From assembly GCA_035570235.1 (NCBI GenBank), contig DATMML010000123.1, forward strand, positions 1 through 64,000: a stretch of 64,000 bases of DNA, read 5' to 3'. Both the position numbers and the translations under genes were made by a program. The notes under the pieces were generated by a model. That model had not been told where the DNA came from. It saw nothing but the letters and a program-made list of their open reading frames with translations, and did no database searches. Below are positions 1-64,000 of the stretch, piece after piece. How positions within the stretch are numbered: position 1 is the first letter of the stretch; each line of letters begins with the position of its first letter. Source of the DNA: Vicinamibacteria bacterium. Its GTDB lineage: Bacteria > Acidobacteriota > Vicinamibacteria > Fen-336.

Positions 1-32
1 GGGGCGAGGAAGCCGGTCGGGGCCCAGAGGGC

Positions 33-1739
33 TCAGGGGTTCGCGCCCTCCCGGATCGTCACCACCCGGCGGCCCACGACGTCCTGGAGCCGGTCGGTCT
101 GACCGCTGGGCCAGCGCACCTCGATCGCGTCCGCCTTTGCGCTCGCGCCCAGGCCAAAATGGAGCCGCAGGTCGTTGTGGGAATAGTAGCTCGATTGACT
201 GAGGACGGCCTGGGCCTGCTTCCGCCCCCCCGCGGTCACGATCACGGTCGCGCCCAGACCCGCGCGGTTGGACCTGGTCCCCACCAGCTTCACCTCCAGC
301 CAGGCGTTGGGGCCCGAGTACTCGTTTCGCAGCAGAGAGGGAGGCTCGTTCATGTTCATGACCAGCACGTCCACGTTCCCGTCGTTGTCGAAGTCTCCGA
401 AGGCGACGCCCCGGCTGGAATGGGGCGCGCTCGCCCCCGGCCCGCTGCGCGCGCTCACGTCCTCGAAGCTCGTCCCCTCCCGGTTGCGGAAGACCACTTT
501 CGGCCCCCGGTGCGGGTACTCCTTGAAGCGGCGCTCGATCTCCGGGTACACGTTGCCGGTGGCGTAGAAGATGTCCGGCCGCCCGTCGTTGTCCAGGTCC
601 GGCATGCCCGCCCCCCACTCCACGTAGCGGTTCTGCACCCCGAGACCGACCGAAGAGGCCACGTCCTCGAACTGGCCGCGACCCAGGTTGTGAAAGAGGG
701 CGGGGATGTCGTCGGCGAAGTGGGTCTTTAGCAGGTCGAGCTGCCCGTCCCCGTCGTAGTCCCCCACCGCCAGGCCCATCCCCGCTTGCGGGTTTCCGTA
801 CTCGCTGTAGGCCGCGCCGCTGGCCACCGCGGTGTCGGTGAAGGTGCCGTCGTGGTTGTTGTGGTAGAGGATGGCGGCGGTGGAGTCGCAGGCGACGTAG
901 ATGTCAGGCCAACCGTCCCCGTCCAGATCGGCCGCGGCCGCCGTCATCGGGTACCGGCCCGTGACCGAGGCCACCCCCGAGCGCTCGGAGACGTCGGTGA
1001 AGGTGCCGTCCCCGTTGTTGTGATAGAGGAGGTTCGTGTCCGTGGGCAGGCCCTTGGGGCCGCAATTGACGGGGATGCCCTTCCACAGGCAGTTGGTTCC
1101 CTGGCCCGGCTGCAGGGCCTTCTCTAGGTCGAAGGCCAGGTAGTTGGCCACGAAGAGGTCGAGCTTTCCGTCCCGGTCGTAGTCGATGAACGTGCAGCCG
1201 GAGCCCCAGCGGGTGCCGGTGGTGGGGAAGCCGGCCTTGGCCGTCACGTCCTCGAAGGTGCCGTCCCCCCGGTTGTGATAGAGGACGTTCCGGCCAAAAT
1301 AGGTCACGAACATGTCCAGCCAGCCGTCGTTGTCGTAGTCGCCCACGCAGACGGAGGAAGCCCAGCCGGTCTTGCCGAGCCCGGCCCGGGCGGTCACGTC
1401 CGTGAACGTCCCATCCCGGTTGTTGTGGTAAAGGTGGCTGACCGGGGCTTGGCCGGGAGGCCAGACCACGTCCTCCCGCGTGCCCTCGCGGAGTCTCGTT
1501 CCGTTCAGAACCAGGACATCCACCCACCCGTCGTTGTCGTAGTCCAGGAAGGCCACCCCCGCGCCGTTGGTCTCGATGATGAAGCGCTTCTCCTCCAGGC
1601 CGCCGTAGACCGAAGGATGGCGCAGGCCCGCGCGTTCGGCCACGTCCACGAGGGAGACCGGCCAAGGCGGGTCCGCGGCCTTGGCCGGGATCAGGAGGAG
1701 CGCCGCCCCCAGGGCATACAGAGGCAGCAGGAGCCTCAC
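33..1739 (-). CDS. Secreted CRTAC1 family protein (FG-GAP/VCBS repeats + ASPIC/UnbV domain)
   Basis: 568 aa. The N-terminus is a signal peptide (hydrophobic residues 2-18, likely cut near AKA-AD), so the protein is exported. Residues about 30-470 hold repeated calcium-loop motifs of the DYDNDGW type (D-x-D-x-D-G-x-x-D), the mark of FG-GAP/VCBS beta-propeller blades. Residues about 485-550 form an ASPIC/UnbV domain ending in a VRWPSGQ segment. The family is presumed to be a cell-surface or extracellular adhesion or scaffold protein; no reaction is known. The start is GTG at 1739, whose GTGA overlaps the TGA of the upstream TPR gene by 4 nt, so translation is probably coupled. It is the last gene of the minus-strand TPR/CRTAC1 block. 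Family assignment is firm; function is unknown. Confidence 0.9.
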   Translation of the reverse strand: MRLLLPLYALGAALLLIPAKAADPPWPVSLVDVAERAGLRHPSVYGGLEEKRFIIETNGAGVAFLDYDNDGWVDVLVLNGTRLREGTREDVVWPPGQAPVSHLYHNNRDGTFTDVTARAGLGKTGWASSVCVGDYDNDGWLDMFVTYFGRNVLYHNRGDGTFEDVTAKAGFPTTGTRWGSGCTFIDYDRDGKLDLFVANYLAFDLEKALQPGQGTNCLWKGIPVNCGPKGLPTDTNLLYHNNGDGTFTDVSERSGVASVTGRYPMTAAAADLDGDGWPDIYVACDSTAAILYHNNHDGTFTDTAVASGAAYSEYGNPQAGMGLAVGDYDGDGQLDLLKTHFADDIPALFHNLGRGQFEDVASSVGLGVQNRYVEWGAGMPDLDNDGRPDIFYATGNVYPEIERRFKEYPHRGPKVVFRNREGTSFEDVSARSGPGASAPHSSRGVAFGDFDNDGNVDVLVMNMNEPPSLLRNEYSGPNAWLEVKLVGTRSNRAGLGATVIVTAGGRKQAQAVLSQSSYYSHNDLRLHFGLGASAKADAIEVRWPSGQTDRLQDVVGRRVVTIREGANP

Positions 1740-2743
1740 CGGGGCTCCTTATCGCCCTGGAGCCGCTCCGCGAGCTCCAGCTCCTTGCGGGCCTCGTCCG
1801 GGTGGCCCCCCTGTTGGAGCAGCTGGCCCAGGAGGTAGTGCGCGGACTTGTTGTTGGGGTCGTAGGCGATGGCCCGCCGCAGCATCCCCTCCGCGGTCGT
1901 AGGCTGGCCTTTCTTCATGTATGCGCGGCCCAGGAGTATGTAGGGGCCGCTGAAATAGGGGTTGAGCCAGATCGACTTCTGGAGGGCGGTGGTCGCCTCC
2001 TCCCACTTGTTCTGGCGGGTGTAGGCGTCGCCCAGACGGTAGAAGGCCATGGCGTTGCCGGGGTTGACCTCGAGCTCCTTCTCGAGCAGGGCCACCGCCT
2101 CGTCGAAGCGGGCCCGGAAAATGGCGGCCTGGGCCAGGAGGTAGCGGGCCTGGGGCAGGCGGGGATCCTTCTCCACCGCCTTGCGCAGCTCCGCGTCCGC
2201 CATCTCCTCGAACTCCAGGCGGACCATCATCTGGCCGGTGAGAAGGTGGGCCGCGGCCGAGTCCGGGCTGACGCGGTAGAGGCGGGCCAGGGCCTCGCGG
2301 GCCTGATCCGGGTGGCGGGTCTGGATGTAGGCGTTGCCGAGCACGAAGAGCAGCTCGCTGTTGTCGGCGGCCCAGGCCCGGGTCCGCTCCAGGTAGGGAA
2401 TGGACTCGGGAAGGCGGCCGGCGAGGTAGAGCGACAGGCCGAGGACTTGGGCGGCCTCGCGGCCCGCGGTCGAGTCCGCGGGCAGCTTCTCGACGACGGG
2501 CCGCAGGCGCTCGATGGCGTGGAGGGGATCGTCGCCGTGGTAATAGGCGACACCCTGCAGGCAGGCCACGCGCGGGTCCCCCGCGTCCAGCCCCCTCAGC
2601 CGCTCCAGGGCGGCCGCGGGCTTGCCCTCGTCGACGAGGGCGCGAGCCTCGGCGAGCGCCACCGTCGTGGGGTCGAACGGCTCCTCCGGGGCGACCCCGC
2701 CGCCAACCAGCAGGACGGCCACGAGGAAGGGCCCCGGGCTCAC
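1736..2743 (-). CDS. Exported TPR-repeat protein
   Basis: 335 aa from the GTG at 2743 (GTG AGC CCG). An open frame runs further upstream, but that part is antisense to the neighbouring CRTAC1 gene and has no sensible composition. The chosen GTG overlaps the upstream TGA as GTGA and has GGAG 7 nt before it. Residues 2-18 are a hydrophobic signal segment. From about residue 60 to the end there are eight or so tetratricopeptide helices (for example AMAFYRLGDAYTRQNKWEEA), which normally form a peptide-binding superhelix. It sits between two CRTAC1 genes, overlapping both by 4 nt, which suggests it works with them outside the cytoplasm. The binding partner is not known. Confidence 0.88.
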   Translation of the reverse strand: MSPGPFLVAVLLVGGGVAPEEPFDPTTVALAEARALVDEGKPAAALERLRGLDAGDPRVACLQGVAYYHGDDPLHAIERLRPVVEKLPADSTAGREAAQVLGLSLYLAGRLPESIPYLERTRAWAADNSELLFVLGNAYIQTRHPDQAREALARLYRVSPDSAAAHLLTGQMMVRLEFEEMADAELRKAVEKDPRLPQARYLLAQAAIFRARFDEAVALLEKELEVNPGNAMAFYRLGDAYTRQNKWEEATTALQKSIWLNPYFSGPYILLGRAYMKKGQPTTAEGMLRRAIAYDPNNKSAHYLLGQLLQQGGHPDEARKELELAERLQGDKEPR

Positions 2744-4464
2744 CGGTCGTCTCCTTTGGCGCGGCCGGCGCCCTCCTGGAGGGTGAGGATGCGGTCGACG
2801 GGGAGACCCCGCCATAACTCCTCGCGGCCGTTCGGCCAGCGCACCTCCAGCCGGTCCACGGTGGTGGAAAGGGCGAGGCCGAAGTGAACGCGCAGGTCGT
2901 TCTGGGATGCGTAGCTGCCCCCTCCGATCACCTCCTGGGTCTGGACGAGGGGCCCCGTCTGGCAGCGCAGACGCGCCCCGATCGCGCTGCGATTCGATTG
3001 CCTCCCCACCAGCTTCACGGTGATCCAGTGATTGCGGTTCTGGGGGAGGGTGCGGAACAGGTCGGGCGTGTCGTGGACGTTGTTGATGACCACGTCCACG
3101 CTGCCGTCGTTGTCGAAATCGCCAAAGGCGCAGCCGCGGCCGGCCTTGGGGGTGGTGGCGGGGGGGCCGAGCGCCTCCGTTATGTCCTCGAACCGCCCGT
3201 TCCCGAGGTTGCGGTAGACGACCTTGCGCTGCTTGTACGGGGCCTCCGTCTTGAGCTGCTCCACCTCCGGGTAGACATGGCCGTTGACCAGGAACAGGTC
3301 GAGCCAGCCGCGATTCGCGAGGTCCACGAAGCCCGCCCCCCAGCCCAGCCAGCGGGTGTTGATTCCGAGCCCGGCCGCGAATGTCCGGTCCTCGCAGAGC
3401 CCGTCCCCGGTATTGGCGTAGAGGGTGGAGGTGTCGCCCGCGAAGTTGGTCTTGAAGATGTCCCGCGTCCCGTTGTGGTCGTAGTCCCCGATCCCCACCC
3501 CCATCCCGGCCTGGGGCTTGCCGTCCTGGCTGTAGGCGCAGCCCGCCGCGACCGCGATGTCGGTGAAGGTGCCGTCGTGGTTGTTGCGATAGAGGGCGGC
3601 GGGGTTGGAGTCGTTGGCCACGTAGAGGTCGGTCCAGCCGTCGTCGTCGAAATCCAGGGTGCTGACGCCCAGGCCGTAGGTGCCGCTGGCCTTCGTGATC
3701 CCCGCCTTCTCGGAGACATCCTCGAAGGTCCCGTCCCCCCGGTTGTGGTAGAGCACGTTCTTGCCCCCGGGCAGGCCGGGGGGCCCGCAAGCCACCGGCA
3801 CCCCCTTGTAGCGGCAGAGGCCGGTGTCGGGGGTGGCGGTGGTCTTGAGGTCGATGTCGATGTAGTTGGCCACGAAAAGGTCGAGGCGTCCGTCCCGGTC
3901 GTAGTCCAGGAAGGCGCAGCCCGTGCCCCAGCGGAGGCGGGAGTTTCGGAGCCCGGCCTTTTCCGTGACGTCCTCGAAGGTGCCGTCGCCCCGGTTATGG
4001 TAGAGGTGGTTCTGGCCCCAGTAGGTCACGAAAATGTCCTCGTAGCCGTCGTTGTCGTAGTCGCCCACGCAGACACCCTGGCCCCATCCGCTCCCCCCCA
4101 GCCCCGCCTTGGCCGTCACGTCCTCGAAGGTGCTGTCGCCCCGGTTGTGGTAGAGGTGGCTGGTGGGCTCCTTCCCCTTGGGAAAGCCCTCGAGGGTGGT
4201 GCCGTTCACGAGGAAAACGTCGAGCCAGCCGTCGTTGTCATAGTCCAGGAAGGCCACGCCGCACCCCGTGGTCTCCAGAAGGTACTTGTTGGTCTTCTGG
4301 CCCCCGAAGACGGTCACGGCGTCGAGCCCCGCCTCCCGAGCCACGTTCTTGAACGCGAAGCCGAGCGGCTCGCCCGCCTGGGGAAAGGCCCGCCCGCGTC
4401 CGCCCAACCAGAGAGCCAGGAGACCCAGGCCCAGCCCGAGAGGGCGCGTCAGGCGCGCGCTCAC
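2740..4464 (-). CDS. Secreted CRTAC1 family protein (FG-GAP/VCBS + ASPIC/UnbV)
   Basis: 574 aa, a paralogue of the gene at 33-1739. It has a signal peptide (hydrophobic residues 8-20), multiple D-x-D-x-D-G calcium loops (CVGDYDNDGYEDIFVTYWG and similar), and a C-terminal ASPIC/UnbV domain (VKLVGRQSNRSAIGARL, then VRWPNGREELW). A CGPPGLPGG stretch with nearby Cys residues, also found in the paralogue as CGPKGLP, may form disulfides. The start is GTG at 4464, in a 4-nt GTGA overlap with the upstream TPR gene. Short DNA stretches encoding VGDYDNDG are nearly identical to the paralogue, consistent with duplication of a TPR+CRTAC1 gene pair. The biochemical role is unknown; surface binding is the usual guess. 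Confidence 0.9.
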   Translation of the reverse strand: MSARLTRPLGLGLGLLALWLGGRGRAFPQAGEPLGFAFKNVAREAGLDAVTVFGGQKTNKYLLETTGCGVAFLDYDNDGWLDVFLVNGTTLEGFPKGKEPTSHLYHNRGDSTFEDVTAKAGLGGSGWGQGVCVGDYDNDGYEDIFVTYWGQNHLYHNRGDGTFEDVTEKAGLRNSRLRWGTGCAFLDYDRDGRLDLFVANYIDIDLKTTATPDTGLCRYKGVPVACGPPGLPGGKNVLYHNRGDGTFEDVSEKAGITKASGTYGLGVSTLDFDDDGWTDLYVANDSNPAALYRNNHDGTFTDIAVAAGCAYSQDGKPQAGMGVGIGDYDHNGTRDIFKTNFAGDTSTLYANTGDGLCEDRTFAAGLGINTRWLGWGAGFVDLANRGWLDLFLVNGHVYPEVEQLKTEAPYKQRKVVYRNLGNGRFEDITEALGPPATTPKAGRGCAFGDFDNDGSVDVVINNVHDTPDLFRTLPQNRNHWITVKLVGRQSNRSAIGARLRCQTGPLVQTQEVIGGGSYASQNDLRVHFGLALSTTVDRLEVRWPNGREELWRGLPVDRILTLQEGAGRAKGDDR

Positions 4465-6047
4465 GGACGCGCCGGCTCCGGGGCCTGGAGGTAGGGAGCC
4501 AGCCGGTGCGCAGTCTGGAAATGCGCGCGGGCCTCCTCCCGCGCCCCGGTGGCGGCGAGGGCGAGGGCCAGCTGGAAATGGGCCTGGGCGTTCTCAGGGT
4601 CGAGGCGCACGGCCTCGCGGAAGCGGTCCATCGCTCCCGCCGGATCGCGGCTCTTCAGTCTCTGCAGGCCCACCCCCACAGCCAGGGCGGCCGCCTGCGC
4701 GTCCGCCTTCTTGCGGCGCAGCCGGTCCGCTTCGTTGAAGGCGGCCGCGGCCCCCGTGGCGTCCTTCTTCTGCTGGAGGACCTGGCCGAGGCTCAAATGA
4801 GCCTCCGCCGAGCTCGGCTGGTACTTGATTGTCTCGCGGAACTCCTTGAGCGCGGCCTCGGCGTCGCCCTGCTGCTTGAGCACGGTGCCGAGCACGAAGT
4901 GGGCTTCCGCGTAGTCGGGTTTGAGATCGATCACCCTTTGCAGGAGGGGGAGGGCCTCCGCCGGGCGCCCGGTTTGCCAGAGCATCACGGCCAGGGTGTA
5001 GGGCGCCTCCGGCAGCTTGGGATCGAGGGCCATGGCCGTGCGGAGCTCGGCCTCCGCGGCCTTGAAGTCGTCTTTCTGCTTGAGGGCCAAGCCGAGGTTG
5101 TAAAAGGCCTCCGCGTTGTCGGGCGCGCGCTGGGCCAGGTCCCGGTAGACGGCTATGGCGCCGTCTAGGTCCGCTCTTTGCAGGAGGGCGCTGCCCAGAT
5201 TGTGGCGGCCCACCAGGAAGTCGGGATGCCGAGCCACGAGCGCCTGGAGCGTCGTCACCGCTTCGTCCGCCTCCCCCTTCTGGATGAGGGCGAGGCCCAG
5301 GCTGTTGGCGGCCTCCGCCGAGAGGGGGTCGAGCTCTAGGGCCTTCCGGAGCTCGGCCACCGCATCCGGGAGGTCTCCCTGCTCTTGGAGGGCGAGGCCG
5401 AGCTGCAGGCGGGCGGGCCCGAGCCGAGGGCTCGTCTTGACCACGCGGCGGAGGTGCTCGACCGCCTTGGCCAGGTCCCCGTCCTGCTTCAGGACCAGGG
5501 CCAGGTAGAAGCGGGCTTCGGCGTGGTCCGGCCGCAGGGTCACCGCCCTTTCGAGCGGACCCCGGGCCTCCGGCTTCTTCGTCCACCAGAGGGTGGCCCC
5601 CAGGTGGTACTGGGCGTCGAAGAGATCGGGCTTGAGCGCCACCGCGCTCTTGAACTCCGCGATCGCCTCCTCCACGCGGTCGAGCTGCCCCAGCACGAAC
5701 CCCCGGCGATCGTGGGCCTCGGCCATGCGGGGGTTGCCCCGGAGGGCCGCCTCGTAGGAGGCCCGCGCTGCCTCTAGCTCGCCCTTGCGTTCATGGATGA
5801 AGCCAAGCCCGTAGTGGGCCTCGGGCCGTTCCGGGTCCAGGACGAGGGCCTCCTCCAGCTTGGCCTGGGCGGGAACCAACTCGTCCGCCTCGAGCAGCTT
5901 CAGCCCCTCCCTCACCAGGGACTGCGCGCGCGTGGGGGCGGCGGCGGGGCGGCTCGGCGGGGGGGCTTCCGACGAGTTGGCGGGACTGGCCAGGGGGCCG
6001 AGGAGCAGGATCCACTGCAGGGGAAGCCAAGCATGGGCAGGAAGCAT
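4461..6047 (-). CDS. Exported TPR-repeat protein (about 13 repeats)
   Basis: 528 aa from ATG 6047. Residues 1-24 are a signal peptide (LLLGPLASPANSSEA cleavage region). From about residue 45 to the end the protein is an almost unbroken array of 34-residue TPR units (AHYGLGFIHERKGELEAA, AFYNLGLALKQKDDFKAA and others). No catalytic domain is visible. It is the first gene after the response regulator, separated from it by 111 nt that contain a tandem direct repeat, so it may begin a separately controlled transcript of TPR, CRTAC1, TPR, CRTAC1. It ends in a 4-nt GTGA overlap with the next gene. A scaffold or peptide-binding role is inferred from the fold only. Confidence 0.9.
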   Translation of the reverse strand: MLPAHAWLPLQWILLLGPLASPANSSEAPPPSRPAAAPTRAQSLVREGLKLLEADELVPAQAKLEEALVLDPERPEAHYGLGFIHERKGELEAARASYEAALRGNPRMAEAHDRRGFVLGQLDRVEEAIAEFKSAVALKPDLFDAQYHLGATLWWTKKPEARGPLERAVTLRPDHAEARFYLALVLKQDGDLAKAVEHLRRVVKTSPRLGPARLQLGLALQEQGDLPDAVAELRKALELDPLSAEAANSLGLALIQKGEADEAVTTLQALVARHPDFLVGRHNLGSALLQRADLDGAIAVYRDLAQRAPDNAEAFYNLGLALKQKDDFKAAEAELRTAMALDPKLPEAPYTLAVMLWQTGRPAEALPLLQRVIDLKPDYAEAHFVLGTVLKQQGDAEAALKEFRETIKYQPSSAEAHLSLGQVLQQKKDATGAAAAFNEADRLRRKKADAQAAALAVGVGLQRLKSRDPAGAMDRFREAVRLDPENAQAHFQLALALAATGAREEARAHFQTAHRLAPYLQAPEPARP

Positions 6048-6093
6048 CGGGTACCCGCAGAGAGGCTACGCCGGCGCGCAAAGCCGGGTCAAG

Positions 6094-6115
6094 CGAGCGA
6101 CTCTTCGAGCGACTC
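6094..6115. repeat. Tandem direct repeat CGAGCGACTC x2 upstream of the TPR/CRTAC1 genes
   Basis: The decamer CGAGCGACTC occurs at 6094-6103 and again, perfectly, at 6106-6115, with a 2-nt TT spacer (12-bp period). It lies 47-68 nt upstream of the ATG at 6047, in the gap after the response-regulator gene. Downstream of it on the minus strand is a TTGACC box with a TAGCCT box 18 nt further on, a weak sigma-70-like pair. A direct repeat here could be a regulator-binding site. I could not find a convincing -24/-12 sigma-54 promoter in the gap. Confidence 0.45.
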
Positions 6116-6158
6116 TCGGCGCGCCCGCGGCCGCGCCGGGATGCGAGGCCGAGGGTCG

Positions 6159-7541
6159 CTACTCCGGGTCCGCGGGGCCGGGCTCCAGGCCGTGCTTGCG
6201 CAGGTAGTAGGCGAGGTTACGGGGATCGACGCCCAGCCGTCGTGCGGCCTCCTTGCGAACGCCGCCCGCGCTTTTCAGCGCCTCGAGAAGCATTTCGCGC
6301 TCCAGCCGGCCGAGGGCGGCGCGCAGGTTGAGGTCGCCCTCCCGGCCGGGGGCGGGCGGGGCCAGGGCCCCCGCGGGGACGAGGTCCAGGGCCTCGAGCC
6401 CGCCCTCCGGGTCCAGGATGAGGGCGCGTTCGATCACGTTCCTGAGCTCGCGCACGTTGCCCGGCCAGGAGTAGGCCCGGAGGCGCGCGAGGGTCTCTGG
6501 CCCCAGCGGAGGGGCGGGGCGGCCCAAGCGGGCCGCGATCTCATCCGCGAACCTCCGGGCCAGCAGATCGATGTCCTCGGAACGCTCCCGGAGGGGCGGG
6601 ACCGCGATCCGAACCACGTCCAGCCGGTGATAGAGGTCGGCCCGGAACCGCCCCCCGGCCACCTCCCCCTGGAGGTCGCTGTTGGTGGCGGCCACGACCC
6701 GGACATCCACCCGGCTGGGCTGCTCGTCACCCAGCCGGTCGAACTCGCCGTCCTGGATCACGCGCAGGAGCTTGGCCTGGCCGGCCGCGGGCATCGCCCC
6801 CACCTCGTCGAGGAGGAGGGTGCCACCGTCGGCGAGCTGGAAGCGCCCCTCGCGGTCCGTGGAAGCCCCCGTGAAAGAGCCCTTTCGGTGGCCAAAGAAT
6901 TCGCTCTCCCACATCTCGAGCGGCACCGCCGCGCAGTTGACGCGCACGAAAGGCCCGGAGGAGCGCGGGCTCCGGCGGTGCAGGAGCCGGGCCAGCAGCT
7001 CCTTGCCCGTGCCCGATTCGCCCAGCAGGAGGACGGTGGCGTCGGCGGGGGCCGCCGCCTCCGCCATGGCCACCACCCGCCGCCAGGCCGGGCTCTCGCC
7101 CACCGCGGCCGTGGTCTCCCCCACCGCGCTTCGGAGGTAGCGAACCTCCCGGCGGAGGGCCCGGGCGGCCAGCGCCTTCTGCAGGGCCACGTCCAGGGCT
7201 TCCGGATCCACCGGCTTCAGGATGTACTCGCTGGCTCCCGCCTTCAGACACTCCACCGCGGAGGCTACGGTTCCATGCCCGGTCAAGACCACCACCGGCA
7301 AGTCGGCCGTCGAGGCCTGGACCCGTCGCACCAGCTCCAGGCCGTCGGCGTCCGGCATCCGCAAGTCCGTCAGGACCATGTCCACCGGCGCCCGGGCCAG
7401 CCGGGCGAGGGCGTCGGCCACGGACCCCGTCCCCTCCACGTCGTATCCCCGGGCCCGCAGGATCTCCACCAGCGAGTCCCGGACGTAGGCCTCGTCCTCG
7501 ACGACGAGCACGCGGCCACGCGACGCTTTCCGGGCGGTCAT
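6159..7541 (-). CDS. NtrC-family sigma-54-dependent response regulator
   Basis: 460 aa from ATG 7541; upstream in-frame codons are antisense to the kinase gene and were not used. Receiver domain at residues 10-120: acidic pocket VVEDE, phosphoacceptor D59 in LTDLRMP, and a KP pair in ILKPVD. AAA+ domain at about 145-375: Walker A GESGTGKE, sigma-54-contact loop GSFTGA (Ser for the usual Ala), Walker B TLLLDEVG. A Fis-type HTH at the C-terminus (KEAARRLGVDPRNLAYYL) binds DNA. On phosphorylation such proteins activate RNA polymerase carrying sigma-54. The start is 1 nt after the stop of the histidine kinase, its evident partner. The target is unproven; the TPR/CRTAC1 genes just downstream are the obvious candidates. 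Confidence 0.95.
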   Translation of the reverse strand: MTARKASRGRVLVVEDEAYVRDSLVEILRARGYDVEGTGSVADALARLARAPVDMVLTDLRMPDADGLELVRRVQASTADLPVVVLTGHGTVASAVECLKAGASEYILKPVDPEALDVALQKALAARALRREVRYLRSAVGETTAAVGESPAWRRVVAMAEAAAPADATVLLLGESGTGKELLARLLHRRSPRSSGPFVRVNCAAVPLEMWESEFFGHRKGSFTGASTDREGRFQLADGGTLLLDEVGAMPAAGQAKLLRVIQDGEFDRLGDEQPSRVDVRVVAATNSDLQGEVAGGRFRADLYHRLDVVRIAVPPLRERSEDIDLLARRFADEIAARLGRPAPPLGPETLARLRAYSWPGNVRELRNVIERALILDPEGGLEALDLVPAGALAPPAPGREGDLNLRAALGRLEREMLLEALKSAGGVRKEAARRLGVDPRNLAYYLRKHGLEPGPADPE

Positions 7542-7542
7542 G

Positions 7543-9111
7543 TCAAACCTCGAGGGCGGGGAGGGCCAAGCGGAAGACTGCCCCGCCCCCCTCCCGGGGC
7601 AGCACCGTGAGCTGACCCTGGTGCTGCCGGACGATGGAATGGCAGATCGAGAGCCCGAGGCCGGTCGAGTCCTTGGTGGAATAGAACGGCTCGAAGATGC
7701 GCTGGCGGTCGGCGGGAGGCACCCCGGGCCCCCGGTCCGCGATCTCGGCCAGCGCCTGCGCCCCTTCACGGCGGGAGCGCAGGCTCACCTCGCCCCCCCG
7801 GGGCTGGGCCTCGCAGGCATTGATCACGAGGTTGACCGCCACCTGGCCCAGCATGACCGGACTGGCGCGAACCAGAAGAGGACCCGGGAGGAGCTCGAGG
7901 CCAAAGCGGATCTGCCCGAACTCCGGCCGCGAGCTCACGAACTCCTCGCTCTCCTTGAGCACCTGGTTGAGGTCCACCGGTATCTGGGGAGCGGTGGCGG
8001 GATCGGCGTGGGCCAGGACCTGGCGGACGACGGCCGCGATCCGCTCCAGTCCCTCCCGCACCCGGCTCAGGTGCCGCTCCGCGCCCGCCCCGTCCCCCCG
8101 CGAGAGTTCCTCCCGGGCGAGGCTCAGGTAGTTGCCCATCCCCTCGAGGGGGTTGTTGATCTCATGGGCGATCCCCGCCGCCAGCCGGCCCACGGTCGTG
8201 AGCCGCTCGGCGTGGAAGAGCTGCCGCTCGAGCTCACGCACCCGTGCCTCCTCCCGGGCCGCCCCCTCCAGCCGCTCCCGCCGGCGGGCCTCCTGGACCG
8301 CGAAGCCCCCGAGCAGGAAGGCGAGGCCCATCACGACCAGGTTCAGGACCAAGGTGGTGCGGTAGCGCGCGGCCACGGGCTCCACCAGCGAAGCGGCCAG
8401 GCCCTGGGGCTGCGCGCAGGCGAGAGTCCAAGGCGAGGGCGCGGACCAGCCCTCCCCGGCCACCACGCCCTCCGCGATGAGGTCTCCGCTCCGGGCGGGG
8501 GCCGAGCCCAGTCCGGGGGAGCGGGCGAGGAGCGTGCCCGCCCCGTCGCGCAGGCGGCAGGCGGGGGCATCCGCGGGCCTGTCCTCCCCGCTGGGGAGGA
8601 GGGCGGAAGGAGCGATCTCGGCCTCGAGCCCGGAGAGCCGGGTGGTGAGCCGGGGCCGGCGCGGGTCGAGGGCCGCCCCCTCCTCGCCCGTGGGGCTCGC
8701 GGAGACCCAGAGCACCGGCACTCCCCCCCGCCGTCCCGTCTGCACGAGCGGCTCCCCGCGCGGGGAGCGAACGACGAGGCGGATGACCTCGGGATGACCG
8801 CGCAGGAAGAGGAGGAGGGCGCTTTCTGCCCCCGCCCGGCGCCAGGGTCCGTCGCCCGAGCCGGGCGCGCGGTCGAGGCTGGCGATGGGTTCGGAGCTGG
8901 CCAAGAAGCCCAGATCGGCCCGCGTGGCGGAGAGCCGCCCGTCCAGAGCCCGGGCCCGGGCCGCGGTCTCGGCCGAGAAGACCCGGCCCGCCTCCTCCGC
9001 CGCCACCCGGCGCGCGGCCGCGATCTGCCAGGCGCCGGCGAGGTTGACGGCGGCCACGGCGGCGAGAGAGAGGACGGTGAGCCATCCCGCCCGGGCCGGC
9101 AGGGTCGTCAT
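7543..9111 (-). CDS. Membrane sensor histidine kinase
   Basis: 522 aa. TM helix at about 9-30, a periplasmic sensing region at about 31-252 with no domain I recognise, TM helix at about 253-271, then a short linker coil. HisKA has the H-box GRLAAGIAHEINNPLEGM with phosphoacceptor H316. HATPase_c has the N-box VNLVINACEAQ and G-boxes DRGPGVPP and STGLGLSI. It autophosphorylates and passes phosphate to the response regulator whose gene starts 1 nt after its stop. The NtrB-like kinase with an NtrC-like regulator is a standard pairing. The extracytoplasmic sensor inside a block of exported proteins suggests it senses an envelope or external signal; the ligand is unknown. Confidence 0.94.
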   Translation of the reverse strand: MTTLPARAGWLTVLSLAAVAAVNLAGAWQIAAARRVAAEEAGRVFSAETAARARALDGRLSATRADLGFLASSEPIASLDRAPGSGDGPWRRAGAESALLLFLRGHPEVIRLVVRSPRGEPLVQTGRRGGVPVLWVSASPTGEEGAALDPRRPRLTTRLSGLEAEIAPSALLPSGEDRPADAPACRLRDGAGTLLARSPGLGSAPARSGDLIAEGVVAGEGWSAPSPWTLACAQPQGLAASLVEPVAARYRTTLVLNLVVMGLAFLLGGFAVQEARRRERLEGAAREEARVRELERQLFHAERLTTVGRLAAGIAHEINNPLEGMGNYLSLAREELSRGDGAGAERHLSRVREGLERIAAVVRQVLAHADPATAPQIPVDLNQVLKESEEFVSSRPEFGQIRFGLELLPGPLLVRASPVMLGQVAVNLVINACEAQPRGGEVSLRSRREGAQALAEIADRGPGVPPADRQRIFEPFYSTKDSTGLGLSICHSIVRQHQGQLTVLPREGGGAVFRLALPALEV

Positions 9112-9165
9112 GGAAAGAGGACGGGACGGGCGGCGCTCATGGTCGCAAGCCTACCCCATGGGAGA

Positions 9166-10077
9166 TCAATAGGGGCAGCGGCCGTTCCGGTCCTCGCAGA
9201 CTCCCGCGTTGCAGGAAAACCCGGATTGGCAGGGCAGCGCGTTGCCGTCGCAGACCCCCGCTAGGGGAACGCCCGAGGTGGTGGTCCCGCAGGGGTTCCC
9301 GGAGAGGACGTTGGCGTTGCAGAGACACTGCTGACCCGGCTCGCCGGGAAGGCAGGTCCGGGGCGAGCAGGTGATGGTCGCGGAGGTGCTGCTGGTCTTC
9401 GCCACCTTGTTGACGCCCACCAGCACGCCCAGGGCCACCACGTTCGCGCCCAGGACGATGCCCAGGTTGCGCACGAGGTTCCCGCCCTTCTTGGCCTTGC
9501 CCGCGGCCCCGGGGTGCGCCTCCGCGGGGGCGGGCTCGGCCACCCTCTCCAGCTTGACCTCGCCGGAGAGGCGGGTCAGGGGCCGCACCCCGCTCGGCAG
9601 CGCGAACCCCTCCGCCAGCGGCTCCCCCCCCGCCCCCTCCTTCCAGACCACGAGGCCCTTCAGGAACTGTTTGCGCAGGCCCAGGTTCCATTCGTGGCCG
9701 CCGGAGTCGGTGAAGGTCACCGCGTCCTGCGAGACCTGGGCCTCCGGGATCTGGTACCGCTTGCGCAGCGCGGGGCAGCCGGAACCGGGGGTGCTGGGCA
9801 CGTCGATGGCGAGCGACCCGCTCACCTTGCCCGCGTCCCGCGAGAGCTCCAGCGTCACCGCGGTGCCCGCGGTCCCATCGTAGGCGCAGGCCGAGGACGG
9901 CCACTCGTTGGTGAAGGTGCCGGTGCCCGTCCAGTTGCCGGTCAGATCCGTGGGGGCCGGAGCGGGAGCGGGCTCCTGGGCGGCGGCGGCCGCCGCGGCC
10001 AGAAACGCGAACGCGGCCAGGGCGGGCCGCGGCGGCCGGCGCGAGTCAGGCAGGGTCTTTCCAGGGGCGGGATGCAT
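9166..10077 (-). CDS. Secreted protein with Cys-rich C-terminus, function unknown
   Basis: 303 aa. After a basic N-terminus there is an Ala-rich hydrophobic stretch (about residues 18-34) ending AAAAQE, a signal peptide. Residues about 42-175 look like a beta-rich domain (LTGNWTGTGTF, a lipocalin-like opening). A second hydrophobic segment at about 205-225 (NLGIVLGANVVALGVLVGVNKV) could anchor it in a membrane. After this come about 70 residues with ten Cys (CSPRTCLPGEPGQQCLC, CDGNALPCQSGFSC), likely disulfide-bonded outside the cell. It lies between the C-N hydrolase and the histidine kinase on the same strand. I do not recognise the family. Confidence 0.75.
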   Translation of the reverse strand: MHPAPGKTLPDSRRPPRPALAAFAFLAAAAAAAQEPAPAPAPTDLTGNWTGTGTFTNEWPSSACAYDGTAGTAVTLELSRDAGKVSGSLAIDVPSTPGSGCPALRKRYQIPEAQVSQDAVTFTDSGGHEWNLGLRKQFLKGLVVWKEGAGGEPLAEGFALPSGVRPLTRLSGEVKLERVAEPAPAEAHPGAAGKAKKGGNLVRNLGIVLGANVVALGVLVGVNKVAKTSSTSATITCSPRTCLPGEPGQQCLCNANVLSGNPCGTTTSGVPLAGVCDGNALPCQSGFSCNAGVCEDRNGRCPY

Positions 10078-10101
10078 GCCGGGCGTGGACGAGGCACGAT
10101 G

Positions 10102-11103
10102 CTACCATGGGCCGGCCTTCTTGGCGGCATCGATCCTCTCGTTGTTTCCCTCGTAGGAGAGCGGTCCAGGCATACCTTCCGGCGGGTAGAGGTGCCGCCG
10201 GTAGACGGGATAGGCCTCCGTCCGCAGGTGGGCGAGCATGTGGTGGCCGCGCCGAGTGGCCCGCTCGTGCCGCAGCGCGGAGATGTCGATGGGCGCCACC
10301 ACGATCCGCTCGCCGGGGCCGGGAGAGGCCTGGGCGAGCAGGCGGCCGTCGAAGTCGACGATCTGGCTCCCCCCCGGCCAGGAGTAAGGCGGGTAGCGCT
10401 TGAGGCTCGCCCCCTGGTTAGCGGCCACCACGTAGGCCATGTTCTCGAGGGCCCGGCAGCGGTTAACGATCGTCCACCAGTCCATGGGGTCGGTGGCCCC
10501 CCAGGGATCCATGTAGGCGGAGACGCGCAGGAGCACCTCCGCCCCGTTGGCGGCGAGCTGGCGGATCGCCTCCGGGAAGATCCAGTCGTAGCAGATGGCG
10601 CAGCCGATGCGGCCCAGCGGCGTCTCCGCCACCGGGAAGAGGGGCTCCGGAAAGTCGGGCACGTCGTGGGGGCTCGCGTGGACCTCGTAGGGGATCCAGG
10701 GGTTCACCTTGCGGTACTTGTAGAGGATCCCTTCCGGCCCGATGAGGCAGGTGGTGTTGAAGACCAGGTCCGGCCAGCGCGGGTCGGCTTCGATCATGGA
10801 GCCGCTCTGAACGTAGATCCCATACTCGCGCGCCTTCCCGTGGAGCCGCTCCGTGTGCTCGTTCGGCACCCGCACGGCCAGCTTCTCGATCAGCTCCCGG
10901 AGGGTGGGATAGACGGGGGCGGCGTGGGCGAACTCCGGGAACACCACCAGCCGCACGGGCAGGAAGGGCGCGCTCCCCGCCACCGCGGAGTCGATCATGG
11001 AGAGCATGCGGTCGGTGTTGGCCTTCATCTCGAGCCGGCCGATGGGATTCGGGAGGTCGGTCTGGCAGGCGGCGGCCGCGTAGCGAATGAGCTCCATGTT
11101 CAC
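10102..11103 (-). CDS. Carbon-nitrogen hydrolase (nitrilase/amidase superfamily)
   Basis: 333 aa. The Glu-Lys-Cys triad of the superfamily is visible: E57 in VFPEF, K132 in YKYRKVNP, and nucleophile C171 in CAICYDWIFPE. A conserved structural Glu lies in RALENMAYV. These cytoplasmic enzymes hydrolyse amides or nitriles; the aliphatic amidase/N-carbamoyl amide hydrolase types look closest, but the substrate cannot be told from sequence. There is no signal peptide. The start is GTG 11103, with GTGA overlapping the stop of the 1159-aa TPR/FG-GAP gene; ATG 11097 is an alternative. Its presence as the only soluble metabolic enzyme in the exported TPR/CRTAC1 block is unexplained. Confidence 0.88.
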   Translation of the reverse strand: MNMELIRYAAAACQTDLPNPIGRLEMKANTDRMLSMIDSAVAGSAPFLPVRLVVFPEFAHAAPVYPTLRELIEKLAVRVPNEHTERLHGKAREYGIYVQSGSMIEADPRWPDLVFNTTCLIGPEGILYKYRKVNPWIPYEVHASPHDVPDFPEPLFPVAETPLGRIGCAICYDWIFPEAIRQLAANGAEVLLRVSAYMDPWGATDPMDWWTIVNRCRALENMAYVVAANQGASLKRYPPYSWPGGSQIVDFDGRLLAQASPGPGERIVVAPIDISALRHERATRRGHHMLAHLRTEAYPVYRRHLYPPEGMPGPLSYEGNNERIDAAKKAGPW

Positions 11104-14100
11104 TTCTCCTGCGCGGCGGAGGCCAGCTCGAGGGGCACGAGGGGCCGCGCCACCACCCGCGTGTTGAAGGTCTCCGCGCGCTCCGCCTGCCGGCGCACAC
11201 GGGCGGGGGCCTCGGACGGCGGGTAGGGGTAGCTCTTCATGCCGTGGAAGGGCAGGGGCAGGACCACGTCCGGGCTCGCGGAGTTGATGTCCATCTCCTT
11301 GCTGAAGCCGTCGCCGTGGAGGAGGAAGGTGCGGGTCCAGCCCGCGGGCAGGGGGGGCAGGGCCCGGGCGTCGAAGGAGAGCGCGATCTCGTCCCCCGGT
11401 CGCGCGACCACGAAGAGGTCGTCGGAGGCGGCCAGGAGCTCCCGCACGTCACCCTCCCGGGTGTAGCGGCCGGGCATGACCTTCCAGGGCGAGGAAGCAA
11501 AGACGCGCGTGTAGTCGTAGATGAAGGGCTGATGGCCGTCGGGCGAGACCTCCGCCGAGTAGCCGCGCGCGCGCAGCTCGGCCCGCACAGGCTCGAGGGG
11601 GGTGGGGGCCAGAGGCACGTCCGGCGCGGGGGTGCCCAGGAGCACTTGGTCCCAGTAGACGCGCATGTTGGTGAGGATGCGGAGCCGGCGCGACGGGCCC
11701 CTCCACTTTCCCTTGAGGTCCACCACCATCGTCTGCGGCCGGCCCACGGGGATCCCGAGGTCCTCGATCACGGTCTGCCATGCCCCCTCCGCGTCCTGGA
11801 CCTGGAGGGAGGGCGGCCGCAGGCTCAGGCCCGCCTGGTGGGCGGCCAGGTTGTCGCTCGAAAAGGCGTAGTCCGTCCAGCCCGTGAGGAGCAGCGCGGT
11901 CGCGGAGGGGGGCAGGCCGGCGAGGTCCAGAACGAGGCCGTGCTCCTCGGCGTAGCCGCGGATGGGAAGGAGGGCGAACGCGTCGGGGTACGTGCGGTCC
12001 AGGCGGGCGATGCGCGCGCGCACGTCGTGCCCCTGGTCGTCGCTGGCCCCCGGGGGCGGCTCCGGACCGCGAACCGCGAAGAGCCGGAAGGGCTTCGGGG
12101 GGTCAGTCATGCCCTCGTTGGGGAAGACGGACACGTCCGGGGGATGGGCCAAAACCAGGAGCTGCACGTGATCCAGGTACAGCACCTCCTCCAGCTCGTT
12201 GGTGATGCGCAGCTCGTAGCGTCCGTCCTTGGGCCGGAGCTGGTCGCCCCGGATCCGAACGTACTCCTCGGGGTAAGGCCGGTTGCGCTGGCCGGGGGCC
12301 TCCCAGTAGCCCATCTCCCCCCCGCCCAGGAAGTCGGTGACGAACTCGAAGCGCTCGCCGTTCCAGGCGTAGAGGAACGGGCAAGACGAGGGTTTGCGGT
12401 CCAGCTCCTCGATGCTCAAGGCGGTCCGCGCCGCCGCCCCCGGCGGCAGCTCCGTCTGCACGATCCCCGAGGCCCAGATCACGCGCACGGCGTCGGGCCC
12501 CGCCCGCGGGCCCAGCCCGAAGAGGACGTCGGCGGGGGCCACGGCGGGCGTGGCCGCCGAGGTCTCGATCCTCTGCCGGAGGCTGCCCGCCCGCAGCTCG
12601 ACCTTGGCCCCCACCCCCCCCCGGTTGCTCACCCGGCCCGCGAGCCGGACGGGAAGCGAGTGGTTCTTGTTCCCGCCCTCGTTCCGCCAGAGCCGTAGAC
12701 CGCTCTCGGGGGTGGCCACCACCACATCCTCGTCGCCGTCGGCGTCCAGGTCGGCGAGGGCGAGCGCGGCCCCCTCCGTCAAGGCCCCCCCCTCCGGGAA
12801 GGCGCGCGCGCTGACGTCCGTGAAGGCCCCCCCCGTGTTGCGGAAGAGACGGAGCCCGCGGGGGGTGGCCACCAGCAGGTCCAGCAGGCCGTCGTTGTCG
12901 TAGTCCACGAATTGGGCGGCCATGGCCCCCGCCGTCTCCGGGGGCGCGGGCTTCAGGGTGAAGCCCGCGCGGCCGTCGCTCAGGGCGAGAAGGCCGGGGC
13001 CGGAAGCGGTCCCGAAGAAGAAATCGGTGAAGCCGTCCTTGTTGACATCGGCCGCGGCCACGCTCCGGAAGGGGCCGTCGCCGGTCTTGAGCCCCACCTC
13101 CGCGGCCACATCCTGGAAGGAGCCGTCGCGCAGGTTCTTGAACAGGCGGGGGGGGGCATCCTCGTAAAGGAACAGGAGATCGACGTCCCGATGGTTGTCG
13201 AAGTCGGTGGGTACGATGGCGATGGCGTGTCCCACCGCACCCACCCGGGCCGCGTCCGTGATGTCGGTGAAGGTGCCGTTCCCGTTGTTCCGGAAGAGGC
13301 GGTTGGGCGCGGGCGCGAAGTCCTTCGGGAAGACGAGCGCGCGCTCGCCTTGGCCCCGGGCGGTGGCGGCGAGGTCGGCCAGCCCGGCCACGACGATGTC
13401 CAGGTCGCCGTCGTGGTCCACGTCAACGAAGGCGGCGCTCACGCTCAGATAAGGATAGGCGGGGATCCCGGCCTTGACGGTCTGGTCGGAGAAGCGGCCC
13501 GCGCCGTCGTTGTGATAGAGGGCGAGGCGCCCGGGGCGCAGCACGAGGAGATCGACCCGGCCGTCGTTGTCGTAATCCCCCGCCACCGCTCCCAGAGCAG
13601 GTCCCGCCTCGAGGCCGGAGGCGGCGGTCACGTCCCGGAACCGTCCCCCCTCGTTATGCAACAGCCGCAATCCGGAGGGCCCGGCCACGACCAGATCCAG
13701 GGCCCCGTCGCCGTCGTAGTCGAAGAGGGTGATCGAGGCCCGCGTTCCCCCGCTCGCGGCGGCCAGCGCCTCTTGCCCGCGGACGCTCCGGCCCAGGGCC
13801 AGGGCGGGAGGGGCACCGGCGGGAAGGGCGGGCAGGCCCCCCGCGGTGGCGTCGACAAACGCGACCTCCGGCGGCCGCGCGTCCACGAGGTCGGCTTCGG
13901 CGCCCGTGGAAGCGATGGCCTCCGCATACCGCCCCTGCTCCAGATAGCTCTGTCCGAACGAGGTGTGGGCGGGATTCTCGCGCAGCTCCTGGAAGCGGGC
14001 GGTGGCGCGGGCCCCCTCCTCCCGGCGGCCCGCCCGGGTCAGGGCCACGCCCAGGTTGTACTGGGCGCTCGCGTTGTAGGGCTCCACCGCGGTGGCGGCC

Positions 14101-14579
14101 CGGAAGCAGGCGATGGCTTCGTCGTACCGCCGCTGCTGCAGGTAAACCTGGCCCAAGGTCAGGTTGGCGCCCACGTCCTGGGGATCCACGGCCAGGACCC
14201 GCAGGAGGCTGGACACCGCGTCCTCCGCACGGTTCTCCATGCGCGCGATGAGGCCCAGGATGTAGGGGGGCTGGAGGGCGGCCGGCTGGTCCGCCGCCGC
14301 TTCCTCCGCGGCCGCCCGCGCGCCCGGGAGATCGGGGACGTAGAAGAGGGCGATGGCCAGGTTGATTCGGGCGAGGCCGAGCTTGGGATCGAGGGCGAGC
14401 GATCGCCGGAAGGCCGCGGCCGCCTCCGCAGGGCGGAACTGCTCGAGGAGGGCCACGCCCAGGTTGCTCGCGCGGTAAGCGGCTTCCCGGTCCGGGGGGG
14501 GCGTGGGATCGGCCGCGCCCAGGGGGATAAGGGGCGCGGCCGAGGCAAGAAGCAGCAGCGTCCATCGCTTCAGGGTCAT
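11100..14579 (-). CDS. TPR + FG-GAP + ASPIC/UnbV fusion protein with extra C-terminal domain
   Basis: 1159 aa, exported (signal peptide in residues 1-22). Order: TPRs at about 35-210 (AAYRASNLGVALLEQFRPAEA onward); FG-GAP/VCBS repeats with D-x-D-x-D-G loops at about 255-630; ASPIC/UnbV at about 640-710 (VRLAGRVSNRGGVGAK); then about 430 residues beginning SCPFLYAWNGERFEFVTDFL, a segment seen C-terminal to other TPR/ASPIC proteins whose role is unknown to me. It joins in one chain the two parts that are separate, overlapping genes elsewhere in this block, good evidence that the TPR and CRTAC1 products act together. It is 31 nt downstream of another CRTAC1 gene and overlaps the C-N hydrolase gene by 4 nt. 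Confidence 0.9.
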   Translation of the reverse strand: MTLKRWTLLLLASAAPLIPLGAADPTPPPDREAAYRASNLGVALLEQFRPAEAAAAFRRSLALDPKLGLARINLAIALFYVPDLPGARAAAEEAAADQPAALQPPYILGLIARMENRAEDAVSSLLRVLAVDPQDVGANLTLGQVYLQQRRYDEAIACFRAATAVEPYNASAQYNLGVALTRAGRREEGARATARFQELRENPAHTSFGQSYLEQGRYAEAIASTGAEADLVDARPPEVAFVDATAGGLPALPAGAPPALALGRSVRGQEALAAASGGTRASITLFDYDGDGALDLVVAGPSGLRLLHNEGGRFRDVTAASGLEAGPALGAVAGDYDNDGRVDLLVLRPGRLALYHNDGAGRFSDQTVKAGIPAYPYLSVSAAFVDVDHDGDLDIVVAGLADLAATARGQGERALVFPKDFAPAPNRLFRNNGNGTFTDITDAARVGAVGHAIAIVPTDFDNHRDVDLLFLYEDAPPRLFKNLRDGSFQDVAAEVGLKTGDGPFRSVAAADVNKDGFTDFFFGTASGPGLLALSDGRAGFTLKPAPPETAGAMAAQFVDYDNDGLLDLLVATPRGLRLFRNTGGAFTDVSARAFPEGGALTEGAALALADLDADGDEDVVVATPESGLRLWRNEGGNKNHSLPVRLAGRVSNRGGVGAKVELRAGSLRQRIETSAATPAVAPADVLFGLGPRAGPDAVRVIWASGIVQTELPPGAAARTALSIEELDRKPSSCPFLYAWNGERFEFVTDFLGGGEMGYWEAPGQRNRPYPEEYVRIRGDQLRPKDGRYELRITNELEEVLYLDHVQLLVLAHPPDVSVFPNEGMTDPPKPFRLFAVRGPEPPPGASDDQGHDVRARIARLDRTYPDAFALLPIRGYAEEHGLVLDLAGLPPSATALLLTGWTDYAFSSDNLAAHQAGLSLRPPSLQVQDAEGAWQTVIEDLGIPVGRPQTMVVDLKGKWRGPSRRLRILTNMRVYWDQVLLGTPAPDVPLAPTPLEPVRAELRARGYSAEVSPDGHQPFIYDYTRVFASSPWKVMPGRYTREGDVRELLAASDDLFVVARPGDEIALSFDARALPPLPAGWTRTFLLHGDGFSKEMDINSASPDVVLPLPFHGMKSYPYPPSEAPARVRRQAERAETFNTRVVARPLVPLELASAAQEK

Positions 14580-14610
14580 AGCCCGATTTTCGTGGAGAAC
14601 GGCCGGGGGC

Positions 14611-16329
14611 TCAAGGCTTGGCGGCTGGACGCTTTCCGGCCAGGGGCGAGGCCGAGGCCAGCCCCTTGCCTTCTTGCACCGTCACCGTCTGGTTGGCGGC
14701 CACGGGCCCCAGTCGATCCACCTGGCCGCTCGGCCAGACCACCTCCACGTTGTCCGCTTTGGCCAGGTCGCCCAAGCCGAAGGTGAGGGTGAGCTCGCTC
14801 TGGGAGCAGTAGCTGGAGCCCGTGTGCACGAGCCGCCAGGGGTGGGCGCCGCCGGCCAGGGTGAGGGTCACCTTGGCCCCGATGCCGTCCCGGTTGGACT
14901 TGGTCCCCACCGTCCTCACCCGCAAGACGTTGTTCCGGTTGCCCCCGTCATTGCGCAGGAGGTAGGGAGGGCCGTTGTTGGTTGAGATCAGCACGTCCAG
15001 GTCGCCGTCGTGGTCGATGTCCGCGTAGGCGGCCCCGCGGCCCACGATGGGCCGGGACAGGGCCGGGCCCAGCTTCGGCGCCACCTCCTCGAAGCGTCGC
15101 TCGCCCAGGTTGCGGAAGAGGTGGGGGGCCTGGGCGTAGGTGACCTTGGGCTGGACCACGTTGATGTCGTCGGCCACGTGGCCGTTGGCGGCGAAGATGT
15201 CGAGCCGCCCGTCCAGGTCGTAATCGAAGAAGAAAGCGCCGAAGCTCAGGGTCAGGAGGGAGGCCCGGCCCACGGTGGAGGTGGGGGCCTCGTCGATGAA
15301 GAGCCCGTTCCCCTCGTTGTGGTAGAGACCCATCATCTCGTTGGAGAAGTTGCCGATCACGAGGCTGGGGCGGCCGCTGCCCGAATAGTCGGCGGCATCC
15401 ACGCCCATCCCCGCGCGGGCCACGCCCGTCTCGCCGAAGGCCACTCCCGCCGCCACCGCCACGTCCGTGAAGGTGCCGTTGCCGTTGTTCCGATAGAGCT
15501 TGTTGGGCTGGGTGTCGTTGGCCACGAACACGTCGGGCCAGCCGTCGCCGTCTACGTCGAGCAGCGTCAGCCCCAACGACTTTGCCGACGGTTGCAGGAG
15601 CCCGGCCTTGGCGGTGACGTCCTCGAAGGTGCCGTCTCCCCGGTTGCGGTAGAGGGTCACGCTTTGTCCCTTGTACGACTCCGGCGTGCAGTAGGACTTG
15701 GTCTTGCCGTCGAGGGTGCAGAAGAGGTCTTTTTCGATCGACCAGTCGACATAGTTGGCGACGAGGAGGTCCAGCCAGCCGTCCCGGTCATAGTCGAAGA
15801 ACATGGCGCTCGTGGAGAAGCCGCCGTTCGCCACCCCCGCCTTGGCCGTGACCTCGGTGAAGGTGCCGTTCCCGTTGTTCCGGAAGAGGCGGTTGCCGCC
15901 GAGGCCGGTCACGTAGAGGTCTGGCCAGCCGTCGTTGTCGTAGTCGGCGGCGGTCGCCCCCATGCCGTACATCTCGACCGCGAGGCCGGCCGCCTTCGTC
16001 ACGTCGGTGAAGGTCCCGTCATGGTTGTTGCGGTATAGGGCGGGATAGGAGGCGGGCCCGGGGTGGCCGGGCCAGTTCTTGGAATTCACGAGGAAGATGT
16101 CTGGCCAGCCGTCGTTGTCGTAGTCGAAGAAGAGGCAGCCCGCGCCCATGGTCTCGGGCAGGTACTTCTTGCCGAAGGCGCCGCTGTTGTGCTTGAAGGT
16201 GATCTTGGCGGCCCCGGTAACGTCCGTGAACTGCAGGGGGGGAATCTGGGCCGAGGAGCGGCCGTCGCGGAGCGCGAGCGCGGCCGCGAGGACACCCAGG
16301 CCGAGGATGAGGCGCCGGGTGGCCCTCAC
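14611..16329 (-). CDS. Secreted CRTAC1 family protein (FG-GAP/VCBS + ASPIC/UnbV)
   Basis: 572 aa from GTG 16329. The open frame runs further upstream, but those codons are antisense to the cytochrome gene. The chosen GTG forms a GTGA overlap with the cytochrome stop and opens a proper signal peptide (LILGLGVLAAALAL, cut near SSAQ). The mature protein starts with FTDVTGAAKITFKHNSG, the usual CRTAC1 opening, followed by many DYDNDGWPD loops. The ASPIC/UnbV domain lies at about 485-550 (RVRTVGTKSNRDGIGAK, then EVVWPSGQ). Direct translational coupling to a multiheme cytochrome suggests a shared place in the cell envelope. Confidence 0.9.
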   Translation of the reverse strand: MRATRRLILGLGVLAAALALRDGRSSAQIPPLQFTDVTGAAKITFKHNSGAFGKKYLPETMGAGCLFFDYDNDGWPDIFLVNSKNWPGHPGPASYPALYRNNHDGTFTDVTKAAGLAVEMYGMGATAADYDNDGWPDLYVTGLGGNRLFRNNGNGTFTEVTAKAGVANGGFSTSAMFFDYDRDGWLDLLVANYVDWSIEKDLFCTLDGKTKSYCTPESYKGQSVTLYRNRGDGTFEDVTAKAGLLQPSAKSLGLTLLDVDGDGWPDVFVANDTQPNKLYRNNGNGTFTDVAVAAGVAFGETGVARAGMGVDAADYSGSGRPSLVIGNFSNEMMGLYHNEGNGLFIDEAPTSTVGRASLLTLSFGAFFFDYDLDGRLDIFAANGHVADDINVVQPKVTYAQAPHLFRNLGERRFEEVAPKLGPALSRPIVGRGAAYADIDHDGDLDVLISTNNGPPYLLRNDGGNRNNVLRVRTVGTKSNRDGIGAKVTLTLAGGAHPWRLVHTGSSYCSQSELTLTFGLGDLAKADNVEVVWPSGQVDRLGPVAANQTVTVQEGKGLASASPLAGKRPAAKP

Positions 16330-19193
16330 TTCCCGCCCCTGGCCGCGTCCGCGGTGCGCGAAGGCGGGCGAAGGGGATAGGAGGACGGCGCGGGACGCGG
16401 AGCCGCCGAGCCGTGCTCGTGAATCTGCTGGCGCTCGTTGTTGTCCTCGGGATGGAGCTGTCGATAGGGTCCGGTGATGAACTGCGCCGACTCGTCCGCC
16501 TTGAAGCGCTGGTAGAGCGCCTCCTCCTTCTTGGCCATGGTCGCGTCTCCCAATCCTTGATAACACAGCATGAGGTTGTAGTGGGCCTGCAGATCCTCGG
16601 GGTCGATGGCGAGGACCTTCTGAAACTCGGCGATGGCCTCCCCATACCGCCGCTTGAGGAAGAGCACCCGCCCGGACTGGTTCCGCACCACCCGGTCGCG
16701 GGGGTACTGCGCGCCCGCCGCCTGCAGGTGCCCAAGGGCCTCGTCATAGCGCCCCAGAGCTTTCAGAACGGTGCCGAGGAAAAAATGGGTCTTGGCCAGA
16801 CCGGGGTCCACGGCCAGGGCCTTTCGCAGGATCTCCTCCGCCCCTGCCATGTTCCCCTCCTGCACCCGCGCCCGCCCGACGTTCACCCAGCCGTCTGCGT
16901 ACTCCGGCTCCATCTCCGTGACGCCGAGGAAGGCCGCTTCCGCGCCCTTGATGTCCCCCTGCAGGAGCAGGCCGATGCCGTAGTCGTTCCAGCGCTCGCG
17001 CACGGAGCGGTCGAGGAGGGGCTTCATCGCCGGGGGGGGCGCGTTCCGGGGCAGGATCCGAAGGGAGGCCTCGGCGGAGGCCATCACGGTGATGGGGATG
17101 TCGGGGATGGCCTTGATCTGCCCGGACACCTGGGCGGTGTCGCCAGTGAAGAGCCAGCGTCCGTCGTCGTGACTAGGGGTGAGGGAGAAGGCGGGCTGGG
17201 CCGGGTCGCGCACCCCCGCGAACGACCAGTGGGTGTTCCACCAGGAGAACTTGCGGTAGTTCACCCGGGCCTTCAGGGTGACGCGGTCCCCGCAATCGTC
17301 GGGAATCCGCAGCCGGTAGTGGACGGTGTCGGCCGCCCCCGGCGGGATGAGGCGCACGTAGGCCACCGACCGCGCCATCCAGGCATTGCGCTTGTTGATA
17401 GGGTGGCCGTGCTCGTCGAGGAGCAGGCTGCGGTAGAAGTGCGCCCCCGGCTCTACCGGGCCGCCCTCCTCCATCAGGCCGCTGTGGAAGATCGTCTTTC
17501 CGTTGCTGTCCACGGCCTCAAGCTCCACCCACACGTCGGGGGCATCCACCGTCCCGCCCGGGAAGAAGTGGCCCACCTTGCGCGTGCGCACCACCACTTC
17601 CACGCGGGCGGAGTCCCCGCGGCGAAGGGCGGGATCCACCTTGTCGAGGGGCGCGATGACGGGGGCGGGCGCGGCCAGAACCGCGCGGGGAGCGCCCGCG
17701 TTCAGGGACTCCTCCCCCACCGCGAAGGTGCTGGCCAGGCGCGGCTCCCCCCCGGCCACGCTCCGCTCCTCCCCCTTCTCCGGCCCCGTCCCCGCCACCA
17801 GACCGAAGACATCGACCGTGATCTGTTTGTCGCGCAGGAAGTCCTGGGTGACCTTGAGCTGGTCCTGGTCTCGGTTTACGAAGGGCAGGGCGGTGTTGGC
17901 GGCGGGGAAACGGTGGGAGTGTACCTGCCCCTCGCGGGCGGCGGGGTCGTGGCTGGCCACGAGGGGCATGTGGCAGTCCGCGCACTTCTGGGGCCGGGCC
18001 GGATAGTAGAACGACCGCGCCCCCTCCCCGGAGATCCCGGAAGCCTGCCAATTGTCGTACTCGTTGAAGCCCCGGAACCAGCGGTAGGCGTTCACGGGAA
18101 CGTCCAGGTGCACCTTGTGGCAGGAGGAGCAGAACTCCGGCGTCTGGCGGGTGTGGAAGCTCTTCAAGAAGGTCTGCCGGTGCGGCCGGGGATCGAGCTT
18201 GAGCAGGTAGTCGTGGCCCCAGGCCAGAACCGGGTTCTCGCTCACCGCGAGGTCGTGCAGGGGCGGGTACTCGATCGTGAAGTCGCCCTGGCCCATCGTG
18301 CTCTTGACGTGCACGATGGAGTGGCAAGACGTGCAGCCAAGGCCGTTTTGCGCCTCAGCGGTGTCGATCTGGGACCGGATGGGCCGGTCGAAGCGGCCGT
18401 TGAAGAAGACGGCATGGTCATGGCAGCCCGCGCACCATTTCGAGGGCGTGGTGCCGGTTACGTCCTGCATGTACTCGATGGACTTCCGGTACCACTGGTT
18501 GTTGAAGGAAGAGAAATGGTGGGCGGAGGAGTTCCACTGGTCGTAGATGTCCTGGTGGCAGCGGCCGCAGGTCTTGCTGGTCATGAAGAAGTTGGCAGGG
18601 ATGATGCCCTTGGTGTTGGTCTCCGCCGAAGAGGGGAAGAACGGGCTCCCCGTTCCCGCGCCCTCCCCCTCCATGGAAAGAGGCGGCAGGGCGGGGTTGA
18701 TGATGGGGCGGAGGGGCTGAGGATCACGGTCGGAATGGAGGCGGGCGAAAGGAGCCGCCACCAGGGCCAGGCAGGCGCCGGCGACCATGGCCTGGTTCGC
18801 GTCGAGGGCCCGGGGGCTGCCCGCCGCCCGCCCCAGCACGTGCGCGAGCGTGAGAAGCGCGGCCAGACCCGCGCTGCCGATATGGGCATAGAGCGCCCAG
18901 CGGTACGGCCGGGTGGCTCCGAAGATCATCAAGAACACGCCGAGCGCGACGGCGGCTCCCAGGCAGAGGGCGGCCGCCTTCAGGAGCGGACCGAGGACCG
19001 AAAAGCGGCTCCGGAGGAGCGGCACGAGCGCGGCCGTGACCGCGAGGCCGAGGACCACGTGAAGCACGATGTTGCTGAAATAGAAGAGCGTGGGGTCGCT
19101 GCGCGCGGCCAGATAGGCACTGTTCAGGCCCAGGGCGAGGCAGCCCACGGCCAGCCACCGCTCGCGTCGCACGGCGTCCCAGGTGTCCGCCAT
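16326..19193 (-). CDS. Membrane-anchored pentaheme c-type cytochrome with C-terminal TPR domain
   Basis: 955 aa. Residues 13-150 contain four or five hydrophobic helices (a membrane domain). Residues about 205-410 carry five CxxCH heme-c motifs: C209 (CGRCH), C254 (CAGCH), C287 (CTSCH), C355 (CSSCH), C404 (CADCH), plus scattered His that may be distal ligands. This resembles multiheme cytochromes of the cytochrome c554/NrfB-like fold. A beta-rich region follows, then TPRs at about 760-910 (YADGWVNVGRARVQEGNMAGA, split here for length). It probably moves electrons on the outer face of the membrane; donor and acceptor are unknown. It is the first gene of the minus-strand block, ATG 19193 preceded by GGGGAGGAG. 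Its product and the next CRTAC1 protein are translationally coupled (4-nt overlap). Confidence 0.9.
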   Translation of the reverse strand: MADTWDAVRRERWLAVGCLALGLNSAYLAARSDPTLFYFSNIVLHVVLGLAVTAALVPLLRSRFSVLGPLLKAAALCLGAAVALGVFLMIFGATRPYRWALYAHIGSAGLAALLTLAHVLGRAAGSPRALDANQAMVAGACLALVAAPFARLHSDRDPQPLRPIINPALPPLSMEGEGAGTGSPFFPSSAETNTKGIIPANFFMTSKTCGRCHQDIYDQWNSSAHHFSSFNNQWYRKSIEYMQDVTGTTPSKWCAGCHDHAVFFNGRFDRPIRSQIDTAEAQNGLGCTSCHSIVHVKSTMGQGDFTIEYPPLHDLAVSENPVLAWGHDYLLKLDPRPHRQTFLKSFHTRQTPEFCSSCHKVHLDVPVNAYRWFRGFNEYDNWQASGISGEGARSFYYPARPQKCADCHMPLVASHDPAAREGQVHSHRFPAANTALPFVNRDQDQLKVTQDFLRDKQITVDVFGLVAGTGPEKGEERSVAGGEPRLASTFAVGEESLNAGAPRAVLAAPAPVIAPLDKVDPALRRGDSARVEVVVRTRKVGHFFPGGTVDAPDVWVELEAVDSNGKTIFHSGLMEEGGPVEPGAHFYRSLLLDEHGHPINKRNAWMARSVAYVRLIPPGAADTVHYRLRIPDDCGDRVTLKARVNYRKFSWWNTHWSFAGVRDPAQPAFSLTPSHDDGRWLFTGDTAQVSGQIKAIPDIPITVMASAEASLRILPRNAPPPAMKPLLDRSVRERWNDYGIGLLLQGDIKGAEAAFLGVTEMEPEYADGWVNVGRARVQEGNMAGAEEILRKALAVDPGLAKTHFFLGTVLKALGRYDEALGHLQAAGAQYPRDRVVRNQSGRVLFLKRRYGEAIAEFQKVLAIDPEDLQAHYNLMLCYQGLGDATMAKKEEALYQRFKADESAQFITGPYRQLHPEDNNERQQIHEHGSAAPRPAPSSYPLRPPSRTADAARGGK

Positions 19194-19439
19194 CGCTCCT
19201 CCCCGCCTGATCCTAGTCCGGTCCCGGGTGCTTGGGTACGCCCGGGGACGCCAAGCGGGAAAGCAATTCCCCTTCCAGGCTCGGCGCGAGGTCCTCGGGG
19301 GTGGGCCGCCCCGGGGCAGGCGCTTCTGCGGGAGCAGGTTACGCCATCGGAGAGGCAGCGCCTGGGCTAGGCCCGGAGGGGCGGCCGCCGTATTCCTAAG
19401 CGCGGGTGACCATAGGTTCTACGGGCGTGCGCGGATGTC

Positions 19440-19453
19440 CCCCTGGCCAGGGG
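19440..19453. repeat. 14-bp perfect palindrome before the selenoprotein start codon
   Basis: CCCCTGGCCAGGGG is a perfect palindrome lying 8 nt before the ATG at 19462, in the region between the divergent cytochrome operon and the selenoprotein gene. It could be an operator. In RNA the CCCC and GGGG arms could pair across a 6-nt loop and cover the G-rich ribosome-binding region. If translation begins instead at the in-frame ATG 19435, the palindrome is coding. Confidence 0.35.
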
Positions 19454-19461
19454 CGGTTATC

Positions 19462-20625
19462 ATGGGGGCCGTGGAGATTGTCACGAAGGCCAAGGACGAC
19501 CCTCCTGCCGGGGATGGCTGGATAAGGATGATCGGCGTGGCCGCGGCCGAGGGGGAGCTGAAGGACGTGTACGCCCGCTTGCGCGCGGGCGGGGGGGAGC
19601 GTCCCGCGGTTTACACGCCCCCCACGGGGGAGGTGGCGAACATCGTCAAGTCGCACAGCCTCGACCCGGAAGGGCTGGGGCTGGCCTTCGGAATGAGCGC
19701 GGCCATTCACTGGAGCCCGCGCTCGCTCCCCTGGGCTACGCGGGAGATGATCAACACCGTCACCTCCTCCGCCAACAACTGCTTCTATTGAGTGACGGCT
19801 CACGCAGAGTTTCTGCGTGCCGCCACGGACGACGAGCCGCTTGCCCGCCGGATGAAGGCGGACTTCCGCCAGGCCGGGCTGTCCGCCCGTGACCGCGCGA
19901 TGCTGGAGTACGTGGACACGCTCAGCCACACCCCCTGGGCTCTCAACCCGGCGGGGGTGGACGGACTTCGGCGGGCGGACTTCCGGGAAGAGGAGATCCT
20001 GCACGTGGTCTTGGGCTGCGCCCACTTCAACTACCTCAACCGCATGGCGGACGGGCTCGGCATCCGGTTCGAGTACGAGAGCGCGCTGCCCCCCTTCCGG
20101 CCGCGAGAGAGGGGCCCCCGGCCCGCGCCGCCTCCGCCCCTGGCCGAGCCGAGCAGGGATTCTCCGGAGGACGAACCGGGCGCTTTCTACCGCATCCTTG
20201 GCGGTAACCCGGAAGCGTGCGCGCTGGCGTCGCAGTGGCGGGCTTTCCAGCTCCGGCCCACCCCGGGCCTGGAGGCGGTGACGCGGGTCCGAGTCGCCCT
20301 CTTCGTGTCCAGCCTGGACCGCTGCCCCACCGGCTACCGATCCTACCGGCGGAGCCTGGCCCGGCTGGGCGACGACGCCGCCGTCGCCGAGGCCCTGAAC
20401 CGCGGCCAGGTCCCCCCTGGATTGCCCCCCCGGGAGCGCCTTCTCCTGGAACACGCCGCGCGCCTCACCGAGATGCCCTGGACAACCCGCGCGGAGCACC
20501 TCGACACGCTCCGCTCCGCGGGACTCGACGACCGGGGCATCCTAAAGCTCACGATGCTCGTCAGCTATTTGAGCTTCGAGAGCCGGGTGGCCCTGGGTCT
20601 CGGGGCGGGCCGGAGCGAGCTCTGA
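19462..20625 (+). CDS. AhpD-like (CMD / peroxidase-related) selenoprotein with in-frame UGA (Sec110)
   Basis: Read as one 387-residue protein in which TGA at 19789-19791 encodes selenocysteine. The frame is open on both sides of this single TGA. Residues 101-114 (TSSANNCFY-U-VTAH) match the AhpD/peroxidase-related active site N-x-C-x-x-C-x-x-x-H with Sec110 in place of the second, peroxide-reacting Cys; C107 is the resolving Cys and H114 the conserved His. Helices downstream (ARDRAMLEYVDTLSHTPW, ILHVVLGCAHFNYLNRM) continue the fold. A second AhpD-like domain (about 240-380) repeats the layout but has only C288 (CPTG). An 8-bp hairpin lies 9 nt after the TGA. ATG 19462 is the likely start, ATG 19435 an alternative. 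Known AhpD-like selenoproteins are thiol-dependent peroxidases; that role is inferred. Without Sec insertion the product would be a useless 109-aa fragment. Confidence 0.85.
19801..19819 (+). promoter_or_regulatory. Bacterial SECIS-like hairpin for UGA recoding
   Basis: CACGCAGA (19801-19808) pairs perfectly with TCTGCGTG (19812-19819) around a GTT loop; an extra GGC/GCC pairing outside it is possible after a small internal loop. Nine nt separate the TGA (19789-19791) from the stem and 17 nt separate it from the loop. Bacterial SECIS elements lie in the coding region just after the UGA and have a small apical loop with a G in its first positions, which bind SelB. Position, stem and loop G all fit. 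The stem lies inside codons for HAEFLRAA. Confidence 0.75.
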
Positions 20626-20671
20626 GCCCACCTCGTCGCAGGACGGCCTCCGGGCGCTTGGCCCCCCCGCC

Positions 20672-21709
20672 TCAGCCCGCGCGGTCCGTGGAGAACTTGT
20701 AGACGGTGGTGGTCTCGTACTTCTGACCGGGCTTGAGCCGCGTGCTCGGGAACTCCGGCTGGTTGGGAGAGTCCGGGAAGTGCTGGGTCTCGAGGCAGAA
20801 TCCGGAGCGCCCGAGGTAGCGCTTCCCGGCCTTGCCGACCGGGGACCCCTTAAGGCCGTTCCCGGAGTAGAACTGCAGCCCCGGCTCGGAGGTGAGCACC
20901 TCCAGCACCCGGCCGCGGCGGGGCTCCCACACCGAAGCCGCGCGGCGGAGCGTGCCCGCTTGGCCGTTCAGGACGAAATTGTGATCGTAGCCTCGTCCGA
21001 GGGCCAGCTGCGGATCGTCGACCCCGATGCGGGCCCCGATCGCCATCGGCTTCCTGAAGTCCAGGGGGGTGCCGGCCACGGGGGCGAGGACGCCGGTAGG
21101 AATGAGGCCGGGCCCCACGGGAGTGTAGCGGTCGGCCTCGATCGTCAACTCGTGATCGAGGATGTCCCCCTCCCCCTCTCCGGCCAGGTTGAAGTAGGGG
21201 TGGCTGGTGAGGTTCAAGACGGTATCCTTATTGGTGACGGCCTCGTAGCGGATCCAGAGCTCGCTGGCCTCGCTCAGCGTGTAGAGCACAGTCACGGCGA
21301 GGTCCCCCGGATAGCCCTCCTCGCCGTCCCGGCTCGCGTAGGTCAGACGCACGCCAGGACCCTCAGCGGTCCGGACCGCTTGGGATGCCCAGCGGACCCG
21401 CCCAAAGCCCCGGAGCCCGCCGTGCAGATGGTTCTCTCCGTCGTTGACGGAGAGACGGTGCTCCACGCCCTCGAGCGTGAAGCGTCCCTTGGCGATGCGG
21501 TTCGCGTAGCGGCCCACGATGCCTCCGAAGGCGGGGCCCGCTAGCGCATAGTCGCCCTCGGAGTCGAAGCCGAGCACGACGTCGGCCACGTGGCCGCGGC
21601 GATCAGGAACGCGCAGGGAGCGGATGACCCCGCCCAGTTCGCCGATCGTGACCTCGGCTCCAGCCGCGTTTGTCAGGGTGTGCGGAGGTCCGGGCGGCCC
21701 GCTCGGCAT
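20672..21709 (-). CDS. galM: Aldose 1-epimerase (galactose mutarotase)
   Basis: 345 aa from ATG 21709, which has AGGAGG 11 nt upstream; a GTG at 21721 is in frame but sits directly on that ribosome-binding site. Interconverts alpha and beta anomers of galactose, glucose or related sugars. Family landmarks are present: GRYANRIAKGRF, NHLHGG with a catalytic His, TSHPYFNLAG with the second catalytic His, YDHNFVLN, and the C-terminal Glu region CLETQHFPDSPN. No signal peptide is seen, so it is cytoplasmic. It ends the GH42 / sugar ABC transporter operon, where it would turn newly imported or released beta-galactose into the alpha form for catabolism. Confidence 0.93.
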   Translation of the reverse strand: MPSGPPGPPHTLTNAAGAEVTIGELGGVIRSLRVPDRRGHVADVVLGFDSEGDYALAGPAFGGIVGRYANRIAKGRFTLEGVEHRLSVNDGENHLHGGLRGFGRVRWASQAVRTAEGPGVRLTYASRDGEEGYPGDLAVTVLYTLSEASELWIRYEAVTNKDTVLNLTSHPYFNLAGEGEGDILDHELTIEADRYTPVGPGLIPTGVLAPVAGTPLDFRKPMAIGARIGVDDPQLALGRGYDHNFVLNGQAGTLRRAASVWEPRRGRVLEVLTSEPGLQFYSGNGLKGSPVGKAGKRYLGRSGFCLETQHFPDSPNQPEFPSTRLKPGQKYETTTVYKFSTDRAG

Positions 21710-21788
21710 CTTGGCCAACACCTCCTCCCCCCCGGGCCCTACGCTCCCTGTTCGGGGCCAGGCGTCCCGCCCGACTCCCCCTCCGCGG

Positions 21789-22748
21789 CTAGTTCTTTTC
21801 GAGCTTGGCCCACTCGGCGACGTACGCCTCCAGGTTCTCGGGCGTCACCACGTCCACTCCCGAGTCCATGACGCTCTTGGCGGGCGGCTTGCCCGCCTTG
21901 ATCCCGGCCAGAAGCCGGACCGGCTCGCTGCCCCATCCGAAGTACTTCTGGCCAATCAGGACCTGGACCTTGCCCGCCCGCATGATCTCGGGCGCGGGGG
22001 GGATGGTGTCGAAGCTGACGAACTTGGTGCGCGCGGGATTCACGGGGGCGAGGGCGTTGCGGGTGAACACCGGCCAGCCGCCCACCGAGATCCAGGCCCC
22101 CAGGTCGCTGTACTTGTTGGTCGCGGTGGCGATGATCTCGACGCAGCGAACCGCGTCTTCCTTGATGTCGAAGACCTCCACCACCTTGATCCCGGGATGG
22201 CCCTGGAGCGACTCCTGCACGCCCTCTAGGCGGCGGCGGAGATTCTCCGCCCCCAGGCTCGTGATGATGGCCACCGTCCCCTTGTCGCCCAGCAGCTTGG
22301 CCGTCTGCTCCCCCATGATCTTGCCGGAGGCGAAGTCGTCGACCCCGTAGAAGGCGATGCGCTTGGACTTGGGCGCGTCGGCGTCCCAGGTCACCACGGG
22401 GATCCCGGACTCCACCGCCTTGTTGATGGTGTCGGTCAGGAAGTCGCCGTTCGTGCAGGAGATCGCGATGCCGTCCACGCGCTGGGTGATGAATGACTCC
22501 AGGATCTCCTTCTGGCGGAGCTGGTCGGCGGTCTCCGAGGCGCGCCAGATGATCTCCACGTTGCCCAGGGCGGCCGCGGCCCGCTCCGCGCCGACCTTGG
22601 CGTAGTTGAAGACGGGCAGGTCCAGCGACTTCGGGATCACCGCGAAGCGGTACTTGGCCGTCGCCGGGGCCGACGCCGGCCCGGCCCCACCGCAGGCCAC
22701 GAGCAGCAACCCCGACAGGCCCCAGAAAATCGGAAAGCGCAGGTTCAT
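21789..22748 (-). CDS. Sugar-binding lipoprotein of an RbsB-like ABC importer
   Basis: 319 aa. The signal peptide ends in a lipobox LLVAC (Cys19), so the mature protein is a lipid-anchored periplasmic binding protein. The Peripla_BP_4 fold is evident: YRFAVIPKSLDLPVF at the start, DGIAISCTNGDFL, GIPVVTWDADAP and GVDDFASGKIMGEQTA, as in ribose- and rhamnose-type binding proteins. It captures a monosaccharide for the permease and ATPase encoded just upstream (6 nt from permease start to this stop side, same strand). With beta-galactosidase and mutarotase in the operon, galactose or a related sugar is a reasonable but unproven ligand. Confidence 0.92.
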   Translation of the reverse strand: MNLRFPIFWGLSGLLLVACGGAGPASAPATAKYRFAVIPKSLDLPVFNYAKVGAERAAAALGNVEIIWRASETADQLRQKEILESFITQRVDGIAISCTNGDFLTDTINKAVESGIPVVTWDADAPKSKRIAFYGVDDFASGKIMGEQTAKLLGDKGTVAIITSLGAENLRRRLEGVQESLQGHPGIKVVEVFDIKEDAVRCVEIIATATNKYSDLGAWISVGGWPVFTRNALAPVNPARTKFVSFDTIPPAPEIMRAGKVQVLIGQKYFGWGSEPVRLLAGIKAGKPPAKSVMDSGVDVVTPENLEAYVAEWAKLEKN

Positions 22749-22754
22749 GTGGAC

Positions 22755-23714
22755 TCAGGCTCCTTTCTTGGCGATCAACTGGTCCATGACCACGATGCCC
22801 ACCACGGCCAGGCCCACGATGAGCCGGTCATAGAAGGTCGCGCCCGGGATCTGGGGCAGCGCGTTGCGGAGCACGCCGAAGATCAGCGTGCCCAGCACCG
22901 CCCCCAGGACGGACCCCCGCCCACCGGAGAGGCTGGCTCCGCCCACCACGGCGGAGGCGATGATGTCCAGCTCGTAGCCGGTGGCGAGATCGGCCTTCCC
23001 CTGCCCCAGGACCAGGGTCAGGATCACGCCCGAGACGGAGGCCAGCACTCCCGCGGCAACGTAGACCACGGTCTTGACGCGCCCCACGCGGATTCCGGAG
23101 AAATGGGCGGCCGTCTCGTTGCCGCCCAGGGCGAACACGGCGCGGCCCCCCTGGTAGCTCTTCATGAAGACGTGGAAGAGGAGGGCCAGGGCCACCATCA
23201 CGATCGGCGCCAACCAGTCGGGGGGAAGCCCCAGGGGGCGGAAGCCCGCGGGGAGCCGGCTGGAGACGTCGAAATAGCGCCCCTCGGTGATGATGAAGGC
23301 CAGGCCGCGGCTGATTCCCATCACGCCCAGGGTGGCGATGAAGGGGGGCAGCCGGACCAGGACCACCAGCGCGGAAGTGATCCCGCCCGCCACCACTCCC
23401 ACCAGGAGCCCGGCCAGGGTCGAGGAGAGCAGCGGCCAACCCGACACCACGTAGAGCTGGCCGGTCACCACCCCCGAGAGCGCGATCACCGCGCCCGGGG
23501 CGAGGTCGATGCCCCCGGAAATGATCACCATGGCCGCGCCAATGGCGGAGATGCCGTAGATCGACGAGTACTTCAGGATCAAGACCGTGTTGGCGGCGTT
23601 CAGGAAGGGATGGGGCCGACCGCCCGCGGGCCAGAGGTACCAGCCGAAGAACGCCATCTCCAGGAGGAGGATGAGCAGGGTGCCCAGCTCGCGGACCCTC
23701 AGCAGCCTCCCCAT
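22755..23714 (-). CDS. Sugar ABC transporter permease (RbsC-like)
   Basis: 319 aa, strongly hydrophobic with about 8-10 membrane helices. Family signatures include GGIDLAPGAVIALSGVVTG, the conserved region of BPD_transp_2 permeases, and GGNETAAHFSGIRV, the usual GGN-x-x-A-A-x-x-S-G motif that contacts the ATPase. It forms the membrane channel, probably as a homodimer, for the importer whose ATPase ends 8 nt upstream and whose binding protein starts 6 nt downstream. Substrate is a monosaccharide, unspecified. Confidence 0.93.
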   Translation of the reverse strand: MGRLLRVRELGTLLILLLEMAFFGWYLWPAGGRPHPFLNAANTVLILKYSSIYGISAIGAAMVIISGGIDLAPGAVIALSGVVTGQLYVVSGWPLLSSTLAGLLVGVVAGGITSALVVLVRLPPFIATLGVMGISRGLAFIITEGRYFDVSSRLPAGFRPLGLPPDWLAPIVMVALALLFHVFMKSYQGGRAVFALGGNETAAHFSGIRVGRVKTVVYVAAGVLASVSGVILTLVLGQGKADLATGYELDIIASAVVGGASLSGGRGSVLGAVLGTLIFGVLRNALPQIPGATFYDRLIVGLAVVGIVVMDQLIAKKGA

Positions 23715-23722
23715 TTCGATCC

Positions 23723-25210
23723 TCAGTGGCGGACGGCGGTGGCGAGGCGCATGACGCCCTCCTCCGTCGCCTCCGCCGCCTTTAGCTCGCCCTGGATCCG
23801 CCCCTCCCGCATGACCACGATGCGGTGGGCGAGGGCCAGCACCTCGGGCAGGTCGCTGGACACCAGGAGGCAGGCCACCCCCGCCGCCGCCTGCGCGCGC
23901 ACGGTCTCGTGGATCTCGTACTTGGCGCCCACGTCCACTCCCTTGGTCGGCTCGTCCAGCATCAGCAGCCGTGGACGCGTGAGCAGCCAGCGCGCCAGCA
24001 TCAGCTTCTGCTGGTTGCCGCCGCTCAGGCGGTCGGGGGTGGCCTCCAGGCTAGGGGCCTTGATCTCTAGGTCCTCCTGCATCCTGGAGCTGGCCTCCGC
24101 CTCCCCCTGGGCGTCGATGCGCCAGCGCCCGCTCGCCAGCTCGCGCGCCATCACCATGTTGTCGCGGGCGCTGAGATTGAAGAACAGCCCCTGGCGCTGG
24201 CGATCCTCGGGGGCGAGGGCGATCCCCGCGCGCACGGCGGCGACCGGGCTCCGGACGTGGAGGGGCGCGCCCTGAAAGCGGACCCCCCCCGCCGCGGAGG
24301 GGCGCACGCCGAACAGCGTCTCCAGAAGCTCGCTCCGACCGGAGCCGACCAGCCCGAAGAGCCCCACGATCTCACCCCGCCGCACTACGAGCGAGACCCC
24401 CTCGAACCAGGGACGTCGCGTCAGCCCGTCGACCTCCAGCACGGGCGGAGCGGCGTGGTCGACCTCGCGGAGGCCGGACGCGGACTCTAGGTCGCGCCCC
24501 ACCATGGCGCGCACGATGTCGGGCGCGGTCACCGCGGAGCGGGCGAAGCTGCCCACGTGGCCGCCGTCGCGCAGGACCGTGATCCGATCGCACAGGCGGA
24601 ATATCTCGGGGAGCTTGTGGGAGACGTAAAGGAGGGTGACGCCGCGGGTGCGCAGACGCTCCAGGATCCTGAAGAGGTCGGCGGTCTCGGCGTCCGTGAG
24701 GCACGTCGTCGGCTCGTCCAGGATCAGGATCCGGCAGTCAAAGGCCAGCGCGCGGGCGATCTGCAGGAGCTGGCGCTGGGCGGTGCTCAGAGAGCCCGCC
24801 TCCTCGTCCGGCCGGACCGTGAGGTGGAGCTCCTCGATCAGCTCGCCCGTGCGCGCCCGCATCTCGGCGTTGCGCAGCCGGCCCCGGCCGTCCGTGAGCT
24901 CGCGCCCCGCGAAGATGTTCTCGCTGACGCTCAAGTTGGGAAAGAGGACCTGCTCCTGGTACACCATGCCGATGCCATGGTCCAGGGCGTGGCGAGGGGT
25001 GGCCAGGTCGAGCCGCTCGCCTTCCCAGAGCAGCTCGCCCGAATCGGGACGCAGGATGCCGGCCAGCACCTTCATCAGGGTGGACTTGCCGGCCCCGTTC
25101 TCGCCCACCAGGGCGTGGGCCTCCGCCCGTTCCACCGCGAAGCTGACTCCGCGCAGGGCCCTCACCGCCCCGAAGGACTTCGCGACCTCGCGGAACTCGA
25201 GGCCGCCCAT
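23723..25210 (-). CDS. Sugar ABC transporter ATPase (RbsA-like, two nucleotide-binding domains)
   Basis: 495 aa with tandem ATPase domains, the normal layout of the ribose/galactose/xylose (CUT2) family. N-domain: Walker A GENGAGKSTLMKVL, signature LSTAQRQLLQIA, Walker B RILILDEPTT. C-domain: degenerate Walker A GLVGSGRSELLE, signature LSGGNQQK, Walker B RLLMLDEPTKGVD. The asymmetry is usual in RbsA. The ATG at 25210 shares one base with the stop of the GH42 gene (TGATG), so translation is coupled to it. Powers uptake with the permease and binding protein that follow. Confidence 0.95.
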   Translation of the reverse strand: MGGLEFREVAKSFGAVRALRGVSFAVERAEAHALVGENGAGKSTLMKVLAGILRPDSGELLWEGERLDLATPRHALDHGIGMVYQEQVLFPNLSVSENIFAGRELTDGRGRLRNAEMRARTGELIEELHLTVRPDEEAGSLSTAQRQLLQIARALAFDCRILILDEPTTCLTDAETADLFRILERLRTRGVTLLYVSHKLPEIFRLCDRITVLRDGGHVGSFARSAVTAPDIVRAMVGRDLESASGLREVDHAAPPVLEVDGLTRRPWFEGVSLVVRRGEIVGLFGLVGSGRSELLETLFGVRPSAAGGVRFQGAPLHVRSPVAAVRAGIALAPEDRQRQGLFFNLSARDNMVMARELASGRWRIDAQGEAEASSRMQEDLEIKAPSLEATPDRLSGGNQQKLMLARWLLTRPRLLMLDEPTKGVDVGAKYEIHETVRAQAAAGVACLLVSSDLPEVLALAHRIVVMREGRIQGELKAAEATEEGVMRLATAVRH

Positions 25211-27459
25211 CAGGCAAGCTCCCCCACCAACGAGGCATGAGCGGGGAGGGTCAGCTCGCCCGTCACCAGGCGGCCGTCGGAGAGGTCGCGGAGGCGAGCC
25301 GTGGCCAGGGACAAGGATTGCGGAGCGTTCTTGAAGTTGTGCAGGAACAGGAAGGTCCGCCCTCCCCCCACGCGTTTCTGCACCGTGACCCCCTCGGGAA
25401 GGAGCACGTCAAGACAGCGAGAGACCTTGAGGTCCCGCAGGAGGGCCTCGGCCAAGGCGTCGTGGAAGGCCTCCTCCGCCGGCCGCGCGGCCAGGTAGTA
25501 CACGCGTCCGGATCCCACCCGGTTCACGGTCAGGCAGGGCTCCCCCGCGTAGAAGTCGGTCTTGTAAGTGGCCAGCACCCGTGCCCCTTCGGGATGGATG
25601 CGCTCGCAGTACTCCCGCACCGGGTGCTCGCCGGCGAGGCCGAGCGGGTTCCCGCCCGCGGGCACGATCCGTTGCGGGGGATTGGGGTAGAGCGCGTCGA
25701 TCTCCTCCGCCCAGACGCCGGCCAGCTCCCTGAGACCCCCTCCCGGCCCGCCGCCCCGCCACACCAGGTTGTTCTCGTTCACCACCCCGGAGAGATAAGT
25801 CAGGAGCAGCGTCCCCCCCCCGCTCACGAAAGCCTTGAGCCGCTCCCCCACCCCGGGCTTCAGCAGGAACAGCATGGGCGCCACCAGCAGCCGATAGCGA
25901 TCGAAGGGGGCCAGGCTCTCCACCACGTCGACCGGCACTCCGAGCTTCCAGAATGGCCGGTAGTGGTCGATGGCGGTGGTCACGTACTCCTTGTCGAAGC
26001 GACCGGCTCCGTCGCGGCTCCGTCGCGGGCCTTGCGAATGGGAGAGGGCCCAGCGCGCCTCCCAGTCGTGGATCACCGCCACCTCCGGACGCACGGTGGT
26101 GCCGACGACAGCGTCCAGCTTGCGGAGCAACGCCCCCACCCCGGCCACATCCTGGAACACGCGCGTCCGGTCCGACCCTTCGTGGTCCACGACGGCGCCG
26201 TGGAACTTCTCGTAGCCGCCCCGCCCCTTCCGCCACTGGAAATACATAGCGGTGTCGGCGCCGTGGCCGATGGCGAGGAGCATCTCCTGGCGATGCTGGC
26301 CGGGCGGCTTTAGGGCCGGGGTCTGGAACCAGTTCGTGCTGCTCGGCGTGGACTCCATAAGGATGAAGGGCAGCCCGCCCTTCAGGCTGCGGTAGAGATC
26401 GTGGATGAAGGAAAGCCCGGGCACCTGGCGCCAGGACTCGTCCCCGTGCAGCGTCGGGTAGGCATCCCAGGCCATCCGGTCGCAGATCCCGGTGAAGCGG
26501 GCGTAGTCGAGCCCCATGAACGTCCCCATCATGTTGGTGGTCACGGGCACATGAGGAGCGGCCGCTTTCAGGGGTAAGACCTCGTGGCGCATGAAGTCGA
26601 CGGTCTGGTGCGTGACGAAGCGGTCCCAGTCCAGGAGCATGCCGTCCAGAGGGGTGGCGCGGGGGTCGATCTGTGCCCAGGATTGGAAGGTCTGGCTCCA
26701 GAAGGAGCTCCACCAGGCGCGGTTGAGCGCATCTAGGCTCGGGTAGCGCGCCTTTAGCCAAGTGCGGAACGCGTCCAGGCAGTAGTCGCAGTAGCAGGCG
26801 CCGTTGTACTCGTTCGATATATGCCAGAGGGCGAGGGCCCGGTGGGAGGCGTACCGCTGAGCCAGCTTGGCATTGATGATCCCCACCTTTTCTCGGTACA
26901 CGGGCGAGGTGAAGCAGTGGTTGTGGCGGTGACCATGGGGTTCGCGCCGGCCTTCGGCGTCGACGCGGCGCACCTCCGGATACTTCTCGGACATCCAACG
27001 GGGCTTGGCTCCGGAGGGGGTGGCGAGGAACGCGTTGAAGCCGCGCGCGGCGAGCCCGTCCATGACGCGATCAAGCCATCCGAACTCGAAGCGCCCCTCC
27101 TCGGGCTCGAGATGGCTCCAGGCGAAGATGCCGACCGAGAACGTGTTGCAACCGGCCTCCTCCATCAGGCGGAAGTCCTCCTCGAGGACGGCCGGCTCAT
27201 CGAGCCACTGGTCGGGATTCCAATCGCCGCCGTGCAGGATGTGCGGATAGCGGGGGATGATCGGCGGGTAAAGATCCGTCGACGGGGCCGCCGCGCCCGT
27301 CGCCCCGGGGGACGGGGCAGCGACTAAGCGGCGGGGAAACGCCAGCCAGGAGGCGGCGCCCAGCGCTCCTTGGAGGAAGAAACGACGCGAGAGGTCGGCG
27401 GAGGGAGACGCCCCCGCCCTCCCGGGCCCGCGGCTCCGCTTCGACGCCGCTGGGCTCAA
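25210..27459 (-). CDS. GH42 beta-galactosidase with twin-arginine signal
   Basis: 749 aa. Residues 24-47 read SRRFFLQG then a hydrophobic run, a Tat export signal, so the enzyme probably folds in the cytoplasm and acts in the periplasm. The GH42 TIM barrel is clear: acid/base E217 in HISNEYN, nucleophile E369 in FILMES. The zinc Cys cluster of the family is present (C182 and C222, C224, C227 in CYCDYC), which fits export in folded form. A trimerisation domain and a beta-sandwich end follow. The start is TTG 27459, chosen because GGAGG sits 7 nt before it and it opens the signal. First gene of the operon with a sugar ABC importer and galM; it releases galactose (or arabinose) from beta-linked sugars for uptake. 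Confidence 0.9.
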   Translation of the reverse strand: MSPAASKRSRGPGRAGASPSADLSRRFFLQGALGAASWLAFPRRLVAAPSPGATGAAAPSTDLYPPIIPRYPHILHGGDWNPDQWLDEPAVLEEDFRLMEEAGCNTFSVGIFAWSHLEPEEGRFEFGWLDRVMDGLAARGFNAFLATPSGAKPRWMSEKYPEVRRVDAEGRREPHGHRHNHCFTSPVYREKVGIINAKLAQRYASHRALALWHISNEYNGACYCDYCLDAFRTWLKARYPSLDALNRAWWSSFWSQTFQSWAQIDPRATPLDGMLLDWDRFVTHQTVDFMRHEVLPLKAAAPHVPVTTNMMGTFMGLDYARFTGICDRMAWDAYPTLHGDESWRQVPGLSFIHDLYRSLKGGLPFILMESTPSSTNWFQTPALKPPGQHRQEMLLAIGHGADTAMYFQWRKGRGGYEKFHGAVVDHEGSDRTRVFQDVAGVGALLRKLDAVVGTTVRPEVAVIHDWEARWALSHSQGPRRSRDGAGRFDKEYVTTAIDHYRPFWKLGVPVDVVESLAPFDRYRLLVAPMLFLLKPGVGERLKAFVSGGGTLLLTYLSGVVNENNLVWRGGGPGGGLRELAGVWAEEIDALYPNPPQRIVPAGGNPLGLAGEHPVREYCERIHPEGARVLATYKTDFYAGEPCLTVNRVGSGRVYYLAARPAEEAFHDALAEALLRDLKVSRCLDVLLPEGVTVQKRVGGGRTFLFLHNFKNAPQSLSLATARLRDLSDGRLVTGELTLPAHASLVGELA

Positions 27460-27912
27460 GGTCTGACCTCCACCCTGGCGGTTGGTTGGTGTCCACGAAC
27501 GAGCCGCCGACGCGGGCGCCAGCCACTGCGCGGCCGGGCGACGGTTGGAGTCTTCCGGAGCCTTCTCTGCGCGGGAACCCCTTAGCCCCCCGCCTGGCCT
27601 CCGAACGCGGGGGCTACTCTACCACCTCTCCCCCCGGCGCTCATCGGGTCAAGGACGACCGGGTTCGACACTTCAAAGGCCGAAACCGGAAACGGCCCCC
27701 TGCATCTGGTCGTTTGGGCGGTACGAATGGGGAGGAGGACGACGGATCCCGCCGCGCCATAGGAGGGCCGCCCAAGGGGAGCGTGGCCTTGAGACATCGG
27801 CGCCCGCGGGTGCCATTTCAAGATCAGGAATGCACAGCCCGACACCCGCAGGATGAGATCGAAGCCTTCCGAGCGCTCGGCTCGGGAGGCACTTCCGGGC
27901 TAGTGCCCGGGG
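27460..27912. other. Intergenic gap with no recognised gene
   Basis: 453 nt between the GH42 start (minus) and the 3' end of the small YXWGXW gene. Short open frames exist on both strands but have arbitrary Arg/Pro/Gly-rich composition and no family resemblance. The GH42 ribosome-binding site GGAGG lies just inside the left edge. A GGGTTCGAC string near 27660 resembles a tRNA T-loop but has no pairing arms. I could not place a convincing promoter for the GH42 operon. Confidence 0.5.
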
Positions 27913-28215
27913 CTAGCGTTCCCAGCGACCGCCAACCCAGTAATAGCCGCGATCGTTGTGGTCCCAACGACCATCGGTCCAGTGACGGCCGCGTTTGTCG
28001 CGCGCGAAATGTCCGGCCGTCCACTCATGGTGCTGCCGGTGCCAGCGCCAATAGCCCGACTGCCAAACGTACCCGTTCCGATCGTCGTGGTTTTCGATCC
28101 GCACGTCTGGCGGTTGAATGCGGACGTAGACCGTCGCCCACGCGCTTGGGGCTGCCGCCAGAATGAAACCCGCCAATAGCGGAATCTTTAGCCATCCCTT
28201 GTTTGGGTTGTTCAT
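27913..28215 (-). CDS. Small exported YXWGXW-type repeat protein
   Basis: 100 aa from ATG 28215 (AGGAGG 6-8 nt upstream). A cleavable signal (LKIPLLAGFILAAAPSAWAT, cut at AWA-TV) is followed by a short mature domain of about 70 residues rich in Trp, Tyr, His and Asp. It contains repeated aromatic motifs GYVWQSGYWRW, GRHWTDGRW and GYYWVGGRW, as in YXWGXW-repeat small envelope proteins of unknown function. Its ribosome-binding site is inside a perfect inverted repeat (28216-28252), suggesting translational control. It stands alone on the minus strand between the GH42 operon and the GH3 gene. Confidence 0.8.
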   Translation of the reverse strand: MNNPNKGWLKIPLLAGFILAAAPSAWATVYVRIQPPDVRIENHDDRNGYVWQSGYWRWHRQHHEWTAGHFARDKRGRHWTDGRWDHNDRGYYWVGGRWER

Positions 28216-28252
28216 TTGCTTCCTCCTCATCTCTACTCGATTGAGGAAGCAA
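28216..28252 (-). promoter_or_regulatory. Inverted repeat that would hide the ribosome-binding site of the YXWGXW gene
   Basis: TTGCTTCCTC (28216-28225) and GAGGAAGCAA (28243-28252) are perfect reverse complements with a 17-nt spacer. In the minus-strand transcript the arm nearest the gene, GAGGAAGCAA, touches the AUG directly and contains the Shine-Dalgarno sequence, so the hairpin would block ribosome binding until opened. No intrinsic-terminator U-tract follows. Possible modes are an RNA thermometer, a small-RNA target or a protein-binding site. Confidence 0.55.
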
Positions 28253-28501
28253 GGCGCGTGCCGGTTCACGGAGAGCGCGCTGGTTGCCCTTTTCGCTGAT
28301 CCGGCAGTTACTTGAGGGACGCATCGACGGCGGGCAAGGGCGAGCCTTAGAGGTGGGGGCTCTGGACGGCGAGCGATTTCTACAAGGTGCTAGCGTTGCG
28401 GCTTCCCTCACTCCAGTGGGTCATCCCCCCTCCGGGTGCGATGCTACCGCAGAGCCTGCGAAATCTTCCTTCCCTGGTGGTGCGGCGAAGACGCTCGGGG
28501 C

Positions 28502-28510
28502 TGGTATACT
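28502..28510 (+). promoter_or_regulatory. Extended -10 promoter candidate for the GH3 gene
   Basis: TGG TATACT matches an extended -10 element (TGn then TATAAT-like). It lies 27 nt before the ATG at 28538. No good -35 box is seen, which is acceptable for extended -10 promoters. The rest of the 322-nt gap from 28216 to 28537 shows no gene. Confidence 0.45.
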
Positions 28511-28537
28511 CGGCGGCGCCTTCCTGATCACAAGACC

Positions 28538-30907
28538 ATGGTCCGATCGCTGCGCCGCTCCGCCGTCGTCATCGGGATCTCGGTCACGTCTCTTGCCGCC
28601 GTGGCCCCCGAACAGCCCGTCTACAAGGATCCCCGGATGCCCGTGGATCGCCGCGTCTCCGACCTCCTGGCGCGGATGACGCTCGAGGAGAAGGCCGCTC
28701 AGACGCTCGCCCTCTGGAGAGGGAAAGACCGGATCTCGAGCGATGATGGGCGCTTCGACCCTGAGCGCGGCGGGCCCACGCTCGCCCACGGGATCGGCCA
28801 GCTGGCCCGGCCGAGCGAGCTCCGCGAGAAGCCCCAGAGAGTCACCCTGGGGCCCCGGGAGAGCGCGGTCTTCGTCAACGCCGTCCAAAAGTGGCTCCTC
28901 GAGAACACCCGGCTCGGCATCCCCGCCCTCACCCACGAGGAGGCGCTCCACGGCCTCGCCGCCCCCCGCGCCACGCATTTCCCGGTGCCCCTGGCCCTGG
29001 CCAGCGCCTGGGACCCCGCCCTAATGCAGCGGGTGATGGGCGTGGCGGCCCGGGAGGCCCGGGCCCGAGGAGTCCACGAGGTTCTCTCCCCCGTGCTCGA
29101 CCTCGCCCGGGACCCGCGCTGGGGCCGCACCGAAGAGACCTACGGGGAGGACCCTTATCTGGTGGCCCGACTCGGGGTGGCCGCGATCCGCGGCTATCAG
29201 GGCCTGGGTCAAACGTTGGCCCCGGACAAGGTCTTCGCGACCGCCAAGCATTTCGCCGTCCACGGGCCGAACGAGGGCGGCATCAACACCGCCCCCTCCA
29301 ACTTCTCGGAGCGGGTTGTGCGCGAGCAGTACCTGCTCCCCTTCCAGGCCGCGGTCACGGAGGCGGACGTGATGGCGGTCATGCCCTCCTATAACGAGCT
29401 CGATGGTCTCCCCTCCCACAAGAACTCGTGGCTCCTCGGCCGCGTTCTTCGCCAGGAGTGGGGCTTCCGCGGCATCGTGGTCTCCGACTACTACGCGATC
29501 CCCCAGCTGGCGAGCCGCCACGGCGTCGCCGCCGATCTGGGAGACGCTGCCCGACAGGCCTTGCAGGCGGGGGTGGACGTGGAGCTTCCCGACGTCGAGG
29601 CCTACGGGACGCTGGTCGCGCTCGTCAAGGAGGGGCGCATCCCCGAGGCCGCCCTCGACCGGGCCGTGGCCCGCATCCTGCGGGCGAAGTTCCTAGCCGG
29701 CCTCTTCGAGGACCCCTACGTCGATCCCGACCGAGCCGCCGCTCTGAGCAACGCTCCCGAGCACCAGGCCCAGGCGCTCGAGGCCGCCCGCCGGGCGATC
29801 GTCCTGCTCAAGAACCAGGACGGCCTGCTCCCCCTCGACCGCAAGCGCCTGCGGACGATTGCCGTCATCGGTCCCAACGCCAAGGGCGTGCACCTCGGCG
29901 GCTATTCGAACGATCCCGGCCGGGGGGTGGATGTGCTGTCCGGGATCCAGGCCAAGGCCGGCTCCACCATCCGCGTGCTCTATGCCGAAGGCACCCGCAT
30001 CACGGAGTCGCCTCCCGACTGGAACAAGGACCAGGTAGTGCTGGGCGATCCCGCGGCAAACCGTCAGCGCATCGCGCAGGCGGTCCGCACGGCCCGGGAA
30101 GCGGACGCCGTCGTCCTCGTGCTCGGCACCAACGAGTCCACCTCCCGCGAGGCCTGGAGCGACACCCACCTCGGGGACGTGGCGGATCTCGGGTTCATGG
30201 GCCAGCAGGAGGAGCTCCTGGAAGCCGTGCGCGGCACGGGACGGCCGATCGTGGCCGTGCTCGTGAACGGGCGGCCGGTGGCCAGTCCCCGCCTCGCGGG
30301 GGCCGTCCCCGCCATCCTAGAGTGCTTCTACCTCGGCCAGGAAGGGGGCACGGCGGTGGGGGAGGTGCTCTTCGGCGACGTCAACCCGGGGGGCAAGCTC
30401 CCCATCTCGATCCCGCGCCACGTGGGGCAGCTTCCTGTGTACTACGACCGCAAGCCCACCTCGTTCCGCCCCTACCTCGACCTGCCCCGCGAACCCCTCT
30501 TCCCCTTCGGCCACGGCCTCAGCTACACGACCTTCGTTCTGGGGAACCCCACCGTGGCCCCCGCCAAGATCGGACCCGCCGGCCGGGCCACGGTCACGGT
30601 GGAGGTGACCAACACGGGGTCGCGCGCCGGCGACGAGGTCGTGCAGCTCTACATCCATCAACGCGTGGCCTCGGTCACCCGGCCGGTGAAGGAGCTACGG
30701 GGCTTCGAGCGCGTCGGCCTGGCGCCGGGGGAGCGGAAGAGCGTGGTCTTCACCCTGGGCCCGGAGGCCTTGAGCCTGCTGGACGAGAACATGACCCGGG
30801 TGGTCGAGCCGGGAGTGTTCGACGTGATGGTGGGGACGAGCTCGGCGAGCGTGACCACCACCCCCCTCGAGGTGCTGGATCCGCGGGCCCTCCCCCCCCA
30901 CCCGTAA
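28538..30907 (+). CDS. Secreted GH3 beta-glucosidase / beta-xylosidase
   Basis: 789 aa from ATG 28538. A signal peptide covers residues 1-23 (SAVVIGISVTSLAAVA). GH3 N-domain: YKDPRMPVDRRVSDLLARM opening, GRTEETYGEDPYL, KHFAVHG, and nucleophile D317 in VVSDYYAI. GH3 C-domain: ILLKNQDGLLPL type segment (here IVLLKNQDGLLPL), AVIGPNA, and a fibronectin-III-like C-terminal domain (GDEVVQLYI, KELRGFERVGLAPGE). It removes terminal beta-linked glucose or xylose from oligosaccharides in the periplasm or outside. Nearby GH5, xylA and xylB make beta-xylo- or gluco-oligosaccharides likely. No ribosome-binding site is obvious before the ATG. Confidence 0.93.
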   Translation: MVRSLRRSAVVIGISVTSLAAVAPEQPVYKDPRMPVDRRVSDLLARMTLEEKAAQTLALWRGKDRISSDDGRFDPERGGPTLAHGIGQLARPSELREKPQRVTLGPRESAVFVNAVQKWLLENTRLGIPALTHEEALHGLAAPRATHFPVPLALASAWDPALMQRVMGVAAREARARGVHEVLSPVLDLARDPRWGRTEETYGEDPYLVARLGVAAIRGYQGLGQTLAPDKVFATAKHFAVHGPNEGGINTAPSNFSERVVREQYLLPFQAAVTEADVMAVMPSYNELDGLPSHKNSWLLGRVLRQEWGFRGIVVSDYYAIPQLASRHGVAADLGDAARQALQAGVDVELPDVEAYGTLVALVKEGRIPEAALDRAVARILRAKFLAGLFEDPYVDPDRAAALSNAPEHQAQALEAARRAIVLLKNQDGLLPLDRKRLRTIAVIGPNAKGVHLGGYSNDPGRGVDVLSGIQAKAGSTIRVLYAEGTRITESPPDWNKDQVVLGDPAANRQRIAQAVRTAREADAVVLVLGTNESTSREAWSDTHLGDVADLGFMGQQEELLEAVRGTGRPIVAVLVNGRPVASPRLAGAVPAILECFYLGQEGGTAVGEVLFGDVNPGGKLPISIPRHVGQLPVYYDRKPTSFRPYLDLPREPLFPFGHGLSYTTFVLGNPTVAPAKIGPAGRATVTVEVTNTGSRAGDEVVQLYIHQRVASVTRPVKELRGFERVGLAPGERKSVVFTLGPEALSLLDENMTRVVEPGVFDVMVGTSSASVTTTPLEVLDPRALPPHP

Positions 30908-30994
30908 GCCCCGATCAAGCCAGACGCGGGGCGGGGAGGCGATTGACCGCTTACCTGAAGGATTGGGGCGGAGGCGTCGCGCGACGAGCCGGGG

Positions 30995-31294
30995 TCACGG
31001 TGAGAGCGCGTCCCGGATCTCTTTGATCTCGACCTCGGGCGGGACGTCCTCCCGGTAAGGCCGCTGGCAGCGGCCGTACCAGTAGCGGGCGTTGTCGAGG
31101 TCGCCTTCAAAGCGGTGGACCACGGCGTGGATCCAATTCGCGAAGGCGTTCGTCTCGTGGTCCTGGACGATCCCGTGCGCCCCTTGCCAGTCCCCCCGGA
31201 GCGCGCGGTCGACGGCCTCCAGAAGCTCGGAGTTCAGCGGCGGCTTCGAGGGTGAGCCCGTAGCGATCCTCCCCAGGTTCGGCTCGAGTCGCAA
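30995..31294 (-). CDS. Small conserved protein of unknown function
   Basis: 99 aa. The core (WQGAHGIVQDHETNAFANW then IHAVVHRFEGDLDNARYWY) is a well-formed helical protein resembling a conserved bacterial family with the pattern W-x-x-A-H-x-x-x-Q ... W-I-H-A-x-x-H-R-x-E-G-D-x-x-N-A-x-Y-W-Y. I know no function. The residue use is far from the Arg/Pro/Gly mix of shadow frames here, supporting a real gene. The start is a TTG at 31294 with GGAG 8 nt upstream; no ATG or GTG is available in frame before the conserved core. It converges with the GH3 gene, 87 nt apart. Confidence 0.7.
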   Translation of the reverse strand: MRLEPNLGRIATGSPSKPPLNSELLEAVDRALRGDWQGAHGIVQDHETNAFANWIHAVVHRFEGDLDNARYWYGRCQRPYREDVPPEVEIKEIRDALSP

Positions 31295-31377
31295 CGACCC
31301 CGCTCCGCCCTGTGCCCCAAGAGTACCACCCAGCTTGCCTGGGTCCCCCGGGCCGAGCCCCAGGGTTCCCCGTGGGC

Positions 31378-31402
31378 GTCGGGGGAGGGACGATCTCCCC
31401 CG
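31378..31402 (-). terminator. Hairpin downstream of the VOC gene
   Basis: TCGGGGGAG (31378-31386) and CTCCCCCGA (31394-31402) form a perfect 9-bp stem with a 7-nt loop, 42 nt past the stop of the minus-strand VOC gene. No U-tract follows, so it is a weak intrinsic-terminator candidate or an RNA 3'-end stabiliser. Confidence 0.4.
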
Positions 31403-31444
31403 AGCCCAGCGAGCCGTCGTCCATGCTGATGGCAGGAGACCTTA

Positions 31445-31810
31445 TTAAGCCCCCTTTGGCTTCCAGAGACCCAGGGCCGCGCCGGTCGGGTCGACGATGA
31501 CGCTGAACCAACCCATACCCGGCACCTCGGTCACATCCTGCATGACGGTGGCGCCCAGGGATTTTGCCTTCTTGGTGGCGGCTTCGACGTCGCCGACCTC
31601 GACGTAGGCGAGCCAGGCCGACGGGCGCCCGGGAACCGGATTCTTCATGATTCCACCCCCCGTTCCCTGGCCCACATTGATCATGGTGTAGCTGCCGCCG
31701 CTTCCCATCGGGACGTCCTCGAGCTTCCAGTCAAACAGCTTCCCGTAGAAAGTCTTAGCCTTGCCGACATCGGTGCAGCTCAGCTCCACGTGTACAAAAG
31801 GATTCGCCAT
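31445..31810 (-). CDS. VOC family protein (glyoxalase/bleomycin-resistance fold)
   Basis: 121 aa, one VOC domain of two beta-alpha-beta-beta-beta modules: VHVELSCTDVGKAKTFYGKLF in the first, SAWLAYVEVGDVEAATKKA in the second, ending FSVIVDPTGAALGLW. Candidate metal ligands are His7 and a late Glu/Asp position; the VDPTGA loop is typical. Such small proteins include lyases, dioxygenases and binding proteins, so the reaction is open. Start ATG 31810 has GGAGGAG 6 nt upstream and a 12-bp palindrome beyond it. It is divergent from the GH5 gene. Confidence 0.88.
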   Translation of the reverse strand: MANPFVHVELSCTDVGKAKTFYGKLFDWKLEDVPMGSGGSYTMINVGQGTGGGIMKNPVPGRPSAWLAYVEVGDVEAATKKAKSLGATVMQDVTEVPGMGWFSVIVDPTGAALGLWKPKGA

Positions 31811-31820
31811 GGCTTCTCCT

Positions 31821-31832
31821 CCAACCGGTTGG
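31821..31832. repeat. 12-bp palindrome CCAACCGGTTGG upstream of the VOC gene
   Basis: A perfect palindrome whose TTGG end abuts the ribosome-binding site of the VOC gene on the minus strand. A size and position suited to a dimeric repressor operator. Further upstream on the same strand TGTAAAAGTGTAAG may be part of the promoter. Confidence 0.35.
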
Positions 31833-31960
31833 ACAAGTGCCCCCCATATCTTCTCTTACACTTTTACACAGACTCTGCAGACCGAATGTGACGCTTGGAC
31901 GACGGTTTGGCGACTGGGCTCGGGTGCCCTAACCCGGCCCTCAGGGGTGGTCCCGCGGTT

Positions 31961-31966
31961 TACAAT
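31961..31966 (+). promoter_or_regulatory. -10 box TACAAT just before the GH5 start codon
   Basis: TACAAT lies only 7 nt before the GTG at 31974. If used, transcription would begin at or next to the start codon, giving a leaderless message. No clear -35 box and no Shine-Dalgarno sequence are seen, which fits that idea. Confidence 0.35.
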
Positions 31967-31973
31967 CTCGGTC

Positions 31974-33254
31974 GTGGAATCGTGCCTGGCCGGTCTCCGC
32001 CGCCCCCTCGCCCCGCTGGTTGTCCTGCTCGCGCTCATGGGACCCCTCTACGGCCAGGAGGGCCCAACCCCCTCGCGCTTCGCCCGCGCCCAAGGCCGAG
32101 AGCTCGTGGCCGCGGACGGCACCCCGCTCCGCCTCAAGGGGATCAACCTCGGCAACTGGCTGCTCCCCGAGGGCTACATGTGGCGGCTCCAGAAGGGCCC
32201 CCAGTCTCCGCGGCAGATCCAGGAGTTGGTGGCCGAGCTCATCGGACCCGACGCCGCCCGGTCCTTCTGGCGGGACTTTCAAGACGCCTACGTGACGCGG
32301 AGCGACATCCATTATCTGAAGAAGATCGGCATCGACTCCGTGCGCGTCCCCTTCGACTACCGGGTCCTCACCCCGGAGGAGGATTCCCGAGTCTGGCTGG
32401 AGGCCGGCTTCGCTCGGCTCGACCAGCTCATCGAATGGTGTCGCGACGAGGGGCTGCTGGTGGTGCTGGACATGCACGCCGCGCCCGGAGGCCAGACCGG
32501 CCGCAACATCGACAACAGCTGGGGCCACCCCTTCCTATTCGAGAGCGAGGAGAGCGAGGCCCGGGCGATCGCGGTGTGGCGAAGGCTGGCCGAGCGCTAT
32601 CGTGACGAGGCCGCCGTCTTGGGCTATGACCTCCTGAACGAGCCGATCCCCAACGTGCCGGCCTACGCTCCCTACAAGGCGCGGCTCGAGGCGTTCTATC
32701 GCAAGGCGGTGGCCGGGATCCGGGAGGTGGACGCCCACCACGTGATCTTTCTGGGGGGCGCCAATTGGGACACCGACTTCTCGGTCTTCGGGCCTCCCTT
32801 CGCGCCGAATCTCGTTTACACCTTCCACAAGTATTGGAGCCCGACGGATGACGCATCCCTGCGCCCCTTCCTCGACTTCCGGGAACGCTACCGGGTGCCG
32901 CTCTGGCTCGGGGAAACGGGGGAGAACACCGACGAGTGGATCGATGCCTGCCGCCGGCTCGCCGAACGGCACGGCATCGGATGGTGCTTCTGGCCCTACA
33001 AGAAGCTCGTCGCCCCGAGCTGCCTGGCCTCCATCGCGGCCCCCGAGGGTTGGGACGAGATCGTGGCCTACGCGACCCACCGCACCGCCGATTTCGAGGC
33101 GAATGCCAAGATCCGCCCCCCCTTGGTCAGGTCACGGGCCGTCCTGGGCGCCTTCCTCGCCAACATCCGTTTCGAAAACTGCCGCCTCAACGACGGCTAC
33201 CGAAAGGCGTTGGGCCTCCGGGGGGACGAAGCCGCCCCCTCGCCCCGGCCCTGA
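31974..33254 (+). CDS. Secreted GH5 family glycoside hydrolase (endoglucanase/exo-glucanase type)
   Basis: 426 aa from GTG 31974; earlier in-frame codons are antisense to the VOC gene. A signal peptide covers residues 1-27 (LVVLLALMGPLYGQEG). GH5 signatures: LKGINLGNWLLPEGYMW, VRVPFDYR, VVLDMHAAPGGQ, acid/base E223 in YDLLNEP, nucleophile E314 in LWLGETGEN, and a Trp near the end of the barrel (WCFWPYKK). The GINLGNWL opening is like exo-beta-1,3-glucanase and related GH5 groups, so beta-glucan is a likely substrate. It lies 163 nt upstream of xylA on the same strand. Confidence 0.9.
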   Translation: MESCLAGLRRPLAPLVVLLALMGPLYGQEGPTPSRFARAQGRELVAADGTPLRLKGINLGNWLLPEGYMWRLQKGPQSPRQIQELVAELIGPDAARSFWRDFQDAYVTRSDIHYLKKIGIDSVRVPFDYRVLTPEEDSRVWLEAGFARLDQLIEWCRDEGLLVVLDMHAAPGGQTGRNIDNSWGHPFLFESEESEARAIAVWRRLAERYRDEAAVLGYDLLNEPIPNVPAYAPYKARLEAFYRKAVAGIREVDAHHVIFLGGANWDTDFSVFGPPFAPNLVYTFHKYWSPTDDASLRPFLDFRERYRVPLWLGETGENTDEWIDACRRLAERHGIGWCFWPYKKLVAPSCLASIAAPEGWDEIVAYATHRTADFEANAKIRPPLVRSRAVLGAFLANIRFENCRLNDGYRKALGLRGDEAAPSPRP

Positions 33255-33260
33255 TCTCGG

Positions 33261-33305
33261 GCGGTCGACCGCGAAGGCCAATGTGCGGTACAAGACCCCT
33301 GTACC
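33261..33305. promoter_or_regulatory. Two dyad elements and possible promoter upstream of xylA
   Basis: GCGGTCGACCGC (33261-33272) is a perfect 12-bp palindrome. GGTACA (33287-33292) and TGTACC (33300-33305) form a second perfect dyad with a 7-nt spacer. A TCGACC box at 33265 and TACAAG box at 33289, 18 nt apart, look like a weak sigma-70 promoter overlapped by both dyads, a layout typical of a repressed sugar operon. The regulator is not in the window. Confidence 0.4.
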
Positions 33306-33417
33306 CCGAAGGGCGGCCCCGAACCCGGACCGAGCCCGTGGCCCTCAGAGGTCGGACATCCCCGGTGCCGAGGTCGGTCGGTGCCTCGGCCGACGAAGAT
33401 GAGGACAAGGAGGCAAC

Positions 33418-34587
33418 GTGAGTGACCCTTACCAGCCGCGGCCCGAGCACAAGTTCACCTTCGGCCTCTGGACGGTCGGCAATACGGGCCGTGACCCGTT
33501 CGGGGAGCCCGTACGGCCCCTGCTCACCCCCGTTGAGCTCGTCCACCTGCTGGCGGAGGTCGGGGCTTACGGCGTGAACTTCCATGACAACGACCTCGTG
33601 CCCATCGAGGCCTCCGCCCGGGAGCGCGACACGATCGTCCGCGAGTTCCGGAAGGCGCTGGAGGCGACCGGCATCAAGGTCCCGATGGCCACCACGAACC
33701 TGTTCTCGGACCCCGCGTTCAAGGACGGCGCCTTCACCGCCAACGACGCCCGGGTCCGGGCCTACGGCCTGCAGAAGACGATGCGCTCCATCGACCTCGG
33801 GGTGGAGCTGGGAGCCAAGGTCTACGTGTTCTGGGGCGGCCGGGAGGGCGTGGAGACGGATGCCAGCAAGAACCCGCTCGAGGCCTTGAAACGCTACCGC
33901 GAGGGGTTGAACTTCTTGACCCACTACGTGAAAGACCAGAAGTACGACCTCGTGTTCGCCCTCGAGGCCAAGCCCAACGAGCCCCGGCACGACATCTACC
34001 TTCCCACCACCGGCTCCATCCTGGCCTTCATCGAGACCCTCGACCACCCGGAGATGGTGGGCGTGAACCCCGAGCTCGCCCACGAGCACATGTCGGGCCT
34101 CAACTTCACCCACGCCATCGCCCAGGCCTGGGACGCGGGGAAGCTCTTTCACATCGACCTCAACGACCAGGCCTTCGGCCGCTACGACCAGGATCTGCGC
34201 TTCGGCTCCCACTCCTTGAAGTCCTGCTTCTTCCTCGTGAAGTTCCTGGAGGATGTCGGCTACCAGGGCAGCCGGCACTTCGACTCCCATGCCTACCGCA
34301 CCGAAGACGTGGATGGGGTGAAGGACTTCGCGCGCGCGAGCATGCGCAGCTATCTCATCTACAAGGACAAGGGCCGGCGCTGGAACGAGGACAAGGAGAT
34401 CCAGGCCCTGCTCCGCGAGCACTCCGGCCTGCCCAGCGACGGACTGCCCGCGCTCGATGGCTACAGCCGGGCCGCGGCGGAGGCGCTCAAGGCCGCGAGC
34501 TTCGACCGCCGGGGGCTCGGGGCCCGCGGGCTCGCCTACGAAAGGCTCGATCAGCTCACCATCGAGGTCATCCTCGGCGTCCGGTGA
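33418..34587 (+). CDS. xylA: Xylose isomerase
   Basis: 389 aa, a cytoplasmic class I (short, actinobacterial-type) xylose isomerase: D-xylose to D-xylulose with two divalent metals. Active-site residues visible: H56 and D59 in NFHDND; the Glu/Lys pair in [17 protein letters not shown]; the metal-binding ELAHEHMSG; and HIDLNDQ. Start GTG 33418 has AAGGAGG 5 nt upstream. The stop overlaps the GTG of xylB (GTGA), so both are made together. Pairs with upstream secreted GH5/GH3 enzymes that could supply xylose. Confidence 0.97.
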
Positions 34588-36083
34588 AGCGCCTCTTCCT
34601 CGGCGTCGACGTCTCCACCACGGGCGTCAAGGCCCTGCTCGTGGACGGGGCGGGGAAGGTGGCCGCGAGCGCCACCACGCCCCTCACCCTGGAGACCCCG
34701 AGGCCGCTCTGGTCGGAGCAGGACCCCCAGGCGTGGTGGGCGGGAGCGACGGCCAGCATTCGCGCCGCCCTGGCCGCCGCCCCGGCGGCGGGCAAGGATG
34801 TCGCCGCGGTGGGGCTCACCGGCCAGATGCACGGCCTCGTCCTCCTCGACGAGGCGGAGCGGGTGCTGCGGCCGGCGATTCTCTGGAACGATCAGCGCAC
34901 GCAAGCCGAGTGCGAGGAGATCCGCTCGCGGATGGGCGGGAGGGCGGCCCTCGTCGAGGTCACGGGAAACGACGCCCTCACCGGCTTCACCGCGCCCAAG
35001 ATCCTCTGGGTCCGGAAGCACGAGCCCGCCGTCTATGCGCGGGTGCGGCTGGTGCTCCTGCCCAAGGACTACGTCCGCCTGCGCCTGAGCGGGGAAGCGG
35101 CCATGGACAAGGCCGACGGCTCGGGAACGCTGCTCTTCGACCTGGCGGCGCGGGCCTGGTCTCCCCGGGTGCTGGACCGCCTCGAGATCCCCGCCGCTTG
35201 GCTGCCCAGAACCTTCGAGGGACCGGAGGTCACGGGGAGGGTGACAAGGAAGGCGGCGGGCGAGACCGGTCTTCTCGAGGGAACGCCGGTGATGGCGGGG
35301 GGGGGAGATCAGTCGGCGGGAGCGGTGGGTGCGGGAGCGGTCAAACCGGGAGTGGTGGCCCTGACCCTCGGCACCTCGGGGGTGGTCTTTGCCACCACTC
35401 CGCGCGCTCTGGTCGAGCCCGAGGGCCGACTCCACGCACTCTGCCACGCCGTGCCCGGGCGCTGGCACTTCATGGGAGTCACGCTCTCCGCCGCGGGCAG
35501 CCTCCAGTGGTACCGCGACACGCTCGCGCCGGGAACCGCCTTTGAGACCCTGGTCCAGGAAGCAGAGGCGGCTCCAGCCGGCAGCGACGGCCTCGTCTTC
35601 CTTCCTTATCTCTCAGGCGAGCGCACGCCCTATCCCGACCCCCTCGCCCGCGGCTCTTTTGTGGGCCTCACCCTGAGGCACCGACGCTCCCACCTCACCC
35701 GTTGCATCCTGGAGGGCGTCGCCTTCTCGATGCGCGATTGCTTCGAATTGCTCAAGGGCGCGGGACTGGCCGAGGTACGGCAGGTGCGGGTCGCCGGGGG
35801 CGGGGCCCGAAGCTCGCTGTGGCGACGCATCATGGCCAGCGTCCTGGGCGTCGAGCTCGTGACCGTCAACAGCAGCGAGGGCGCCGCCTACGGGGCGGCC
35901 CTTCTGGCCGGGGTGGGAGCGGAGAACTGGCCGAGCGTCGACGCCGCCTGCGAGGCGGTCATCGCGATCAGCGGCCGCGACGAGCCCGAGCCCGCGTGGG
36001 CCGGCGCCTATGAGGAGCTTTACCCCCGCTTCCGCGAGCTCTATCCCGCCCTGAGCCCCACCTTCGCCAGGCTCGGCGCCTGA
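34584..36083 (+). CDS. xylB: Xylulokinase
   Basis: 499 aa FGGY-family kinase: ATP-dependent phosphorylation of D-xylulose to xylulose 5-phosphate for the pentose phosphate pathway. Motifs: [15 protein letters not shown] at the N-terminus, [13 protein letters not shown] substrate site, [21 protein letters not shown] with the catalytic Asp, [11 protein letters not shown], and [14 protein letters not shown], the ATP-binding FGGY_2 motif. Starts at GTG 34584 in a 4-nt GTGA overlap with xylA, so expression is coupled. Confidence 0.97.
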
Positions 36084-36353
36084 GCCCACCCCTGGCCTTC
36101 CACCCGGGCCCTCTACTTCGGGGGAGACGACGTCGAGCCCCCCTTGGTCCGGCAACTGGCCGTCGCCGGCCCCCCGGCGGCAGCCTTGTCCGTTGGCAGG
36201 GAGGTGCCGCCTGCTCTGAGCGCCCCCCAAACCCTTGAACGAGCCCCATAACTCATTACAGCCAAAAGCGATCCTCAACTCTGATTTGGTTCGGGAGAGC
36301 GACCCGGCGGCGATCCGCCCGGCTCTCCTGGGACGCCGGGGGCGTGAGCGCAC
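36084..36353. other. Intergenic gap after xylB, no gene seen
   Basis: About 270 nt between xylB and the promoter of the next gene. Short open frames here are shadow-like. No terminator hairpin with a U-tract was found. Confidence 0.4.
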
Positions 36354-36362
36354 TGGTATGAT
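36354..36362 (+). promoter_or_regulatory. Extended -10 promoter candidate
   Basis: TGG TATGAT, an extended -10 element, ends 23 nt before the ATG at 36386. It matches the TGn + hexamer pattern seen before the GH3 gene and the gene at 54646. Confidence 0.45.
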
Positions 36363-36385
36363 TCCTGCGTAGGTTAGGGGCCGGG

Positions 36386-36850
36386 ATGGCTTGCACCGCG
36401 GAATCCGGGAGGCGATGGGACGAGAGGCGGCTCCTTGTCTGGGCCCTCTCCCTCGTCCTCCTGAGCCCGGTGCTGGCTTGGGCCGAGCCTTCGATCCACC
36501 TGCCCGATGTCGCGGCCGCCACTGGCCCGGAGTCCCCCGACGAGACCGCGGTCCGCAAGCTCCTCGGCGACTATGCCCGGGCCATCGAGCACAAGGACCT
36601 GGGCCTGTTCCGAACCGTCAAGCCCAACCTGACCAAGGAGGAGGAGTCGCGGCTCCAGAAGGCCTTCAGTAGCGTCCAGTCCCAGGTCGTGAAGATCACC
36701 ATCCAGTCCATCCAGGTCCAGGTCCGGCAGGCCACGGTGCGGCTCATGAGGCGGGACACCATCGACAGCTCCATGATCGCGAGCTTCCCGCAGACTCTCC
36801 TCCTGGACCGGGTGCAGGACGGCTGGACGATCCGCGAGATCAACCGCTAG
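36386..36850 (+). CDS. Secreted NTF2-like (SnoaL-type) protein
   Basis: 154 aa. After a polar start, residues 16-33 form a signal peptide (LLVWALSLVLLSPVLAWAE). The mature part, ETAVRKLLGDYARAIEHKDL then a strand-rich half ending LLLDRVQDGWTIREIN, follows the NTF2/SnoaL cone fold seen in many small periplasmic proteins. No catalytic residues stand out. An extended -10 lies 23 nt upstream. Its stop overlaps the end of the convergent gene by 4 nt. Confidence 0.75.
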   Translation: MACTAESGRRWDERRLLVWALSLVLLSPVLAWAEPSIHLPDVAAATGPESPDETAVRKLLGDYARAIEHKDLGLFRTVKPNLTKEEESRLQKAFSSVQSQVVKITIQSIQVQVRQATVRLMRRDTIDSSMIASFPQTLLLDRVQDGWTIREINR

Positions 36851-37404
36851 GGGCAACCCGCCTCGGGCGAGGCGGTGAGCCAGCCCTCGAAGAGCGCGCG
36901 GGCCTTGCCCCCCTCGAAGCGACGCCGCACCGCGTCCAGGACGCGGAGGCGTCGGACTCCCGTCGTCCCGTAGAGGCCGATCCAATAGGGGACGTGCAAG
37001 TCCAGAGGGACCCGCTCCAGGCGGAACTCCAGGCCCCGGACGCGGAAGAACCCGCTCTGGAACACGAGGCGCCGCAGCATGTCCTCCAGCCGCCGGCGCC
37101 CCGCCGCCTCGTCGAGCGCGGGCTCCGGCCGGTTGCGCGTCTCCAGGGAGAGGAGCTCCTTCGGCGCCGGCGGCCCCTCAAACTGGTAGGGATCGAGGAG
37201 CCCGGCGACCGCGTCCAAGGCGAACCAGGAACGCTGGCGGCGGGAGCCGTTTTGGACCACGACCTCGTATAGACGGAAGGGCACGAAGGCCTCCGCCACC
37301 GAGCGCAGTTCCCCCCCGCCCAGCCGCCCCCCCCACCCCTCCCGGAACGCCTCGATCGCTTCCGCGCGGGAGAGGTTGGGTCTCAGGCTTGTTATGACCG
37401 CCAT
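36847..37404 (-). CDS. Protein of unknown function
   Basis: 185 aa, soluble, mixed alpha/beta, no signal peptide. The opening (MAVITSLRPNLSRAEAIEAF) and a central RSWFALDAVAGLLDPYQF do not match a family I recognise. The residue pattern is coherent (regular helices such as GRRRLEDMLRRLVFQSG), and ATG 37404 is the natural start. It follows the SGLT-like symporter stop in the opposite order, its start being 4 nt from the symporter's stop at 37409, so it may be the last gene of that transcript. Confidence 0.7.
   Translation of the reverse strand: MAVITSLRPNLSRAEAIEAFREGWGGRLGGGELRSVAEAFVPFRLYEVVVQNGSRRQRSWFALDAVAGLLDPYQFEGPPAPKELLSLETRNRPEPALDEAAGRRRLEDMLRRLVFQSGFFRVRGLEFRLERVPLDLHVPYWIGLYGTTGVRRLRVLDAVRRRFEGGKARALFEGWLTASPEAGCP
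36858..36875 (+). terminator. Hairpin after the NTF2-like gene
   Basis: CCGCCTCG (36858-36865) and CGAGGCGG (36868-36875) are perfect reverse complements around GG, starting 7 nt after the stop at 36850. It sits inside the 3' end of the convergent gene. No U-tract, so termination is only possible. Confidence 0.4.
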
Positions 37405-37408
37405 GCGT

Positions 37409-39091
37409 TCACCGGAAGTAGATCCAGAGGCCGACCACGGTGGCTAGGAGCAGGCCCGTGAAGAACACGTTCAATTTGTGCTCCCGCGCGGTTTCCCTAT
37501 CCAACTTCGGTCCTTTGACCGGGGTGGTGTCGAGCTTCTCGTCCACGGTCGCGAAGGTGAGCCCGGCCAGCTTCTTGCGCTCGGGCGCGGGGCCCAGGTA
37601 GCTCACCCCCACGAGCACGGCCGCACAGAGCCAGAACATGAGGATCGCGTAGTGGAGGAAGTTCATGTCCACCAGCCAGCGGATGGCCGGGGAGTCGAAG
37701 TGGCGGCTCCGATCCAGGACCTCGAAGACGAAACGGACCGACCCCAGGACGAAGCCCACGAGCAGGGAGCTGATGGCCCCCGTGCCGTTGAGGCGGGGCC
37801 ATAGGATGCCGAAGATGAAGCAGACCGCGATGGGCGGGCTGATATAGGCCTGCACGCTCTGCAGGTAGATGTACAGCTGCGAGCTCAAGAGATGGATGAA
37901 GGGCACCCAGAGGATCCCCAGCACGACCATGACTCCGGTGGCCAGGCGGCCGAAGCCCACCAGCTGGCGGTCCGAGGCGTCGGGCTTGAGGCGCTTGTAG
38001 AAGTCGAGGGTGACCATGGTTGAGGCGGAATTGAAGACCGAGCTCATGGCCCCCATAAGGGCGGCCAGCAGGGCCGCGATCATCAGGCCGACGAGGCCGG
38101 TGGGAAGAAGGCTGACCACCAGGGTGGGGTAGGCAATGTCTCCGTTGGTGACATGGCCGTTCACCATCTTGAAGAGCTGGGGATAGAGGGCGACCGCGAT
38201 GAGACCGGGAAGGACCAGGATGAAGACGGGCAGCACCTTCAGAAAGCCCGCGAAGATGGTGCCCGCCTTGGCGTGCCCCTCGTCCTTGGCGGAGAGCACC
38301 CGCTGCACGATCACCTGGTCCGTGCACCAATACCAGATGCCCAGGATGGGGGCGCCCAGGAAGATCCCCGTCCAGGGGAACTCCGGGTGGTCCATGGGCT
38401 TGATCATGCTGAAGTAGTCGGCGGGCAGCGCCGCCCGGAGGGCGGAGAACCCGCCTACCTGGTCGAGGCCAATCCAGGTGAGAGCGATGGCCCCGGCGAG
38501 GAGGATCAGGGTCTGGACCAGATCGGTGTAGATGACGGCGGCCAGGCCCCCGGCCACGGTGTAGATGCCGGTGGCGACCACCAGCAGCACCGCCGCCGTC
38601 ATGGGGTTCCAGCCGACCACCCGCTCCAGCACGATCGCGGCCGCGTAGAGGTGTACGGAGATCTTGGTGAAGATGTAGGCCAGGATGGATATGCTGGCCA
38701 GATAGATGCTGCACTGGCGGCTGAACCGGCGCTCCAGGAACTCGGGCATGGTGAAGACGTTGGAGCGCAGATAGAAGGGGACGAAGACCCAGCCCAGGAT
38801 GAGGAGGATCACGCAGGCCAGCCACTCGAAATGGCCCACGGCCAGGCCCGAGGTGGCCCCCGAGCCGGCCAGCCCGATGAAGTGCTCGGTTGAGATGTTG
38901 GAGACGAAGAGGGAGGCCCCGATCGCGAACCAGCCCACGTGGCGGCTGGCCAGGAAGTAGTCCTCCGAGGTCCGCTCCTTGCGCGAGAAGTAGAAGCCGA
39001 TCCCGAAGATGATCAGGAAGTAGACCCCGATGATGACGATGTCCAGGGTCTCCAGGCTCCGGTGGCTCACGGCGGCGGCGGCGACGAGCAT
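37409..39091 (-). CDS. Sodium:sugar symporter (SSS/SGLT family)
   Basis: 560 aa with about 14 membrane helices. Sodium:solute symporter features: YFLIIFGIGFYFSRKERTS, EDYFLASRHVGWFAIGASLF, SNISTEHFIGLAGSGA, the GxSG-like sodium site, and GILWPRLNGTGA. The close match to the human SGLT/vibrio vSGLT layout (ASLFVSNISTEHFIGLAG) makes a hexose substrate likely. Uses the sodium gradient to bring sugar into the cytoplasm. Start ATG 39091 has GGAGG 5 nt upstream. It is separate from the maltodextrin block that follows on the same strand (146-nt gap). Confidence 0.93.
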   Translation of the reverse strand: MLVAAAAVSHRSLETLDIVIIGVYFLIIFGIGFYFSRKERTSEDYFLASRHVGWFAIGASLFVSNISTEHFIGLAGSGATSGLAVGHFEWLACVILLILGWVFVPFYLRSNVFTMPEFLERRFSRQCSIYLASISILAYIFTKISVHLYAAAIVLERVVGWNPMTAAVLLVVATGIYTVAGGLAAVIYTDLVQTLILLAGAIALTWIGLDQVGGFSALRAALPADYFSMIKPMDHPEFPWTGIFLGAPILGIWYWCTDQVIVQRVLSAKDEGHAKAGTIFAGFLKVLPVFILVLPGLIAVALYPQLFKMVNGHVTNGDIAYPTLVVSLLPTGLVGLMIAALLAALMGAMSSVFNSASTMVTLDFYKRLKPDASDRQLVGFGRLATGVMVVLGILWVPFIHLLSSQLYIYLQSVQAYISPPIAVCFIFGILWPRLNGTGAISSLLVGFVLGSVRFVFEVLDRSRHFDSPAIRWLVDMNFLHYAILMFWLCAAVLVGVSYLGPAPERKKLAGLTFATVDEKLDTTPVKGPKLDRETAREHKLNVFFTGLLLATVVGLWIYFR

Positions 39092-39237
39092 GGCTGCCTC
39101 CTGCGCGACGAGGGTCGGGATCCCTATCCTCCGCCCCGGACGGTCGTGCGGCCATCCACTTGCGGGATGGCGAACTCTATATCAGCGGGCCCCGGAATCT
39201 CAACGAGTGGTTCGACCGAGTTCGGGAGGGGGCGTAG

Positions 39238-39729
39238 TCAGAAATGTAGGGGAAAGGCGAGGGTCAAGATGAGGCTCTCCTCCCCGGGGTTGTGGCGGGC
39301 CAGGCTCGCGTTGGAGAGGTGGTAGAGCTCCACCCCCACCCGCCAGTCGTGGAAGCGCCACCCCAGCTCTATTCCGGAGCGGAACTCGAGGGGATAGCCG
39401 AGGTCCTTGCCGCCTCCCGCGCGGTAGTAGCCGGGGGCGAAGCTGAGGCGCACCACGGGGGCCCGGCCCAGGGGCAGATCGAAGCTGAATCCTCCATAGG
39501 CGTTCAAGGCCCCGTTCGTCGTGACCATGGCCCCCGCCATCGCGTGCAGGATGAAGAGCGTTCCCCCGGACCGGTACTGAAGGCCGAACTCGGCCGCCGG
39601 AGCCCGCCTCTTGTTGGCGTCGTAGGCCCCCCCCGAGATGTCGAGGACGGAGGGCTCTCCGGCCATCGCTCCTCCGGCCAGGCCGGCCGCGGCCAGAGTG
39701 AGCCCCGCCGCGCGGAGGGAAGCCCGCAT
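39238..39729 (-). CDS. Acyloxyacyl hydrolase, PagL-like lipid A 3-O-deacylase
   Basis: 163 aa from ATG 39729 (shares a base with the GH13 stop: TGATG); a TTG one codon earlier is possible. Signal peptide ends AGGAMAGE. The mature part is an eight-strand outer-membrane barrel of alternating residues ending in Phe (FPLHF). The catalytic PagL signature is present near the C-terminus: YHLSNASLARHNPGEES (His-Ser pair, N, and NPG-x-E). It removes the 3-O acyl chain from lipid A in the outer membrane, altering surface properties. Its coupling to starch-type enzymes is unexpected. Also indicates a Gram-negative envelope. Confidence 0.85.
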   Translation of the reverse strand: MRASLRAAGLTLAAAGLAGGAMAGEPSVLDISGGAYDANKRRAPAAEFGLQYRSGGTLFILHAMAGAMVTTNGALNAYGGFSFDLPLGRAPVVRLSFAPGYYRAGGGKDLGYPLEFRSGIELGWRFHDWRVGVELYHLSNASLARHNPGEESLILTLAFPLHF

Positions 39730-41630
39730 CAAGGCGTGGGCGCGGGCTTGCGGGAGTAGATCGCACCCGACCAGCCGGGCAGGGAGACCCGGAGGCGCCC
39801 GCCCACAACCCGCAGCGAGGGGGCGGCCCCCAGCCGATCCTCAAGGAGGGCGCCCTCGACGAGGCCGGCGGGTGCAGCGGGGGCGTCGATCTCCGCCGCG
39901 TCTTCTCCGTTGTTGAGGAAGACGAGGACCCCCTGGCCGTTGGCCACGCGGGCATAGGCCCAGCTGTGCTCGCCCAAGGCCAGGTTGGCCATGGAGCCGC
40001 GGCGCAGAGCGGGGAGCTCCGCGCGCAGGTGGAGGAGCCTCCGCAGGTGAGAGAAGACCGCCTGCTCGTCGGGGCTTCGGCCCGCGTCCAGGAACGCGCT
40101 CCGCGGGTCGTCCCTCCAGCCGCCCGGGAAATCGCGGCGGTTGTCGGGGTCGTCGCCGCCGGCCATGCCGATCTCGTCCCCGTAGTAGACCAGGGGGGTC
40201 CCGCGGGCGGTCATCAGGAAGGTGTAGGCCAGGCAAAGCCCGCGAACGCTCGCCCCCGGCTCGTTCATGAACCGGGACACGTCGTGCAGGCCCAGGAAGG
40301 TCATGAGGAGGGCGGGATCGCGGTACAGATGGTCGTGGGCCAGCATCGCGGCCACTGCGGGGAGGGGCTTCCCGCGGGCGAACGCCTCCCGAACCTTGTA
40401 GTAGAGGGGGTAGTCGAACAGGGTGTCCACTCCGGTGTCGATCCCGTCCAGGCGGGCCGCGCCTCCTTGGAAGAACGAGACCAGGGCGGGGTCGCCGTCG
40501 GAGACCTCCCCCACCACCGTGAGCTTGGGGTACTCGCGTTTGAGCGCGGCCGTCCACTCGCGCCAGAAGCGACGGGGCACGTAGGGCAGGGTGTCCTGGC
40601 GGATGGCGTCCAGGCCCGTCATGCCCACCCACCAGAGCGCGTTCTGAATCAGGTAGCGGGCCGCCTCGGGGTCGTCCTGATTGAGGTCGGGCAGGATGTC
40701 GATGAACCAGCCCTGGAGCGTGGCCTTTTGCAGCTCCGGGGTGGCGTGGGGGTCGGGCAGGGTCCAGGTCTGCCAGGTGTTGGCGAGGTGCCGCGCCTCG
40801 GTGCCGTTGTACCAGGTGGGGGTGGGAGGGTCCCTCACCCAAGGATGATAGGGGCCGGTGTGGTTGGCGACCTGGTCCTGGATGACCTTGATCCCCCGTC
40901 CGTGGGCGGCCTCCACCAGCTCCTTGAGCTTGGCCAGGGTCCCAAAGTGCTCCTCCACCCCGTAGAAATCGGTGGCGCCATAGCCGTGATAGTCGGTGAT
41001 GGCTTCGTTCTGGTAGCGCTCGCGCTGGTTCAGCTGGTTGGCGTTGTCGTACCAGGGCGTGAGCCAGAGCGCGGTGACGCCCAGGTCCTTGAGGTAAGGC
41101 AGGTGGTCGATGATCCCCTGCAGGTCGCCCCCGTGGTAGTAGCGCGCCTTGCGGCGGTCGAAGAGCCCCTTCGAGGCGGGGGGGTCGTCGTTGGTCGGAT
41201 CCCCGTTGGCGAACCGGTCGGGCATGGCCAGGTAGACCACGTCGTCCGGCGAGAAGCCCTGGAAGCGGCCCCCCTTCGGCAGCGGAGCAAGGAGGTCGAA
41301 GGGCACGTCGGCCGCCCCGCCCGCGGTGCGGATCCGGATCGGGTGGGGCCCGGGGGCAGCCCCCGCCTCGACGTGCACGTCCAGGAAGAGGTAGGTCCCC
41401 GCCTCGTTGACCCCCGTCGCCCTCGCCCGGAGCCCGGAGGCCGCGGCCTCCACGCGCGCTCCCCCCAGGTTCCGCCCCCGCACCAGCAGCCTCACGGGGT
41501 CGATGGAATGGCGGGGCCACCAGCCGGGCGGCTCCACCTTCGCCACCTCCGGGGCGAGCGTCGCTCCCTCCGCGGCGAAGCCGGCCAGGACGAGCACGAG
41601 GGGAAGGCCCCGGCCCGGCCGGGCCTTCAC
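39729..41630 (-). CDS. Exported GH13 alpha-amylase family enzyme (cyclomaltodextrinase/neopullulanase type)
   Basis: 633 aa from GTG 41630, in a 4-nt GTGA overlap with the MFS gene; upstream in-frame codons are antisense to it and rejected. Signal peptide at residues 1-21. An Ig-like N-domain (about 28-115, cyclomaltodextrinase N type) precedes the TIM barrel. Conserved regions: I DQVANH (252-257), II GLDAIRQD with nucleophile D346, III VVGEVSDG with acid/base E375, IV FLGLHD with D450. Then a beta-sandwich end. Hydrolyses alpha-1,4 (and perhaps alpha-1,6) maltodextrins outside the cytoplasm, feeding the MFS transporter and malQ. Confidence 0.9.
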   Translation of the reverse strand: MKARPGRGLPLVLVLAGFAAEGATLAPEVAKVEPPGWWPRHSIDPVRLLVRGRNLGGARVEAAASGLRARATGVNEAGTYLFLDVHVEAGAAPGPHPIRIRTAGGAADVPFDLLAPLPKGGRFQGFSPDDVVYLAMPDRFANGDPTNDDPPASKGLFDRRKARYYHGGDLQGIIDHLPYLKDLGVTALWLTPWYDNANQLNQRERYQNEAITDYHGYGATDFYGVEEHFGTLAKLKELVEAAHGRGIKVIQDQVANHTGPYHPWVRDPPTPTWYNGTEARHLANTWQTWTLPDPHATPELQKATLQGWFIDILPDLNQDDPEAARYLIQNALWWVGMTGLDAIRQDTLPYVPRRFWREWTAALKREYPKLTVVGEVSDGDPALVSFFQGGAARLDGIDTGVDTLFDYPLYYKVREAFARGKPLPAVAAMLAHDHLYRDPALLMTFLGLHDVSRFMNEPGASVRGLCLAYTFLMTARGTPLVYYGDEIGMAGGDDPDNRRDFPGGWRDDPRSAFLDAGRSPDEQAVFSHLRRLLHLRAELPALRRGSMANLALGEHSWAYARVANGQGVLVFLNNGEDAAEIDAPAAPAGLVEGALLEDRLGAAPSLRVVGGRLRVSLPGWSGAIYSRKPAPTP

Positions 41631-42976
41631 TTCGCGGCCCCCTCCAGGGCGGGCCGCCCGGCGGGCGCCCGCTCCGGGGTGTCCTCGCGGACGCGCTGCA
41701 TGAGGAGGGCAGCCAGCCCCATGGAGCCGCCCCCCACCGTCACCGCGGCCAGGCGGTTGTTGGCGAGGAGGTGGAGCATGACCCAGCCGAAGCCGAACGA
41801 GGCCACGATCTCGGGAATGACGATGAAGAAGTTGAAGATGCCCATGTAGGTACCGGTGCGCGCGGGGGGTATGGAGCCGGCCAGGATGGCGTAGGGCATG
41901 GAGAGGGTGCTGGCCCAGGCGACGCCCACCCCGGCCATGCAGAGAAGGAGGGGGAGCTTGCTGTGGATCACGCCCACCGAGAGCAGACCCGCCGCCCCCG
42001 CCAGCAGGCACAGGGTGTGGGTGGCGCGGCGGCCCAAGACGCGCGCGATCGCGGGCAAGGCAAAGGAGAAGGCGAAGCAGACCACCGAGTAGGCGGCGAA
42101 GCACACCCCCGCCCACTCCACCCCCTCGTGGTAGAGGGGCGAGGCCTGGTCGGGGGCCCCAAAGATGTTGTGGGCCACCGCCACCGGGAAGTAGAGCCAC
42201 ATGCAGTACAAGCCGAACCAGGTGCAGACCTGCACCCAGCCCAGCCGTCTCATGGTCAAGGGCATCTGGGCGATCGCGGAGAGGATCTCCCGCGTGCCCG
42301 CGAGGAGGCCCGCCTTCTCCCTCTGCCCGCGCCGAAAGGCCTCGAGGTCCTCGGGCGGGTACTCCTTCGTGCTCCCGATGGTCCAGAGGACCGCTCCCAG
42401 GAAGGCGACCGCGCCCAGGTAGAACGAGAGCGTCACGTTCAGGGGGATGCCCGGCATTGGCCCGCCCGCGCCCCCGACGCCGAAGAGATGGGTCATGAGC
42501 CAGGGGAGGGCGGAGGCCACCGCAGCCCCCAGGCCGATGAAGAGGCTCTGCATGGCGAAGCCGCGGGTGCGCTGGTCCTCGGGCAGGAGGTCGGCCACGA
42601 AGGCGCGGAAGGGCTCCATGCTCACGTTGATGGAGGCGTCCAGGATCCAGAGCAGGCCGGCCGCCATCCACAAGGCCCCGGAGTTGGGCATGAGCAGGAG
42701 GGCGGCGGAGCTGAGCAAAGCCCCGGTCAGGAAGTAGGGGCGCCGCCGTCCCAGCCGACCCCAGGTTCGGTCGCTCATGCTGCCGATGACGGGCTGGACG
42801 AGCAGGCCGGTGAGGGGCGCGGCCAGCCAGAGCATGGGGATCTGGTCCGGGGAGGCGCCCAGGTACTCGTAGATGGCGCTCATGTTCGCCATTTGCAGGC
42901 CCCACCCGAACTGGATGCCCAGGAAGCCGAAGCTCATGTTCCAGATCTGCCAGAAGCTCAGTTGCGGCCTCTCCAT
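41627..42976 (-). CDS. MFS sugar transporter (SLC45/maltose-sucrose type)
   Basis: 449 aa with 12 predicted membrane helices. N-terminal half: [20 protein letters not shown], then [20 protein letters not shown], the MFS loop motif in the form typical of sucrose/maltose:cation symporters. A longer periplasmic loop ([15 protein letters not shown]) is present. Likely brings maltose or maltodextrin into the cell. Lies between malQ (53 nt upstream) and the GH13 gene (4-nt overlap), so it is in a maltodextrin operon. ATG 42976 has GGAGGAGC upstream. Confidence 0.92.
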
Positions 42977-43029
42977 ACGAGCTCCTCCTGCGGAGGGGTG
43001 GGGGCGCCCTCCAAGGCGGGGGCCCCGAT

Positions 43030-44580
43030 TCAGGCGGGGTTATCGGCGGTCGGCCGGGGGGCCCGCCCGTAGATCTTGGTCATTTCCCGGAGACGCTCCC
43101 GGATGGGATCCGTGATCTGCCCGGGAGTGTACCGCCAACGCCAGTTGCCGGCGGGCCGCCCGGGAAGGTTCATGCGGGCCTCGCTGCCCAGACCGAGCAC
43201 GTCCTGGAGGGGGACGATCGCGGTGTCCGCCACCGACATGAGCAGGGTACGGATGAAGGTCCAGTGGATCTCCTTCCCATCCGTGCCCAAGTATTTCATG
43301 CAGAACGTGCGCTCGCGCTCGGCCTCCTCCGGCTTGCGCGTGCTGTCCCCCACCCCTGCCGTCCACCAGCCCACGATGGTGTCGTTGTCGTGGGTGCCGG
43401 TGTAGACCACGAGGTCCCGCGGATAGTTGTGGGGCTTGAAGGTGTCCGCGGAGTCGTCGCTGCCGAAAGCGAACTCCAGGATGGCCATCCCCGGCCACCC
43501 GAAGCGCTCGCGCAGGGCCTCCACCTCGGGGGTGATCACGCCCAGGTTCTCGGCCACCACCGGCAGCTTCCCGCACGTGGCCTCCAGGGCCTCGAAGAGT
43601 TTGGCCCCCGGCCCCTTCACCCAGCGTCCGTTGACGGCCGTGGTCTCCCGCCCCGGCACCTCCCAGTAGGCCTCGAAGCCGCGGAAGTGATCGAGGCGCA
43701 CGGAGTCCACCTGGGAGAGGGTGGAGCGGAAACGCTCGATCCACCAGGCGTACCCGCTCCTGGCCAGCACGTCCCAGCGATAGAGCGGGTTCCCCCAGAG
43801 CTGGCCGGTCGCGCTGAAGTAGTCGGGGGGCACCCCCGCCACGTAGGCAGGCGTGCCGTCCGCGGTCAGGTAGAACAGCTCCGGGTGGGCCCAGACGTCG
43901 GCGCTGTCGTGGGCCACGAAGATGGGGATGTCGCCCAGGATGCGGATCCCCCGCTCGTGGACGTACCCGCGCAGGTCCGCCCATTGGCCGAAGAAGAAGA
44001 ACTGAGCGAGCTCCTGCGCCCGCACCTCCCGGGCGTGCTCGCGGGCGGCCTTGGCCAGGGCTTCCGGCTCACGCGTGGCGAGGTGACGGTCCCAGGCCGG
44101 CCAGCGCGCACCGCCCTGGGACTCCTTCAAGGCCATGAAGAGCGCGAAATCCGGCAGCCAGGCGGCCTCCTTCCGGCAAAAGGCGTCGAACGCCTCGCGC
44201 TGGGCGGCGGAGGCCTTCTTCTCGAAGGTCTCGCCGGCGTTGCGCAAGAGCGGCCGCTTGAAATCGATGACGGCCCCGAAGTCCACCTCGTGCTCCGCGA
44301 AAGACGGCGCCCTCTTGAGGTCCGCGGCCTGTAGCAGCCCTTCCTCCACGAGGCGCTCCAAACTGACGAGAAGGGGGTTGCCGGCGAAGGCGGAGAAGCA
44401 CTGATAGGGGGAGTCGCCGTAGCCGGTCGGGCCCAAGGGCAGGACCTGCCACAGGGATTGGCCGGTGTCGGCCAGGAAGTCTACGAAGCCGCGGGCCTCG
44501 GGGCCCAGCTCGCCGATGCCATGGGGGCCGGGAAGCGAGGTCGGATGCAGAAGGATCCCGCTCACCCGGGATCGGGGCAC
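43030..44580 (-). CDS. malQ: 4-alpha-glucanotransferase (amylomaltase)
   Basis: 516 aa, GH77. Transfers alpha-1,4-glucan segments between maltodextrins in the cytoplasm, releasing glucose. Signatures: SGILLHPTSLPGPHGIGELG, LPLGPTGYGDSPYQ, SVRLDHFRGFEAYWEVP with nucleophile Asp, VVAENLGVI with acid/base Glu, YTGTHDNDTIVGWW with the third Asp. Length is normal for bacterial GH77. Start GTG 44580 begins 1 nt after the stop of the lipoprotein gene. Same-strand MFS transporter and GH13 follow. Confidence 0.96.
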   Translation of the reverse strand: MPRSRVSGILLHPTSLPGPHGIGELGPEARGFVDFLADTGQSLWQVLPLGPTGYGDSPYQCFSAFAGNPLLVSLERLVEEGLLQAADLKRAPSFAEHEVDFGAVIDFKRPLLRNAGETFEKKASAAQREAFDAFCRKEAAWLPDFALFMALKESQGGARWPAWDRHLATREPEALAKAAREHAREVRAQELAQFFFFGQWADLRGYVHERGIRILGDIPIFVAHDSADVWAHPELFYLTADGTPAYVAGVPPDYFSATGQLWGNPLYRWDVLARSGYAWWIERFRSTLSQVDSVRLDHFRGFEAYWEVPGRETTAVNGRWVKGPGAKLFEALEATCGKLPVVAENLGVITPEVEALRERFGWPGMAILEFAFGSDDSADTFKPHNYPRDLVVYTGTHDNDTIVGWWTAGVGDSTRKPEEAERERTFCMKYLGTDGKEIHWTFIRTLLMSVADTAIVPLQDVLGLGSEARMNLPGRPAGNWRWRYTPGQITDPIRERLREMTKIYGRAPRPTADNPA

Positions 44581-44581
44581 C

Positions 44582-45088
44582 TCAGATCACCTGGACGAGC
44601 TGCGACTGGGTCAGGACGTTGCCATGGTCGTCCTTGAACTGGATGAAGACGGTAAGGTTGGCGGCTTTGGTGAGGTTGTTGGAGGCGACCGTGTAGTTGA
44701 GGATCTGGGTCACCTTCAGGGTGCCCTTGGGGTCGATGCGGTTGGTACCAGAGAAGACGATGAGGTCCTTGTCGTCGTAAGTGTTGAGGGCCACCGTCTG
44801 GCCGGTGACGGGATCGAAGAGGGTGGACCTCACGAGCTGCATCAGACCGCCCACCCCCGACGTCTCCTGGATGATGACCGTGAACTGGACGGAGAAGGAG
44901 AAGCCCGGGCTCGCGGAGGGCGTGGCGATGATGGGGTTGGGGTCTATGCTGAGGGCGATGACGGCCAGGTCCACGCCCGGAGTGGGGGCGGTGGGGGTGG
45001 TGTTCGAGCAGGCCGCGGACAGGACGGCCAGGATTAGGGTCAGGACGGCGAGGGCACGGGGGAACGGGAACATCGGGGAGGGCCTCAT
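44582..45088 (-). CDS. Lipoprotein of unknown function
   Basis: 168 aa. Signal peptide with lipobox LSAAC (Cys27), followed by a Thr/Pro linker (SNTTPTAPTPGVDL). The mature region, about 130 residues, alternates hydrophobic and polar residues like an Ig-type beta-sandwich (FSFSVQFTVIIQETSG ... TVFIQFKDDHGNVL). No catalytic motif. Its ATG at 45088 shares one base with the TAA of the CDGSH gene (TAATG); a second in-frame ATG at 45073 is possible. Just upstream of malQ. Function not recognised. Confidence 0.8.
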   Translation of the reverse strand: MRPSPMFPFPRALAVLTLILAVLSAACSNTTPTAPTPGVDLAVIALSIDPNPIIATPSASPGFSFSVQFTVIIQETSGVGGLMQLVRSTLFDPVTGQTVALNTYDDKDLIVFSGTNRIDPKGTLKVTQILNYTVASNNLTKAANLTVFIQFKDDHGNVLTQSQLVQVI

Positions 45089-45321
45089 TACGCCTTGGGG
45101 ACCGGGGGCGGGAGCTCGACGGCGGGACAGACGGAGCTGAAACCCACCCGATTGTGGCTGCCGTCGCAGAACGGCTTGTTGCTGGACTGACCGCAGCGGC
45201 AGAGCGAGACCACGGTGCGGCCGCTCAGGCCGAAGGGCTTGCCGTCCTGGTCGCAGATCGTGATGTTCCCCTCCAGGCGGAGGGGCCCGTTGTTCCTGAC
45301 GATGACCGTGAAGTCTGACAT
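45088..45321 (-). CDS. CDGSH iron-sulfur domain protein
   Basis: 77 aa from ATG 45321. A single zinc-finger-like CDGSH domain: CRCGQSSNKPFCDGSH gives the three Cys and one His (C-x-C-x9-C-D-G-S-H) that hold a redox-active [2Fe-2S] cluster. The N-terminal strands (VIVRNNGPLRLEGNITI) resemble bacterial CDGSH proteins. Probably cytoplasmic electron transfer or redox sensing; the partner is unknown. Stop TAA is fused to the next ATG. Longer in-frame starts upstream give Arg-rich sequence and were rejected. Confidence 0.93.
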   Translation of the reverse strand: MSDFTVIVRNNGPLRLEGNITICDQDGKPFGLSGRTVVSLCRCGQSSNKPFCDGSHNRVGFSSVCPAVELPPPVPKA

Positions 45322-45425
45322 GGATGCTCCTTGATTCGACCGACGAGGTTCCATTCTACAGGGTCGCCGCGCGCGCTGCACGGAGGCCTCGCGGACGCGC
45401 CCGGGAAGACAGGCGCCGGACGACC

Positions 45426-46850
45426 TCACGGGCGGCAGCTGGCGGCGCGGCAGGCGAGGAGCTCCTGGAGCCGGCGTGAGAACGGCTCCAGGACCGAAGG
45501 ATCGACGTGGCGCTGGAGGTTGTGCAGCTGATAGGGATCCGTGCGCATGTCATAGAACTCGACCTCGTACGACTCCAGGTAGTTGTAGAGGTAGTCCTCC
45601 GAGCGCACGCCCGCCGATACGTCGGCGTCGTAGTACTCGACGAGAAAGTCCTTGCGCCAAGTCTCGGGGCCGGGGGGGGTTCCCCTCAACAGGGGGGCGA
45701 AGGAGCGTCCGTCCACGGTGTCGGGGACCCTTGCCCCCGCGAGCTCCGCGAACGTGGGGGCGAGGTCGATGTTGAGCACGGGGTGGGGACGCGACTGACC
45801 GGCGGGGACCCCCGGCCCGCGGACGACGAGGGGCACCTTTATGGCCTCCTCGTAATTGACGTTCTTTCGCCCCGCCAGGCGATGCTCACCCATCTCCAGC
45901 CCGTTGTCGGAGGTGAAGAAGATGTAGGTGTTCTCCAGCCGGCCGCTCGCGATCAGGGCCTGCAGAACCTGATCCACCATTTCCTCGACCGCCAGCATGC
46001 TGCGCAGCCGCGAGACCTGGAGCTCGTCGAGGAGTTGGATTTCGTGGGCGTTCATGTGCGCAACGTTCTGGACGAAAGAGGGCTTCTCCCGGACGTCGTC
46101 CTCGTTGAAGGAGGGAACGCGGAAGGCGCCCCCTCCCTTGAACTCGTGGGAGTGCCGGTCGGCATAGACGGCCGGCTTGTGGGGGGCCTGGGGGGCCAGA
46201 TAGAGGAAGAAGGGGGTCGTCGCGTCGGCGGCGGCCCTCCGGATGAAGGCCACGGCCTGGCCCGCGAAGACGTCGGTGCTGTAGTCCTGCGGGGCCTGGC
46301 CGTAAGTGACCACGGTGCCGTTCTCGTTCAGGGAGTAGTTGTAGTAGCGGAGGTCCAAGTCCGCGGTCAGGTCCCCCCGCCACTCGTCCCACCCGGGGGG
46401 CACGTAGGTCTCTGACGCTCCCGTCGCGTAGTCGTTCAGGTACTTGCCTATGAGGGCGGTCCGGTAACCGGCGGCCTTCAGCCAAGTGGCCACCGTGGAG
46501 GCCTCGAGCCCGCGGCTGTGAAAGCCGGGGAAGCCCCCATCCGGGCCGAGGTTGTAGAGCACCCGGTGGTTGTGGGTGTACTGGCCGGTCAGGATAGAGG
46601 CGCGGGAGGGCGCGCAGAGCGAATGCGTGACGTAGTAGCGCGGGAAGGACAGGCCGGCCTGGGTCATGAGCGCGGGCAGGCGGGGCAAGATATCCATCGA
46701 CCGCGAGTCGAGGTCATCGGTCAGGATGAAGACGATGTTGGGTTTGGGCGGAGGCGGCGAGGGCGCGGGTGCCGAGACGGGGGAGGCGCCCCCCCCGCAA
46801 GCCACGGCCGCAACGGCGGGCGCCAGCACCCGCCATGCCTTGCCCGTCAT
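45426..46850 (-). CDS. Exported sulfatase (formylglycine-dependent, lipoprotein)
   Basis: 474 aa from ATG 46850. Short signal with lipobox AVAC (Cys18), then a Pro-rich linker (SAPAPSPPPPKP). Sulfatase domain: metal site DD at 45-46 in FILTDDLDSR; formylglycine motif LCAPSRASILTGQ with C79 (the C-x-P-S-R core; aerobic FGE or anaerobic maturase needed); FFTSDNGLEMGEH with the later Asp/Asn pair; KVPLVVRGPGV. Hydrolyses sulfate esters of sugars or other compounds; the substrate is not clear. Maturation enzyme is not in the window. Divergent from the GH31 gene. Confidence 0.92.
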   Translation of the reverse strand: MTGKAWRVLAPAVAAVACGGGASPVSAPAPSPPPPKPNIVFILTDDLDSRSMDILPRLPALMTQAGLSFPRYYVTHSLCAPSRASILTGQYTHNHRVLYNLGPDGGFPGFHSRGLEASTVATWLKAAGYRTALIGKYLNDYATGASETYVPPGWDEWRGDLTADLDLRYYNYSLNENGTVVTYGQAPQDYSTDVFAGQAVAFIRRAAADATTPFFLYLAPQAPHKPAVYADRHSHEFKGGGAFRVPSFNEDDVREKPSFVQNVAHMNAHEIQLLDELQVSRLRSMLAVEEMVDQVLQALIASGRLENTYIFFTSDNGLEMGEHRLAGRKNVNYEEAIKVPLVVRGPGVPAGQSRPHPVLNIDLAPTFAELAGARVPDTVDGRSFAPLLRGTPPGPETWRKDFLVEYYDADVSAGVRSEDYLYNYLESYEVEFYDMRTDPYQLHNLQRHVDPSVLEPFSRRLQELLACRAASCRP

Positions 46851-46993
46851 CCCTCGCGCTCCCCCCGGGCGCGCTCGCGGTCTGCGCTTCCCCGGGCCAC
46901 CTTGAAACGCGCCGAGGCTAGCACACTTCTCCGCCTCCACCCCGGGACGATCTGGACTAGAATTCCCCGCCGTCCGCCCCTCCGGAGGTCCAA

Positions 46994-49504
46994 ATGCCGA
47001 GAACGAGCCGCTTGCGGGCCGCCTCTACGTTCCTCCTTGCCGTTGCCGTTGCCCTTGCGCTCGCCCCCGCCGCCCCCGCGCGGGCCGGCTGGGCCTCGTT
47101 GGGCCGGATGCCGGGCCCCGAGCGGCAGAGCAACACCCTCATCTTCCGGAACGCCCAGGGGGTTCTGGCGGTCTCCGTCCTCGCCCGCGATATCGTCCGC
47201 GTGCGCTTCTCCCCCACCCCCGCCTTCGGTCGTGACCACTCCTACGCGGTGGGGGATCGCGATTTCGGCGACCCGGGTGCCTCCTTCCAGGTCGCGGCCG
47301 ATCGCTCGACCATCACCACCGCTACCCTGCGCGTGACCGTGCTCCACGATCCCCTCCGGATCGCCTTCGCGACCGCGGCCGGGGAGTCCCTGGACGAGGA
47401 CGATGCGGAGCGGGGGATGGCCTTCACCGGGCGCGAGGTCAGGGCCTTCAAGCGGCTCCGGGACGACGAGCACGTGTACGGCCTGGGTGAGAAGACGGGC
47501 CGGCTCGATAAGCGGGGGGCCAAGCTCGGCGGCTACAGCTACGTGATGTGGAACAGCGACACCCCCGGCTACGATTCCAGCATCGATCCCATCTACGTCT
47601 CGGTGCCGTTCTTCATGGTCCTGCGGGAGGGCCGGGCCCACGGCATCTTCCTCGACAACACCTTCCGGAGCAGCTTCGACGTGGGGAAGGCCTCGACCAG
47701 CCGCCTCTCTTTCGGGGCCGAGGGAGGGGAGCTGAACTACTACTTCATCTACGGCCCCGCCCCCCGGCAGGTGGTGGAGCGCTACACCGCTCTCACCGGC
47801 CGCCTGCCCCTGCCCCCCCGCTGGGCCCTCGGCTACCACCAGTGCCGCTACAGCTACTACCCGGAGTCGAAGGTTCGATCCATAGCCAGCAACTTCCGGG
47901 AGCGCAAGATCCCCGCGGACGCGATCTGGCTCGACATCCACTACCTCGACTCCTACAAGCCGTTCACTTGGGACAAGGCCCGCTTCCCCGACCCCGCGAA
48001 AATGATTGCGGACCTCCGCGCCCAGGGGCTCCGTACGGTGACCATCCTCGACGCCCATCCCAAGAAGGAGGCGGGCTACGAGCCCTGGGAGACCGGCCTC
48101 GCCGGTGACTACTTCATCAAGAACCCGGACGGCTCGGTCTATCTGGGGCCCGTCTGGCCAGCCCAGGCGGAGAAGAATCCAGGCCCCAACGCCTTCCCCG
48201 ATTTCAGCAAGCCGGGAGCCCGCGATTGGTGGGGGGGGCTTCACAAGACGCTCCTTGACGTGGGGGTGGCGGGGATCTGGAACGACATGAACGAGCCCGC
48301 GGTCTTCGTTCCCCCCACCTGGACGATGGCCCTTGAAGTCCGGCACGACAACGAGGGCCAGCCCACCGACCACCGCGAGATCCACAACGTCTACGGGCAG
48401 CTGATGACGCGCTCGACCTTCGAGGGGCTCTCCCGCCTGCGGCCGAACGAACGGCCCTTCGTTCTGACCCGAGCTACCTACGCGGGCGGACAGCGCTACG
48501 CCGCCCAGTGGCCGGGCGACAACACCAGCACGTGGTCGGACCTCGCCCAGTCGATCCCCATGCTCCTGGGCATGGGCCTCTCCGGCCTGTCTTTTGTGGG
48601 CAGCGACATCGGCGGCTTCCAGAGGGGCCCTTCCCCCGAGCTCTACACCCGCTGGCTGCAGACCGGCGTCTTCTACCCCTTCATGCGGACCCACGCCGAG
48701 CTGGGCACCCCGGACCGGGAGCCCTGGTCCTTCGGCGCCTCCTACGAGGCCATCAACCGGCGAGCCATCGAGCTCCGCTACGAGCTGCTGCCCTACCTCT
48801 ACAACGTGATGGAAGAGGCGAGCCGGACGGGGGTGCCCGCCCTGCGCCCGCTCTTCCTCGAGTACCCCGAAGACGACCGCACCTACCAAGTGGACGACGA
48901 GTTCCTCCTCGGCCGCGACATCTTGGCCGCACCCGTCATCCGCGAGGGCGTGACCGAGCGGGAGCTGTTCCTGCCCAAGGGAGACTGGTTCGATTTCTGG
49001 ACCGGTCGCCACGCGGCCGGGGGGGCCACGATCAAGATGCCCGTGAGCCTGGGCACGATCCCGATCTTCGTGCGCGGGGGCTCGTTCCTCTTCCGGCAAC
49101 CCGTCGTCCAGCATACCGGGCAGATGCCGGGCCAGCCCCTCGTGGTGGGGGTCTACCCTGCGGCGCAGTCGGAGGGGTCGCTCTACGAGGACGACGGCCT
49201 GAGCCTCCAGTACCGCCAGGGCGCCTTCGTCCGCCGGCGCTTCCTCCAGACCCGCGCCGAGGGACGCGTGGTCCTCGAGGTCGGGGCCCCGGAGGGTGCC
49301 TACCGCCCGGCCCCCCGCGACCTCCTGCTCTCCGTCATCTCGGATCAGGAGCCGAAGCGGGTGCTCCTGGGAACCGAGCCCCTCCTCCGGCTGAGCCCGG
49401 CCGAGCTGGCGGCGGCACCCCGCGGCTTCGCGGTTGCGGAGGGGGCCGTCACCGTCAAGATGCCCGACCGGTTCGAAGCGACGAGGGTGACCCTCGAGCG
49501 CTGA
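46994..49504 (+). CDS. Secreted GH31 alpha-glucosidase
   Basis: 836 aa. Signal peptide residues 1-31 (FLLAVAVALALAPAAPARA). GH31: N-terminal beta-sandwich ending YGLGEKTGRLDKRG; TIM barrel with WALGYHQCRYSYY, AIWLDIHYLDSYKPFTWD, nucleophile D431 in WNDMNEP, acid/base D509 in WPGDNTSTW, GSDIGGFQ, FYPFMRTH. C-terminal sandwich follows. Releases glucose from alpha-linked oligosaccharides outside the cytoplasm, complementing the nearby GH13 and malQ. Start ATG 46994 has GGAGG 5 nt upstream; a TAGAAT -10-like box at 46958-46963 may serve it. Confidence 0.95.
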   Translation: MPRTSRLRAASTFLLAVAVALALAPAAPARAGWASLGRMPGPERQSNTLIFRNAQGVLAVSVLARDIVRVRFSPTPAFGRDHSYAVGDRDFGDPGASFQVAADRSTITTATLRVTVLHDPLRIAFATAAGESLDEDDAERGMAFTGREVRAFKRLRDDEHVYGLGEKTGRLDKRGAKLGGYSYVMWNSDTPGYDSSIDPIYVSVPFFMVLREGRAHGIFLDNTFRSSFDVGKASTSRLSFGAEGGELNYYFIYGPAPRQVVERYTALTGRLPLPPRWALGYHQCRYSYYPESKVRSIASNFRERKIPADAIWLDIHYLDSYKPFTWDKARFPDPAKMIADLRAQGLRTVTILDAHPKKEAGYEPWETGLAGDYFIKNPDGSVYLGPVWPAQAEKNPGPNAFPDFSKPGARDWWGGLHKTLLDVGVAGIWNDMNEPAVFVPPTWTMALEVRHDNEGQPTDHREIHNVYGQLMTRSTFEGLSRLRPNERPFVLTRATYAGGQRYAAQWPGDNTSTWSDLAQSIPMLLGMGLSGLSFVGSDIGGFQRGPSPELYTRWLQTGVFYPFMRTHAELGTPDREPWSFGASYEAINRRAIELRYELLPYLYNVMEEASRTGVPALRPLFLEYPEDDRTYQVDDEFLLGRDILAAPVIREGVTERELFLPKGDWFDFWTGRHAAGGATIKMPVSLGTIPIFVRGGSFLFRQPVVQHTGQMPGQPLVVGVYPAAQSEGSLYEDDGLSLQYRQGAFVRRRFLQTRAEGRVVLEVGAPEGAYRPAPRDLLLSVISDQEPKRVLLGTEPLLRLSPAELAAAPRGFAVAEGAVTVKMPDRFEATRVTLER

Positions 49505-49524
49505 GGACGCGCTAGACTCTGATC

Positions 49525-50715
49525 ATGGGTCGACCGGCGGCTCGCGGACCGCGCGCCCTACCCTCCCGCCCCCTTCCCGCGGCGCCCCGGGTGGGCGGGG
49601 CCCTGATCCGCCTGGCCCAAGAGCGGGCCCTCCAGACGCTGGTGCGGGGGGCCCTGCCCAGCCCGCTGCTCCGACGACTCTTCAAGGACGCCATGCCCCG
49701 GCGGGTGGCGGCCAACCTGCCGGACGAGGTGTGGGCGGCCCTGGCCGCGGGAAGGGGGGTGGACGACCCCCCCTTCGGGATGGCCCTCGCCCAGGCCCTG
49801 CACGATCGCTTGGCCTGGGACCGGGAGCCCGCGGACCCTGAGGAGTGGGAGCGTCTGGGAAAGGAGAAGCCGCTGGAGGCGCTCTGGATGGCCGCGCTCT
49901 CCGAGACCCGGACCGTTCGCAAGACGTTCCCCCGCTTCGCCTCCGAGTGTGTGCGTGCCCACCGGGCTTCTCCAGGATGCATCCCCCCCTCCTGGGATTT
50001 CGTGGAGGGAATCCTGGAGATTCAGTCCAGCGCCCTGGCCCATCTGCGGGAGGCGGAGCGGAAGCTCGAAGATGCGGAGCGCCGCTTCGAGGCGGAGCGT
50101 CAGCGCTCCGACGATGTGCGGGAGGAGCTGAAGCGCCTGCGGCGGGAGACCAGCGACCTCCGAGCGGACAAGGCCCAGGCGGAGCGGAAGGCCGCGGCCC
50201 TCGAGGAACAGGCCCAGGCCGAGCCGCCCGCGGACGCCGAGCGACTCGAGGGCCTGGAGCGGCGATTGCGCAAGGCGGAAAAGGAGAACGAACACCTGCG
50301 CCGCGAGCTGGAGCGGGCCCAGCCCGCCGCCCCCCCCGTGAGCGTGATGTTCGAAGACGCGCCTCCACCCGCTATCGCGCAGGACCCGGGCGCGCCCCGA
50401 TCGCCCCTTATCGGGGACCCCAACCCCCACCGCCGCGTCCTCCGGCAGATCTTGAGGAAGCTCTTCAAGAAGGGAAAGATCGGGGCTTCGCATACCCACG
50501 AGGACAACGTCTATCGGGGCCTGCCCGACCACGACAAGGGGATTGCCAAGCAGGCCATGGACCTCCTCTACCGGGAGGGCCTGCTCATGCCCAAGCCCAC
50601 CGCCACCGACCCCCACGTCTCCCTGGCCCCGGATAAGACCACCGAGACCCGCGCCATCATCGCGGGCGAGATCGAGAACGCGCGCCTGCAGCGCTGGATC
50701 GAGGAGGCACCCTGA
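49525..50715 (+). CDS. Coiled-coil protein with C-terminal winged-helix-like region, function unknown
   Basis: 396 aa. Residues about 25-150 are helical (LPSPLLRRLFKDAMPRRVAA). Residues 160-265 are a long charged coiled coil (AHLREAERKLEDAERRFEAE and on). After a Pro-rich linker, residues 305-390 (ILRKLFKKGKIGASHTHEDN, KQAMDLLYREGLLMPKP) look like a winged helix. No signal or membrane segment, so cytoplasmic. A TAGACT box ends 6 nt before the ATG at 49525, with no ribosome-binding site, so the message may be leaderless. It precedes ygfZ by 2 nt. I do not recognise the family. Confidence 0.75.
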   Translation: MGRPAARGPRALPSRPLPAAPRVGGALIRLAQERALQTLVRGALPSPLLRRLFKDAMPRRVAANLPDEVWAALAAGRGVDDPPFGMALAQALHDRLAWDREPADPEEWERLGKEKPLEALWMAALSETRTVRKTFPRFASECVRAHRASPGCIPPSWDFVEGILEIQSSALAHLREAERKLEDAERRFEAERQRSDDVREELKRLRRETSDLRADKAQAERKAAALEEQAQAEPPADAERLEGLERRLRKAEKENEHLRRELERAQPAAPPVSVMFEDAPPPAIAQDPGAPRSPLIGDPNPHRRVLRQILRKLFKKGKIGASHTHEDNVYRGLPDHDKGIAKQAMDLLYREGLLMPKPTATDPHVSLAPDKTTETRAIIAGEIENARLQRWIEEAP

Positions 50716-50717
50716 GA

Positions 50718-51680
50718 ATGGTCGACGCACCCCCGGACACGGCGGAGGGGTACCGGGCGGCGAGGGAGGCGGCGGCCTGGGTGGACCTGGCCGAGCGCGG
50801 CGTGCTCGAGGTCACGGGTCCCCAGCGCCAGAAGTTCCTGCAGGGGATGCTGAGCAACGACGTGCTGGGCCGCGCTCCCGGAACCGGCTGCCTGGCCGCG
50901 CTGCTCACCGTGAAAGGTCACATCCAAGCCCTCATGCGGGTGCTGGTGACCCCGGAGGCCGTCCTCCTGGAGATGCCCCAAGATCGCCTTTCCCTCGTGG
51001 AGCGAACCCTTGAGCACTACCGCGTGGCCGCCCCCGTGCGCTTCAGGGCCCGGCCGACGGCGGTGCTGGGTCTCCTGGGCCCGCGGGCCCGGGAAGCCCT
51101 GCGGGACGCCGGCATCGAGGTCCCCGACCTCCCCCCCGAATCACACGTGTCCGGGCAACTCGGGGGCCTGGGCGTGCTCGTGGCCCGCGCCAGCGACTTG
51201 CCCTCGGGGTTCGTGGTCCACGTGGCCCCCGATGGAGCCGCTCTGGTGCGGGAGGCCCTCGCCCATCGCGCCCACCGCCTGGAGCGCGAGGCCCTGGACG
51301 CCTTGAGGGTCGAGGGGGGGTGCGCCTGGTACGGCCCCGACGTGACCGAGGAGAACCTCCTGCACGAGGCCGGGCTCGTGGACAGCCACCATTCGTTCAC
51401 GAAGGGCTGCTACATCGGACAGGAGGTCATCGCCCGCCTGGATGCCCGCGGCGGGAACGTCAACAAGAAGCTGCGCGGCCTCCGGCTGAGCGCGGCCGTG
51501 AGGGCGGGGACCCCGATCCTGGCCGCGGGCAAGGACGTCGGCCGCGTGACCACGGCCGCCGTCTCCCCGCGCTTCGGCCCCATCGCTCTCGCCTACCTCC
51601 ATCGCGACCAGGCGACACCGGGGACGACCCTGGACGCCGCGGGGGCCACCGCCACCGTGGTCGCGCTCCCCATGGAGTAA
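50718..51680 (+). CDS. ygfZ: Folate-binding protein YgfZ (iron-sulfur cluster/tRNA-modification factor)
   Basis: 320 aa, related to the T-protein of glycine cleavage. The YgfZ signature KGCYIGQE with the essential Cys (C231) is intact, as are FLQGMLSNDV and a tetrahydrofolate fold. YgfZ supports repair or assembly of certain Fe-S enzymes, such as MiaB, in a folate-dependent way. Cytoplasmic. Start ATG 50718 is 2 nt after the coiled-coil gene; its end carries the ribosome-binding site of the next gene (GGAG in the last codons before TAA). Confidence 0.93.
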   Translation: MVDAPPDTAEGYRAAREAAAWVDLAERGVLEVTGPQRQKFLQGMLSNDVLGRAPGTGCLAALLTVKGHIQALMRVLVTPEAVLLEMPQDRLSLVERTLEHYRVAAPVRFRARPTAVLGLLGPRAREALRDAGIEVPDLPPESHVSGQLGGLGVLVARASDLPSGFVVHVAPDGAALVREALAHRAHRLEREALDALRVEGGCAWYGPDVTEENLLHEAGLVDSHHSFTKGCYIGQEVIARLDARGGNVNKKLRGLRLSAAVRAGTPILAAGKDVGRVTTAAVSPRFGPIALAYLHRDQATPGTTLDAAGATATVVALPME

Positions 51681-51685
51681 GCACT

Positions 51686-52228
51686 CTGAAGATCTACACC
51701 CGAAAGGGTGACGGGGGCGAGACCGGGCTCCTGGGCGGGCCCCGGGTCCCCAAGGACCACCTGCGGGTGGCCTCCTCCGGCGACCTGGACGAGCTGAGCG
51801 CCGTCCTCGGCCTGGTCAAAGCCCACGCCCGCGACGCCGACCTCTCCACCGTCTTGCGGGAGGTCCAGCGCGATCTCTTCGCGATGGGGGCCCAGCTCGC
51901 CGACCCCTCGGCCCGGGTCGCGCGCCGGAAGGCTAAAGCGGCCGTCCCCGCGGCCCGCATCCGCCGCTTAGAGCGGGCCATCGACGCCCGCGAGCGCCAG
52001 ATGCCGGAGCTCAAGGCCTTCATCCTTCCCGGCGGCTCGCGGCTGGGCTCGTTCCTGCATCTGGCCCGCACGGTCTGCCGGCGCGCGGAGCGCTCGATCG
52101 TGACCCTGGCCCGCGCGGAGACGGTGGACAAGCGGATCCTGGCCTACGTGAACCGCCTCTCCGACCTCCTCTTCGTCCTCGCCCGCTACGAGAACCACCG
52201 GAGCGGGGAGTCGGAGGATCGATGGTGA
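51686..52228 (+). CDS. PduO-type ATP:cob(I)alamin adenosyltransferase, CTG start
   Basis: 180 aa. Makes adenosylcobalamin from cob(I)alamin and ATP. The whole family core is present: KIYTRKGDGGETGLLGG (ATP-binding TxxGDxGxT-like), KDHLRVASSGDLDELSA, ARTVCRRAERSIVTLA, YVNRLSDLLFVLARYEN. The first conserved residue comes right after CTG at 51686. No ATG, GTG or TTG occurs in frame between the upstream gene's region and this core, while GGAG (51674-51677) is 8 nt before the CTG. So CTG initiation is the best reading; a sequence error is the alternative. Coupled to ygfZ by 5-nt spacing. Confidence 0.85.
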   Translation: MKIYTRKGDGGETGLLGGPRVPKDHLRVASSGDLDELSAVLGLVKAHARDADLSTVLREVQRDLFAMGAQLADPSARVARRKAKAAVPAARIRRLERAIDARERQMPELKAFILPGGSRLGSFLHLARTVCRRAERSIVTLARAETVDKRILAYVNRLSDLLFVLARYENHRSGESEDRW

Positions 52229-52321
52229 GGGCCCACGGCCGGCGGGCCGGGCGCAGCGCCCCCCGACTTGATCCACAAGATCCGCGGATCTAGCCCCGCC
52301 GCCTTTCCGGAGGTTGAAGCC

Positions 52322-53716
52322 ATGGCCACCACCGCCCGCTACGATGCCATCGTGATCGGTGCCGGACAGGCGGGGGTGCCCCTGGCGCGGGCCCTCAGCG
52401 GCGCGGGCCGAAGGACCGCCCTCGTGGAGCAGGATCAGGTGGGTGGCACCTGCATCAACGTCGGCTGCACGCCCACCAAGACCATGGTGGCCAGCGCGCG
52501 CGTGGCCTACCTGGCCCGCCGGGGCTCCAACTATGGCGTGCGCACGGGAAACGTGGAGGTGGACCTTCTGCGTGTGCGTCAGCGGAAGCGGGACCTCGTG
52601 GCCACCTTCCGGAGCGGGACCCGCCACCGCCTGGAGAGCACCTCCGGCCTCGACCTCCTCGAGGGCCGCGCCCGCTTCCTGGATCCCCGCCGGCTGGAGG
52701 TCCACCTCGCCGAGGGGTCCGTCCGCACGCTGACTGCGGATCTCATCTTCATCAACAGCGGTGCCCGGCCCGCGGTGCCCGCTTTGCCCGGGCTTCGCGG
52801 GCTCCCCTTCTTGGACTCGACCTCCATCATGGAGCTGGAGGCCGTCCCCGATCACCTGCTGGTGCTGGGTGGAGGCTATGTCGGCCTCGAGTTCGGACAG
52901 ATGTTCCGGCGATTCGGGAGCCGGGTTACGGTGATCCATCGCGGCCCCAGTCTGCTGTGCCGTGAGGACCCCGACGTGGCGGAGGAAGTGGCCCGGATCC
53001 TTCGGGAGGACGGCCTCGAGGTGATCCTGGAAGCCGAGGCGCGCGAGGTCCAGGCCGCCCCCGGGGGGTGCCAGCTGCGCCTGGGCACGCCTCAGGGGGA
53101 GCGGACGGTCACTGGATCGCACCTGCTGGTGGCCACGGGGCGCGTGCCCAACACGGAGGAACTGAACCTGGCCGCGGCCGGGATCGAGACGGAACCGGGC
53201 GGCTTCATCCGGGTCGACGAGCGCCTGGAGACGACAGCTAAGGGCGTCTACGCGCTGGGCGACGTGAAGGGCGGGCCCGCCTTCACCCACATCGCCTACG
53301 ACGACTTCCGCATTGCGCGCACCAACCTCCTGGAGGAGGGGCATGCGACCACGGCGGGTCGCCTCGTCCCCTACACCGTCTTCCTCGACCCCCAGCTTGG
53401 GCGCGTGGGCCTCTCGGAGACCGAGGCGCGCGCTCGAGGTCACCGCGTCCGGGTGGCCCGGCTGCCCATGAGCAAGGTCGCCCGTGCCCTCGAGGTCGAC
53501 GAGACGCGGGGCTTCATGAAGGCGGTGGTGGAGGCGGACAGCGGACGGATCCTGGGCGCGGCCATCCTGGGCGTGGAAGGGGGCGAGGTGATGTCGGTCG
53601 TGCAGATGGCGATGATGGGCGGGCTGCCCTATACCGTCCTGCGGGAGGCGGTCTTCGCCCATCCCACGCTCGCGGAGTCGCTCAACAATCTCTTCATGGC
53701 CATGGACGCGGCTTGA
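52322..53716 (+). CDS. FAD-dependent pyridine nucleotide-disulfide oxidoreductase (mercuric-reductase-like)
   Basis: 464 aa from ATG 52322. FAD-binding GxGxxG ([16 protein letters not shown]); redox disulfide C44/C49 in [16 protein letters not shown](P)H site [14 protein letters not shown]; second FAD motif [11 protein letters not shown]-terminal dimer domain with catalytic [11 protein letters not shown]. Such homodimers pass electrons from NAD(P)H via FAD to a disulfide or another acceptor (dihydrolipoamide dehydrogenase, glutathione, mercuric reductase group). No N-terminal HMA or C-terminal Cys pair for Hg is seen, so the substrate is unknown. A weak AGG precedes the ATG. Confidence 0.93.
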
Positions 53717-53740
53717 GCCGCTCGTTCGAGGACGGCCGGG

Positions 53741-54048
53741 TTAGCCCGTGAAGAACGGTGGCCGGTGGATCCCCTCGACGCAGGATGCGTCGAGCGATTC
53801 TGCCCAGCCCGCCTTCAAGAACGGCTGGACAACTATCGATGCACGTCCCGCCGTCGACGTGGCTTCCGTCGGGCATGACGACGTGCCGCCCTCGGCCAAG
53901 ACGCCGCGCGACCTCGTCCCCAAGACGGGGGGGCGTCGCGGGGCATAGGGCTCCCGAGATCAACTGGGTCGGAGTCATGGACTGCACGGGGGCCCGGAGA
54001 CCCTTGGGCAGCCTCTGCTCGGTCGCGACCGGCTGACGGGGGTGGCGT
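53741..54048 (-). pseudogene. Remnant of a TAP-like alpha/beta hydrolase C-terminus (frameshifted)
   Basis: In one minus-strand frame 53972 downward reads PTQLISGALCPATPPRLGDE, then RHVVMPDGSHVDGGTCID, like the TAP C-terminal pattern P-T-L-L-I-S-G-x-x-D-P-x-T-P-P ... H. Near 53836 the match jumps to another frame: VVQPFLKAGWAESLDASCVE then GIHRPPFFTG and TAA at 53741, the usual end of the family (S-C-x-x-x-x-x-P-P-F). The catalytic Asp is now Cys and the N-terminal hydrolase part is missing. So this is decayed coding DNA. Left edge is firm, right edge approximate. It explains most of the 363-nt gap 53717-54079. Confidence 0.6.
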
Positions 54049-54079
54049 TCAATCAAGCGCTCCAAGGAGCACTCTGCTG

Positions 54080-54550
54080 TCACGGCGCAGCGCTGCGGAT
54101 GGCGGCAAAGGCGCGCCCCGCGATCTCGCGGCTCACCCCCTCGCGGAGCGTGCCGCAGGCGATGCGGGCCCTCCCCCCGGAGCGGCGGTAGACCACCACC
54201 TCCCAGAGCTCCCCGCCTTCGAACTCCCGAGGGGGGTCGAGGGGGGGCAGGCGCGCCGGCCCGCTCTCGAACTCCTGAAGGACGCCCCCGTTCAGGAGCA
54301 GACGCGCCCCCGCGATGTCCGCCTTGTCCAGCGTCTCCGAACCCCAGCAAAAGCGGGGGCCGTCCTCCAGCAGGAACAGCGTCTCCGAACCGCTGGGCGG
54401 GAGCTCCGCCACCACCTGCCGGCCCCGGGCCTCCTCCGCGACCCGCGCCCCCTCCCGGTCCAGCTTGGCTTGGCGCAGGCCCAGGGCCAGGCGGAGGAGC
54501 CACCAGAGCAGCACCAGGAAGAGCAGGGAGGCGAGAACGCGAACCAGCAT
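54080..54550 (-). CDS. Membrane-anchored protein of unknown function
   Basis: 156 aa. An N-terminal membrane helix (LASLLFLVLLWWLLRLALGL) without a cleavage site is followed by a 130-residue soluble part with beta character (GSETLFLLEDGPRFCWGSET, EGGELWEVVVYRRSGGRARIA). No catalytic motif. Coherent residue use supports a real gene. It is divergent from the gene at 54646, with 95 nt between starts. Family not recognised. Confidence 0.72.
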   Translation of the reverse strand: MLVRVLASLLFLVLLWWLLRLALGLRQAKLDREGARVAEEARGRQVVAELPPSGSETLFLLEDGPRFCWGSETLDKADIAGARLLLNGGVLQEFESGPARLPPLDPPREFEGGELWEVVVYRRSGGRARIACGTLREGVSREIAGRAFAAIRSAAP

Positions 54551-54597
54551 GGCCCGGAGACCTTAGCACAGGCCTCGGAGTGGCCCGCGAGGCCGCC

Positions 54598-54606
54598 TGC
54601 TACAAT
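54598..54606 (+). promoter_or_regulatory. Extended -10 promoter candidate
   Basis: TGC TACAAT, an extended -10 element, 39 nt before the ATG at 54646. A leader of about 32 nt with GGGAGGAG would follow. Confidence 0.45.
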
Positions 54607-54645
54607 CTACGCCTGTCCGGGCGCTCCGTCCCGGGAGGAGAGCAC

Positions 54646-55182
54646 ATGAGGGTGGGACGCGCTTCCGTGCTGCTGCCTTTGGGCGCCACCGTCCTGCTCG
54701 CCGCGCCCCTGACCGCCTCCCCCAGAATAGGCACCGCCTCCGGGATCCGCTGGACCATCCCCTCGCGCTGGGCCGATCAGCCCCCCCGCTCGATGCGCGT
54801 GGCCACCTACACCGTGCCCGCCCCCCCGGGGAGCGAAGCCGGCGAGTGCGCGGTCTTCGCCTTCGGGCCCGGCCAAGGGGGGACCGTCGACGCCAACGTC
54901 CAGCGTTGGTCGGCTCAGTTCGAGGGCGGCCCTGCCCCCCAGCGCTCCACCAGGCAGGTCGGAGGGCTCACCGTCCACTTCGCGCAAGTCTCCGGGACCT
55001 ACCTGGCCCCGGGAGGCCCCGAGATGCAGTCCCAGGGGAAGAAAACCGGCTACAAGCTCCTAGGCGCCATTGTGGAGGGGCCCGGAGGCCTCATCTTCTT
55101 TAAGCTCACCGGCCCCGCCCCGACCCTGGCCGCGGCCCAAGCCGAGTTTGACGCCCTCCTGGCCTCGATCGCCCGGGGCTAA
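54646..55182 (+). CDS. Secreted protein of unknown function
   Basis: 178 aa from ATG 54646 (GGAGGAG 5 nt upstream). Signal peptide (VLLPLGATVLLAAPLTASP). The mature part (IRWTIPSRWADQPPRSMRVA, then a strand-rich body ending with a helix AAAQAEFDALLASI) resembles small exported proteins that share a start like TWTVPAGW and end with a FDxxLxSI helix, often found as unknowns. No active-site motif. It has its own promoter candidate at 54598. Starts a plus-strand run of four genes. Confidence 0.75.
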   Translation: MRVGRASVLLPLGATVLLAAPLTASPRIGTASGIRWTIPSRWADQPPRSMRVATYTVPAPPGSEAGECAVFAFGPGQGGTVDANVQRWSAQFEGGPAPQRSTRQVGGLTVHFAQVSGTYLAPGGPEMQSQGKKTGYKLLGAIVEGPGGLIFFKLTGPAPTLAAAQAEFDALLASIARG

Positions 55183-55197
55183 GCGACCCACGCGGGC

Positions 55198-55875
55198 ATG
55201 GCCATGCGGGCGGCGATCTTCGACTTCGACGGCGTGATCGTGGACAGCGAACCCCTCCATTTCCAGGCCCTGCGCTCGAGCCTCCTTCCGGAGGGGATCC
55301 AGATCGACGAGAAGGAGTACTACTCCGGCTACCTGGCCTATAACGATCGGACCGCGATCCGCCTCGCCCTGGAGGCACACGGCGTCTCCCCGCCTCTCGC
55401 CCGCCTCGACGCGATCGCCCGCCGCAAGGCGGACCTCTTCTCGGAGCTGGCCTCCAAGATCCCCCTCTTCCCGGGGGCCGCGGAGCTGGTGCGGTCGCTG
55501 GCCGCGCGGTTTCCCCTCGCCATCGCCTCCGGGGCCCTGCACGGCGAAATCGACGCCATCCTGAGAGGGGCGGGGCTGCGCGATGCTTTCGCCGCCATCG
55601 TGGGGGCGGACGACGTCTCGCGGGGCAAGCCGGACCCCGAGCCCTACGTGAGCGCCATGGGCCTCCTGGCCGAGCGCACGCCCGGGCTCGCACCCGCGGA
55701 GTGCCTGGTCTTCGAGGACTCGATGGCGGGGATCGCCTCCGCCCGGGCCGCGGGCATGACGGTCGTAGCGGTGGCCCACTCCTACCCACCGGAGAAGTTG
55801 GGAGCCGCGCACCACGTCGTGGACTCGCTCGTCGGCCTCGACAACGACGGCCTGCGCGCGCTCTTCGGTCCCTGA
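55198..55875 (+). CDS. HAD-superfamily phosphatase (phosphoglycolate phosphatase / beta-phosphoglucomutase-like)
   Basis: 225 aa. HAD motifs: I FDFDGVIVDSEP (nucleophile and acid Asp), II IASGA, III K in GKPDPEPY, IV VFEDSMAGIASA. The helical cap of type C1 fits phosphoglycolate phosphatase or beta-phosphoglucomutase relatives. No choice between the substrates can be made; given the nearby maltose genes a sugar phosphate is possible. Start ATG 55198 or 55204. Stop is 3 nt before the start of the SDR gene. Confidence 0.92.
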   Translation: MAMRAAIFDFDGVIVDSEPLHFQALRSSLLPEGIQIDEKEYYSGYLAYNDRTAIRLALEAHGVSPPLARLDAIARRKADLFSELASKIPLFPGAAELVRSLAARFPLAIASGALHGEIDAILRGAGLRDAFAAIVGADDVSRGKPDPEPYVSAMGLLAERTPGLAPAECLVFEDSMAGIASARAAGMTVVAVAHSYPPEKLGAAHHVVDSLVGLDNDGLRALFGP

Positions 55876-55878
55876 GCC

Positions 55879-56718
55879 GTGCGCTCCCGCTATCTGGATC
55901 CTGAGCAGGCCCGGCGCCACGCCGAGCACCGCTACGAGTTCAACCGCCGGGGCCTGGCCGGCCGCGTCGTGCTCGTGGCGGGGGGGACGGGCGGCCTGGG
56001 TAGCGCCGTGACCGCCCTGCTCCTGCAGGAGGGGGCGTTGCCCGTGGTCGGCTACCGTGCGAACCGCGGGCACGCGCTGGCTCTGCAGCAGAAGCTCCAG
56101 GACCTCTACGGCGGCCCCGTGCAGCTGGTAGAGGGGGACGTGGCGGATCCCGCGGTGCGGCGGCGCTACCTGGAGGCGGCGCTGAACGTGAAGGGAGAGC
56201 TCTACGGCCTGGTGGCCTTGACGGGGGACCCCGCTCGCGTCAAACCGGAGGACCTGGACGGAGCCGCCCTCCACGCCTCCTTCGCCGCCAACTTCGAGGC
56301 CCCCATCCTCCTCGCCCGGGCCGGCGCGGCGGAGATGATGCGCCACGGGACGCACGGGGCGATCGTCCTCTTCTCCAGCATGCAGGGCGTGCATCCCTTC
56401 GAGGGGAGCCTGGCCTACGCCGCCCCCAAGGCCGCCCTGATCCACGCCGCCAAGATCCTGGCCAAGGAGTTCGGCGGCCCCGCCGACATCCGCGTGAACG
56501 TGGTCGCCCCGGGGGCCACCGCCGCGGGCATGGCTCGGGTCTCCATCGATGCCGGCAAGTACGACCCCTACGTGGAGCGGGGAGCCATCCCCCGCTTTGG
56601 ACGGCCGGAGGACGTGGCCCGGGTGGTCCGTTTCCTGCTCGAGCCCGACTCCTACGTGACCGGCCAGGTCCTGACCGTGGACGGTGGGCTGATACTGAGG
56701 CGCGACCGACTCGCGTGA
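55879..56718 (+). CDS. Short-chain dehydrogenase/reductase
   Basis: 279 aa from GTG 55879. Rossmann motif VVLVAGGTGGLGSAVTALLL binds NAD(P). Catalytic Ser in FSSMQG and Tyr/Lys in LAYAAPKAALIHA; VDGGLILRR at the C-terminus is the usual end. The N-N-A-G segment is replaced by LTGD, so the Asn of the tetrad is lacking at that place. Oxidises or reduces an unknown substrate. Overlaps the next gene by 4 nt (GTGA). Confidence 0.9.
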   Translation: MRSRYLDPEQARRHAEHRYEFNRRGLAGRVVLVAGGTGGLGSAVTALLLQEGALPVVGYRANRGHALALQQKLQDLYGGPVQLVEGDVADPAVRRRYLEAALNVKGELYGLVALTGDPARVKPEDLDGAALHASFAANFEAPILLARAGAAEMMRHGTHGAIVLFSSMQGVHPFEGSLAYAAPKAALIHAAKILAKEFGGPADIRVNVVAPGATAAGMARVSIDAGKYDPYVERGAIPRFGRPEDVARVVRFLLEPDSYVTGQVLTVDGGLILRRDRLA

Positions 56719-57620
56719 GGTATGCCATGAAGACAGGCACGATTCTGATCCTCTGCTCCCTAGGGGCCGCCCCCCTCCACGCCCAGAGCGAGGAGAGCCT
56801 GCGGCAGTTCTTCGAGGGCCGGTCGGTGGTGGTGCGGATCGACATGCCGGCCAGCTCCAGCGGAGTGGACGTGTACCCGGAACGGGAGCGGCCGCTGGAC
56901 ATGGGCAAGCACGCGTCCCGGATCCGGGAGAGCGGGGTTGCCGTGCGGGAGGGAGAGCGCATCACCGTGACCAAGGTCAAGGTGAAGGACGACCTCATCG
57001 AGTTCCAGCTCGGGGAGGGCGGCTTCAACACGTTCCGCAACGGGTCGGGGAGCGTCTCCGTCCCCTCCGTCGCGAAGTCCAACCGCGAGAAGGACTTGGA
57101 GCGCGAGATCAAGAGGGAGGACGACCCCGACCGAAAGCGGCGGATGCAGCGTGAGTTGGACGACCTGCGCGAGGACCGCGAGCGCGAGGAGGCGCGCAAC
57201 CGCGCGGTGGCGGAAGCCGCCAACGAGGTCCGGCGGGAAAAGGACCGCGAGCGCGCGCTGGCCATGGGCTCGCGCTTCAACGTCCGCTTCGAGAAGCGCG
57301 TGCCTCCACAGGCGCTCACCCCCGACGGCCTCATGCGCGCCCTCGCCAACTATGTTGATTTCCCCGGGGGCCCCCGGCCCCCGGAACGGGCGGAGGACCT
57401 GCGCTACGAGCGGACCGACCGCCCGGCTGACCTGCCCGAGCTGCGCAAGGGCATGAGCCGGGAGGAGGTAGAGAGCCTGCTCGGAAATCCCGAACGGGAG
57501 GATGTCCACCGGGAGGCCGGCCTGCGGTCAGTGGTAGCGGTCTATCGGCGTGGCCCCGACGTCATCGACGTCACGTTCGTCGAGGACGTTTTGGTGAGGT
57601 CCGAGGTGCGGCCCCGCTGA
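56715..57620 (+). CDS. Secreted protein with coiled coil and BamE/SmpA-like C-terminal motif
   Basis: 301 aa from GTG 56715 (GTGA overlap), or ATG 56727. Signal peptide (ILILCSLGAAPLHAQSE). Residues about 30-110 are strand-rich; about 118-175 form a highly charged coil (REKDLEREIKREDDPDRKRR). Residues about 235-301 carry LRKGMSREEVESLLGNPE followed by strands ending VTFVEDVLVR, a BamE/SmpA/OmlA-like pattern of outer-membrane assembly or envelope proteins. Real function unknown. The stop lies inside a strong shared hairpin (57611-57634). Confidence 0.8.
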   Translation: MRYAMKTGTILILCSLGAAPLHAQSEESLRQFFEGRSVVVRIDMPASSSGVDVYPERERPLDMGKHASRIRESGVAVREGERITVTKVKVKDDLIEFQLGEGGFNTFRNGSGSVSVPSVAKSNREKDLEREIKREDDPDRKRRMQRELDDLREDREREEARNRAVAEAANEVRREKDRERALAMGSRFNVRFEKRVPPQALTPDGLMRALANYVDFPGGPRPPERAEDLRYERTDRPADLPELRKGMSREEVESLLGNPEREDVHREAGLRSVVAVYRRGPDVIDVTFVEDVLVRSEVRPR

Positions 57621-57634
57621 CCCTTCAGCGGGGC
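57611..57634. terminator. Shared hairpin between convergent genes, containing both stop codons
   Basis: GCCCCGCTGA (57611-57620) and TCAGCGGGGC (57625-57634) are perfect reverse complements around a CCCT loop: a 10-bp GC-rich stem in either strand's RNA. The TGA of the plus gene and the TGA of the minus gene each form the top of the stem. No U-tract. Position between convergent genes suits a two-way terminator or 3'-end stabiliser. Confidence 0.55.
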
Positions 57635-59790
57635 AGGACGAGCTCGGGACCGCCGTCGTCGAGGCCCTCCACGTCCAGCCAGCGGCGGCGGGGGGCGCGC
57701 CAGCGGGCCCGGGCCAGGCCGGCGTGGAAGGCGGCCCGGTCGGGCTCGAGGCGAACCGCGTCCGCATAGAGGCGTACGGCCGCGTCCCAGTCCCCGGCCC
57801 GGGCCGCGGCGAGAGCCGCGGCCGCCGACGGCCTCCCCGCGGCCGGACGCTCCGCTTCGTCCGGTCCGTACAGGAACAGTTCGAGAACGGCGAGCGGGGG
57901 CCCCGCGCCCTGGAAGATCAGCCGGACCTCGCCCGCTTTCCGGTCTCCCAGCGGCACCACCATGAGCGCCTGCTTGCCCGCGCGCGGGGCACCGTTGACC
58001 CATTGCAGGCCGTGGCGGGCGGGGCCCTCCGCCACCATCACCCCGTCCGCCTCCGCGATCCAGGGGACGGAGAGCGGCGAGTGGTCGAGGTCCACGGCCA
58101 GCACGAGGGCGGACACCCGACGCGGCGGCTCCAGGCGCACCCGGAGCCCGCTGCCGCGCGTGATGCCGACCGGGGACCTCCAGGCGGTCGTCACGTCCCG
58201 GTCCCGGACCGCGGCGGGTAGGGCCGCGCCGTCGAGCGTCGAGACCGAGATCGCGTCGCTCGTCACCGGCCGGGACTCGTCGTAGGGGGGAGAGAACCCT
58301 CGGAAGACCATCAGGTCTCCTGCCAGCTCCTCCTGCCACGAGCCACCGAGGGTTCTCAGGAGTTCGCGGAACCGCCCCGCCCGCGGCATCCCCCTCGAGA
58401 GGGACGGAGACAGCACCCAGGCGGGGGCGGGGTCCAGGTCCACCTCGTCGCGGAACCGGAGGGGATCGCCCGGGATGCGCTCGTTCCAGGCCTGGCTCGC
58501 GATGACCCTCTCCCCGGACTCGAGGGTGAGGCGGCCGGCAAACTGCAGGCTCGCGTAGGCGCTAGTGACGCCGGCACCGGCGAGAGCGTCGAGGGCGGGC
58601 CCGATCTCGGGGACCTGCCAGACACGGACGGCCTGGGCGGGATCGCGCCAGCGCTCGACGAGCAGGCGGTGACCCGCTCCCCAGGGTCCGATCAGCATGA
58701 GCCCGAGGGCCAGCCCCGCCGCCGGCCGCCAGGCCCAGGCCCGCGCCAAGCCCACGCCGGCCAAGACCAGGACGGGCAAGGTCAGGCCGTAGAGATAGCG
58801 GATCTCGTCCGGACCCGTTCGGCGGCTGAGGACGAACGCGGAGGCCAGCGCCCCCGCCCAAGCCAAGAAGGGCAGGGCCTTCCGCGACCAAGCTCCGGCC
58901 AGGACCACCGTGGCCAAGCCCAGGACGAGGGCCACGGGGAGGGCGGCGGGGAGGGCGGCCCGCTCGGGGCCGTCGACCACAAGGGGGACGTTCACGCCGA
59001 GGAGCCCGGCCGCCGCGCGGCCCAGGTCGGCGACGCCGCTACCCCAGAGCCACCGCGGGCGCACGGCGGTGACCGCGCTCGCGGCCGTGACCACGGTCGA
59101 GCCGGCGGCTCCGATGAGGTGGGCCAAGGCAAGGGGGCTCGCGCCCAGGGCGAATCCGGCGAGGCCGGGGAGGGCCGAACGCCCCGGCCGCAGCCCGGCC
59201 AGGACGAGCCCGGCGACCATTCCGGTTAAGGCGGGGATGGCGAGAGACGAGTTCCAGACCGCGAGCCCCGCGACCAGGCCGATCAGGAGGGCCGCCCGCT
59301 GCCCGAGGGGCGGGGCCTCGGGATCGAGGCCGCGGAGTGCGAGGAGGAGGGGCAGGCCGGTCACGAGGGGCATCAGGAAGTTGGGAGGAGGGCCGGTAGC
59401 GGTCATGAGGGCCATGTACGGCGTCCCCCAGGCGGCCAGGAGGGCGGCGGCAACGCCCGCACGCTCCCCCCCCACCCGTCGGGCCAGGAGTCCCGCCAGG
59501 GCCACGAGCAGGATCGCGCCGAGGAGCTCGTAGAGGCGGAAGACCAGGTGGTGGGGGAGAAGGGACAGGCCGGGAGCCAGCAGGTACGCATCCAAGGCTC
59601 CGTTGTAGGGCTGGTTCCAAAGGGTGGTGGCGAGCTCCCCCTTCAGGACGTGGCGGCCCATCAGGAGCAGGATCGCGTCGTCGTTGGAGACGGGCAGATC
59701 GAAGGTGGTGCAGTGGAGAGGCCCCCGGGCGACCGCGTAGACGAGGACGAGGCCGACGAGCGCGGGCAGCCACCCGCGGAGCGCGGTCAT
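57625..59790 (-). CDS. Large polytopic membrane protein (GT39-like) with soluble C-terminal domains
   Basis: 721 aa from ATG 59790; ATG 59826 is a longer, less likely start. About 10-12 membrane helices in residues 1-395, with a loop VSNDDAILLLMGRHVLKGE after helix 1. The Asp pair there resembles the catalytic site of lipid-linked GT-C glycosyltransferases (PMT/ArnT group). Then soluble parts: a domain at about 400-510, a discoidin-like beta domain at about 520-640 (RDRDVTTAWRSP), and a single TPR-like pair (AARAGDWDAAVRLYADAVRL) at about 660-700. May transfer sugars from polyprenyl donors; this is inference. Converges with the BamE-like gene 4 nt away. Confidence 0.78.
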   Translation of the reverse strand: MTALRGWLPALVGLVLVYAVARGPLHCTTFDLPVSNDDAILLLMGRHVLKGELATTLWNQPYNGALDAYLLAPGLSLLPHHLVFRLYELLGAILLVALAGLLARRVGGERAGVAAALLAAWGTPYMALMTATGPPPNFLMPLVTGLPLLLALRGLDPEAPPLGQRAALLIGLVAGLAVWNSSLAIPALTGMVAGLVLAGLRPGRSALPGLAGFALGASPLALAHLIGAAGSTVVTAASAVTAVRPRWLWGSGVADLGRAAAGLLGVNVPLVVDGPERAALPAALPVALVLGLATVVLAGAWSRKALPFLAWAGALASAFVLSRRTGPDEIRYLYGLTLPVLVLAGVGLARAWAWRPAAGLALGLMLIGPWGAGHRLLVERWRDPAQAVRVWQVPEIGPALDALAGAGVTSAYASLQFAGRLTLESGERVIASQAWNERIPGDPLRFRDEVDLDPAPAWVLSPSLSRGMPRAGRFRELLRTLGGSWQEELAGDLMVFRGFSPPYDESRPVTSDAISVSTLDGAALPAAVRDRDVTTAWRSPVGITRGSGLRVRLEPPRRVSALVLAVDLDHSPLSVPWIAEADGVMVAEGPARHGLQWVNGAPRAGKQALMVVPLGDRKAGEVRLIFQGAGPPLAVLELFLYGPDEAERPAAGRPSAAAALAAARAGDWDAAVRLYADAVRLEPDRAAFHAGLARARWRAPRRRWLDVEGLDDGGPELVLPR

Positions 59791-59872
59791 GGGCGCAGTC
59801 TGCCCGAAGCAGGGCCGCCTGTACACCTCGGAGGGCGGCCGTTTGACCCGCAGGCACCCGACCCGTTAGCCT

Positions 59873-60946
59873 GTGAGGATGCGACGGATACCGCAGCGAT
59901 GGTGGGCACCGGCTCTCGCCCTTCCTCTACTCACGCTTGGGGCTTGCCGGGGGCCGGGAGCCCGGGCCGCCGCCCCCGCCCCCCCCGAGGCCTCCCCCTC
60001 TCCCGTCTTGGCCGCAGATCCGGTGGCGGAGGTTGACGGCACGCCCATCACCCGCGCAGAGCTCGATAAGCGGGTGAAGAACCGGCTGACGCGGCTCCGC
60101 CAGGAGGAGTACGAGATCCGATATCAGGCCCTAGAGGAGCTGATCGGGGACCAGCTGCTCGAGAAGGAGGCCAAGTCCCGGGGGATCTCCAGCGCGGAGC
60201 TGCTCAAGGACGAGGTGGAGAGGCAGCTGAAGGGGCTCTCCCCCACCGAGGTCGAGGCCATCTACAACCAGAACCGGGCTCGCTTCTCCGGCCGCACCAA
60301 GGAGCAGGCGGTGGCGGAGATCGAGCAGGCGCTCCGGGAACGGGAGCTGAGCCAGCGCCGGGACGCCTTCCAGGCCCTGCTGCGGGCGAAGGCGAAGATC
60401 CGCGTCCACCTCGAGGCCCCCCGGCAGGTGATGCCCGTCTCCGCGAGCGCGCCCACCCTCGGGCCCCCGGAGGCCCCCGTCACCATCGTGGAGTTCACGG
60501 ACTACCAGTGCCCCTACTGCCACCGAGCCCAGTCCACCATCGAGAAGGTCCTGAGCCGCTATGCGGGCAAGGTGCAATTTGTGCATCGTGACTTCCCTCT
60601 GGACGGCCATTCCCAGGCCTTCCCCGCCGCGCGGGCGGCCCGCTGCGCGGGCGAGCAGGGCCGGTTCTGGGAGTACCACCGCAACCTGATGACCCTTCCC
60701 GGCGACATGAGCGAGACCGATCTGGCCGCCCGGGCGGCCTCCCTCAAGCTCAACCCCGGGGCCTTCTCCACCTGTCTCGCCTCCGACCGCTACGACGCCT
60801 CCATCCGGGAGGCGGTGGAGGCGGGGGTCAAGGCCGGCGTCACCGGGACCCCCGCGTACTTCATCAACGGCCGGATGCTCACCGGCACCCGCCCCTTCGA
60901 GCAGTTCCGGGAGGTCATCGACGCCGAGCTGGCGCAGGGGGGTTAG
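59873..60946 (+). CDS. Lipoprotein with SurA-like N-domain and DsbA-like thioredoxin domain
   Basis: 357 aa from GTG 59873 (ATG 59879 also possible). Lipobox TLGAC (Cys25). Residues about 50-180 resemble the SurA/PpiC N-terminal chaperone region (VAEVDGTPITRAELDKRVKN, QALEELIGDQLLEKEAKSRG). Residues 190-357 are a DsbA-like thioredoxin fold: FTDYQCPYCHRAQ with active C213/C216, a helical insert, GVTGTPAYFINGR with cis-Pro. It would form or isomerise disulfides in exported proteins from the membrane face. A T6 run at 60951 follows the stop but without a good hairpin. Confidence 0.9.
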   Translation: MRMRRIPQRWWAPALALPLLTLGACRGPGARAAAPAPPEASPSPVLAADPVAEVDGTPITRAELDKRVKNRLTRLRQEEYEIRYQALEELIGDQLLEKEAKSRGISSAELLKDEVERQLKGLSPTEVEAIYNQNRARFSGRTKEQAVAEIEQALRERELSQRRDAFQALLRAKAKIRVHLEAPRQVMPVSASAPTLGPPEAPVTIVEFTDYQCPYCHRAQSTIEKVLSRYAGKVQFVHRDFPLDGHSQAFPAARAARCAGEQGRFWEYHRNLMTLPGDMSETDLAARAASLKLNPGAFSTCLASDRYDASIREAVEAGVKAGVTGTPAYFINGRMLTGTRPFEQFREVIDAELAQGG

Positions 60947-60958
60947 GGCCTTTTTTCG

Positions 60959-60987
60959 TTGGACTTCCGCTCCTTCAGCGCTACACT
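60959..60987 (+). promoter_or_regulatory. Sigma-70-type promoter of speA
   Basis: TTGGAC (60959-60964) and TACACT (60982-60987) are separated by exactly 17 nt, the best consensus match in the window. It predicts a transcript start near 60994 and a leader of about 33 nt that carries GGAGGT. Confidence 0.65.
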
Positions 60988-61026
60988 CAAGACTCGCGCG
61001 AGGCGCGAAGGAGGTGGTGGGGTAAG

Positions 61027-62937
61027 TTGCTAACTGAGCTACGGGCCTGGACGGTCAAGGACTCCCTCGAGCTGTACAACGTCAACGGATGGGGCCGGGG
61101 CTTCTTCTCGATCAACGAGGCCGGCCACGTCGAAGTGACCCCCGCCGGAGCCAACTCCGCCAAGATCGACCTCAAGGAACTGGTGGACGACCTTCGCAGC
61201 CGCGGCCTCAACCTTCCCCTCCTCATCCGCTTCTCCGACATCCTCCGCACGCGCGTCCAGCAGCTCTGCGGGGCGTTCCAGCAGGCCATCGCCGAGAACG
61301 ACTACCGGGGGTGCTACCGGGGCGTCTATCCCATCAAGGTGAACCAGCAGCGGCACGTGGTGGAGGAATTGGTGGAGTACGGGCGCCCCTACAACCTGGG
61401 GATCGAGGCGGGCTCCAAGCCCGAGCTCCTGGTGGCGCTCGCCCTCCACGACAATCCCGAGGCCTTGATCCTCTGCAACGGTTACAAAGACCGGGCCTTC
61501 ATCGAGACCGCGCTCCTAGCCCAGAAGCTGGGGCGGAAGGTCATCATCACCGCGGACCGGGTGGGAGAGCTGCCCACCATCTTGACCGCCGCCCGCGAGC
61601 TGGACATCCGTCCCACCATCGGCGTGCGCGCCCGCCTCGTCACCCGCGGCGCGGGCAAGTGGGTGGAGTCGACGGGAGACCGCTCCAAGTTCGGGCTTAC
61701 GACCGCGGAGATGGTGTCCGCAGTGGAGCTCCTGCGGACGGAGGGAATGCTGGACTGCCTTCAGCTTTTACACTTCCACATCGGGTCCCAGATCACCAAC
61801 ATCCGGGCCGTCAAGGACGCGCTGCGGGAAGCCAGCCGGATCTTCGTGGAGCTGCATGGCCTGGGCGCCAACATGCGCTACCTCGACTGCGGGGGGGGCC
61901 TCGGTGTCGACTACGACGGCAGCCAGACCAACTTCCACTCCTCGGTAAACTACACGCTCGAGGAGTACGCAGCCGACATCGTGAGCCAGATCGCGGAGGC
62001 CTGCAACGCTCGCGGCGTTCCCCACCCCGACATCGTGACCGAATCGGGGCGCGCGCTCGTGGCCCACCACTCGGTCCTGATCTTCAACGTGCTGGGGACG
62101 AACGAGATCCTGGCCGGCCAGGTCCCGGAATCCCTGGCCAAGGACGAGCACCCCGTGATCCACCAGCTCTACGAGACCTATGCCGGGGTCTCCCGCAAGA
62201 ACTTCCAGGAGGCCTACCACGACGCGCTGCAGGTGAAGGAGGAGGCGATCACCGCCTTCAACCTCGGCTATTTGGACCTCAAGGCGCGGGCCCGGGTGGA
62301 GGAGCTCTTCTGGGCCACTTGCGAGAAAATCCTGAAGATCGTCCGCGACCTGGCCTACGTCCCGGACGAACTGGAAGGGCTCGAACGGCAGCTCACCGAC
62401 ACGTACTACTGCAACTTTTCGCTCTTCCAGTCCCTGCCCGACCACTGGGCGGTGCGCCAGCTCTTCCCCACCTTGCCCATCGACCGCTTGAACCGGGCCC
62501 CCTCCCGGCGCGCGGTGTTGGCCGATCTCACCTGCGACAGCGACGGGAAGATGGACCAGTTCATCGACCTCAGGGACGTGAAGCACTTCCTGGAGCTGCA
62601 CCCCCCCAACGGCGAGCCCTACCTCATCGGTACCTTCCTGGTCGGGGCCTACCAGGAGATCCTGGGCGACCTCCACAACCTCTTCGGCGACACCGACGCC
62701 GTGCACGTCAAGCTGGACGGTGACGACTACACGGTCGAGCACGTGGTGGAGGGGGATTCGGTGGCAGAGGTGCTCTCCTACGTGCAGTACACCAAGGAGG
62801 ACTTGATCTCGCGGGTGCGGCGGGCGGTGGAGGCGGCCCTGCGCGAGAAGCGGCTGACCATGGCCGAGTCCGGCCGGTTCATGCGCCGCTACGAAGAGTC
62901 GCTGGAGGGATATACCTACCTGACCGTTAACGACTGA
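61027..62937 (+). CDS. speA: Biosynthetic arginine decarboxylase
   Basis: 636 aa, PLP-dependent: arginine to agmatine in polyamine synthesis. Landmarks: LYNVNGWGRGFFSINEAGHV near the N-terminus; the PLP lysine K104 in YPIKVNQQ; FHIGSQI; DCGGGLGVDYDG; DLTCDSDGK with the catalytic Cys of fold-III decarboxylases; a C-terminal domain (SYVQYTKEDLI). Length is standard. Start is TTG 61027, with GGAGGT 11 nt upstream and a good promoter at 60959; no ATG or GTG fits the conserved N-terminus. Cytoplasmic. Confidence 0.96.
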   Translation: MLTELRAWTVKDSLELYNVNGWGRGFFSINEAGHVEVTPAGANSAKIDLKELVDDLRSRGLNLPLLIRFSDILRTRVQQLCGAFQQAIAENDYRGCYRGVYPIKVNQQRHVVEELVEYGRPYNLGIEAGSKPELLVALALHDNPEALILCNGYKDRAFIETALLAQKLGRKVIITADRVGELPTILTAARELDIRPTIGVRARLVTRGAGKWVESTGDRSKFGLTTAEMVSAVELLRTEGMLDCLQLLHFHIGSQITNIRAVKDALREASRIFVELHGLGANMRYLDCGGGLGVDYDGSQTNFHSSVNYTLEEYAADIVSQIAEACNARGVPHPDIVTESGRALVAHHSVLIFNVLGTNEILAGQVPESLAKDEHPVIHQLYETYAGVSRKNFQEAYHDALQVKEEAITAFNLGYLDLKARARVEELFWATCEKILKIVRDLAYVPDELEGLERQLTDTYYCNFSLFQSLPDHWAVRQLFPTLPIDRLNRAPSRRAVLADLTCDSDGKMDQFIDLRDVKHFLELHPPNGEPYLIGTFLVGAYQEILGDLHNLFGDTDAVHVKLDGDDYTVEHVVEGDSVAEVLSYVQYTKEDLISRVRRAVEAALREKRLTMAESGRFMRRYEESLEGYTYLTVND

Positions 62938-63027
62938 CGGCCCCCGTCGGGCAGGTGGATCCCCTTCGATCCTCTCCTCCTCCTCGGCCCTGGGGCCGGC
63001 CGCGGGCGTTCCCGGCCCCCATCCGCC

Positions 63028-63450
63028 TCAATCTTCGCGCACCCCGGGGTCCCGGGCCCGGATCTTGGCCCTGAGCTCGGGCGGGATCGGGATTGAGCGA
63101 CGGGCGATGTAGTCGTAGTGAACGAGGACCTTGCGCGCCTCCGCCACCAGGCGACCGCTCCCGCGCTCCTCCACCCGGAACTCCAGGACGAACGAGGAAC
63201 GGCCCATGGAAACACAGCGCAACCCCACCTCGAGGCGGTCTCCGTAGGCGGCAGGGGAGCGATAGTCGATCTCGGTGCGGGCTAGGATCATCCCCATCTC
63301 GGCCAGCGTGCGGCCGGTGACTTCCTGCCACCAGACGATGCGCGCCGACTCCAGGTAGGTCAGGTACACCGCGTTGTTCACGTGGCCCTGGGTGTCCAGG
63401 TCGCGAAAGCGGACGTCGACGGGAAAGACGAAGGAGAAGTTTGTCAGCAC
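63028..63450 (-). CDS. Hotdog-fold acyl-CoA thioesterase (4-hydroxybenzoyl-CoA thioesterase type)
   Basis: 140 aa from GTG 63450, whose first bases overlap the end of the TPR gene by 7 nt; longer in-frame extensions are antisense to that gene. Hotdog features: VRFRDLDTQGHVNNAVYLTYLE with the catalytic Asp (D-x-x-x-H-V-N), RTEIDYRSPAAYGDRLEV, and the final strand KVLVHYDY. Hydrolyses acyl-CoA thioesters; the chain is unknown (YbgC-like). Cytoplasmic. Same-strand TPR gene precedes it. Confidence 0.9.
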   Translation of the reverse strand: MLTNFSFVFPVDVRFRDLDTQGHVNNAVYLTYLESARIVWWQEVTGRTLAEMGMILARTEIDYRSPAAYGDRLEVGLRCVSMGRSSFVLEFRVEERGSGRLVAEARKVLVHYDYIARRSIPIPPELRAKIRARDPGVRED

Positions 63451-63938
63451 CGCTCTTTCTCGGCTTCGGCCAGCTCTTGCTCCACCACCGCCGCCCACTC
63501 CGCGAGAACGGCGTCGGGCACGCGGGCCAGGCCCTCCTCCGCCATGGCCAGGGCTTCCTTGAACCGTCGCCCCTCGCGCAGACACCAGACGAGCGTCAGG
63601 TAGACGGGGGCGGCGTGCCGGAAGTTGTCCCCCTCCCCGAGCAGACGACGCGCCTCCTCCGCCGACTCCAGGGCGCCCGCATCGTCGCCCAGCGCATGCA
63701 GGCAGCGGGCCAGGGAGTTGCGGGCCTGCGCGGAGCGCGGCCACGCGCCCACCGCCTGCCGGCACAGGGCGGTGGCCTCCTCGCCCTCCCTCGCATCCAG
63801 AAGAACCTCCGCCTTCAAGAGCAGCGCCCCCAGGTGGCGGGGCTCGTCGGCCAGCACCTCGTCCAGGGCGGAGAGGGCCTCTCCCCCCTGCCCGCGGACG
63901 GCCAGGAGCTGGGCCCGCGCGAAGGAGGCCTCGCTCAT
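63444..63938 (-). CDS. TPR protein, cytoplasmic
   Basis: 164 aa. Nearly all TPR-like helices (AQLLAVRGQGGEALSALDEV, ARNSLARCLHALGDDAGALE). No signal peptide, unlike the TPR proteins of the left block. Start ATG 63938 overlaps the stop of the gene that runs off the right edge (ATGA), and its stop overlaps the thioesterase start. Probably one transcript of three or more genes. Binding partner unknown. Confidence 0.85.
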   Translation of the reverse strand: MSEASFARAQLLAVRGQGGEALSALDEVLADEPRHLGALLLKAEVLLDAREGEEATALCRQAVGAWPRSAQARNSLARCLHALGDDAGALESAEEARRLLGEGDNFRHAAPVYLTLVWCLREGRRFKEALAMAEEGLARVPDAVLAEWAAVVEQELAEAEKERC

Positions 63939-64000
63939 GGTTGCCGGGGGGCGCGTACCCGAGGGTAGAAGCGCCGAAGGTAGTCGCGAAGGGCGGCGCG
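63935..64000 (-). CDS. 3' end of a gene cut by the window edge
   Basis: The last 21 codons before TGA at 63935-63937 read RAALRDYLRRFYPRV then RAPRQP. The frame is open to the window end. Its TGA overlaps the ATG of the TPR gene as ATGA, which is how real genes in this window join. Too short to identify. Confidence 0.6.
   Translation of the reverse strand, partial: RAALRDYLRRFYPRVRAPRQP

Follow-up and report, generated by a model that had tools for sequence, protein, structure and literature searches.

The second cysteine of the CxxC active site is the more reactive one in AhpD proteins. In Mycobacterium tuberculosis AhpD and in PA0269, the active site forms a relay of the order Glu, Cys, His/Tyr, Cys, His, represented in PA0269 by Glu36, Cys48, Tyr50, Cys51 and His55, and AhpD proteins assemble into dimers, trimers or hexamers (PMC3141380). 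AhpD-like selenoproteins with a CxxU site have been described under the family model TIGR01926 (PMC13188914) and as families in the Sargasso Sea and GOS selenoproteomes (PMC1088965, PMC2398784). Sestrins (SESN2; PF04636) contain two AhpD folds per chain with the catalytic site in the N-terminal domain and none in the C-terminal one, where a DDYDY motif on an electronegative hinge replaces the active-site helix (PMC11429811). Bacterial fused AhpD proteins from Corynebacterium ureicelerivorans, Comamonas aquatica and Rokubacteria (a CMD protein) have been named sestrin analogues (PMC11429811).

Here, we describe a gene in a 64,000-nucleotide stretch of DNA from a soil-type Vicinamibacteria bacterium (the window) that combines features of these systems (Table 1). 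Like the known CxxU proteins, its product matches TIGR01926, places Sec at the second position of CxxU and has a predicted bacterial SECIS element directly 3′ of the codon. The Sec domain is thus a member of an already described selenoprotein family, as the sequence-only reading had anticipated, and this part is not new. In contrast to the examined relatives, which are single-domain proteins of about 190-200 amino acids, the window protein carries a fused second CMD domain. This tandem architecture with a dead C-terminal domain is new and has been seen once. In all probability, the protein is a Sec-dependent AhpD-type peroxidase or thiol-disulfide reductase in which the C-terminal pseudo-domain fills the place that the second subunit has in a homodimer.

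Table 1. Features of the selenoprotein locus and its neighbours (window coordinates)
Feature	Position	Strand	Basis or remark
Selenoprotein gene, whole	19462-20625	+	387 aa with TGA110 as Sec; start codon unsure
N-terminal catalytic AhpD/peroxidase-related domain	19513-20094 (residues about 18-211)	+	TIGR01926, alignment, model
Sec TGA codon, second position of CxxU	19789-19791	+	same column TGA in 60 homologous domains of the phylum
Predicted bacterial SECIS hairpin	19792-19826	+	upper stem 7 bp, 19802-19808 with 19812-19818
Proline-rich interdomain linker	20095-20166	+	sequence
C-terminal degenerate CMD/AhpD domain	20167-20622 (residues about 236-387)	+	TIGR01926, TIGR04029, model, PDB matches
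Multihaem-cytochrome/TPR-type gene, divergent	16326-19193	-	named by reading the translation
Aldose-1-epimerase-like gene, convergent	20672-21721	-	named by reading the translation

The predicted Sec codon and the N-terminal active site

Between the ATG at 19462 and the TGA at 20623-20625, codon 110 is the sole in-frame stop, and translation of this TGA as Sec yields the motif NNCFYUVTAH within 387 residues. This bears out the earlier claim that a single TGA falls on the second Cys of a CxxC site, giving CFYU followed by VTAH. Similarity to the AhpD/peroxidase-related fold had also been claimed for both sides of the codon, and the profile matches do run through it. The whole protein scored 149.6 bits against TIGR01926 (NCBIfam, peroxidase-related enzyme; E 8e-44, curated cut-off 81.8 bits) with a best stretch at residues 54-202 spanning the TGA, the N-terminal domain alone still exceeded the cut-off with 98 bits, and the Pfam CMD match (E 1e-11) likewise continues through the TGA. 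Among solved structures, the nearest matches are single-domain proteins of the peroxidase-related or AhpD type, and in both of those shown as alignments the TGA corresponds to the second Cys of CxxC. All five residues of the proton-relay set are present in the N-terminal domain (E95, C107, Y109, U110 and H114) with the same spacing as in PA0269. E95, C/U110 and H114 are among the invariant alignment columns, and C107 is nearly so. In most relatives, the protein starts near residue 18-20 of the 387-residue reading, and residues 1-17 have low model confidence.

Matches were found in 66 of 396 genomes of the phylum, the window's own included, and in 30 of 193 genomes of the class; nearly all contain an in-frame TGA. 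Among the extracted domains, 61 (60 single-domain homologues and the window domain) show C-x-x-U, their TGA falling on one and the same column, where the remaining four have Cys. Every aligned homologue thus carries either Cys or TGA at position 110, the column that the sequence-only reading had singled out for comparison. In the tree, the N-terminal domain of the window protein lies inside the Sec clade (marked set of 27 rows: 24 Sec, 2 Cys and the window domain itself). Two close relatives from the same class (L042 and L074) read NRTRYC and NRTPYC. They have Cys instead of Sec and have lost the first Cys of the pair, which may reflect a change of mechanism within the Sec clade.

The selenoprotein gene is solitary, flanked by a divergent gene on one side and a convergent gene on the other. 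Three long genes lie in a row on the minus strand at 11100-19193. Judged by eye, they encode two FG-GAP/ASPIC-type repeat proteins, one of them with TPR-like repeats, and a TPR/multihaem CxxCH cytochrome-like protein.

The downstream hairpin and the Sec machinery

A SECIS-like stem had been proposed to follow the TGA, and folding confirmed a hairpin at this place. Its 7-bp stem (ACGCAGA-GUU-UCUGCGU) is nested in a longer one, and the apical loop GUU (19809-19811) starts with a G that is separated from the UGA by 17 nt. The 36 nt from 19792 to 19827 fold with -20 kcal/mol, a value reached by only 1 of 200 dinucleotide shuffles (z -3.9), and longer stretches around the hairpin gave z-scores of -2.5 to -1.5. 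Judged by its sequence, the predicted element, whose apical loop contains a G, is a plausible fit to a bacterial SECIS.

In most relatives, too, a hairpin lies at this distance from the UGA. When all of them were pooled the test was blurred by about a dozen sequences with their best hairpin in another register, and base pairs were therefore counted only in 27 gap-free sequences of the common register. In this set, 85.7% of the pairing cells were filled as compared to 79.2% in shuffled and 31-50% in slid alignments, one stem pair was switched from G-C to C-G in 9 sequences, cells with changes on both sides numbered 12 versus 6.3 in shuffles, and the covariation score was 0.22 versus 0.14. Pairs changed on both sides showed no excess in these sequences (2 pairs; 409 of 500 shuffles as high). 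As the 27 sequences were picked for their register, a choice that favours structure, and are also constrained by coding, the pair statistics are support rather than proof. In 13 relatives (L029, L032, L076-L079, L083, L085, L087 and L089-L092) the best hairpin is shifted by about 7 nt with its loop near +25, which suggests that the family uses two SECIS registers.

The genome from which the window comes (5.7 Mb, 99.6% complete) was searched for selA, selB, selC and selD, to which the sequence-only reading had pointed as a check, and all four were found above their cut-offs: selA with 524, selB with 342 and selD with 353 bits, and a tRNA-Sec with anticodon TCA (UCA) with 71 bits. The selD gene itself has an in-frame UGA (L018:1531-1533, contig C103) in the motif SCAGUASKLG (CAGU), so that SelD of this organism is predicted to be a selenoprotein. 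The genome also contains 16 AhpC/TSA-family matches. Among those with one TGA, which include two matches on C103 and C94, three peroxiredoxin-family genes were read (L104, L106 and L110 on contigs C80, C51 and C10), and their UGA lies at the active site in the contexts TAGU, TPGU and TPGU, respectively. Together with the Sec machinery, the UGA sites of SelD and the peroxiredoxins give good support for Sec use in this genome without recourse to the selenoprotein gene of the window.

The interpretation of codon 110 as Sec at an AhpD site thus gains support from the Cys/TGA column, the Sec machinery and a plausible SECIS element, and Sec insertion is predicted on these grounds. If the TGA instead were a real stop, arisen by nonsense mutation or marking a translational end, the locus would be a pseudogene or two separate ORFs, and annotation with table 11 indeed splits it into 19183-19791 and 19792-20625. 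However, the N-terminal ORF would then finish within the active-site helix hairpin, homologous domains share the TGA column, and a predicted SECIS element and Sec machinery exist. Moreover, homology and coding signal persist on both sides: GC by codon position is alike before and after the TGA and matches the neighbouring genes, with a GC3 of 0.89 before, 0.90 after and 0.89 in the C-terminal domain compared to 0.87-0.94 in the neighbours, and stretches of 277 codons stayed open in only 2.4% of cases when bases were shuffled within codon positions. We consider termination at this codon extremely improbable. Hardly more credible is a sequencing error that turned TGC or TGT of an ordinary Cys-type AhpD into TGA. 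Cys does occupy this column in homologues of solved structure as well as in four aligned relatives, but TGA is also present in the closest relatives within the phylum, and the Sec-requiring hairpin fits the window copy especially well.

The second domain and its comparison with sestrins

The sequence-only reading had proposed a further domain behind the Sec domain. This domain is real and proved to be a degenerate second AhpD (CMD) domain. It matches TIGR01926 (E 8e-13) and TIGR04029 (E 6e-12), although a Pfam search with the C-terminal domain alone gave no match, and it resembles AhpD-like proteins of the PDB by sequence and by fold (3c1l, TM 0.85). Its model is of high confidence (pLDDT 91). 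The active site reads C288-P-T-G291...Y295 (CPTG..Y) in place of CxxC/U..H, and as the relay Glu is also missing, four of the five relay residues are gone and only Cys288 is kept. There is no ATG, GTG or TTG in frame from 20047 to 20277, which rules out separate translation from an ordinary start codon, and the C-terminal domain should therefore be produced solely by reading on from the N-terminal one.

Relatives from about 560 genomes contained no other tandem; in every extracted relative the next stop or TGA follows within about 80 residues of the domain, and no match in the searches besides the window protein itself extended past query residue 292. A scan of genome contigs with the whole protein returned one weak relative only, and a plasmid collection yielded no match covering 80% of the query, its best matches including single-domain peroxidase-related enzymes. 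The fused form was found only in the genome of the window, a single case that gives no comparative support for its maintenance.

The full-length AlphaFold model had a mean pLDDT of 82 and a pTM of 0.84; two of the five models were clearly lower (mean pLDDT 69), and since homologous rows were available for the N-terminal domain only, domain packing reflects AlphaFold without alignment depth for the C-terminal domain. Over both domains the model matched human Sestrin2 (5dj4_E; Z 28.1, rmsd 3.1 Å, 300 residues), as compared to Z-scores of about 18 for single AhpD chains. Both proteins have two AhpD folds per chain and a catalytic site only in the N-terminal domain, and residues C125, Y127 and H132 of SESN2 (PMC11429811) have the same spacing as 107, 109 and 114 of the window protein. 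Nevertheless, identity is about 15%, and the window protein keeps the CxxU pair. It is not a sestrin, because the DDYDY motif is absent, the active-site helix hairpin of the C-terminal domain is kept in the model (helices 272-285 and 292-301), unlike the sestrin hinge, and the score against Pfam PF04636 (PA26) is 18.5 bits, below the gathering score of 29.4. The bacterial fused AhpD proteins share the tandem folds, and those of C. ureicelerivorans and Comamonas aquatica also share a domain without cysteines; there, the dead domain is N-terminal, whereas it is C-terminal in the window protein (PMC11429811). Moreover, these proteins were described with cysteines (PMC11429811), and the window protein is predicted to use Sec.

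Proposed function and related architectures

We propose that SelB, tRNA-Sec and the hairpin that directly follows the codon together decode UGA110 as Sec. Sec110 would then stand where AhpD proteins have the reactive second Cys of CxxC; Cys107 would be the resolving thiol, and protons would be relayed by Glu95, Tyr109 and His114. The likely reaction is reduction of a peroxide or disulfide via a Sec-Cys selenenylsulfide, and targets may be alkyl or lipid hydroperoxides or a peroxiredoxin partner, which could be among the 16 AhpC/TSA-family proteins. Peroxidase activity is a prediction in this scheme. As in sestrins, the dead C-terminal domain would be a built-in pseudo-partner packed onto the Sec domain, and it most simply stands in for one subunit of a dimer, which implies a structural rather than a sensing role.

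Alternatively, the C-terminal domain could be a sensory or ligand-binding domain, comparable to the leucine-binding SESN-C, and control the Sec peroxidase domain. The whole-length structural match is to leucine-bound Sestrin2, and the domain is catalytically lost yet predicted to fold well. As the DDYDY hinge motif is absent and the model keeps the very helix hairpin that sestrins swapped for the hinge (PMC11429811), we find such control quite unlikely. The wider proposal that a fused pseudo-AhpD sensor in sestrin architecture controls the peroxidase domain, an independent, selenium-based parallel to the origin of sestrins, appears very unlikely. As to how the tandem arose, TIGR01926 matches both domains, as expected if one ancestral gene had been duplicated within the lineage. 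However, the two domains are only about 26% identical, and the tree groups the N-terminal one with the Sec clade and the C-terminal one nearest to two Cys-type single-domain proteins, on a very long branch of unsure placement. Duplication therefore seems unlikely compared to fusion of distinct AhpD-family members.

With the window protein, a known selenoprotein family gains a tandem, sestrin-ordered architecture, in which a predicted peroxide-detoxifying Sec enzyme joined to a dead copy of its fold resembles the sestrins, stress proteins of animals. The locus provides a bacterial case, in sestrin domain order, for asking why one of two fused AhpD domains loses its active site. As judged from their frequency, Sec-AhpD genes are common in the phylum, although standard gene calling would break them in two or cut them short.

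An AhpD-type CFYU motif and a long extra region are also found in NF041238 (AhpD-related CFYUT (seleno)protein, about 357 aa), which occurs in 12 of 297 genomes of the phylum with one TGA each. The window protein scored 47.1 bits in this equivalog test, below the cut-off of 175, and pairwise similarity covers the Sec region only (31% over 86 columns). Unlike the window protein, NF041238 proteins carry Sec in the C-terminal half (U237 of 349 in L097 from genome G066). The N-terminal half of L097 contains, by eye, a CMD-like RCDHC stretch, and this protein may be a second tandem Sec-AhpD with the opposite domain order.
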